Part shown: positions 1 through 33,969 of the stretch, one piece after another
How positions within the stretch are numbered: the first letter of the stretch is position 1
Layout: every line of letters starts with the position of its first letter
Assembly: GCA_947478925.1 (NCBI GenBank)
Contig: CANJXY010000018.1
Span: 1-33,969, forward strand
DNA length: 33,969 nucleotides
Reading direction: 5' to 3'
Origin: Hyphomonadaceae bacterium
GTDB lineage: Bacteria; Pseudomonadota; Alphaproteobacteria; Caulobacterales; Hyphomonadaceae
Notes under the pieces: model-generated
Seen by the model: the letters and a program-made list of their open reading frames with translations, nothing else
Told to the model about the DNA's origin: nothing
Database searches by the model: none
Program-made: the position numbers and the translations under genes

Positions 1-1
1 C

Positions 2-628
2 TTCGGCATAGGCTTCTTCCGCACCCCCGAGGATTTTCAGCAGGACGAGCGCGCGCGGATGATGTTCGTCCATGTGCCCGCCATGTGGCTCTGCATGTTC
101 TCCTACGCCTTCATGGTCGGGGCGAGCTTCATCTCCTTTGTCTGGCGTCACGCGCTGGCTGATGTCGCGGCCAAATCCGCTGCCCCCGTGGGCGCCGTCT
201 TCACCGCAGTTGGCCTGATCACCGGCTCGGTCTGGGGCTACACCACCTGGGGCACCTGGTGGGAATGGGGCGATGCGCGCCTGGTCTCGGTTCTGCTCCT
301 CTTCTTCATCTTCCTCGGTTACATCGCCGTCTGGGAAGCAATGGAAACGCCTCAGAAAGCAGCGCGCGCGGCGGCGATCCTCTGCCTCGTCGGTGCGGTG
401 AATATTCCGATCATTCATTTCTCGGTCGAGTGGTTTGCGTCCCTGCACCAGAAGTCGACCTTCATGACGACGGATGCAAAAACGACGGCCGAGTTCAAGA
501 TCCCGATGTATATCGCAGCGCTCGGCTATCTCTCGCTGTTTGGCGGTCTGACGCTTCTCAACATGCGCGCGGAGATCATGAAGACCCGGGCGGATATTCT
601 GTTGCAACGCAAACAGGCGGCTGACTGA
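2..628 (+). CDS. ccmC: Haem exporter protein CcmC (5' end outside the window)
   Basis: Integral membrane protein of system I cytochrome c maturation; it hands haem to CcmE on the periplasmic side of the inner membrane. The reading frame is already open at base 2 and runs through FGIGFFRTPEDFQQDERARM before the first internal ATG, so the true start lies upstream of the window and the 59-628 portion is not the full gene. Visible are the VHVPAMW helix, the tryptophan-rich haem-handling motif (WGTWWEWGDARL) and several hydrophobic segments. Its stop codon shares one base with the ccmD start, so the genes are translationally coupled in a ccm operon. One oddity: the motif reads WEWGDARL where, as I remember it, most CcmC proteins have WVWDARL without the glycine. 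Confidence 0.93.
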   Translation, partial: FGIGFFRTPEDFQQDERARMMFVHVPAMWLCMFSYAFMVGASFISFVWRHALADVAAKSAAPVGAVFTAVGLITGSVWGYTTWGTWWEWGDARLVSVLLLFFIFLGYIAVWEAMETPQKAARAAAILCLVGAVNIPIIHFSVEWFASLHQKSTFMTTDAKTTAEFKIPMYIAALGYLSLFGGLTLLNMRAEIMKTRADILLQRKQAAD

Positions 629-783
629 TGCCCGTGACCGTGGACACTGACTACACCGCCTACGTTCTCTTTGCTTACGCAGCGGGCGCGGTTGGCCTGC
701 TGGGCATCACCCTATGGACCGTGCTTCGTCTCATCGCTGCGCACCGCAAGCTCGAGCAGGCCGAGAAGGACGAGGCGCCATGA
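628..783 (+). CDS. ccmD: Haem exporter protein CcmD, 51 aa
   Basis: Very small single-pass inner-membrane protein that stabilises the CcmABC-CcmE complex during release of holo-CcmE. The frame starts MPVTVDTDYTAYVLFAYAAG, has one membrane segment at about residues 13-37, and ends in a charged cytoplasmic tail (HRKLEQAEKDEAP). Length (51 aa), topology and position between ccmC and ccmG are typical of CcmD, which is often missed because of its size. The ATG lies inside the ccmC stop (TGATG), and its own stop overlaps the ccmG start in an ATGA arrangement, so all three are coupled. Confidence 0.88.
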   Translation: MPVTVDTDYTAYVLFAYAAGAVGLLGITLWTVLRLIAAHRKLEQAEKDEAP

Positions 784-1337
784 AACGCTGGTGGGCCATC
801 CTGCCGCTCGCAGCGTTTGCCTTGCTGGTCGTGATCGGCTTCCAGCGGCTGTCGGGCCATGATCCCGCGCCATCGTCCTTTGCCTCGCCCTTGCGCCCAT
901 CACCGCAGTTCGATGTCCCAGGCCTCGACACGCCGCGCGTGAAGCTGTCGGACTTCAAGGGCCGACCGGTGATCGTGAACTTCTGGGCGACCTGGTGCGG
1001 CCCCTGCAAGCTGGAGCATCCGCTTCTGGTCGAGATGCAGAAGCAGGGCGTCGAGATTGTCGGCATGCTCTACAAGGATCCGACGGGGCAGGAGGCAGCG
1101 CACGAGCTCTTGACGCGCGAGGGCAATCCATTCGCCGTCATCGGTCAGGACCCGACCGGCGATCTCGGCATCGACATGGGGATTTCGGGTGTGCCCGAAA
1201 GCTTCCTGATCGACGCCAAGGGCCAGATCATCAAGACCAAGCGCAACTACTTTACCGAGCAGGATGTCGCCGACTTTGTCGCGGCCTATCGCGCTGAACA
1301 GGCAAAGTCTGGAAAGCCCGCGGCGAGCGGCGGTTAG
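780..1337 (+). CDS. ccmG: Thiol:disulfide interchange protein CcmG/DsbE
   Basis: Membrane-anchored periplasmic thioredoxin-like protein that keeps apocytochrome c cysteines reduced for haem ligation. From the ATG at 780 the protein has 185 residues: a basic N-terminus (MKRWW), one signal-anchor helix at about residues 5-21, then a thioredoxin fold with the active site WCGPC (Cys73, Cys76) and the cis-proline loop GVPES (Pro139). I chose this start because it overlaps the ccmD stop by four bases and puts the signal anchor at the N-terminus; an in-frame start at 714 would lie inside ccmD. It is the last visible gene of the ccm operon and converges on the MarR gene ten bases downstream. Confidence 0.95.
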   Translation: MKRWWAILPLAAFALLVVIGFQRLSGHDPAPSSFASPLRPSPQFDVPGLDTPRVKLSDFKGRPVIVNFWATWCGPCKLEHPLLVEMQKQGVEIVGMLYKDPTGQEAAHELLTREGNPFAVIGQDPTGDLGIDMGISGVPESFLIDAKGQIIKTKRNYFTEQDVADFVAAYRAEQAKSGKPAASGG

Positions 1338-1347
1338 AGCTGGATCG

Positions 1348-1992
1348 CTATCGTCTGGCGCGGCGCTTGGGCGGGCGCTTAGCCGGCGTCTTCTTCTTTG
1401 TGACCCGCATGCGGGCGGCGGCCTTTTTCTTGGTCACCTTCTTCGTCGGTTGCGACGCTTCAGCCAGCGCCGCCAGCTGGCTGTCCGCCGACTCGGCAAG
1501 ACCCGACAGTATGGCCTGGAATCCGCCGCGCTGGGCGGCGGGCATCGCCATCAGCAAGGCGCGGTCAACGGCCCGGATCGCGGGCAGGGCGTCGTTGAGA
1601 GCGCGGCGGCCTTCGGTGGTCAGACGGACGGACTTGGCGCGGCCATCGTCGGCAGCGGCGGCGCGGGCGATCAGGCCCCGCTTTTCCATCCGCGCCATCA
1701 TTTCGGCGAGCGTCGAGCGGTCGACGCCGGTGGTGCGCACGAGGTCAGACTGGCTTGCGCCCTCCGCTTCGGCGATCGAGGCCATCAGCACAGTCTGGCG
1801 CAACGTCACGCCGTCATGCAGGTCGGACCGCGCGAAGAGGTCGGCCGCGAACTGTTCGGCGCGGCGGAGCAGGTGCGAGGGCGACTGGCTGAGACGGAAT
1901 ACTTCGCGCGCGGGGCGTGCGGCAGGCTTGCGTGCAGCTCCACCAGGGGCGGACGCGGCCCCCTGTCGCTTAGCGCCGGTAGGTTTTTTCAT
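1348..1992 (-). CDS. MarR-family regulator with basic histone-H1-like termini
   Basis: Winged-helix transcription factor, 214 residues from the ATG at 1992. The MarR core lies at about residues 31-180: dimer helices, recognition region (VRTTGVDRSTLAEMMARMEK) and the wing with DDGRAKSVRLT. Unusual are a basic N-terminal arm (KKPTGAKRQ, RKPAARPAR) and a C-terminal tail from about residue 183 made almost only of Lys, Arg, Ala, Thr and Pro (TKKVTKKKAAARMRVTKKK), like histone H1 tails. The tail probably adds non-specific DNA binding; this is inference. An in-frame start at 2046 is possible, but 1992 has a GGGG-rich stretch upstream and is preferred. The gene is divergent from the Nudix gene and may control it. 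The ligand is not predictable. Confidence 0.85.
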   Translation of the reverse strand: MKKPTGAKRQGAASAPGGAARKPAARPAREVFRLSQSPSHLLRRAEQFAADLFARSDLHDGVTLRQTVLMASIAEAEGASQSDLVRTTGVDRSTLAEMMARMEKRGLIARAAAADDGRAKSVRLTTEGRRALNDALPAIRAVDRALLMAMPAAQRGGFQAILSGLAESADSQLAALAEASQPTKKVTKKKAAARMRVTKKKTPAKRPPKRRARR

Positions 1993-2111
1993 GCCCAGCC
2001 CCGTTTCTGATGCAGCCCAAGCATAGGGAGGGATCCTTCGATTCATCCCCTGATTTGCCGAATCTAGCGCGCCATGCTCCCCTGTGCACAGTCAAAGGTC
2101 ATGTTTCTGCT

Positions 2112-2651
2112 GTGAGCGACCCACCTTTTCCCATTTCCTTCGCCATGAAAGTTCCTCCGGACGAGGATCGAGAGCGTCGCGTGTGCGACACGTGCGGCTT
2201 CATCGACTATGCGAATCCCCGAATCGTTACAGGCGTGTTGGCGCATCGGGACGGAAAAATATTGCTCTGTAGACGTGCAATCGAGCCAAGGAAGGGCTTC
2301 TGGACGCTGCCCGCGGGTTTTATGGAGCTCGGTGAGAGCGTGGAAGAGGGCGCCAGCCGTGAGGCGCGCGAGGAAGCCTGCGCCGATCTCGAAATCGAAA
2401 CGATGCTGGGCGTGTACTCGATCCCGCGCATTGGCCAGGTGCAGATTTTCTTCCGTGCACGGTTGAAAAACGACCCGGCCCCCGGGCCGGAAAGCCTCGA
2501 GGTCGGCCTGTTCGGCTGGGACGATATTCCGTGGTCAGAGCTTGCCTTCCCGTCGGTGCGGTGGGCGCTGGACCATCATCGCGAAACGGAGGGTAAGACC
2601 GGGTTCCCGCCATTTGGCAATCCGGCCGGAACCGACCGGGTGACACGCTAA
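2112..2651 (+). CDS. Nudix hydrolase with N-terminal Cys pair
   Basis: Hydrolase of nucleoside diphosphates linked to another moiety; the exact substrate is unknown. With the GTG start at 2112 the protein has 179 residues: a short metal-ribbon-like segment (RRVCDTCGFIDYANPRIV, Cys25/Cys28), then the Nudix box starting at Gly69 with Glu75 and the RE-x2-EE group at residues 83-88. Members with this N-terminus resemble the ADP-ribose/NADH pyrophosphatase type. The start is uncertain: GTG 2112 has AAAGG about 13 bases upstream, ATG 2145 has no ribosome binding site and would cut into a segment (FAMKVPPDEDRERRVC) that looks conserved, and an upstream start at 2010 would overlap the divergent MarR promoter. 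A globin gene follows after four bases. Confidence 0.88.
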   Translation: MSDPPFPISFAMKVPPDEDRERRVCDTCGFIDYANPRIVTGVLAHRDGKILLCRRAIEPRKGFWTLPAGFMELGESVEEGASREAREEACADLEIETMLGVYSIPRIGQVQIFFRARLKNDPAPGPESLEVGLFGWDDIPWSELAFPSVRWALDHHRETEGKTGFPPFGNPAGTDRVTR

Positions 2652-2655
2652 GACG

Positions 2656-3045
2656 ATGCCCGACGCCGCTGTCATTCTCGAAACGCTGGAACAGGTCGCA
2701 GAACGCCGGGGCGATCCGACGCCGGATGTCTATCTGCAGCTGTTTCAGAGTTATCCTGAACTCGAGCGGTTGTTCCTGATGGATCGCGACGGGGGTGTTC
2801 GCGCTTCAATGATGCAACAGGCCCTGGAGTGCATCGTCGACTATGTCGGCGACAGGCTGGTCGCGCCGCAGATCATCGCTTCCTCGCGGCTTCACCATGA
2901 CGGTTACAACGTGCCGCCAGATCGCTTCGACTGTTTCTTTGTTGCGCTGCGGGATTCATTTCGCGCCATCATGGGTGCGGACTGGTCGCCGACGATGGAA
3001 CGCGAGTGGGCGGGATTGCTGGCCGAGTTCGCCGCGATCCGTTGA
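2656..3045 (+). CDS. Small single-domain globin-like protein
   Basis: A 129-residue protein with the layout of bacterial single-domain globins. The segment HHDGYNVPPDRF, with His81 as the likely proximal haem ligand, aligns by eye with the F helix of flavohaemoglobins (KHTSFQI type), followed by a G/H-helix-like stretch (FFVALRDSFRAIMG, EREWAGLLAEFAAI). The N-terminal part (YPELERLFLMDRDGGVRASM) fits the C-to-E helix region. It could bind O2 or NO, or act as a haem sensor; no reductase domain is present. It starts four bases after the Nudix stop, so both are probably one transcript. Identification rests on pattern recognition only. Confidence 0.7.
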   Translation: MPDAAVILETLEQVAERRGDPTPDVYLQLFQSYPELERLFLMDRDGGVRASMMQQALECIVDYVGDRLVAPQIIASSRLHHDGYNVPPDRFDCFFVALRDSFRAIMGADWSPTMEREWAGLLAEFAAIR

Positions 3046-3069
3046 ACCGGTCCTGTATCGGCCGGAATA

Positions 3070-3729
3070 TCAGGCCGGATCCGTGGCCTTCTTCTCGTCC
3101 GTGGCAGCCTCGTCCTCGATGTTGTGTTTCATGAGGAAGGGGAGGTTGATCACCATGAATACGATCGCCAGCGGAATTGACAGGAACAGCTTGGAGTTGA
3201 CCCAGAACTCCTTCGAGAAATTGCGCCAGATCACTTCGTTGAGGATCGCGAGCACGACATAGAAAGCGGCCCAGCGGAGCGCAAAGATCTTCCACGCATG
3301 GTCGGGCATCTTGAAGGCGTGTTCGAACGCCGTTTTCCAGATGTTGCGGCCAATGGCGAGACTGCCAAGAATCGTCAGTGCGAAAAGTACGTTGATGATG
3401 GTTGGTTTGATGAAGGCGAAGGTTTCGTCCCTCAGCCACAGCGTCAGCCCGCCGAAAACCATGACGACGACGCCCGTGATGATGAGCATGGGCGGCAAGC
3501 GGCGACCTTTCAGCAGCGTCCAGCCGATGGCGGCGGCCACGGACCCCATGAACAAGCCCGTGGCCCAGAAGATCGCATTGTCCTTGGCAAACAGGCCAGG
3601 ACCCTCCGGACCGTTCTGCAGGACGTTGAACACGATCACGAAGACGAGAACGGGACCGATGTCGGTCCAGATGTTTCCCGTACCTTTCGGCAGGGATTTC
3701 TTCTGTTCGGTCGGGGGTGCGTCGGTCAT
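3070..3729 (-). CDS. ispZ: Intracellular septation protein A family (IspZ/YciB)
   Basis: Inner-membrane protein of the YciB/IspZ family, linked to cell-envelope integrity and septation. From ATG 3729 it has 219 residues and about six hydrophobic segments. Family-like features are the N-terminal DIGPVLVFVIVFN helix, the KPTIINVLFALTILGSL segment, the WKIFALRWAAFYVVLAILNE region and the C-terminal helix (IPLAIVFMVINLPFLMKH). A GTG nine bases upstream (3738) is an alternative start; neither has a strong Shine-Dalgarno sequence. It lies 32 bases downstream of the flippase gene on the same strand. In many alphaproteobacteria ispZ sits next to ftsY and close to the ccm genes; here three other genes separate it from ftsY. 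Confidence 0.93.
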   Translation of the reverse strand: MTDAPPTEQKKSLPKGTGNIWTDIGPVLVFVIVFNVLQNGPEGPGLFAKDNAIFWATGLFMGSVAAAIGWTLLKGRRLPPMLIITGVVVMVFGGLTLWLRDETFAFIKPTIINVLFALTILGSLAIGRNIWKTAFEHAFKMPDHAWKIFALRWAAFYVVLAILNEVIWRNFSKEFWVNSKLFLSIPLAIVFMVINLPFLMKHNIEDEAATDEKKATDPA

Positions 3730-3761
3730 CGGGGTCACTTAGCGGTCAGGAGCCATGGCGG

Positions 3762-5228
3762 TCAAACACGGCGCGCATGGCGAGCGCCGATTTGTTGCAA
3801 AGCCGAGCGCGCACCGGCCGCATCGAAGATCAGGGCGGCGGCGGCGTAGGTCAAAGCGCCAATACTCGCCTTGAGCACGAGTTCGGCAAAACCACCCGGC
3901 GCAGGCAACAGCCGGACGACGATCGCCATCGTGGCGCAGGCCCCGCCCACCTTGAGGAAATCCACCGACGGCCAGGCCAGGGGCGCGAGCCGTCGTCCGA
4001 CACCTCCAAGCAGAACAAGCGCCAGAGCATAGCAAGCCACGGTCGCATAGACGGCGCCCATCAGCCCGATCCACGGCAGCAGGATCGCATTGAGCGCCAC
4101 ATTTGCGAGCGCCGGCGCCACCATCAGCCAGGCGCGCAAGCTTGTGCGGCGCGACAGCTGGAAGGCTTCTGAGACATAGTGCAGGACAAAGCCGTTTATC
4201 AGCCCCGAGAGTGCAATCCAGGGCATGATGGCGGCGGCCTGCGCGCGCATCTCCTCGCCGATCATCACGTCGGACAGAGGTTGTGCGACAAGCGCGAGGC
4301 CCGTTGCCGCCGGCGCCGCGACGAGCATCAGCGTGCGTGCGACATGGGCGGAGACCTCACGCATCGCCTGCGGTCCGCCGCGCTCCCACGCCTGCATCAT
4401 CAGGGGTGAACCGGCTGCGGCGGCCCAGATGCAGATCAGACCGACGGACTTGTCGGCGACCCCATAACCCGCCGCGTAGACGCCTACGGACTCCGGGCCG
4501 AGGAATAGCGCGATGAGAAGGCGGTCGCCAGCATCGAGCGCAATGTTGAGCGCCAGCGCAAACGCGACTGGCACGCCATAGGCGAGATAGGGTTTCACCC
4601 GTGATGGCTGGAAACGCCCACCATCTGACTCGCGCCAGAGCCGCGTCCCTTCGATGGTCGCGAGCACGGCGAGCACGCTCGCGAGGCCTATAAAGGGTGA
4701 CGCCGGACCAAGGCCGGTGCGCCACGCGAGCCATGTGCCCAGGCCGAACGCGCCGATGTCCTGGCACACGCGCAGGGTCGAATAGCGCGCCACGCGCTGG
4801 TGGGCGCGGTTCATCTCTTGCGCGGCGTTGACGAGCGGTGTGACGATCATCGCTGTCATCGCCGCCGCGAGCGCGAGGCGGAGCATCGGATCGGTCGCGA
4901 TCAGGATGGCGCCAGACATCAGCGCGATGCCGAGTGCGGATGAGGCCGCAAGCAGCGCCATGACCGTTCGGATATGATCGGGCGTCTCGCCGCGCGCTTC
5001 GGCGACGCCGGCGAAGCGATAGGCCGCCGCTTCGGCCCACGTGATGGACAGCGTGTAGGTGACGCCCATCGTCGTGAGGGCGAGGGCATAGAAGCCATAC
5101 TCCGCCGGGGTCAGCAGGCGCGTGAGTGCGAACACCGCGCCAAAGCTGGCGAGGCCGCCGGCGAGGCTTGCCGGGAAGTAGCCAAAGAGACGTCGCCAGA
5201 TCATTATCGGATGGGACCGTTTGTTCAT
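3762..5228 (-). CDS. Polysaccharide flippase (Wzx-like, MOP superfamily)
   Basis: Membrane protein of 488 residues with about 12-14 hydrophobic helices, matching the RfbX/Wzx group that flips lipid-linked oligosaccharides across the inner membrane. Typical are the N-terminal segment (GGLASFGAVFALTRLLTPAE, YGFYALALTTMG), the central loop that opens the second half (ALNIALDAGDRLLIALFLGP) and the second half starting ESVGVYAAGYGVADKSV. The start at 5228 is chosen over an in-frame ATG at 5276, which lies inside the divergent GH5 gene, and over ATG 5204. Only about 15 bases separate it from the divergent GH5-like gene, so they share a promoter region and may serve one exopolysaccharide. The substrate cannot be read from sequence. 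Confidence 0.85.
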   Translation of the reverse strand: MNKRSHPIMIWRRLFGYFPASLAGGLASFGAVFALTRLLTPAEYGFYALALTTMGVTYTLSITWAEAAAYRFAGVAEARGETPDHIRTVMALLAASSALGIALMSGAILIATDPMLRLALAAAMTAMIVTPLVNAAQEMNRAHQRVARYSTLRVCQDIGAFGLGTWLAWRTGLGPASPFIGLASVLAVLATIEGTRLWRESDGGRFQPSRVKPYLAYGVPVAFALALNIALDAGDRLLIALFLGPESVGVYAAGYGVADKSVGLICIWAAAAGSPLMMQAWERGGPQAMREVSAHVARTLMLVAAPAATGLALVAQPLSDVMIGEEMRAQAAAIMPWIALSGLINGFVLHYVSEAFQLSRRTSLRAWLMVAPALANVALNAILLPWIGLMGAVYATVACYALALVLLGGVGRRLAPLAWPSVDFLKVGGACATMAIVVRLLPAPGGFAELVLKASIGALTYAAAALIFDAAGARSALQQIGARHARRV

Positions 5229-5243
5229 GTCCACTAGAGCAGA

Positions 5244-6497
5244 ATGGCGTTCATGAAGCGTTTCCGGACAGGACATTCAGGCAGCAACTGGACAAGACGG
5301 GGCGCAATCGCGGGGGGGATGGGCCTTGCAGCATGCAGCAATCCGTCGCTTGCAGAGCCGGCCACGGGCGATCATCCGCTTTGGCCGCGTCAGGGCGCGC
5401 CGGTCCTGCGCGGCGCCGTGATCGCGCAGCGGCGCAGGCGGATCGCGGTGGATGGGGCAACCTTTGGCGGCGGCGGACCAGCTTTGCCGGCCTACGCCCG
5501 CGCCGATTTCAGCGCGTTGGCGGACGCGGGCGCCAACCTCGTCGTGATGTCGTTTCCGGAGCTCTGGACGGTCGGGCCGCCCTGGAAGCGTGACCTGCAG
5601 ATGGCAGACGTGCTTGGACGACAACTCGATGATGCGCGCGCAGCGGGGCTCTATGTCGTACTGGCCTTACGCTCGGGACCTGGCCGCTCGGATTTCATTT
5701 TTCATCGCGAAGCAGCGGGCAGCTGGTTTCCTCAAAGCCTGCTGGTCGATTCGATCTGGCGCGAGCGGGATGCGCAGGCCGCGTGGGGCGAGATGTGCGT
5801 TGACGCAGCACGGCTGCTGAACGGGCGGCCGGAGATTGCAGGGCTCAACATCATGGTCGAGCCCGAGCCGAATGTCGGCGGGCTTAACAGGCAGGGCGGG
5901 AGGCTCGAAGCGTGGTCGCCCGAAGATTATCTCGCACAGGTGAGCGACGTCTCGGACTGGCGCCGCATTGCTGGTGAAAGTGCGCGCAGGGTAAGAACGG
6001 CGTCTGCCGATCTGCCGATCCTGATCTCGCCGCCGGCTTTCGGGCGAACGGATTTCCTGCAGGTCATGGGCGCAGCGCCGGTGAACGGCGTTGTCTGGTG
6101 CGTGCACGACTATGAGCCGCGCGACTTCACGCATCATCTGCGCGGTGCGGCGGGGATAATGCCTTTCAGTGAAAGCGGCGGTAACACATTCGTTCGCCGG
6201 ATCGACGGCGTGCGGGCGGATGCGCCGGTATTTCTCGGGGAGTTCGGCGCGTCGCGCTGGGCGGACGGCGTCGATGACTATTACAGCGCACGCATTGCCG
6301 CCTGCGAAGCGCGCGGCATGGCATGGGCCGCGTTCCGCTGGCCGACGCACGACGCGGGCTACGAGGCTGCGGACGATATGTTCAACCTGCTGCTGAGCGC
6401 GCGAAGCGGCGATCCCGCTGCCATGGATGTCCTGCGAACGGCATGGTCGCAGAATCGACGCCGGCCGTCGGGCGCCAGGTTGCGCGGGCGCAGCTAA
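5244..6497 (+). CDS. GH5-like glycoside hydrolase, Tat-type lipoprotein
   Basis: Predicted exported TIM-barrel glycosidase of 417 residues. The N-terminus carries a twin-arginine motif (TRRGAI, Arg18/Arg19), a short hydrophobic stretch and a lipobox-like LAAC (Cys31), suggesting a Tat-exported lipoprotein. GH5-type signatures are the acid/base region LNIMVEPEPN (Glu206), the HDYEPRDFTH strand motif and the nucleophile motif VFLGEFGAS (Glu333). The residue before the acid/base Glu is Val where clan GH-A enzymes usually have Asn. It is divergent from the flippase gene, which suggests a role in trimming a polysaccharide. Its stop overlaps that of the converging EamA gene by four bases. The substrate is unknown. 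Confidence 0.8.
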   Translation: MAFMKRFRTGHSGSNWTRRGAIAGGMGLAACSNPSLAEPATGDHPLWPRQGAPVLRGAVIAQRRRRIAVDGATFGGGGPALPAYARADFSALADAGANLVVMSFPELWTVGPPWKRDLQMADVLGRQLDDARAAGLYVVLALRSGPGRSDFIFHREAAGSWFPQSLLVDSIWRERDAQAAWGEMCVDAARLLNGRPEIAGLNIMVEPEPNVGGLNRQGGRLEAWSPEDYLAQVSDVSDWRRIAGESARRVRTASADLPILISPPAFGRTDFLQVMGAAPVNGVVWCVHDYEPRDFTHHLRGAAGIMPFSESGGNTFVRRIDGVRADAPVFLGEFGASRWADGVDDYYSARIAACEARGMAWAAFRWPTHDAGYEAADDMFNLLLSARSGDPAAMDVLRTAWSQNRRRPSGARLRGRS

Positions 6498-7354
6498 CCG
6501 AACTGCAACAGGCTGAGCCCGCCTGCCAGAACGATGGCTGCGAAGGTGCGGCGCAGGCCGAAGCCTTCGCGCAGGAACCACCATCCCATCAGGGCTGCGA
6601 ACACCACCGCCGTCTCGCGCATTGCGGACATGTAGGCGACGGGCGCGATGGAGAATCCATAGAGCGCCATCGAGAACGAGGCGAGCGAGCATGTGCCCGC
6701 ACCAATCCCCGGCCAGAGCGCTGCGCGCGCGCTGAGGATGAACTGCTGGCGACCGCGTGTCACGAACGCTATGATGTTGATGCCGATCCAGTCGAGCATG
6801 AACAGCCAGACGATGAAGCTCCACTGTGATGTACCGGAACGCACGCCTTGCGCATCGACAACATTGTAGATGGCAACGCACGCGCCGGTTGCGATCGCCC
6901 AGAGCAGGGCGGAATTACGTACCTTGCGAGATCCGCCGAAATTCTTCTCTGGCAGAGCGAAGATGATTGTCGCCAGACTGGCGATCACAAGCCCTGCAAT
7001 CGACAGCATCGACAGATGCTCGCCCAGCGCCAGGGCCGCAAAGATCGCGGTCAACAGTGGGGCCGATCCGCGCATGACGGGAAAGACCAGCGACAGGTCG
7101 CCGCGCGAGAGCGCTCGCACCAGCGCGGTCTGGTAGAGCCAGTGCGCCGGCAGGGAGAGGCCCAGGATCGCCCAGGTCTGCGGTTCGGGCGGCGGCACGA
7201 AGAAGGCGATGGGCAGGGCAAGCAGGGCCGAGGTGATCGCCATCACCGCGCGTCCGCCGAGAATGTCTTTCGCCGACTTGACGAAGGTATTGGCGCCCGC
7301 CAGCGTCACCGCCGATCCCATGCCAAGCATGAAGGCGAACAGGGCGGGGTCCAC
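6494..7354 (-). CDS. EamA/DMT-family transporter
   Basis: Inner-membrane permease of 286 residues with ten hydrophobic segments in two EamA repeats, as expected for the drug/metabolite transporter superfamily. First-repeat landmarks are LVFPVMRGSAPLLTAIFAAL and LGEHLS; in the second repeat they recur as APVAYMSAMRETAVVFAALM and LREGFG. The substrate could be an amino acid, nucleotide precursor or other metabolite. The start is a GTG (7354) lying directly next to the ftsY stop with no gap, so the gene is probably the last of an mtaB-ftsY-EamA transcript. Its 3' end overlaps the GH5 stop from the other strand. Confidence 0.9.
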   Translation of the reverse strand: MDPALFAFMLGMGSAVTLAGANTFVKSAKDILGGRAVMAITSALLALPIAFFVPPPEPQTWAILGLSLPAHWLYQTALVRALSRGDLSLVFPVMRGSAPLLTAIFAALALGEHLSMLSIAGLVIASLATIIFALPEKNFGGSRKVRNSALLWAIATGACVAIYNVVDAQGVRSGTSQWSFIVWLFMLDWIGINIIAFVTRGRQQFILSARAALWPGIGAGTCSLASFSMALYGFSIAPVAYMSAMRETAVVFAALMGWWFLREGFGLRRTFAAIVLAGGLSLLQFG

Positions 7355-8503
7355 CTAGCCGTCCAGCCCCACCAGCGCGCGGGCGAACGTTTCGGCGCTG
7401 AAGGGGTGGAGGTCCTCCGCCTTCTCGCCAACGCCGACAAAATGGATCGGCAGGGCGTGTTGTTCGGCGATGGCGACGAGGACGCCGCCCTTGGCAGTGC
7501 CGTCGAGCTTGGTCATTACGAGGCCGGTGACGCCTGCCGTGTTGCGGAACGCTTCAACCTGGCCGAGCGCGTTCTGGCCGACTGTGGCGTCGAGCACGAG
7601 GATGACGTCGTGCGGCGCAGTCGGGTCGATCTTGCGGATCGCGCGCACGACCTTGGCGAGCTCATCCATCAGCTGAGTCTTGTTCTGCAGGCGCCCGGCG
7701 GTATCTATCAGGACAAGGTCGCGGTTCTCTTTCCTGGCCAGCTCGACGGCCTCATAGGCAAGGCCGGCCGCATCCGCGCCGTGCGGTTTCGAAATGAAGC
7801 GCGCATTGGCGCGCTCGGCCCATATCTTCAGCTGCTCGACGGCGGCGGCGCGGAAGGTGTCGCCAGCGGCAAGCACAATGTCCGCGCCCTGCGCTGAAAG
7901 CTTTGAGGCAATCTTGCCGATCGTTGTTGTCTTGCCCGATCCGTTGACGCCCACGAACAGCACGATGCGCGGCTTCGGCCCTTCGGCGAAATCGACAATC
8001 TGTTCGCGTGGGCGAAGGATCGCCGCGATCTCGCTTGCCAGAGCCGCCTTGATCTCCTCGCCGGAAACCTCGCGGTCGAAGCGATCCTTCGAAAACGCCC
8101 TGGTGATGCGGGCGGCGACTTTCGCGCCCATGTCGGACGTGATCAGCAGCTCTTCGAGTTCGTCAAGAGACTCGCGATCGATCTTGCGTTTTGAAAGTCC
8201 GGCGAGCCCCTCGGCGAGACGTGACGACGAGCGCTTGAGACCCTCGCTCAGTTTCTGCAGCACCGAAGCATCACGCGCGGCCGCTTCGGCAGCGCGTTCG
8301 GCCGCGATGCGTTCAGCTGCCTTGCGAATGCCGAGCGGGTCGTCGCCGAGTTCGGGCGCGGCGGCGACTGGTGCATTGCCGAAAATCTGCTGATCGAGGC
8401 TTGCCAGCGGCGAGACTGGCGTCTCGCCCGGCTTAAGCGGCTCAACAGGTGTCTCGCCGGTCCTTGGATCCGGCTGCTTCTTCTTGCCCCACCAGAGGAT
8501 CAT
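7355..8503 (-). CDS. ftsY: Signal recognition particle receptor FtsY
   Basis: GTPase that receives ribosome-nascent chain complexes from the SRP and delivers them to the Sec translocon. 382 residues: a Pro/Glu-rich N-terminal A region (about 1-60, with a short repeated phrase TGETPVEPLKP/GETPVSPLA), the helical N domain (about 80-165) and the G domain with the P-loop GVNGSGKTTTIGK (185-197), DTFRAAAVEQL, DTAGR (267-271) and TKLDGTAKGG (331-340). The A region is short compared with the E. coli protein, as is common in alphaproteobacteria. It overlaps the mtaB stop by four bases (ATGA), so translation is coupled. Confidence 0.98.
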   Translation of the reverse strand: MILWWGKKKQPDPRTGETPVEPLKPGETPVSPLASLDQQIFGNAPVAAAPELGDDPLGIRKAAERIAAERAAEAAARDASVLQKLSEGLKRSSSRLAEGLAGLSKRKIDRESLDELEELLITSDMGAKVAARITRAFSKDRFDREVSGEEIKAALASEIAAILRPREQIVDFAEGPKPRIVLFVGVNGSGKTTTIGKIASKLSAQGADIVLAAGDTFRAAAVEQLKIWAERANARFISKPHGADAAGLAYEAVELARKENRDLVLIDTAGRLQNKTQLMDELAKVVRAIRKIDPTAPHDVILVLDATVGQNALGQVEAFRNTAGVTGLVMTKLDGTAKGGVLVAIAEQHALPIHFVGVGEKAEDLHPFSAETFARALVGLDG

Positions 8504-9813
8504 GCCGGCTGTCCAATGAGGTCTGTGGCTGTGCGCGAGACAAGGCGGAAGAGGGCGGGCTGTCCCGGTTCGGGCGACAGGCCGTCGATGCGGACAGGCG
8601 CAAAGTCTGGCAGGCGCGCACGATTGCCGGCCTCGACCAGCGCCATCACCGATTGTCCGGCATGCCGGTCAAGCCGCAGCAGCAGGCGTTCGGCGCCTTT
8701 TTCGCGCAGGCGCGCCGCGCGGGCCTTCACCACGTCACGCGGAACTTGCGGCATCTTCGCGGCCGGCGTGCCGGGGCGGGGAGAGTAGGGGAAGATGTGC
8801 AAGTAATCGATACCGCACGCATCGATCGAGGCGAGCGTGTTTGCGAACATCTCATCGGTCTCGGTCGGGAAGCCGGCGATCAGGTCGGCGCCGAAGGCGA
8901 TCTCGGAGCGCGCGTCGCGCAGGCGGTTGCACAGGTTGATTGCGTCCTGGCGCGAATGACGGCGCTTCATGCGCTTCAGGATCATGTCGTCGCCGGACTG
9001 GAAGCTCAGATGCAGGTGTGGCGCGATGCGGGGCTCATGCGCGATCAGGTCGAACAGCGCCTCGTCGATCTCTATGGCGTCGATCGACGACAGGCGCAGC
9101 TGATTGAGGTCGGGCACGAGCTTGAGTATGCGCGCGACGAGATTGCCGAGCTTGGGCGCATTTGGCAGGTCGGCGCCCCACGAAGTCAGGTCGACGCCGG
9201 TGAGAACGATTTCGTAGTGCCCCGTGCTGACGAGGCGCTTCACTTGATCCACCACTTCGCCTGCAGGCACTGAGCGTGAATTTCCACGGCCATAGGGAAT
9301 GATGCAGAACGTGCAGCGGTGATCGCAGCCGGTCTGAACCTGCACGAAAGCGCGGGCGCGCCCATCAATGCCGTCCACCAGGTGCGCGGCGGTCTCGCGC
9401 ACCGACATGATGTCGTTGACCTGCACGCGCGGCGTGTCCGCGATATCGAGCCCCACAAACGTCTCGGCCTTCATCTTTTCTGCGTTGCCGATCACGCGCG
9501 AGACCTCCGGCATTTCGGCAAACGATGTTGGGTCGATCTGGGCGGCGCAGCCAGTGACGATGATGGACGCTTCGGGGCGCTCGCGCCGTGCGCGGCGAAT
9601 GGCTTGCCGCGCCTGTCGCACGGCTTCTGACGTCACCGCACAGGTGTTGACGATCACCGCATCGGCGAGGCCGGCTGCTTCGGCATGCCTGCGCATGACT
9701 TCGGACTCATAGGCATTCAGCCGGCATCCCAGCGTCAGGAACGAGACGCCGTTGCGCGCGGACTGTTCATCCGGCGCGGTCGGGCTGGTGGTGGGAGGGG
9801 CGCCGTCTGCCAT
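8500..9813 (-). CDS. mtaB: tRNA t6A37 methylthiotransferase MtaB
   Basis: Radical-SAM enzyme that turns N6-threonylcarbamoyladenosine at tRNA position 37 into the 2-methylthio form. 437 residues: N-terminal MTTase domain with Cys30 (TLGCRLN), Cys58 (NTCAV) and Cys89 (VTGCAAQ) for the auxiliary Fe-S cluster; radical-SAM motif CDHRCTFC (Cys163, Cys167, Cys170); and a C-terminal TRAM-like domain. The sequence TLGCRLN, instead of the TxGCQMN of MiaB, supports MtaB. It is first in the mtaB-ftsY-EamA operon. About 40 bases separate it from the convergent-side neighbour, a MarR gene on the same strand. Confidence 0.96.
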   Translation of the reverse strand: MADGAPPTTSPTAPDEQSARNGVSFLTLGCRLNAYESEVMRRHAEAAGLADAVIVNTCAVTSEAVRQARQAIRRARRERPEASIIVTGCAAQIDPTSFAEMPEVSRVIGNAEKMKAETFVGLDIADTPRVQVNDIMSVRETAAHLVDGIDGRARAFVQVQTGCDHRCTFCIIPYGRGNSRSVPAGEVVDQVKRLVSTGHYEIVLTGVDLTSWGADLPNAPKLGNLVARILKLVPDLNQLRLSSIDAIEIDEALFDLIAHEPRIAPHLHLSFQSGDDMILKRMKRRHSRQDAINLCNRLRDARSEIAFGADLIAGFPTETDEMFANTLASIDACGIDYLHIFPYSPRPGTPAAKMPQVPRDVVKARAARLREKGAERLLLRLDRHAGQSVMALVEAGNRARLPDFAPVRIDGLSPEPGQPALFRLVSRTATDLIGQPA

Positions 9814-9852
9814 GGCGGGGACATAGGCCTGCGGTGCGGTGTTGTCACGGGT

Positions 9853-10329
9853 CTACGAGCCGTGAGGGTTCTCGATATCACCCAGTTTGTAGAGCAATTC
9901 CGCGAGCTTAAGCGCCTCGGGATCCGTGATCCGCCCCATGGCCTGCTGCATGGCCGGCGCATAAACCGCCCACATGGCCTTGCGCAGGGCCAACCCCTTC
10001 ACCGTCAACTCCAGAAGATGGCCGCGCTTGTCTTCTTCGCAGTCGATTCGACTGACCAGTTCTTCCTTTTCCATACGGTCGACCAGACGCGACAGCTGGT
10101 AGGGCAGGATGAAAAGCGGAACGGCCAGATCTTTTGGCCTTGTTGGTTGTCCTGCGCGCTCCAGTTCCCAGAGGACGGTGTACCATTGAAGGTCGGGAAG
10201 CTTGGCGTCCTTCAGGGCGATCGCGACGTGCAGCTGGACCGACTGCGAGATACGGCCCAGGGCTATCCAGGCCCGCTGAAGAGGGTCGGAAGGAATTTTC
10301 GTCGGAGACTTTGGCTGTGTTTGTTGCAT
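9853..10329 (-). CDS. MarR-family regulator of the adjacent FMN reductase
   Basis: Winged-helix regulator of 158 residues from ATG 10329 (a TTG three codons upstream is unlikely; GGGG precedes the ATG). The wHTH covers about residues 62-112, with recognition region VPLFILPYQLSRLVDRME and the wing CEEDKRGHLLELT. Cys97, the only cysteine, lies at the base of the wing, so cysteine-based redox sensing is conceivable but differs from OhrR, whose reactive Cys is near the N-terminus. It is divergent from an NADPH-FMN-reductase gene, and a perfect palindrome lies in the shared intergenic region, which makes autorepression and control of the reductase very likely. Inducers may be quinones or other electrophiles (inference). 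Confidence 0.9.
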   Translation of the reverse strand: MQQTQPKSPTKIPSDPLQRAWIALGRISQSVQLHVAIALKDAKLPDLQWYTVLWELERAGQPTRPKDLAVPLFILPYQLSRLVDRMEKEELVSRIDCEEDKRGHLLELTVKGLALRKAMWAVYAPAMQQAMGRITDPEALKLAELLYKLGDIENPHGS

Positions 10330-10347
10330 ACCCCACAACGCCCCTTA

Positions 10348-10363
10348 TGTTGCATTTGCAACA
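10348..10363. promoter_or_regulatory. Palindromic operator between MarR and FMN-reductase genes
   Basis: Perfect 7-bp inverted repeat TGTTGCA-tt-TGCAACA, 19 bases upstream of the MarR ATG and about 72 bases upstream of the reductase ATG. Size and symmetry fit a MarR dimer site. A further partial half site (TGTTGCA, 10323-10329) overlaps the MarR start codon. Confidence 0.75.
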
Positions 10364-10373
10364 AAATGCAGAA

Positions 10374-10392
10374 ACTTCCCTTTCGCGGAAGT
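10374..10392. repeat. Second inverted repeat upstream of the FMN reductase
   Basis: Arms ACTTCC and GGAAGT (6 bp each) with a 7-base spacer, 44 bases before the reductase start. It may be another operator or a leader hairpin; function is unproven. Confidence 0.35.
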
Positions 10393-10435
10393 AATGGACG
10401 ATCTTCTACCTCCTCGGACGAGAAAGAAACACATC

Positions 10436-10996
10436 ATGACCCGCCGGATCGCAGTTATTGTTGGTTCGCTTCGCGCCAAGTCGAATTCTGAGCGCCTGGC
10501 GCACGCCGTGGCTGCTGAAGCGCCAAAATCCGTTACGTTCGATATCGTACCGATCGGCGATCTGCCGCTCTATAACCCGGATCTCGATGGAGCCTCCCCG
10601 CCCGCCGCATGGACCACTTTTCGCGACCGGGTCAAAGGCGCGGAGGCGGTTCTGTTTATCACGCCGGAGTATAATCGCTCCGTACCCGGAGCGCTGAAGA
10701 ACGCCATCGACGTTGGCTCGCGCCCATACGGACAAAGCGTTTACGCGGGCAAGCCTGCGGCTGTGGTGTCATCGTCGATGGGGCCGATCGCGGGCTTTGG
10801 CGCGAACCACCACCTGCGTCAGTCGCTGGTCTTTCTCGACATGCCGACGTTGCAGCAGCCGGAGATGTATCTGGGTTCGGTGACCGAATGGTTCGACGAG
10901 CAGGGCAGGATCAAGAACGCCGATACGCGCTCCTTCCTTGGCAAGTTCGCCGCGAAGTTCGCCGACTGGATCGAGCTGACGGCGCCGCGCGCCTAG
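10436..10996 (+). CDS. NADPH-dependent FMN reductase / quinone reductase family protein
   Basis: Flavodoxin-fold oxidoreductase of 186 residues, likely a soluble FMN-binding enzyme that reduces quinones, chromate, azo dyes or flavin with NADPH. The phosphate-binding loop GSLRAKSNSERLA (about residues 10-22) and the flavin-contact motif PEYNRSVPGALKNAIDV (about 81-97) are diagnostic. ATG 10436 is preferred over 10394 because it puts the first beta strand (RRIAVIVGSLR) at the N-terminus, as in the family. The divergent MarR gene and intervening palindrome suggest induction by an oxidative or electrophilic signal. It converges on the iorB gene, with a terminator between. Confidence 0.93.
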   Translation: MTRRIAVIVGSLRAKSNSERLAHAVAAEAPKSVTFDIVPIGDLPLYNPDLDGASPPAAWTTFRDRVKGAEAVLFITPEYNRSVPGALKNAIDVGSRPYGQSVYAGKPAAVVSSSMGPIAGFGANHHLRQSLVFLDMPTLQQPEMYLGSVTEWFDEQGRIKNADTRSFLGKFAAKFADWIELTAPRA

Positions 10997-11032
10997 CCTG
11001 CACGACCGGCTGAGGAGGCAGACGTCAATCTA

Positions 11033-11058
11033 CGGGGCCGGTCCAGCGACCAGCCCCG
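11033..11058. terminator. Hairpin terminator between convergent genes
   Basis: Arms CGGGGCCGGTC and GACCAGCCCCG pair over 10 of 11 positions around a 4-base loop, 36 bases after the FMN-reductase stop and ten bases from the iorB stop. The T tract is weak (CATTTCC on the plus strand), so it is probably a bidirectional but imperfect terminator. Confidence 0.55.
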
Positions 11059-11068
11059 CATTTCCTGA

Positions 11069-13231
11069 CTAGGCTTTGGCGCCGAGCGGCAGCTTCGCGT
11101 AGGTCTTGCCGGTCGCCGCCAGCAGCGCGTTGGCGACAGCGGGGCCGATTGGCGGAACGCCGGGCTCGCCCACGCCAGATGGCGCCTCGGTCGACTGCAC
11201 CATGAAGACTTCGATCTTCGGCATCTGCGCCATGCGGAGCGGGGTGTAGTCGTAGAAATTCGACTGCACCGGCGCGCCGTCCTTGAGCGTCAGCGCCTCG
11301 CCGACGATGGCGGAGAGGCCATAACCGATGCCGCCTTCCATCTGCGCGCGCACGATGTCCGGATTGATCACGATACCGCAATCGACAGCGCAGACGACGC
11401 GATCGACATGGAAGGCGCCATCGGCATTGACGGACACCTCCGCGACTTCCGCCACATAGGACGAGAAGCTGTGGTGCACTGCGACGCCGCGGAATTTGCC
11501 CGCGGGCAGGGGCGTACCCCAACCAGCTTTCTCTGCGACAAGATTGAGCACGCCCAGCAGGCGCGGTTCCTTCGCGAGCAGTTCACGGCGATAAGCGACC
11601 GGGTCCTTGCCCAGCTTCTTTGCGAGCACGTCGAGGAAGTGTTCCTTGGCGTAGGCAGTGTGGGTGTGACCCACGGAGCGCCACCAGAGAACGCTGGTCG
11701 GAGCCTTTACGAGGTGAAGATCGACCGCGATGTTGGGGATCGCATAAGGGATATCGAACCCGCCTTCGATGGACGATGTGTCGACGGCCCCCGGCGGCAG
11801 GAAGGGCGTGCCTTCCATGATCGACTGGATCGCGGTGGTGTCGCCCCAGTATTCAATGGCGCCCTTGTTGAGGCGCGCTGACATGCGGTGAACCGACATC
11901 GGGCGATACTTGCCCGAGCGGATGTCATCCTCGCGCGTCCACATGAACTTCAGCGGCGCCTTGCCGTTGAGCGCCTTGGCGACCTGTGCGGCTTCCGAGA
12001 CGAGATCGGCATCCGGGGTTGCGCGACGGCCGAATGAGCCGCCCGCGAGCATGGTGACGATTGTTACCTGTTCCGGCTTCAGGCCGAGCACGGCGCAGGC
12101 GGCAGCCTGGTCGCCTGTTGGCATCTGCGAGCCGGAGTGGATCGTGGCGCTCACGCCCGGCGTATATTCGATCACGCAGTTGAGCGGCTCCATGGGCGCA
12201 TGGACGAGGTAGGGGAATTCAAAATCCGCCGTCACGACTTCGCCAGCGCCACGCAGTGCAGAGACGCCTGCGCCTTCCTTGCGGGCTTCGTAGCCCGATT
12301 TGGCGAATGTTTTCTTGTAGTCGGCGAAGATCGCATCGCTCGAGCGCGTTTCGGCGGCCGAATCATCCCATGTCACCTTCAGGGCCTCGCGGCCTTTCTT
12401 GGCGGCCCAGAAGTCGGTCGCGACAACGGCGACACCGTTCGAGATCTGGACAACGTCCGTGACGCCTTTCACGGCCTTGGCTGCGCTGTCGTCGAAGCTT
12501 GCGACCTTGCCGCCGAATTTCGGGCTCCGGAGCAGAACAGCTGTCAGCGTGCCTTCGGGCCGGTAATCCAGCGCGTAGGCTGCTTTGGCGTGTACCTTGT
12601 CCGGCGTGTCGAGGCGGCCGAAACCTTCGGTCCGCTCCTTGCCGATGAACGCGTAAGCCGACGCGTCCTTGTATTGCAGCGTCGTGACATCCGGCGGGGT
12701 GATCTTAGCGGCTTCGGCAGCAAGCTCGCCGTAGGTGGCTGACTTACCGCCCGCTTCAGCCTTGCCCTTGACCAGCAGAACGTCAGAAGCGTCGACCCCG
12801 AACTTTTTCGCGGCGGCCTGGCGCAACATTTCGCGTGCGCTGGCGCCGGCGGCGCGCAGCTGTTGCCACGACGTGAAGATGGCGGTGGACCCGCCGGTGC
12901 CCATCATGCCGCCAAAGGCTGGATTGCCGTATTTGGCGTTGTCGGCCGGCGAGTGCTCGAACCGCATCTGGCTCCAGTCGGCGTCGATCTCCTCAGCAAC
13001 GATGGTGGTGAGACCGGTCGAGATACCCTGGCCGAACTCGATATGACGCAGATAGACGGTGACCGTGTTGTCCGATCCGATCCGCACATAATCGCCCAGG
13101 GCAGTCTGCGTAACGGGGCCGGTTATCGGGGGGGCGCCAGCCGAGCAGCCAACGGCAAAGCCGGCAGCACCCAGACCCATGACGGTCAGGACGAGGCGGC
13201 GCGAAGGTGTAAAGCTTGCTGTGTCAGCCAT
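11069..13231 (-). CDS. iorB: Molybdenum hydroxylase large subunit (IorB-like, xanthine oxidase family)
   Basis: Molybdopterin-binding subunit of a two-component aldehyde/N-heterocycle hydroxylase, like isoquinoline 1-oxidoreductase beta. 720 residues from ATG 13231, five bases after the small subunit. The N-terminus has a twin-arginine-type signal ([20 protein letters not shown], Arg11/Arg12) with a possible lipobox Cys29, so the complex is probably exported folded to the periplasm. Molybdopterin-contact regions include [40 protein letters not shown] and the C-terminal [17 protein letters not shown], whose Glu is the catalytic base position. The frame stays open upstream to 13582, but this overlaps iorA in another frame and is rejected. 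The substrate is unknown: an N-heterocycle or aldehyde. Confidence 0.92.
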
Positions 13232-13236
13232 TGCGA

Positions 13237-13689
13237 TTACCCCATGATCTCGGACGCGCGCGCAACGGCGCCGCGGATGCGGTGATAGGTGGCGCAACGG
13301 CAAACGTTGCCGGTCATGCCATCGGTGATCTGCTGTTCGTTCGGCTTTGGGGTGGTCGTCAGCAGCGCGGTCGCGGCGAGCATCTGGCCCGACTGGCACC
13401 AGCCGCACTGTACGACGTCCAGCTCGGTCCACGCCTGCTGCACGGCCTTTCCAGCCGGCGTGTCGAGGCCTTCGATTGTCGTGATCTTCTTGCCCGCCAG
13501 CGAGGCGGCAGGGGTGACGCAGGCGCGCGTTGGCTGGCCATCGACCAGGACGGTGCAAGCGCCACAGGCGGCGACGCCGCACCCATACTTCGTGCCGGTA
13601 AGTCTGAGATCTTCACGCAAATACCAGAGCAGGGGGCGGTCTTCTTCCCCGGCGTACTCCTGATCCTTGCCGTTGATATTGAGCTTCAT
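13237..13689 (-). CDS. iorA: Molybdenum hydroxylase [2Fe-2S] subunit (IorA-like)
   Basis: Iron-sulfur electron-transfer subunit partnered with the downstream large subunit. 150 residues: a plant-type ferredoxin domain with Cys37, Cys42, Cys45 ([10 protein letters not shown]) and Cys57 (TRACV), and the helical domain binding the second cluster with Cys95/Cys98 (CGWCQSGQ) and Cys130/Cys132 (CRCATYHR). The start at 13689 has a strong GGAGGG five bases upstream. With no FAD-subunit gene nearby, electrons probably leave to a cytochrome, as in isoquinoline 1-oxidoreductase and related periplasmic enzymes (family knowledge). The small subunit lacks its own signal, so it is likely carried across the membrane with IorB by the Tat system. 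Confidence 0.95.
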
Positions 13690-13866
13690 GGCAACCCTCC
13701 GCCGTCGGCCGTATGTTGAGTGGCTTACGCAACGCTCGACCTAGCGTCGCCAACGCCATGCGAGCACCTGCTCACCTGAGCACAAGCGAGCGCGTTCCTT
13801 GTAGCGCAAATTGTTGCGACAAAGCGATATGCATAAAGAACGATAGCGATACGTGCTCGGGCGGTC

Positions 13867-14670
13867 CTAGTGAACTGTCGTGTTGTCGCCAGCCTTCGCC
13901 TTTCGCTTTCGCGACAGGAGATTCAGTGTTTCAACAAAAGCCGAGAACGCCATCGCCGCATAGACATAGCCCTTGGGCACGTGGATGCCGAAGCCATCAG
14001 CGATCAGCACCATCCCGATCATCAACAGGAAGCCCAGCGCCAGCATGACGATGGAAGGGTTGGCATTGATGAAGCGCGCCAGCGGACCTGACGCCAGCAA
14101 CATGACCGTAACCGCTGCAATGACGGCGATGAACATGATGGCCACGTGATCGGTCATACCGACGGCCGTCAGGATCGAGTCGATTGAGAATACGATATCG
14201 AGCAGAATGATCTGGACGATGGCGGCGCCGAAATTCATGACTGCGCGGCCGGCAACCGGGGCGCCGTCCTGATGATCCGTCTCCGGGTCCATGGTGTGGT
14301 GGATCTCGGACGTGGCTTTCCAGACAAGGAAGAGGCCGCCAGCGATCAGGATGATGTCGCGCCAGGAGAAGGCGGTCTCGAAGGTGGGTTCGCCGTGCTC
14401 GCCCAGCGGTCCAACGATCCCAAGGTCAACAACGGGATGGATCAGGCCGACCAGCCACGCGATCGATCCGAGCAGGACCAGGCGCATGATCAGGGCGAGC
14501 GAAATGCCGATTGTACGGGCGCGAGCCCGTTTTTCTTCGGGCAGCTTGTTGGTGAGGATCGAGATGAAGATCAGGTTGTCGATGCCGAGCACAATCTCCA
14601 TCACGACAAGGGAGACAAGCGCCGCCCATGCTGCCGGATCGGTGAGAAGCGGCGTGAGATCGAAATCCAT
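13867..14670 (-). CDS. TerC-family integral membrane protein
   Basis: Inner-membrane protein of 267 residues with seven hydrophobic helices. TerC hallmarks are the acidic membrane motifs [11 protein letters not shown] (helix 1) and [11 protein letters not shown] (helix 5), likely metal-binding. Members are tied to tellurite resistance and, in some bacteria, to manganese export that metallates secreted proteins; which applies here is unknown. ATG 14670 has GGAG eleven bases upstream; a GTG at 14679 is a possible alternative but sits too close to that site. A hydrophilic His/Asp-rich loop ([15 protein letters not shown]) lies between the halves. A 16-bp tandem repeat lies about 40 bases upstream. 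Confidence 0.93.
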
Positions 14671-14707
14671 GTGTGACACGGCTCCACAGGCCCAGAACCG
14701 GGCCAGT

Positions 14708-14739
14708 CCCGATACCTAGTGTGCCCGATACCTAGTGTG
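14708..14739. repeat. Two perfect tandem copies of a 16-bp unit upstream of terC
   Basis: The unit CCCGATACCTAGTGTG occurs twice head to tail (14708-14723 and 14724-14739). It lies between the divergently placed 5' region of the terC-like gene and the 3' end of the acetyltransferase gene, so it could be a doubled regulator site or promoter element, or simply a slippage duplication. Confidence 0.9.
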
Positions 14740-14781
14740 ATTGCGAAGCCACGTTAAGTGGGAAGCTTCGCGTAAGGCAAA

Positions 14782-15312
14782 TTACGCCAGACGAAGTCGC
14801 ATGATAAATTCGTCATCCATCGTGTCGCCGACCTTGAACTTGTAGGCGCCGACCTTTTCGAAGCCGCGGCTCTCATAAAGCGCGATGGCGCGTTCGTTGG
14901 ATTCCCACACCCCGAGAAACAGGTTTTTGGCGCCCCGCTGACGCGCCCGTTCGATCGCCCAGGCCAAAAGGATCCGGCCGACGCCAACACCCTGGCGAGC
15001 CTCGTAGACGTAGACGCGGTGGAGTTCGAGCGAAGGCTCCGGCCCGGTGTCGATCGGCAGTTTGCAAGGGCCGATCTTGCAGTAGGCCGCCATCTTCCTT
15101 CCGGAATAGGCGATACGAACCTCGACGTCCGGATCGCCGAGATCGGCCTGCATCTTCGCAACAGAGTAGGTCTCGTCCAGAAACTGGCGCAGGTCACCCG
15201 GCGGATAAAGGTCGCCAAAAGTCTCTGCGAAGGTCTCGCGGCCGATCTCGGCCAGACCTTCGGCGTCCTTCATTTGGGCGTCGCGGAAGGTCAGATCGCG
15301 TTCCAAGCTCAC
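14782..15312 (-). CDS. GNAT-family N-acetyltransferase
   Basis: Acetyl-CoA-dependent acetyltransferase of 176 residues. Motif A of the GNAT fold is seen as LHRVYVYEARQGVGVGRILL (acetyl-CoA pyrophosphate loop RQGVGVG), followed by AIERARQRGAKNLFLGVWES and NERAIALYESRGFEKVGAY, typical of the PaiA/RimI-like group. The acceptor is unknown; PaiA-like members acetylate polyamines. The start is a GTG at 15312 with AAGGG four to five bases upstream. It begins only 12 bases after the glutamate dehydrogenase stop on the same strand, so the two genes are probably cotranscribed. Confidence 0.9.
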   Translation of the reverse strand: MSLERDLTFRDAQMKDAEGLAEIGRETFAETFGDLYPPGDLRQFLDETYSVAKMQADLGDPDVEVRIAYSGRKMAAYCKIGPCKLPIDTGPEPSLELHRVYVYEARQGVGVGRILLAWAIERARQRGAKNLFLGVWESNERAIALYESRGFEKVGAYKFKVGDTMDDEFIMRLRLA

Positions 15313-15324
15313 TTCACCCTTGGT

Positions 15325-18300
15325 TCAGCCGGCAGTCTCGTTGCGGCAAGCATAGACGAACTCCCGTACGGCGTCGCCCAGCAGGACCAATTTTGCAAGT
15401 GACCATCCGCCTTGCCGGTCAAATGCACTCATCGGTTGCATCAGGCGGTCGGCCAGACCCTTTCTGGGAGCAATCCACGCCTCGACCAGCTTGCGGGACG
15501 ATTCCCGATCGATGCCGTCAGGCGAAGCTTTCGCGGCCTGCGCATGCCGGATCGCAGCAACGGTAAGCTCGCTCTGCTGGCGCGGCAGGTCGTCGGCAAC
15601 GCGCTGCAGCGCCAGCCTGTCCCAGTGATCGCGTGGCTGCAGGTCGCGCGCTGCCGAGCGCATCCGGTCGAGGCCCAGCTGTTCGCCGACATGGTGCTGC
15701 ACGAACACCACGGATTTGAGAGGCCATTTGGTCTGGGCGGCGATGTCGACGGTTTCGCGAGCTGAGGCGAGAGCGCGAACCAGCGCCACGTCGTGGGCTA
15801 TATCGGCGGGGGCGCCCGCCTTGCGGTAGAGGTCGGCGCGCGCTTGAACGCGGCTCATGACGAGGGGCGAGAGGGCGGCCGGCAGGAGGAGGCGGATTTC
15901 CGCGATGGCGTCGCGGTTGCGTTCTACCATTCGGACGATTGACCCGGTGCGCAGTAATTCAGGATCGGAGACAAAGCTGCCAGCCAGAAGACGCAGGTTC
16001 GCGGCAGTCTCCGCCATCATCAGTGTCTGCGCCTCGGCCGGCGCTTTTCCGTCGAGCGCGTGGATCCGGTCGACGAGGTCGTCGATATGGAATGTGGCGT
16101 AAGCCGCCTCGAACGCCTGGGTAATCTGGCCGACATCGACACCCTCCGCGTCGCGCTTCTGGATGGCGAAGGTCGGACCGGTCAGGTTCACGATGCGATT
16201 GGACAGGACTGTCGCGATGATCTCGCGATGCAGACGGTGACGTTTGCGCGCTTCGCCATAGACCGCCAATTCATCCGGGAAGTAGTCTATCAGCAGCGGT
16301 TCGAATGCCGGGTCATCGGGCGCCTTGGAGGCGATCAGGGACGCAAACAGGTCAAGCTTGGCGTAAGCCATGATGACCGCCAGTTCCGGCCGTGTGAGCC
16401 CGGCGTGCTGATCGCGCAGCTTGCGGAACGCGTCCGCCGTGGGCAGACCCTCGACGACACGATCAAGCTTGCCCTGTTTCTCCAGCGAGTCGATCAGGCT
16501 TTCGTGGCTGTCCAGATCGGCAGCGGCTGTCGCCTCCATCACGGACAGAGCGCCCGTCTGGTCGTAGTTGTTGCGCAGCACCAGATGGCCGACTTCGTCC
16601 GTCATGCGGGCGAGGAGGGCATTGCGGTCTTCCGCCTTGAGGGCTGTCTCGTGGATCGCCTCCGCGGTCAGAATCTTGATGTTGACCTCATGGTCGGACG
16701 AATCGACGCCAGCCGAGTTGTCGATGGCGTCCGTATTTATGCGGCCGCCCTTGCGCGCAAACTCGATGCGGCCTGCTTGCGTGACGCCAAGATTGGCGCC
16801 CTCGGCAATGACTTTGGCTCGCAGGTCCTTTGCGTCGACACGGAGCGCGTCGTTGGCCTTGTCACCGACATCCGCGTGCGACTGGGTCGATGCCTTGATG
16901 TAGGTGCCGATGCCGCCAAACCAGAGCAGGTCTATGTCAGCCGAGAGCAGCGCATGCATCAGGATGTCCGGTGTGACGGCGTCGTCGGTGAGGCCTGTCA
17001 TCGCCTTGATTTCGGGGCTCAGCGGGATCGATTTGGCAGAGCGCTCGAAAATGCCTCCGCCCCTGGAAATCAGCGACGCATTGTAGTCTGCCCAGGAGGA
17101 GCGGGGCAGGTCGAACATGCGTTCTCGTTCCTTGAACGACGCCTCAAGGTCGGTCGGGTTGGGGTCGAGGAAGATATGGCGGTGATCGAACGCTGCGCGC
17201 AGGCTGATGAACTTCGACAGCAGCATGCCGTTGCCGAAAACGTCGCCTGACATGTCGCCGATGCCGACGACAGAGAAGGGCTGGCTCTGCGTATCGCGGC
17301 CCATCTCACGGAAGTGGCGTTTCACCGCCTCCCACGCGCCGCGCGCGGTGATGCCCATCTTCTTGTGGTCGTAGCCGACGGAACCGCCCGAAGCGAACGC
17401 ATCGCCCAGCCAGAAGTTGTAGTCCGCCGCCAGAGCGTTCGCGATGTCGGAGAAGGTTGCCGTTCCCTTGTCTGCCGCGACGACGAGATACGGATCCTCG
17501 CCATCCCAGGCGACGACACCTGGAGGATGCACGGTCTTGCCGCCGACAATGTTGTCGGTGATCTGCAGCAACGCGCCAACAAAGGTCTTGTAGGCAGCGA
17601 TGCCGGCCGCCTGGGTTTCCTCGCGTGTGCCTTTGACCGGCAGGCTTTTCGGATAGAAGCCGCCTTTCGAGCCTACCGGCACGATCACAGCATTCTTGAC
17701 CTGCTGCGCTTTCACGAGGCCCAGCACTTCAGAGCGGAAATCGTCGCGTCGGTCCGACCAGCGCAGACCGCCGCGTGCGACCGGTCCGAAGCGCAGATGT
17801 ACGCCCTCCACGTCTGGCGACCACACGAAGATCTCGCGATAGGGGCGCGGCGCAGGCAGGGGGTCTGCCTCGCGGCTGGCGATCTTCACCGCGATATGGC
17901 GATAGGGTTTGCCATCCGTATCCTGCAGATAATAGTTCGTCCGCTGTAGCGATTTCACCAGCGCCAGCAACCGGCGCAGCGCCCGGTCAGCATCCAGCGT
18001 TGCAACGGCTTCAAGCTGTTTCTCGATTTCCGCGATCACGGGCGCAGCAGCTTGTCGGCGAGCCGGAAAATCGTTTGCCGAAGCCGGATCGAACTTGATC
18101 GCGAAGAGTTTCAGCAGATTGTTGGAAATCTCGGGATGTTCCGCCAGAGCCCGGATCTGGACCTGTTCGGAAGGGTCCAGCCCGGACTGGCTGCGATAGC
18201 GGCACAGCGTGCGGAGCAGGGCGGCGGAACGCCAATCCGCGCCAAGCGCCACGACGAGGCCGTTGAAGCGATCGTTCTCGGTTTCGCGCGCCCAGATTGC

Positions 18301-20154
18301 TTCGAATGCCTTCTCGAACCGCGCATCGAGGCGCTTCTGGCCAGCAGGACGTTCGATGGCGAGATCATGCACATAGACGATGGCATCGGCCATATCTTCG
18401 TGGGCCGCGATGCGGATGGGATGGCCCACTTCGGCCTGCACGCGCAGGCCCATGCGCTCCAGCACCGGCACGATCTCTGCGAGGTCGAGCGGACTGTCGC
18501 GGTGATAGATCTTCACACGGCTGACATGCGCCTCATAATCCGGTCCCCACACGCGCGTGCGCAGCGCCTTGCCTTGTGACAGGCTGGCGATGGCGATCAG
18601 GTCGGCGAGGCCTTCCTCGGGCTGGAAGGATTCCTTGTAGGAAGCCGTGAAGCGCGCCGTCGTCGCAAGTGTCTGGTCCGATCCCGTCGCGCGGGCGACA
18701 CGTGCAAGCGCGTCTTCCCACGTCTCGAACAGCTGGCGCATCTGCAGGTCGAGCGCGTCTTCGTCCGGTTCCGGATGCCCGCGATCAACGCCTATGATCA
18801 GGTGAACGCGCGCGAGCGGCCCTTCGCCAAACGACGGATAGAAGGCGGTTGGCCGTCCACCATAAGCTTCGGCCAGCAGGCGATGCGCGCGCGTGCGCAG
18901 TTCCGAGTTATAGCTGTCGCGCGGCGTATAGAGCAGCGCGGAGACGTAGCGGTCGAAGCGATCGCGGCGGATGAAGAGCCTTGTGCGCGGGCGAAGGAGC
19001 AGTCGCAGGACGCCGGCCGTGATGCGTTGCAGGTCGCCTTCGGATATCTGGAACAGTTCGTCGCGCGGATAGGTCTTGAGCACGAGATCGAGCTGCTTGG
19101 CGGAAAAGCGCGAACCCTTTTGGGCCGCGGCCTCGACATTGGCAATCTTGCGCCGGATCAGCGGGACTTCGTCAGCCGGGCGTGTGTAGGCCTCGGAGGT
19201 GAACAGGCCAACGAAGCGCGTCTCGCCGATGACCTCGCCGCGTTCGTCGTAACGCTTGACGCCGATATAGTCCGTGAAGTTGCTCCGATGCACCCGCGTT
19301 TTCAGGCTCGCCTTGGCGACGATTATGGGCGAAGGCTCGTTGATGAACGCCCGGATGGCAGGCGTGCGCATGGTCGGCTCGGACCCGCGCGACAGAACGT
19401 TGCGGACGTTGTCGCGCAGAACGCCAAGGCCCGACGTTTCGTCGACCTCGGGCTCCTGAGCTGCGAGGTGGCCATCTTCATCAAGCGCGAACGTGTAGTC
19501 GCGAGCTCCGAGGTAGGTGAAATTTTCGTCGGCCAGCCAGGCCAGAAAAGCGCGCGCTTCGTTGATTTCGGCCGAGGTGCGGCCGCTGGTCGCCTTCACA
19601 CTTGCCAACGCCTCGGAGACTGTTTCCATCTTGGCGCGCATGGCCGCGAAGTCGGCGTTGACGATTTCCACGTCTGAAAATGTCTGCTCGAGCTTTTTCT
19701 GAAGGTCGGCACGCAAGGAGTCGTCCAACGGGGGCAGGTGGATCTGGATGGTTGAGCGCTTGCCCGCCGGACCGCCAACGACGGGGTGCAGGACAGCGCG
19801 GATTTCGACCTTGGCGTCCTGGCAGACATTGATGGAGCTATCGACGAGGAAGGCTATGTCGGCGCCAACGATCTCCGCGATATCCATCTTCAGGGGCTTG
19901 CCATTGGCGCCGACAGCGCGGCGCACGCGTATTGCGCGGGCGGGCTGCTTCTCGTTGGCGCGGTTGAAATCCCAAAGGCTGATGGCGAGGGCGGCGGCAT
20001 CCTCCGTCGTTAGCGACAGGAAGTCCTCGACGAAGGCGTCAGACGCATACTGGTCAAGGAAGGCCGAGAGCGCATCATCGATCTTCGTCTTTGGAGCAAC
20101 CGCGCGGGCTGCCGCGAGAAACTCATCGTGCGAAAATGCGAGTTCGTTGGACAG
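15325..20154 (-). CDS. gdhZ: NAD-specific glutamate dehydrogenase, ~180 kDa type, probable CTG start
   Basis: Oxidative deamination of glutamate to 2-oxoglutarate with NAD+. With the start proposed here the protein has 1,609 residues, matching the ~1,600-residue family (Caulobacter GdhZ type). The N-terminal half holds ACT-like regulatory domains; the catalytic region includes HLRFGPVARGGLRWSDRRDD, the lysine motif VPVGSKGGFYPK (Lys near residue 830) and the nucleotide-binding region GIGDMSGDVFGNGMLLS. The first in-frame GTG (19926) would remove 76 residues, including the conserved-looking SLTTEDAAALAISLWDFNR. Upstream of it the frame is open to a stop at 20257-20259 with no ATG, GTG or TTG. 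A CTG at 20154 has GGAG seven bases upstream and is the best start. The GNAT gene follows after 12 bases. Confidence 0.93.
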   Translation of the reverse strand: MSNELAFSHDEFLAAARAVAPKTKIDDALSAFLDQYASDAFVEDFLSLTTEDAAALAISLWDFNRANEKQPARAIRVRRAVGANGKPLKMDIAEIVGADIAFLVDSSINVCQDAKVEIRAVLHPVVGGPAGKRSTIQIHLPPLDDSLRADLQKKLEQTFSDVEIVNADFAAMRAKMETVSEALASVKATSGRTSAEINEARAFLAWLADENFTYLGARDYTFALDEDGHLAAQEPEVDETSGLGVLRDNVRNVLSRGSEPTMRTPAIRAFINEPSPIIVAKASLKTRVHRSNFTDYIGVKRYDERGEVIGETRFVGLFTSEAYTRPADEVPLIRRKIANVEAAAQKGSRFSAKQLDLVLKTYPRDELFQISEGDLQRITAGVLRLLLRPRTRLFIRRDRFDRYVSALLYTPRDSYNSELRTRAHRLLAEAYGGRPTAFYPSFGEGPLARVHLIIGVDRGHPEPDEDALDLQMRQLFETWEDALARVARATGSDQTLATTARFTASYKESFQPEEGLADLIAIASLSQGKALRTRVWGPDYEAHVSRVKIYHRDSPLDLAEIVPVLERMGLRVQAEVGHPIRIAAHEDMADAIVYVHDLAIERPAGQKRLDARFEKAFEAIWARETENDRFNGLVVALGADWRSAALLRTLCRYRSQSGLDPSEQVQIRALAEHPEISNNLLKLFAIKFDPASANDFPARRQAAAPVIAEIEKQLEAVATLDADRALRRLLALVKSLQRTNYYLQDTDGKPYRHIAVKIASREADPLPAPRPYREIFVWSPDVEGVHLRFGPVARGGLRWSDRRDDFRSEVLGLVKAQQVKNAVIVPVGSKGGFYPKSLPVKGTREETQAAGIAAYKTFVGALLQITDNIVGGKTVHPPGVVAWDGEDPYLVVAADKGTATFSDIANALAADYNFWLGDAFASGGSVGYDHKKMGITARGAWEAVKRHFREMGRDTQSQPFSVVGIGDMSGDVFGNGMLLSKFISLRAAFDHRHIFLDPNPTDLEASFKERERMFDLPRSSWADYNASLISRGGGIFERSAKSIPLSPEIKAMTGLTDDAVTPDILMHALLSADIDLLWFGGIGTYIKASTQSHADVGDKANDALRVDAKDLRAKVIAEGANLGVTQAGRIEFARKGGRINTDAIDNSAGVDSSDHEVNIKILTAEAIHETALKAEDRNALLARMTDEVGHLVLRNNYDQTGALSVMEATAAADLDSHESLIDSLEKQGKLDRVVEGLPTADAFRKLRDQHAGLTRPELAVIMAYAKLDLFASLIASKAPDDPAFEPLLIDYFPDELAVYGEARKRHRLHREIIATVLSNRIVNLTGPTFAIQKRDAEGVDVGQITQAFEAAYATFHIDDLVDRIHALDGKAPAEAQTLMMAETAANLRLLAGSFVSDPELLRTGSIVRMVERNRDAIAEIRLLLPAALSPLVMSRVQARADLYRKAGAPADIAHDVALVRALASARETVDIAAQTKWPLKSVVFVQHHVGEQLGLDRMRSAARDLQPRDHWDRLALQRVADDLPRQQSELTVAAIRHAQAAKASPDGIDRESSRKLVEAWIAPRKGLADRLMQPMSAFDRQGGWSLAKLVLLGDAVREFVYACRNETAG

Positions 20155-20161
20155 GGTATGT

Positions 20162-20165
20162 CTCC
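20162..20165 (-). promoter_or_regulatory. Ribosome binding site deciding the CTG start of the glutamate dehydrogenase
   Basis: On the minus strand CGGAG is followed by seven bases (ACATACC) and then CTG at 20154. No ATG, GTG or TTG lies in frame between the upstream stop (20257-20259) and 19926, so this site argues for a non-canonical start. Confidence 0.6.
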
Positions 20166-20195
20166 GAATTGAACGGGACCGTGGAGTGATCGAGA

Positions 20196-20226
20196 CTTGC
20201 CTGCTGACTGGCCGGTAACAGGCAAG
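20196..20226 (-). promoter_or_regulatory. Leader hairpin upstream of the glutamate dehydrogenase gene
   Basis: Perfect 8-bp arms CTTGCCTG and CAGGCAAG flank a 15-base loop, about 40 bases before the CTG start. It may be a mRNA leader structure or an operator; no T tract follows on the minus strand, so it is not a simple terminator. Confidence 0.4.
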
Positions 20227-20516
20227 GAAAGACGAGAGAATCGACGCGAGCGAGTGCTAAACCCGCGCAGGATGGCGCGGCAAGGGCAAGATAGTCCCTC
20301 ATCCGTGCTGCGCTGCGATGAATGTCTCCTGCAGGGGTGCCCGAATGGGACAGGTCCGGCTCCCAACAGGCATTCCCGCAGGCTGATTTGGAGCCAAACC
20401 CGGGGACCGGCCGCGCTTCGCGAACAGCAACGCTGCCGGATGGATAGGGTGATTGCCCAACCGCGCCGGCGAGGTGGTGGCCGTCATGCGCTGTCCGGCG
20501 AGGCGCAGGCACAGGG
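20227..20516. other. Intergenic stretch without a supported gene
   Basis: Together with the leader up to 20155 this makes about 360 bases without a gene between the AI-2E permease stop and the dehydrogenase start. The minus-strand promoter of the dehydrogenase must lie here, but I see no convincing -35/-10 pair. Short open frames here have Arg/Ser/Pro-rich translations without domain character. CCGGCGAGG occurs twice (near 20464 and 20496), probably by chance. Confidence 0.6.
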
Positions 20517-21740
20517 TCAACTCGAGGTGAGGACTGACTCTGCAACTTCAGCGGCGGTTTCCGCGTCGGGCTCGACTGCAGAATCACCGGGATCGCCATT
20601 GGCCGACATCAGGACGGCGATCCAGCGCGCCCCCGGGATCTGCGCGAGCACGATCATGATGAGCACGGTGAGCGGTGCAGACAGGAACATGCCCGGCGCC
20701 CCCCACAACGCGCCCCACACGGCCAGCGACAGCAGCACGATTAGTGCCGACAGGTTGAGGCTCTTGGCCTGCATACGTGGGGCAACAAAATTTCCGATCA
20801 GGAACTGCCACACTGCAACGCCGGCAAAGACGATGGCGCCGCAAAGCAGGGAGTCGTCCGGCAGCCAGTCAGGCCATGAGGATTGCGGCTGCACCACCGC
20901 GAACAACGCCGGCAGGACGGTCGCGATGATCGAGCCGACGGTCGGGATGTAGTTGAGGACGAAGATCACGAAGGCCCAGAACAGGGCGTTGTCGAGCCCG
21001 ATGACCAGAAGCGTCACATAGGTGAGCGATGTCGCGATGATCGAGAGGGCCGTCTGGACCCAGAGATACTGCTCCATCGCGCGGCGAACTTCGGCGCCGA
21101 TCAGGTTGGCGCGGAAGCGGTCGCCGGGGCGAACGAAGATGCGATCCAGCTTTTTGGCGAAGGTTCCTGCGGTCACGATCAGGAAGGCGACATATATAAA
21201 GACAAGCACCATGTCGCCGACAAGGCCGGAGACGACATTGCCGGCAAGCTGGGCGAGGCTCGTCGCGTTGTTGGACAGGAGCTGAGCGACGGTTGGCGGC
21301 TGGGCGGGGGCCACGGCTTCGACCGCCACGGGCAACGCTCCCGGCACAACAGCGGCCGTGGCTTCGGGCGGAGGCGGCGCCAGAAGATTCAGCTGGGTGT
21401 AGACCTTCTTGATGATGTCGTTGATGTGCTGCTCGTATTCGCTGGACTTGCCGACGAACTCCTCGACCGCACCGCGAATGACCCCGATGAAGATCACGAT
21501 CGAGAGGACGACAATGGTCACGGCCAGCAGATAGGTGAGCCAGCTGGGCACTTTGGGGAAATACTTGCGGATGACGCGGGAGAAGCCCTCCATCACCAGC
21601 CAGACGAAGATCGCCATGGCGAACGGGCCCAGGATGCGCGCGCCCTGGTGCAGCACGAAGCCAATGGCGACGGTGGCGATGATCCAGACGCCGGCCGTCA
21701 ACCAGGTCCAGTTGGTAACCCTGCTGCTGGGTGTGCTCAT
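20517..21740 (-). CDS. AI-2E family transporter (PerM/TqsA-type permease)
   Basis: Inner-membrane protein of 407 residues with about eight helices. Family features are the paired N-terminal helices ([20 protein letters not shown]), the amphipathic periplasmic domain ([20 protein letters not shown]), and the C-terminal half with [40 protein letters not shown] and [13 protein letters not shown]. Proteins of this family export AI-2 or act as ion exchangers in some species; the substrate here is unknown. An insertion rich in Ala/Pro/Val (about residues 118-150) sits in the periplasmic domain, longer than I remember for typical members. Divergent from the HerA-like ATPase gene with about 118 bases between. 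Confidence 0.92.
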
Positions 21741-21858
21741 GAGACGAGACTTATTGATAATGCAGGCCGCTGCAAAGGCGCTTCATTGCGGGGGGGCGAC
21801 TTGCCTTGCCGCCGGCGGCGCCTCTGATAGCAATACGCCTCGTTCTGGAGCGTTCGGC

Positions 21859-23424
21859 ATGACTGACAGCATTTTCCTTGGCGGCGGCGGACCGGATCAC
21901 AAATCTCCGCAGGGCCTGCTGCTGGCGCGCGCGAACAGGCACGGGCTGGTGGCTGGGGCGACGGGCACGGGCAAGACCGTAACCCTGCAGATCATGGCGG
22001 AACAGCTTTCCGCCGCCGGGGTGCCGGTGTTCTGCGCAGACGTGAAGGGTGACTTGTCGGGTATCTGCGTCGCCGGAACGCCCGAAGGCAAGTCGCTGGA
22101 GAAGATCAACGAGCGCGTCGCCCAGATCGGCATGCCGGGCATCACCTATGGCGCTGCTCCCTGCATGTTCTGGGATCTCTATGGCAAGCGCGGTCATCCG
22201 ATCCGCGCGACGGTTTCCGAGATGGGCCCGCAGCTGCTTTCGCGCCTGCTTCAGCTCAATGACACGCAAGAGGGCGTCGTCACCATTGCCTTCCAGTATG
22301 CCGACGACAATGGCCTGCTGCTGCTCGACTTCAAGGACTTGCGGAGCCTGCTCGCGCATGTGTCCTCGATCGCGCCCGAAATCCAGCGCACCTATGGCAA
22401 CGTCGCGCCGGCTTCCATCGGGGCCGTGCAGCGCCAGCTGCTCCTGCTGGAGCGGCAGGGCGCCGAACAGTTCTTTGGCGAGCCAGCGCTTGAACTCGCC
22501 GACTTCATGCGGGTTGGGACGGATGGCCGGGGCTACATCTCGATCCTCGACGCGACGACGCTGATCAACAATCCGAGGCTTTATTCCACCTTCCTGCTGT
22601 GGCTGCTCGCCGAGCTGTTCGAGCAACTGCCCGAGGTTGGCGACCCGGAGAAGCCGAAACTGGTCTTCTTCTTTGACGAGGCTCACTTGTTGTTTGACGG
22701 CGCGCCGAAGGCGCTGATCGACAAGATCGAGCAGGTTGTGCGCCTGATCCGCTCCAAGGGTGTCGGCATCTTCTTTGTGACGCAGAACCCGAAAGATCTG
22801 CCGGAGAATGTGCTGGCCCAGCTCGGCACGCGCATCCAGCACGCGCTTCGGGCCTATACGCCGACCGAACGCAAGGGTGTGAAAGCGGCGGCGCAAAGCT
22901 TCCGGCCCAATCCAGCGATCGACACCGAGACAGCGATCACTGAGCTTGGCATGGGCGAGGCGCTGGTCTCCTCGCTCGACGCCAAGGGCGCGCCGACCAT
23001 GGTGGAGCGGACGCTGATCCGGCCGCCATCCTCGCGCTTGGGCCCAGCAACCGACGCGGAACGCGCAGCTGTGCAGGCGCTAAGCCCGGTCGCGACCAAG
23101 TACGATACGACGGTGGATCGCGAGTCGGCCTATGAGATCCTGACCAGCAAGGAAGAGCAGGCAGCAAAAGCGAAGGCCGAGCTGAAGCGTTCGGAAGCGG
23201 CAGAGGCCGAAGCTGCGCGGCTCCGCAAGGAAGCCGCCAAGGCAGCCACAGCCGCCCGCGCCGAGGCGGCGGCGCGTGCGCCTGCCGCACGGGCGACAAC
23301 GTCGACCCGCAAATCCACCCGCCAGACACCGGTCGAGGCCGCCTCCAGCACTTTCATGCGGACGGCGACACGGGAGCTGACCAAGTTTGTCTTCCGCGGC
23401 ATGTTCGGGAACCGGAAGCGCTAA
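21859..23424 (+). CDS. HerA-like ATPase (helicase HerA-like C-terminal/DUF853, YjgR type)
   Basis: Cytoplasmic P-loop ATPase of the FtsK/HerA superfamily, 521 residues. Walker A GATGTGKT (33-40) is followed by the strand [11 protein letters not shown]; Walker B is [11 protein letters not shown], then a sensor segment [19 protein letters not shown] and an arginine-finger region [14 protein letters not shown]. Residues about 430-490 are Ala/Glu/Lys-rich, likely coiled coil, before a basic C-terminus ([10 protein letters not shown]). ATG 21859 has GGAG nine bases upstream; the longer frame from 21535 overlaps the permease gene on the other strand and is rejected. YjgR-type proteins are widespread but their role is unsettled; DNA translocation or repair is inferred from superfamily. 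The SRAP gene follows after five bases. Confidence 0.9.
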
Positions 23425-23429
23425 ATTAG

Positions 23430-24095
23430 ATGTGCGGAAAGTTTACCCAGATGGCGTCGTGGGCGGAGGTGGTCGCCTTCTCCCGGCCGCTGACGGCGAT
23501 CCCCGACGACGCACCGGTCACGGTCTCGACGCCAATGCGGCTGGCGAAAGTGATTCGGCTTGGTGAGGACAGCGCGCGGGAGTTCATTCCGATGCGCTGG
23601 GGTTTTTCAAAGCCTGAGAATCCATCCTTCAAGCCGGACCACATGCATGCGCGCGCCGAGACCATCGACACGCGTCCGACCTTCGCGGACTCTTTTGCCG
23701 AGCGGCGCGGTCTTGTCGTGGTCAGCAGCTTCAATGAGGGCGAGGAACAACCGGGCGGCAAGACCAAGCAGTGGGTGATCCGGCCAAAGGATCGCAAGCC
23801 GATCGCTATCGCGGTGATCTGGGAAGAGTGGGCGGGCGATCAGGGATCTGAGCCCACCTTCGTCATGGTGACAACGCCGCCAAACCCTTTGATTGCAAGG
23901 GTAACGGACCGCATGCCCGCCGTACTGCGTCAGCAAGACTGGCCGGTGTGGCTTGGCGAGACGGATGCTTCGCTCACTGACGTCAAGGCGCTTCTGAAGA
24001 CGTTCGACGACGAAGGCGCGTGGGAGATGAGTGAGCAGGCGTCATCCAAATCATCGAAGCCCGCGAAGACGAAGCCGCAATTGGATCTGTTCTGA
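23430..24095 (+). CDS. SRAP-family protein (YedK/HMCES-type) with altered active-site residues
   Basis: SOS-response-associated peptidase family; YedK and HMCES crosslink abasic sites in single-stranded DNA through Cys2. The 221-residue protein begins MCGKF, giving Cys2 after Met removal. By alignment with YedK from memory, Asn75 corresponds to His73 (HARAET), Glu105 to Glu103 (SSFNEGE) and His160 to Thr159 (VTDRMPAVL); spacing between these positions is almost the same, so the assignment is firm. The family motif FYEW is FNEG here. Cys and Glu are kept; Asn and His are replaced. The C-terminal tail (SSKSSKPAKTKPQLDLF) is basic and then ends with a QLDLF sequence that resembles a beta-clamp-binding motif. 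It starts five bases after the HerA-like stop and is probably cotranscribed. Confidence 0.88.
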   Translation: MCGKFTQMASWAEVVAFSRPLTAIPDDAPVTVSTPMRLAKVIRLGEDSAREFIPMRWGFSKPENPSFKPDHMHARAETIDTRPTFADSFAERRGLVVVSSFNEGEEQPGGKTKQWVIRPKDRKPIAIAVIWEEWAGDQGSEPTFVMVTTPPNPLIARVTDRMPAVLRQQDWPVWLGETDASLTDVKALLKTFDDEGAWEMSEQASSKSSKPAKTKPQLDLF

Positions 24096-24145
24096 TTGCT
24101 TTGCTGATCGTCTCCACACGGATGATCGCGTTCGAAGACGCGTGC

Positions 24146-24166
24146 AAAGTTTTTTGAAAAAACTTT
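24146..24166. repeat. 21-bp perfect A+T-rich palindrome
   Basis: Arms AAAGTTTTTT and AAAAAACTTT surround a single G, 51 bases after the SRAP stop and 127 bases before the H1-like start. It stands out in G+C-rich DNA. It may be a protein binding site, a bent-DNA element or an unusual transcription-end structure that works on either strand. Confidence 0.9.
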
Positions 24167-24292
24167 CGTCGAAGACTCTGATGCCCCGTTTTGGAAACTT
24201 CGCGTTCAGCTTCTCGATGCAGTTTGCCCCCATCAGATCGACACGGCGATGCGAGGTGCAGAGCCGGTCCAACAGAGAAGCAGGAGTGCAGA

Positions 24293-24673
24293 ATGCCTAC
24301 CTCGAAAAAGACCAGCACGAAAAAACCGGTCGCAGCTAAAGTCGCCGTCGCCAAAGTCCTCGCGCCGAAGGCCGCCGCTCCGAAAACGATCGCCCCGAAA
24401 GCAACCGCCAAAGTGATCGCGATGCCGGTCGCCATCCCGACAGCGCCGATGCCGGTCGCCGTTGCCCCGGTCTCCAACGTGATCCCGATGATCGCGAAGA
24501 AGCCGGTTGCGAAGAAGCCCGCCGCCAAGAAGCCGGTGGTGAAGGCTGCGGTGAAGAAGCCGGTTGCCCCGAAAGCTGCCGCGAAGCCCGTCGCGAAGAA
24601 GCCGGCGCCAAAAATGAAGGTTGCCGCCGCGGCCGTGAAACCGGCCAAGAAAGTGGCCCGCAAGAAGAAGTAG
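24293..24673 (+). CDS. Lys/Ala/Pro-rich histone-H1-like protein
   Basis: A 126-residue highly basic protein built from degenerate KKPVAKKPAAKKP-type repeats (residues 8-37 and 69-126), separated by a hydrophobic-neutral middle (about 38-68; MPVAIPTAPMPVAVAPVSNV). It has no acidic residues, no signal peptide and no folded-domain signature. Composition matches bacterial H1-like proteins (HctA, AlgP, Bordetella BpH1 type), which compact DNA or modulate transcription. ATG 24293 has AGGAG seven bases upstream, which fixes the start; the longer frame from 24191 has no site. A terminator follows directly. The 190-base gap upstream holds the 21-bp palindrome and its promoter. Confidence 0.8.
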   Translation: MPTSKKTSTKKPVAAKVAVAKVLAPKAAAPKTIAPKATAKVIAMPVAIPTAPMPVAVAPVSNVIPMIAKKPVAKKPAAKKPVVKAAVKKPVAPKAAAKPVAKKPAPKMKVAAAAVKPAKKVARKKK

Positions 24674-24690
24674 GAACCGCTCAGCGGTTC
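24674..24690. terminator. Short perfect inverted repeat after the H1-like gene
   Basis: GAACCGCT and AGCGGTTC (8 bp arms, one central base) directly after the stop codon. No T tract follows; probably part of the 3' end structure. Confidence 0.4.
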
Positions 24691-24710
24691 AACCTCCGAC
24701 AGGTTCCTCC

Positions 24711-24735
24711 GGCGCGATCCTGCAAGGGTCGCGCC
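24711..24735. terminator. Bidirectional terminator between the H1-like gene and ubiB
   Basis: Arms GGCGCGATCC and GGGTCGCGCC pair fully if one G-U pair is allowed, with loop TGCAA. On the plus strand GGTTGCGTTTC follows. It lies ten bases from the ubiB stop on the other strand. Confidence 0.65.
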
Positions 24736-24744
24736 GGTTGCGTT

Positions 24745-26286
24745 TCAGGGTTTGTAGATCAGCACAAACCACAAGCCGGCAGATGAAGCCGCCGCGATCA
24801 GGAAGCCGGTGAGCGCCCAGGCCCAGCCCGTGCTCCGCTTGATCACAACCGGGGCAGGTGCGGGTTCGGCTGCCCGATTCAGAGCAGCGTCGAGCTTTGC
24901 GAGCGTCTCGGGTAGATTGCGCAGGCGGGCAAGGGCTTCGCGTGCGGTGTTGATGGCAAGCTTGCGCAGGCCTTCGGGGCCGAACTCGCGGCGGGACCAG
25001 CGTTCGACAATCGGTTGCGCTGCCTGCCAGATGTTGTGGCCGGGATCGATTGTTCGGGCGACGCCTTCAACCTGCACCATGGTCTTCTGCAGCAGGATCA
25101 GCTCGGGCCGCAGATGCATCCCGAACTGGCGGGTGATGTCGAGTAGCTGGAGCAGCACACGCGCCATCGAAACGTCGGTCGCGTCCTTGCCGAAGATCGG
25201 CTCGCCGACGGAGCGTAACGCCTGGGCGAACTCGTCCATCGAGTGGGAGGCGGGAACATAGCCGGCCTGGAAGTGGACTTCGGACACACGCTTGTAGTCG
25301 CGCTCGAGGAAGCCTTTCAGTATTTCCGCCAGGAATATCCGCTCGTTCATGCCGATGCGGCCCATGATGCCGAAGTCGACCAGCACCAGACGACCATCCG
25401 GCGTGAGGATCATGTTTCCCTCATGCAGGTCGGCATGGAAGAATCCATGATCAAGCGCGCAGGCGAGGAAGCCGCGCGTGACGCGGTTGGCGAGATCGAT
25501 ACGCTGTTCAGGCGACAGCGTCCCGGGATTGGTAAGCGAGCGGCCGTCGATCCATTCAGTGGTCAGCACACGCTGGCTTGTGCGTTCCCAGTCGACCTTG
25601 GGGACCGAAACATAGCCGTCGATGGCGGCGATCTCGGCGAACTCGGATGCAGCGCCAGCCTCGAAGCGTAGGTCCATTTCGCGGGTGAGGGAGCGGGCCA
25701 TTGTGTCGATGAAGGCAGCGGGCTCCATCCGCTTCACTTCCGGATTGCCGTGTTTCTGGGCGGAATAGGCGATGCGCTTCATGGCGCGCAGTTCCAGCTC
25801 CATGGTGCGCTCGATGTTCGGGCGCAGAATCTTTACGGCGCGCTGCCCGCCCGGCGTCTCCAGCTTGTGAACCTGTGCGACCGACGCGGCTGCGACGGGA
25901 TCGGAGAGGTTGGGGAACAGACGCGAGGCGTCTTCGCCAAACTGGTCTCTCAGAGCCTTCAGCGCCTGCGCTTTCGGGAAGGGTGGAACGGAGTCCTTGA
26001 GGCTGGAAAGATCGGTCGCTGCCTGGATGCCGATGACATCAGGGCGCGTTGCCATGAACTGGCCGAGCTTTATCCAGGCGGGGCCGAGTTTTTCCAGTGC
26101 GCGGGCAAAACGCTGGCCGGGTCGTCCGCGACCACCGCCACCGGGGAGGATGCGAAGAATGGCGCCTGCAGCTTTCGCGACAAAGGGGAGGCGCGAGCGG
26201 TAAGCGTCAGGAATGATGACGTCGTTTCGCACCATGACGGCGCCGGCGCGGGCGAGCCGCAGATAGTCGGAAAGGGCGGTGAACAT
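24745..26286 (-). CDS. ubiB: UbiB/ABC1 atypical kinase of ubiquinone synthesis
   Basis: Membrane-anchored atypical protein-kinase-like ATPase needed for coenzyme Q production. 513 residues with the family motifs: the KxGQ helix (WIKLGQFMATRPDVIG), the A-rich nucleotide loop (AAASVAQVHK), the invariant-lysine strand (RAVKILRPNIE), catalytic loop HADLHEGNMILTPDGRL and DFGIMGRIG. The C-terminus has a membrane helix (residues about 485-510) ending FVLIYKP, as usual for UbiB. Starts three bases after the ubiE stop; the two form an operon for ubiquinone synthesis. The convergent H1-like gene is separated by a terminator. Confidence 0.96.
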   Translation of the reverse strand: MFTALSDYLRLARAGAVMVRNDVIIPDAYRSRLPFVAKAAGAILRILPGGGGRGRPGQRFARALEKLGPAWIKLGQFMATRPDVIGIQAATDLSSLKDSVPPFPKAQALKALRDQFGEDASRLFPNLSDPVAAASVAQVHKLETPGGQRAVKILRPNIERTMELELRAMKRIAYSAQKHGNPEVKRMEPAAFIDTMARSLTREMDLRFEAGAASEFAEIAAIDGYVSVPKVDWERTSQRVLTTEWIDGRSLTNPGTLSPEQRIDLANRVTRGFLACALDHGFFHADLHEGNMILTPDGRLVLVDFGIMGRIGMNERIFLAEILKGFLERDYKRVSEVHFQAGYVPASHSMDEFAQALRSVGEPIFGKDATDVSMARVLLQLLDITRQFGMHLRPELILLQKTMVQVEGVARTIDPGHNIWQAAQPIVERWSRREFGPEGLRKLAINTAREALARLRNLPETLAKLDAALNRAAEPAPAPVVIKRSTGWAWALTGFLIAAASSAGLWFVLIYKP

Positions 26287-26289
26287 GGC

Positions 26290-27048
26290 CTACACCGCCC
26301 ATCCGGTGTGGAGGCAGGCAGCGCCGCCCGAATAGTTGGTGAAGTTGACGCCCGAAAAGCCCGCCGCGCGGATGCGCGCGGCGAAGTCGACCTGGTTCGG
26401 GAAACGACGGATCGATTCGACAAGGTATTGGTAGGAAGCCTTGTCGCCGGTCACCAGTGCCCCCATCGCGGGGATCACGTTGAACGAATAGGCGTCGTAG
26501 GCGTCCTGCAGGACGCGGTGCGTCATGTGCGAGAATTCGAGACAGGCAAAACGACCGCCCGGTTTCAGCACGCGGCGGAATTCACGCAGCGCCTTGTCGA
26601 TCTCGACCACATTGCGGATGCCGAAGGAGATGGTGACGGCATCTGCCGAGCGATCCGGGAAGGGGAGCAGGGCGGCATCGCACGCGACGCGCGGCATGTT
26701 CCTGTCGGTGGGCTTGATGCCCGCTACCAGCATCGCCTCGTTGATGTCGGAGACGACGGTGAAGGTCTCAAGCTGCGAATTGCGGCGACGGGCGACTTCG
26801 TTGGCCTTGCGCTGGAAGGCGCGCGCCACATCGCCTGTGCCACCGGCGACATCAATGAGCGTTTCGCCGGGCTGGGGGTTCAGCCAGGCGATCATGTTGG
26901 ACTTCCAGATCCTGTGAACGCCTGCGGACATCAGGTCGTTCATCAGGTCGTATTTCGAGGCGACAGACGCGAAAACGCCTTTGACGCGGCGGGATTTTTC
27001 ATCCCGGCTGACATCCTCGAACCCGAAGGAGACCTTATCTTCGTCCAT
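26290..27048 (-). CDS. ubiE: Demethylmenaquinone/2-methoxy-6-polyprenyl-1,4-benzoquinol methyltransferase UbiE
   Basis: SAM-dependent C-methyltransferase of ubiquinone (and menaquinone) synthesis. 252 residues from ATG 27048: N-terminal FGFEDVSRDEKSRRVKGVFA, family motif ASKYDLMNDLMSAGVHRIWK, SAM motif I DVAGGTGDVA, motif II region ADAVTISFGIRNVVEIDKAL, motif III RVLKPGGRFACLEFSH, and the C-terminal YSGGAACLHTGWAV. An ATG four codons upstream (27060) is equally open; a CAGG before 27048 makes the shorter form slightly better. Divergent from mutM with fewer than 50 bases between them, so promoters for both strands overlap there. mutM-ubiE-ubiB neighbourhood is common in alphaproteobacteria. 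Confidence 0.96.
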   Translation of the reverse strand: MDEDKVSFGFEDVSRDEKSRRVKGVFASVASKYDLMNDLMSAGVHRIWKSNMIAWLNPQPGETLIDVAGGTGDVARAFQRKANEVARRRNSQLETFTVVSDINEAMLVAGIKPTDRNMPRVACDAALLPFPDRSADAVTISFGIRNVVEIDKALREFRRVLKPGGRFACLEFSHMTHRVLQDAYDAYSFNVIPAMGALVTGDKASYQYLVESIRRFPNQVDFAARIRAAGFSGVNFTNYSGGAACLHTGWAV

Positions 27049-27094
27049 GGGCCTGAACATAGGCGAACGGCCAGCTCAGGGCTATATGCAGGCG

Positions 27095-27940
27095 ATGCCA
27101 GAATTGCCTGAAGTCGAGACTGTTCGTCGCGGACTTGCCCCCGCCATGGAAGGTAAACGCATCCTGCGTGTCGAGACGCGCAGGAAGGACCTGCGTTTCC
27201 CGTTTCCCGAGAGATTCAACCAACGTCTCGAAGGCGCGAAGCTGACCCGGCTCGGCCGGCGCGCGAAGTACCTGGTGGGCGAGTTGTCCAATGGCGAAGC
27301 GCTGATCATGCATCTGGGCATGACCGGGCGGTTCACGGTCTCGGGAAAGAAGAAGGGCGAGTTTCATCACGCCGCCGGAGAGGATGAAAAGCATGACCAT
27401 GTCGTGTTTGACATGGCTGGCGGGGCGCGGGTCGTGTTCAACGATGCCAGGCGGTTCGGGTTCATGGACCTGTGGCCACTCGAAGACATCGATAACTATG
27501 CGCCGTTTTCCGGGATGGGGCCGGAGCCGATCTCGAATGAATTTTCGGGTGCGTACCTGAAAGAGGCGTTCGCGGGCAAGAAGACGCCAGTCAAGTCGGC
27601 CTTGCTTGATCAGAATGTCGTGGCCGGGTTGGGCAATATCTATGTCTGCGAGGCGCTGTTCCGGTCGGGGATCAGTCCGAAGAAGCTGGCGGGCGCGATC
27701 AAGCAGGGCAAGCTGGAAGTGCTGGCGGTTGAAGTCCGCAAAGTGATCGAAGAGGCGATCATCGCTGGCGGGTCGACCATTTCGGATTTTGCGACGACGA
27801 GCGGCGAGCTCGGCTATTTTCAGCACCGCTTCCAGGTTTACGATCGGGAGGGGGAGGACTGCGTGGCGTGCGCAAAGCCGGTGAAGCGGCTGGTGCAGTC
27901 CGGGCGGTCGACGTTTTATTGCCCGACCTGTCAGCGCTAA
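27095..27940 (+). CDS. mutM: Formamidopyrimidine-DNA glycosylase MutM (Fpg)
   Basis: Bifunctional base-excision repair enzyme that removes 8-oxoguanine and formamidopyrimidines and cleaves the abasic site. 281 residues beginning MPELPEVET, with Pro2 as nucleophile and Glu3 as acid; conserved Lys in GRRAKYLV; the LGMTGRF loop; void-filling and DNA-contact region NDARRFGFMDL; H2TH region LLDQNVVAGLGNIYVCEALF; and a C-terminal zinc finger C-x2-C-x16-C-x2-C (CVACAKP to CPTCQR). The start at 27095 is required because Pro2 must be N-terminal after Met removal; the open frame from 26981 overlaps ubiE. Confidence 0.98.
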   Translation: MPELPEVETVRRGLAPAMEGKRILRVETRRKDLRFPFPERFNQRLEGAKLTRLGRRAKYLVGELSNGEALIMHLGMTGRFTVSGKKKGEFHHAAGEDEKHDHVVFDMAGGARVVFNDARRFGFMDLWPLEDIDNYAPFSGMGPEPISNEFSGAYLKEAFAGKKTPVKSALLDQNVVAGLGNIYVCEALFRSGISPKKLAGAIKQGKLEVLAVEVRKVIEEAIIAGGSTISDFATTSGELGYFQHRFQVYDREGEDCVACAKPVKRLVQSGRSTFYCPTCQR

Positions 27941-28148
27941 AGCCCGAAATGAGAGGTTTTTGGCGGGGACCGTTCAGGCTCCGCCGGGCGGGCCGCCGAA
28001 ATTGCCATACAAAATCGCGCGGCAGGTCTCTGAAATGGTTGATGTTTTAGGCAAACTTACGACATCGCGTGAAGATGAACGAATGAGTCGAACTACGTTC
28101 AGGTTCTGAAGGCTCTTATGGGCTCACGAGACTGAAAGGAGTGCCCTC

Positions 28149-28565
28149 ATGCGTCTCATTGCTTCTTCGCTGCTTGCAGGTCTGATCGCGGCTTCCGCGG
28201 TTGCCCCGGCCTTCGCTGACGACCATGGCCGCGGTCGTGGCCACGGCAAGAACACCTACAACAACGGTCGCGACTGGAATGATCGCGACTACCGTCGCGA
28301 TGATCGCCGCGATTATCGCGATGATCGTCGTGAGGATCGCTATCGCGGCTGGAGCGATAATCGTGGCCGCTACCACAATTGGGGTCGTGGCGATTACTTC
28401 AGCTATCGCCCGCACCACAGCAACTTCATCGTGGTGAACGACTATTATCGTTATCGCCTGCCGCCTCCGCGTTACGGCGAATACTACTATCGCGACGATC
28501 GTACGGGCGAAATCCTGCTCGTTGCCGCTGCTACGGGCCTGATCCTCTGGGCCCTCACCAACTAG
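28149..28565 (+). CDS. RcnB-like small exported Arg/Asp/Tyr-rich protein
   Basis: 138-residue secreted protein. A signal peptide (residues 1-23, cleavage after PAFA) is followed by a low-complexity stretch of Arg, Asp, Tyr and Gly (about 25-80; DYRRDDRRDYRDDRREDRY) and a C-terminal RcnB-type domain with RGDYFSYRPHHSNFIVVNDY, YRLPPPRYGEYYYRDDRTGE and a hydrophobic end (ILLVAAATGLILWALTN). RcnB is a periplasmic protein tied to Ni/Co homeostasis in E. coli; most family members are uncharacterised. AAAGGAG lies about eight bases upstream. The 200-base gap after mutM contains its promoter, for which I see no clear boxes. Confidence 0.78.
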   Translation: MRLIASSLLAGLIAASAVAPAFADDHGRGRGHGKNTYNNGRDWNDRDYRRDDRRDYRDDRREDRYRGWSDNRGRYHNWGRGDYFSYRPHHSNFIVVNDYYRYRLPPPRYGEYYYRDDRTGEILLVAAATGLILWALTN

Positions 28566-28589
28566 CGCAGCACGCCCTCCGCTGATGCG

Positions 28590-29516
28590 CTAACGCGGCC
28601 GCCCTCTCGTCCCGGGGGCGGTCGCCTCGTTTTGGGTGGCGGTGGTGAGTTTGGAACGGGCCCAGGCGAGGCCTGTGTCGCCCTCCGCGTCGCGGCGCCA
28701 GAACAGCATGAGATCGAGTTCTGGCGTTTCCACCGGCAGTTCGCGGATAGCGACGTCGTAACGTTGCGCCAGCGAGACCGGTGCGACGAGCGCGAGGTCG
28801 CTGGCCATCACGGCGTGGAAGGCCGGCTGGTAGTGCGGCATCCGCATCGCAGGCTGAATGCGCTGGCCGATGCGCCCGAGGGCGACGTCGACGACGCCCT
28901 TGCCGCGCCGTCGCGTCGACACCGCGATGTGGCTCAAGGCCAGGAAGTACGCAAGCGTGAACCGGCCTGCCGCGCGCGGATGATCGCGGCGCAGGACGCA
29001 GACATAGCGATCCGAGAACAGCCGCTGGCTAGCGAGATCCGGGCGGGCGAAGGCGGGAATGTCGATGGCAAAATCGATCTGACCGGCGGCAAAGTCACTG
29101 GCGACGTCCTGGCGAGGCGCCTGCATCCAGTGAAAGGCGGTCCTTGCGCGCTCCTGTTCGAGCTGGCGTGCAAGTGCAGGAACGATTGCCAGTGTCGCTA
29201 TATCGCCCGCAGCTATGTTGAAGACGCGGGTCGATCGCGCGGGATCGAAAGCAGCCTGGCGGTCGAGGCCGACGCTGAGCTGGGCCAGCGCCTCGCGTAC
29301 CGGGCCGATCATCGCCTTGGCGGCGGGGGTGGGCGCCATCCCATCGGCGGCGCGCACGAAGAGCTGGTCATTGAACGCCATGCGCAGGCGGGCGAGGGCG
29401 TTGCTGACGGCGGGCTGCGTGAGGTTGAGGCGCTCGGCGGCGCGGGTGATCCCGCCCTCGGTGAAGACGGCCTCGAACACGGGCAAGAGATTGAGATCGA
29501 TGGCGCGCAGGTTCAT
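28590..29516 (-). CDS. LysR-family transcriptional regulator
   Basis: 308 residues from ATG 29516 (MNLRAIDLNLLPVFEAVF). The N-terminal winged HTH is at about residues 5-62 (GGITRAAERLNLTQPAVSNA, LARLR), followed by a periplasmic-binding-protein-like effector domain (about 92-290) ending in the typical LFWRRDAEGDTGLAWARSKL. The MNLRxxDLNLLPVFEA start and WHxRxxxDPAxxWxR-like end fit the NodD/PnbR-like branch. ATG 29525 is three codons upstream and possible; the frame open to 29738 lacks protein character and is rejected. Divergent from the beta-helix lipoprotein gene (about 260 bases between), which is its likeliest target. A Gly/Arg tail at the C-terminus overlaps the neighbour's terminator. 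Confidence 0.93.
   Translation of the reverse strand: MNLRAIDLNLLPVFEAVFTEGGITRAAERLNLTQPAVSNALARLRMAFNDQLFVRAADGMAPTPAAKAMIGPVREALAQLSVGLDRQAAFDPARSTRVFNIAAGDIATLAIVPALARQLEQERARTAFHWMQAPRQDVASDFAAGQIDFAIDIPAFARPDLASQRLFSDRYVCVLRRDHPRAAGRFTLAYFLALSHIAVSTRRRGKGVVDVALGRIGQRIQPAMRMPHYQPAFHAVMASDLALVAPVSLAQRYDVAIRELPVETPELDLMLFWRRDAEGDTGLAWARSKLTTATQNEATAPGTRGRPR
28595..28634 (+). terminator. Rho-independent terminator of the RcnB-like gene
   Basis: Arms GCGGCCGCCC (28595-28604) and GGGCGGTCGC (28616-28625), one G-U pair, then CTCGTTTTG. It overlaps the 3' end of the convergent LysR gene. Confidence 0.7.
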
Positions 29517-29748
29517 GATCGCCATCACTAGTATGAATGAGTAACATTGGCAAAATAAACTGGCCATATGGGTCGGGCAGGGCGAGTGTCGGCCTGCGTC
29601 CAGCGGCGCGAAGTTCTCCGGCGTGTCAGCCGCCGGCGTCATCGCGCTGCTGGCGCCAACTTCTTCACATGGGCGCAGGGAACAGGCGTGTTTGGCCGTC
29701 AGGCTGACATAGCGGCAGCTTGACATTGCCCAGCGCAAATCGAGAGAT

Positions 29749-29779
29749 GCTCTCCGGTATCAAAATATTCGGGGAGAGC
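29749..29779 (+). promoter_or_regulatory. Hairpin covering the ribosome binding site of the beta-helix lipoprotein gene
   Basis: GCTCTCC (29749-29755) is complementary to GGAGAGC (29773-29779), which contains the likely Shine-Dalgarno sequence just before ATG 29783; the loop is 17 bases and A+T-rich. A TTGACA at 29720-29725 could be a -35 box, with no good -10. Confidence 0.4.
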
Positions 29780-29782
29780 AGG

Positions 29783-31015
29783 ATGCGCGTCATTCTCGCG
29801 ACAGTTTCGGTTTTGGCGCTTGTGTCGGCCTGCAGCCCTGCTGCGCCGCCCAAGCCTGTGGCGCTGGCGCCGTCGGCCACAGCGAATGACGATCTGCAGA
29901 AACAGCTGATCGAGGCCAAACCTGGCGACGTGATCGAGATCGGCGAGGGCCGCTTCGACTTCGCAACCCCGCTGTCGCTCGACGTCGACAATGTGACGCT
30001 GAAGGGCGCTGGCCAGGACAAGACCTTCATCTCGTTCAAGGGCCAGACAGGCGCGGGCGAGGGTCTGCTTGTGACGTCGGATGGCGTGACCCTGACCGGC
30101 TTCACGATGGAAGACGCCAAGGGCGATGGCATCAAGTCCAAGGGCGCTGACAACATCACCTACAAGGACCTCAAGGTCGTATGGACCGGTGGGCCGCTGA
30201 CCACCAATGGCGCCTATGGCGTCTACCCGGTCGAATCGAAGAACGTGCTGATCGATGGCGTGACGGTATCTGGCGCGTCCGATGCCGGCATCTATGTCGG
30301 TCAGTCGGAGAACATCATCGTCCGCAACAGCCGCGCCGAATACAATGTCGCCGGCATAGAGATCGAGAACTCCTCCAACGCCGACGTGCATGACAACGTC
30401 GCGACCCACAATGCAGGCGGCATCCTCGTGTTCGATCTGCCGAACCTGCCGAAGATCGGCGGGCATTCGACCCGCATCTTCAACAACCAGGTGGTCGAGA
30501 ACGACACGCAGAACTTTGCGCCTCCCGGCAACATTGTCGCCAACGTGCCGACGGGCTCGGGTGTGATGCTGATGGCGAACCAAAATGTGCACGTGTTCAA
30601 CAATACGTTCGACAAGAACCAGACGACGCACGTGCTGATCTACGGCTATTCGTTTGCCTTCGATGACGAGCGGTACAATCCTTTGCCGCGCGACTTCGTG
30701 ATCCGCGACAACACGTATGGCGACGGCGGCAATAGCCCGCAGGGACGCCTTGCGCCGTTGGCGCCCGCCATCGGCGGCAAGCTGCCGGCAATCGTGTGGG
30801 ACGGTGTCACCACTTATCATGGGAAGACGGAAGACGTTCGTATCGCGGTGCGCGAGAAGCCGGAGGTCGGCTTCATCAATCTCGGCCTCGGCGTGACGCC
30901 GATCGACCTGACCAAGGCGAAACCCTCAACCAAGCGGCTGCCGGACTTCGAGATCGCCGAACCGCCTGCCGTGGTCCTGCCGCAGGACAAGCCGGCTACG
31001 AAAGAGGGAGCTTAA
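29783..31015 (+). CDS. Right-handed parallel beta-helix lipoprotein (TIGR03805-like)
   Basis: Predicted lipoprotein of 410 residues. Signal peptide with lipobox LVSAC (Cys17); then a PbH1 repeat domain at about residues 45-300 (VDNVTLKGAG, SDGVTLTGFTMEDA, ADNITYKDLKVVW, SKNVLIDGVTVSG, SENIIVRNSRAE, NSSNADVHDNVATH), as in pectate-lyase-like folds. The C-terminal part (about 330-410) is less repetitive and ends Pro/Lys-rich. GGGGAG seven bases upstream supports ATG 29783. It is followed after 18 bases by a diheme lipoprotein. This order matches a recurrent two-gene pair whose function was unknown when the families were defined (recalled family description). No catalytic residue can be assigned; polysaccharide binding or cleavage is conceivable. 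Confidence 0.85.
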   Translation: MRVILATVSVLALVSACSPAAPPKPVALAPSATANDDLQKQLIEAKPGDVIEIGEGRFDFATPLSLDVDNVTLKGAGQDKTFISFKGQTGAGEGLLVTSDGVTLTGFTMEDAKGDGIKSKGADNITYKDLKVVWTGGPLTTNGAYGVYPVESKNVLIDGVTVSGASDAGIYVGQSENIIVRNSRAEYNVAGIEIENSSNADVHDNVATHNAGGILVFDLPNLPKIGGHSTRIFNNQVVENDTQNFAPPGNIVANVPTGSGVMLMANQNVHVFNNTFDKNQTTHVLIYGYSFAFDDERYNPLPRDFVIRDNTYGDGGNSPQGRLAPLAPAIGGKLPAIVWDGVTTYHGKTEDVRIAVREKPEVGFINLGLGVTPIDLTKAKPSTKRLPDFEIAEPPAVVLPQDKPATKEGA

Positions 31016-31033
31016 GCCTCGGATGAAGGCGAA

Positions 31034-32089
31034 GTGAGCGGCAGCGTGCGTTTGCTTGTTGTGTCGTTGTTTCTTGCGCTCGCCGCGTGCTCTGCACCGG
31101 CGGGCGTGAAGGACAGCGTGATCCTTGCGGCTGATCCGGCGCCAAAGCTTTCGGATTATGGTTTCTTCGCTACGGCGAATGCAGGAGCTGCAGTCGCGGA
31201 TGGCGTGCGCCCGTATGATCTGGTGAACGCGCTGTTCGCGGATTATGCGGGCAAGCATCGCTTCGTCTATGTGCCGAAGGGCCAGAGCGCGACCTACAAT
31301 CCGGACACGGTGTTCGACTTTCCGGTTGGTTCGGTGCTGATCAAGACGTTCGCGTTCGCGCCCGACATGCGCGACCCTGCGCTCAATGAAAGGTGGATCG
31401 AGACGCGGCTTCTGATCCACAAGAGCGAGGGGTGGGTTGCCTATCCCTATGTCTGGAATGCAGAGCAGACTGAGGCGGTCTATTCGCCCGTGGGCGGCCG
31501 GCAGATTGTCAAGACTATCTCGCCCGAGGGTGAGGCGCTGACGATCAACTATGCGATCCCGAATCGCAACCAGTGCAAGGAATGCCATTCGAGGAACAAG
31601 GTGTTCACGCCGATCGGGCCGAGTGCGCGCAACCTCAATCATGTGGGGCCGGCGGGCGTGCAGCAGATCGCGGACTGGACCGAGCGCGGGATACTGACCG
31701 GCGCGCCGGCCGAGGGATTGCCGACAGCGCCGCCCGCGTTCGGCGATCAGCCACTGGAACAACGCGCGCGCGCGTGGCTCGATATCAACTGCGCGCATTG
31801 CCATCGCGCGGGTGGCGGTGCGTCCAACTCCGGGCTGTTCCTGGCGTGGAACGAAACCACACCCACGGGGTGGGGCGTTCACAAGCGACCGACGGCTGCG
31901 GGTCGGGGATCGGGCGATTTTCTGTTCGTGATCGAGCCTGGCAAGCCGGATCAGTCGATCATGATCCATCGCATCGGCTCGGTTGAGCCGGGCGTGATGA
32001 TGCCCGAGCTCGGCCGCACGACGGTGGATACCAGGGCGCTGGCGCTGATCCGTGAGTGGATCGCGGCGATGCCGCCGGTCGCGCAATAA
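31034..32089 (+). CDS. Diheme c-type lipoprotein, HNE_0200/SO2930 family (TIGR03806-like)
   Basis: 351 residues, GTG start with AAGG five to six bases upstream. Signal peptide with lipobox LAAC (Cys19), so likely membrane-anchored on the periplasmic side or in the outer membrane. Two haem-c motifs are present: CKECH (181-185) and CAHCH (253-257); Met322/Met323 in VMMPELG is a possible axial ligand of one haem. The N-terminal 170 residues (KLSDYGFFATANA, PYDLVNALFADYAGKHRFVY, VGSVLIKTFAF) form a family-specific domain. Haem loading would need the Ccm system encoded at the start of this window. It forms an operon with the beta-helix gene. The activity of the pair is not known to me; redox chemistry on a glycan is speculative. 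Confidence 0.85.
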   Translation: MSGSVRLLVVSLFLALAACSAPAGVKDSVILAADPAPKLSDYGFFATANAGAAVADGVRPYDLVNALFADYAGKHRFVYVPKGQSATYNPDTVFDFPVGSVLIKTFAFAPDMRDPALNERWIETRLLIHKSEGWVAYPYVWNAEQTEAVYSPVGGRQIVKTISPEGEALTINYAIPNRNQCKECHSRNKVFTPIGPSARNLNHVGPAGVQQIADWTERGILTGAPAEGLPTAPPAFGDQPLEQRARAWLDINCAHCHRAGGGASNSGLFLAWNETTPTGWGVHKRPTAAGRGSGDFLFVIEPGKPDQSIMIHRIGSVEPGVMMPELGRTTVDTRALALIREWIAAMPPVAQ

Positions 32090-32099
32090 TACCTTATTG

Positions 32100-32123
32100 T
32101 TCGCGGCCGTGATGCGGCCCGAA
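32100..32123 (+). terminator. Possible hairpin after the diheme lipoprotein gene
   Basis: TTCG-c-GGCCG pairs with CGGCC-CGAA (nine pairs, one bulge) around loop TGATG, ten bases past the stop. No T tract follows. Confidence 0.35.
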
Positions 32124-32227
32124 GACCTTCATGCAATTGCAGCCTGATCGTCAGATGGCTGTTACGGAGTCAGGCGACAGGGGAGGCGCAGCCGGCATGG
32201 GCTGCGGAAGATGAACGGACCTTCCCC

Positions 32228-32575
32228 ATGATCGCTATCCGTGGACTTGCCGCGATTGCCGTCGCCGGCTGCACCGCCATCGCCCTGGCGCCGCGAGGCG
32301 GGGCTGACCCCGCGCGCGAGACGATTTCGATTAGCTTCCTCTATGACGCCGACAAGCCGGCAATGGACAACTATCTGGTGTTTGCACGTCAGGCCGAGCG
32401 CGCGTGTTCGATGACGAACGGACAAAGGCTGAGCCTCCGCCGGGTTGACCGCGCCTGCGTCGAGGACCTGCTCGAGAAGGTGGTCGTGGGCATGGACCGG
32501 CCGCGGCTGGCCGAGATTCATGACGTCAGAACTGGCGCCCGCGCCGACTCCTCCCGTACGCTTGTTGCGCGCTGA
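32228..32575 (+). CDS. Small exported UrcA-like protein
   Basis: 115-residue protein with an N-terminal hydrophobic signal (MIAIRGLAAIAVAGCTAIAL; cleavage possibly near residue 26). The mature part has the pattern of UrcA-family proteins: a beta-strand opening (ISISFLYD), an Ala/Arg-rich helix ending in Cys (QAERACSM), a second Cys (RACVEDLLEKVV) about 20 residues later and a C-terminal LAEIHDV. The two cysteines may form a disulfide. UrcA proteins are small, exported and of unknown function, common in sphingomonads and relatives. No good Shine-Dalgarno precedes the ATG, and the family assignment is by eye. Confidence 0.55.
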   Translation: MIAIRGLAAIAVAGCTAIALAPRGGADPARETISISFLYDADKPAMDNYLVFARQAERACSMTNGQRLSLRRVDRACVEDLLEKVVVGMDRPRLAEIHDVRTGARADSSRTLVAR

Positions 32576-32594
32576 GGACCGGCCGGACGCTCAA

Positions 32595-32621
32595 GCGGGC
32601 GGGGGCCTCGCCTCCGCCCGC
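32595..32621. terminator. Strong G+C hairpin after the UrcA-like gene
   Basis: Perfect arms GCGGGCGG (32595-32602) and CCGCCCGC (32614-32621), extendable inward to about 12 pairs. It starts 20 bases after the stop. No T tract follows. The rest of the stretch to 32765 holds no supported gene; one frame reads VVTEEQFELKLPVALSLE just before a stop, too short to call. Confidence 0.45.
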
Positions 32622-32765
32622 GCCTGCCCCAAGTCCATGCTCACCTGGATTGTCACCTCGGTGAGTGTGGGCGTCGATACGGGAATAGAGTTGTCACCGA
32701 AGAGCAGTTCGAGCTGAAGTTGCCGGTAGCGCTGAGCCTGGAGACGCCGGCTGCCTGAAATCAGA

Positions 32766-32791
32766 CGGCCGCCCCGGTGACGGAGCGGCCG
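32766..32791 (-). terminator. Rho-independent terminator of pnp
   Basis: On the minus strand CGGCCGCTCC pairs with GGGGCGGCCG (one U-G pair), loop GTCACC, followed by TCTGATTTC. It starts 28 bases after the pnp stop. Confidence 0.7.
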
Positions 32792-32818
32792 CTGGATTGG
32801 AGCTAGAAGAGGACGCGA

Positions 32819-33969
32819 TTACTCCGCGTCTTCCTTCGGTCCCTCGCTGCGTTCACGGCGCGGGCCGCGATCGCCGCCGCGGCCACCGCCACGACCGCCA
32901 CGATCGCCATCACGACGCGGACGATCGCCGCGCGGCGGACGGTCGCCCGACGGACCATCATCCACGACGCCTTCGATAGCTTCGCCAGTTTCCTGATTCA
33001 CGGCTTTCATCGAGAGGCGAACCTTGCCGCGATCGTCGAAGCCGAGGAGTTTCACCTTCACGATGTCGCCCTCTTTAACGACAGCCGAAGGGGACTCAAC
33101 GCGTTCAGCGGCGAGTTGGCTGACGTGCACGAGGCCGTCCTTGGCGCCGAAGAAGTTCACGAACGCGCCGAACTCCATGACCTTCACGACCTTGCCTTCG
33201 TAGATCGCGCCGATTTCCGGCTCGGCGGTGAGGCCGATGATCCATTTCTGCGCAGCTTCGAGGCTTTCTTTTTCGACAGCGGCGATCTTCACCGTGCCGT
33301 CGTCCTCGACATTGATCTTCGCGCCCGTCTTTTCGACGATTTCGCGGATGACCTTGCCGCCCGTGCCGATCACGTCACGGATCTTGTCGACCGGGATCTT
33401 CATCGAGATCATCTTCGGAGCGTTCTCGGAGACTTCGTGGCGGGCGCCCGTCATCGCCTTGTTCATCTCGTTGAGAATGTGCAGGCGGCCACCGCTCGCC
33501 TGGGCGAGGGCAGTCTTCATGATGTCGAACGTGACGCTGTCGATCTTCAGGTCCATCTGCAGCGAGGTGACGCCCACTTCGGTGCCCGCAACCTTGAAGT
33601 CCATGTCGCCGAGGTGATCTTCATCACCGAGGATGTCGGACAGGATGGCGATGCCGTCGGCTTCCTTGATGAGGCCCATGGCGATGCCCGACACCGGACG
33701 GGTGATCGGAACGCCGGCGTCCATCATGGCAAGCGAGGCGCCGCAGACCGATGCCATCGACGAGGAGCCGTTGGACTCCATGATCTCTGACACGATGCGG
33801 AGCGTGTAGGGGAAGTCGGCCGGGGCCGGCAGGACAGCTTTCACCGCGCGCCAGGCAAGTTTGCCGTGACCGATTTCACGGCGGCCCGGAGAGCCGCCAC
33901 GGCCGGTTTCGCCGACCGAGTAGGGAGGGAAGTTGTAGTGAAGGAGGAATTTCTCCTTCTTCGTGCCGC
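32819..33969 (-). CDS. pnp: Polyribonucleotide nucleotidyltransferase (PNPase), C-terminal part
   Basis: 3'-to-5' phosphorolytic exoribonuclease of the RNA degradosome. The frame is open to the window edge (…[20 protein letters not shown]), so the 5' half lies outside; the first internal GTG at 33844 is not the start. Visible are the second RNase PH core ([49 protein letters not shown]), a KH domain ([20 protein letters not shown]) and an S1 domain ([29 protein letters not shown]). The C-terminus extends into a Gly/Arg/Asp-rich tail of about 45 residues with RGG-type repeats ([20 protein letters not shown]), longer and more RGG-like than the short tail of the E. coli enzyme; it may bind RNA or a degradosome partner. 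Confidence 0.97.

Follow-up and report, generated by a model that had tools for sequence, protein, structure and literature searches.

A widespread beta-helix/dihaem protein pair in which the cytochrome probably begins with a P460-like haem domain

Two neighbouring genes of a Hyphomonadaceae bacterium encode a right-handed parallel beta-helix lipoprotein (TIGR03805) and a dihaem c-type cytochrome lipoprotein (TIGR03806, or SO2930 family), and we report here that the N-terminal domain of the cytochrome is, with good confidence, P460-like; it is probably a remote relative of cytochrome P460 that stands outside the corresponding Pfam family. The pair itself is already known, because both models are registered in NCBIfam, where the function is left unexplained. 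With respect to that pair, which includes HNE_0200, the window (the whole stretch of 33,969 nucleotides that was analysed) carries the same families in the same gene order and differs in nothing at the family level. In other words, the P460-like reading of the first half of TIGR03806 is what is added here, and this reading is new.

A study of the TIGR03805/TIGR03806 pair, a P460 reading of it, and a phenotype or substrate for it were all sought in the open-licence PMC literature and were not found there. TIGR03805 is named in two papers, in one of them for Bcam1339, which lies in an exopolysaccharide cluster (PMC3584217; PMC5847202). The passages of a P460 review (PMC11928373) on which we draw do not mention Shewanella, nor do they use the terms fused, di-heme, or beta-helix.

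The Two Genes and Their Products

From the letters of the sequence alone, the initial annotation had described two adjacent genes 18 bases apart, each with a lipobox, the second with two CxxCH haem sites, and had given the names TIGR03805 and TIGR03806 to their products. Both genes are open on the plus strand where it had placed them (Table 1), and these names are correct, because in the HMM search that it had proposed both proteins score above the curated NCBIfam cut-offs. The two haem motifs are present in the dihaem protein, and none of 20,000 residue shuffles of that protein gave two. Lipobox-like sites, VSAC and LAAC, are found one in each of the two proteins, and these export signals support the claim that both proteins are exported. 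Across the aligned relatives, a strict lipobox pattern (a regular expression, no signal-peptide predictor) is matched by 14 rows in each set, out of 73 for the beta-helix and 77 for the cytochrome, and, judged by these sequences, lipoboxes are no general trait of either family. It should be mentioned that the 77-row cytochrome set omits L032, L037, L051, and L057, in which the cytochrome was not called, and that the 73-row beta-helix set omits L052, where a contig end cuts the locus, and L062, in which the beta-helix was not called.

The genome to which the window belongs (3.94 Mb, 344 contigs) has a single match to TIGR03805 and a single match to TIGR03806, both in the window. A LysR-family gene on the opposite strand has its likely start 266 bases upstream of the pair, and possibly regulates it. 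A promoter scan placed one plus-strand promoter-like site at 29491-29519 and a terminator scan placed no plus-strand terminator up to 32400, scans with site numbers of 3 vs 0.6 expected and 3 vs 1.9, on which we base no conclusion.

Table 1. Positions of the pair, its haem-related features, and the divergent regulator gene in the window
Feature	Position	Strand	Basis or remark
LysR-family regulator, divergent	28590..29516	-	PF00126 and PF03466; likely start 29516
TIGR03805 right-handed parallel beta-helix lipoprotein, 410 aa, ATG start	29783..31015	+	415.4 bits against a cut-off of 141.5; model positions 1-314 of 314
Intergenic gap, 18 bases	31016-31033		between the TIGR03805 and TIGR03806 genes
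TIGR03806 / SO2930-family dihaem c-type cytochrome lipoprotein, 351 aa, GTG start	31034..32089	+	375.2 bits against a cut-off of 313.3; model positions 2-314 of 314
P460-like haem domain (probable), residues 30-216 as cut for comparisons, haem 1 inside	31121..31681	+	structural rows and profile match
Lys104 codon; the residue lines up with the lysine that is cross-linked to haem in cytochrome P460	31343..31345	+	conservation and alignment
Haem 1 CxxCH, residues 181-185	31574..31588	+	sequence; C181, C184, and H185 in 77/77 rows
Haem 2 CxxCH, residues 253-257, class I cytochrome c-like	31790..31804	+	C253, C256, and H257 in 77/77 rows
Met323 codon, likely distal ligand of haem 2	32000..32002	+	77/77 rows

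A Probable P460-Like Domain in the Dihaem Protein

An AlphaFold2 model of the dihaem protein, built from 77 rows, has a pLDDT of 94.3 and a pTM of 0.90. With this model, Foldseek returned no match at E <= 0.001, and its top row was a cytochrome P460 at E 0.11. In VIA-align, where good coverage was obtained only for residues 27-216, rows 1-16 were all cytochrome P460 or cytochrome c'-beta, with rmsd 3.1-4.8, 114-138 residues aligned, and Z 5.7-7.3, a range below 8 in which a match may reflect a mere common arrangement; the next row stood at Z 3.8. The fold match is common to both families, as the c'-beta rows have Z 6.3-7.3 and the best row of all, c'-beta 7ead at Z 7.3, is level with P460 rows. 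Because Z values below 8 are only suggestive, the P460 idea was tested by sequence.

A profile-profile comparison of 51 of the 77 N-terminal domains with 22 P460-family proteins (of 30 loci) gave a probability of 91.4 and E 9e-7 over 35 columns. When the comparison was rerun with match columns taken from the first row, the probability was lower, at 70.3, with E 4e-5 and a score of 35.5 over 93 columns, in an alignment that spans FPVGSVLIK through the CxxCH; none of 150 column-shuffle controls for the rerun reached that score (mean 12.7, maximum 25.0). Among the Pfam matches of single N-terminal domains, PF16694 (Cytochrome_P460) is the commonest, found at E <= 1 in 25 of 51, although these matches are weak (best 2.9e-4); PF21563 and Cytochrom_C follow with 9 each. 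On a rescan of ten selected domains, five matched PF16694 at 13.9-16.7 bits against a gathering score of 27, and four of these five matches extend from before the lysine to the CxxCH. The window's own domain has no PF16694 match at E <= 1, and when the N-terminal domain profile was searched against PDB sequences, no P460 came up at E values as high as 10, so we label the domain "P460-like" and do not count it as a member of the Pfam family. P460-family genes themselves were found in 22 of 249 genomes of the phylum.

The dihaem protein of the window probably shares with cytochrome P460 a beta-sheet haem c fold with the CxxCH towards its end, and like it has a lysine at the cross-link position and a glycine five residues earlier. 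It differs in having a second haem domain appended and a beta-helix partner, in exceeding P460 by about 34 residues within the aligned stretch, and in leaving the PF16694 cut-off unreached in the scores seen; the D-x-V-F that follows the CxxCH in cytochrome P460 was not seen, by eye, in the window family.

Conserved Residues and Haem Ligands

In both profile alignments, FPVGSVLIK is matched with FPDGSVLAK, which places Lys104 on the cross-linking lysine of cytochrome P460. That the lysine of the P460 set is the cross-linking one can be read from two chains, wild-type Nitrosomonas AL212 P460 (6amg), which reads GTVIVK, and 6w6n, titled K106L/A131E, which reads GTVIVL, together with the table of the P460 review, in which Lys106 / Lys78 are the cross-link residues (PMC11928373). 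In a passage on McP460, a conserved Gly73 and the cross-link Lys78 have the same spacing (PMC6427953). K74, R76, K104, E123, T124, and R125 are present in all 77 cytochrome rows. The conservation extends to 39 further copies, mostly of the family, plus a fusion to a GSDH domain (L162), a Sandaracinus protein (L018), and giant proteins (L163, L167, and L017), a set from which matches shorter than 120 residues and duplicates were excluded: K104 is kept in all 33 copies with a residue in its column, E123-T124 in 39/39, and R125 in 37/39. A true lysine-haem cross-link at Lys104 is, in our estimate, slightly less likely than not.

The only Met or His columns conserved at >=80% are H185, H257, and M323 (77/77 each) and H255 (76/77), and so a conserved distal Met or His for haem 1 was not found at that level in the 77 rows. 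As these are the sole such columns, haem 2 is likely to have a class I-type Met ligand, Met323 being its likely distal ligand, whereas haem 1 has no distal ligand of this kind that is conserved. The haem 2 region also has a weak match to Cytochrom_C (17.6 bits against a cut-off of 21.3). Hydroxylamine-oxidising P460s carry a distal carboxylate, according to passages of the review (PMC11928373). In the window family, E123 is invariant on the strand after the Lys104 strand, where the residue alignment is ambiguous because hhalign pairs that strand differently; E123 or R125 might take the place of the P460 carboxylate.

The Beta-Helix Protein

One locus, L076 (Binatia), is a natural fusion whose beta-helix has 43% identity to the window TIGR03805 protein. 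Among its structural rows, some of which extend into a disordered stretch, the top places go to an alginate epimerase/lyase and to epimerase modules of AlgE4 and AlgE6, at Z ~30, and the glycan-related kind of right-handed parallel beta-helix that had been proposed at the outset is thus borne out as a carbohydrate-enzyme type of fold. The fusion was modelled from 55 rows, with a mean pLDDT of 73.4 and a pTM of 0.50. Both domains are well folded, with block-mean pLDDT of 94-98 over residues 101-290 and 82-97 over 291-360 in the beta-helix, and 54-96 in the cytochrome part from 531 on. Because the pTM is 0.50 and the linker (residues 365-511) is disordered, no interface can be read from this model.

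K118, W134, N142, Y145, Y148, D167, Y171, Q174, N188, E193, E195, N196, N210, and F217 are present in all 73 beta-helix rows. Such strict conservation suggests that this set may form an active or binding site, and the repeat pattern would put K118, Y148, Y171, E193, and E195 on one outer face. The A-modules of the AlgE mannuronan C5-epimerases share the right-handed beta-helix, but their catalytic residues, given in a passage of PMC7385640 as Tyr149, Asp152, and His154, are not kept: Y-x-x-D-x-H occurs in only 3 of 73 rows, and on the presumed equivalent strand, by our own reading of the motif, the window family has Y145-x-x-Y148-x-V150, with V150 in 72/73. AlgE-type epimerase chemistry is therefore unlikely for the beta-helix.

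Pairing, Distribution, and Gene Context

Across 398 genomes drawn evenly from the phylum, with adjacency judged by listed coordinates, TIGR03805 is adjacent to or fused with TIGR03806 in all 37 genomes in which the TIGR03806 cut-off is exceeded (33 adjacent and 4 fused; the window's own genome is included). The two families lie in the same open frame in G592, G483, G555, and G510. The first three belong to one genus; the fusion measures 881 aa in both of the loci that were read, and two of the three genomes have a second TIGR03806 copy nearby. A draw of 289 genomes from the class contains 12 with a score above the TIGR03806 cut-off.

A collection of named genomes yielded at least 591 stretches with a relative, and among the best 80 of these, which were used as loci, TIGR03805 accompanies the cytochrome in 74; the beta-helix gene precedes the cytochrome gene on the same strand in 73, L076 is the single fused locus, and the six loci with no beta-helix gene in the flank are all Bacteroidota by title. 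In L061, a 397-aa frame sits between the two genes. Among the matches listed, from which the entries closest to the window's genome may be absent, the nearest named relative is a Hyphomonadaceae metagenome-assembled genome with 78% identity in the best segment. The survey of fusions and neighbourhoods that the initial annotation had called for thus upholds a conserved two-gene pair with occasional fusion, but a conserved wider context did not emerge: among 938 called neighbours in the 80 loci, no cluster occurs in more than 16 loci.

The most widespread cluster, the short-chain dehydrogenases of those 16 loci, stands at scattered distances. In Pfam tallies of the immediate neighbours, TetR comes first upstream, with 6 of 78 (among the first 25 of 109 families; L052 and L069 omitted), and the TonB-receptor plug comes first downstream, with 5 of 76 (among the first 25 of 85 families; L044, L054, L069, and L096 omitted), the remaining neighbours in both tallies being largely housekeeping genes. 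In Novosphingobium, a TonB-receptor gene lies upstream of the pair; L170 has one in divergent orientation to the pair, and in L159 a FadL-type gene lies upstream of the fusion. TonB, FadL, and other neighbours are too scattered for a substrate to be inferred from them, and that approach was rejected. ABC ATPase genes occur in 11 of the 80 loci at scattered distances, so no transporter accompanies the pair in general. Because wider neighbourhoods are unconserved, the two genes appear to form a unit of their own.

TIGR03805 proteins are also coupled to haem in another way. A second subfamily, with scores of 178-187 bits, is found in six genomes (G580, G589, G582, G398, G501, and G607), and in the three that were read (L164, L165, and L166) the beta-helix itself has one CxxCH and its gene is always downstream of a dihaem gene. 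In L164 and L165, the dihaem neighbour is MauG/MbnH-like (TIGR04039 at 220-224 bits against a cut-off of 362.85, and PF03150 at 183-185 bits against 25.6), and L164 and L166 have an extra dihaem gene of 206-213 aa. The dihaem module in turn has other partners: in L162 it is fused to a GSDH domain, and in two of the six beta-helix-free loci, L065 and L078, which have the same organism name, a GSDH gene follows the dihaem gene. Searched against PDB sequences, the C-terminal part of L162 matched lysostaphin chains (best E 0.0075), with two further matches that were weaker. Hydrazine synthase was considered because it, too, combines a propeller with haem modules, as described in passages of PMC12758564.

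Possible Functions of the Pair

The presence of a P460-like domain suggests that the pair oxidises something. The explanation we favour, which we consider about evenly poised between right and wrong, is an oxidising enzyme working with a beta-helix, in which a P460-like haem would oxidise, a second haem would transfer electrons, and the beta-helix would handle the substrate. The pair would then be a small periplasmic or outer-membrane oxidoreductase. Haem 1, in a beta-sheet domain with its distal side open and perhaps cross-linked to Lys104, would take electrons from the substrate and pass them to haem 2, the Met-ligated class I-type cytochrome c, from which they would enter the respiratory chain, while the beta-helix would bind, present, or pre-process the substrate. 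The cross-link, the catalysis, the order of electron flow, and the part of the beta-helix are all steps that we infer. In favour of this explanation, besides the structural and profile comparisons and the conserved residues, stand the constant pairing, the fusion of the dihaem module to a GSDH domain in L162, and the GSDH genes of L065 and L078; the Z values below 8, the Foldseek E of 0.11, the missing PF16694 match of the window's own domain, and the six loci with no beta-helix gene in the flank weigh against it. The first annotation had imagined an undescribed oxidative system. Such an oxidative role is plausible, and the P460-like N-terminal domain lends it a mechanism, but the pair can hardly be called undescribed, as both NCBIfam models exist.

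The first alternative is that both haems only carry electrons, so that the pair would conduct them at the outer membrane, in keeping with the usual listing of SO_2931 of Shewanella oneidensis. Passages of six papers count SO_2931 among the outer-membrane cytochromes (PMC5829830, PMC10986466, PMC4837345, PMC12175506, PMC5955497, and PMC5357785), and the fusion with a nearby second dihaem copy in two of three genomes of one genus would fit SO_2931/SO_2930. Against this, haem 1 lies in a P460-like domain and has no conserved distal Met or His, and those same passages report no effect of deleting SO_2931 alone; we regard a conduit as unlikely, though it is the least unlikely of the alternatives. 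Binding of NO or CO without conversion at haem 1, as in cytochrome c'-beta, with a separate role for the beta-helix, is rather improbable. The top structural row is indeed a c'-beta protein, tied with P460 rows, but in passages of the review (PMC11928373) the cross-link position of the c'-beta proteins characterised so far is taken by Phe or Met, whereas the window family has Lys there in 77/77 rows and 33/33 further copies.

MauG and MbnH make protein-derived cofactors in partner proteins by oxidising residues, and in a similar manner the dihaem protein might oxidise an invariant aromatic residue of the beta-helix (Trp134, Tyr145, Tyr148, or Tyr171, each in 73/73 rows) to such a cofactor. Common to MauG/MbnH and the window pair is an exported dihaem protein in a conserved pair, and the second TIGR03805 subfamily adjoins a MauG/MbnH-like gene in the two loci scanned. 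A beta-helix joined to two different dihaem proteins supports a redox role and keeps this alternative alive, but the window dihaem protein has no match at E <= 1 to PF03150 (MauG / cytochrome c peroxidase) and resembles P460 instead, and we give the idea a little less weight still than gas binding. Least probable is a NosD-like accessory protein that assembles the cytochrome or delivers a cofactor to it. The window beta-helix scores 46.3 bits against PF05048 (cut-off 23.6) and 40.4 bits against the NosD model TIGR04247, below its cut-off of 300; NosD chains match the L076 beta-helix at Z ~26; and in L063, L067, and L083 the pair is followed at a distance of about 1.2 kb by an ABC ATPase gene, probably behind an HlyD-type gene, a type that makes up 3 of the 76 downstream neighbours. 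However, carbohydrate enzymes and phage proteins match that beta-helix as high as or above NosD, and ABC ATPases are scattered around the pair as described above.

Returning to the P460-like oxidoreductase, passages of the review place the characterised P460 haems in ammonia- and methane-oxidising bacteria, with hydroxylamine as the substrate (PMC11928373). In a broader and distinctly more tentative form of the proposal, TIGR03806 proteins could be widespread enzymes of the P460 type whose catalytic haem is cross-linked to lysine and which contain an electron-transfer haem of their own, present in Alphaproteobacteria, Gammaproteobacteria (SAR86 included), Bacteroidota, Neomarinimicrobiota, and Binatia, in which the partner module (a beta-helix, a GSDH-type propeller, or larger proteins) would set the substrate, extending P460-type oxidation beyond free hydroxylamine.

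Significance

If haem 1 is of the P460 kind, many ordinary bacteria would possess a catalytic haem, perhaps cross-linked, that is served by a dedicated electron-transfer haem and works beside a beta-helix. What has been a "dihaem cytochrome of unknown function" would become an enzyme that can be tested, through Lys104 as the residue to examine and through an optical signature, and, if this is true, proteins of the SO_2931 type would be viewed differently in work on extracellular electron transfer.

Variant architectures and neighboring genes

In three loci from other genomes (L164, L165, and L166), the beta-helix protein belongs to a TIGR03805 subfamily that itself bears a CxxCH motif, and a dihaem gene precedes it. 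This dihaem neighbor resembles the MauG/MbnH enzymes, which act on partner proteins, in both cases scanned, and an additional small dihaem gene is present at L164 and L166.

TIGR03806-like modules are also found within larger proteins. At locus L162, a single long protein carries a GSDH domain (124.4 bits) followed by a dihaem module that scores 234.3 bits against TIGR03806, under the family cut-off of 313.3 bits. A divergent TIGR03806-like domain lies inside giant proteins of ~2,000-2,400 aa at L163, L167, and L017, the last of which is annotated as a "starch-binding protein" and has a DUF1552 gene after it.

In the window itself, no link was seen between the pair and the molybdopterin-cofactor-binding protein. 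The genome also encodes a further cytochrome P460-family protein, distinct from the pair (47.2 bits; cut-off, 27).

Locations of the additional features
Feature	Location	Strand	Domains
Molybdopterin-cofactor-binding protein	window 11072-13582	minus	PF20256, PF02738
Cytochrome P460-family protein, own genome (L189)	G000:C7:9101-9475		PF16694
Long GSDH-dihaem protein	L162:2869-6459		
Transposase-like frame	L158:6666-7490		

The transposase-like frame, identified by eye in one genome, separates a TIGR03805-TIGR03806 fusion gene from a second dihaem copy. At L063, L067, and L083, an ABC ATPase gene lies ~1.2 kb downstream of the pair, probably preceded by an HlyD-type gene.
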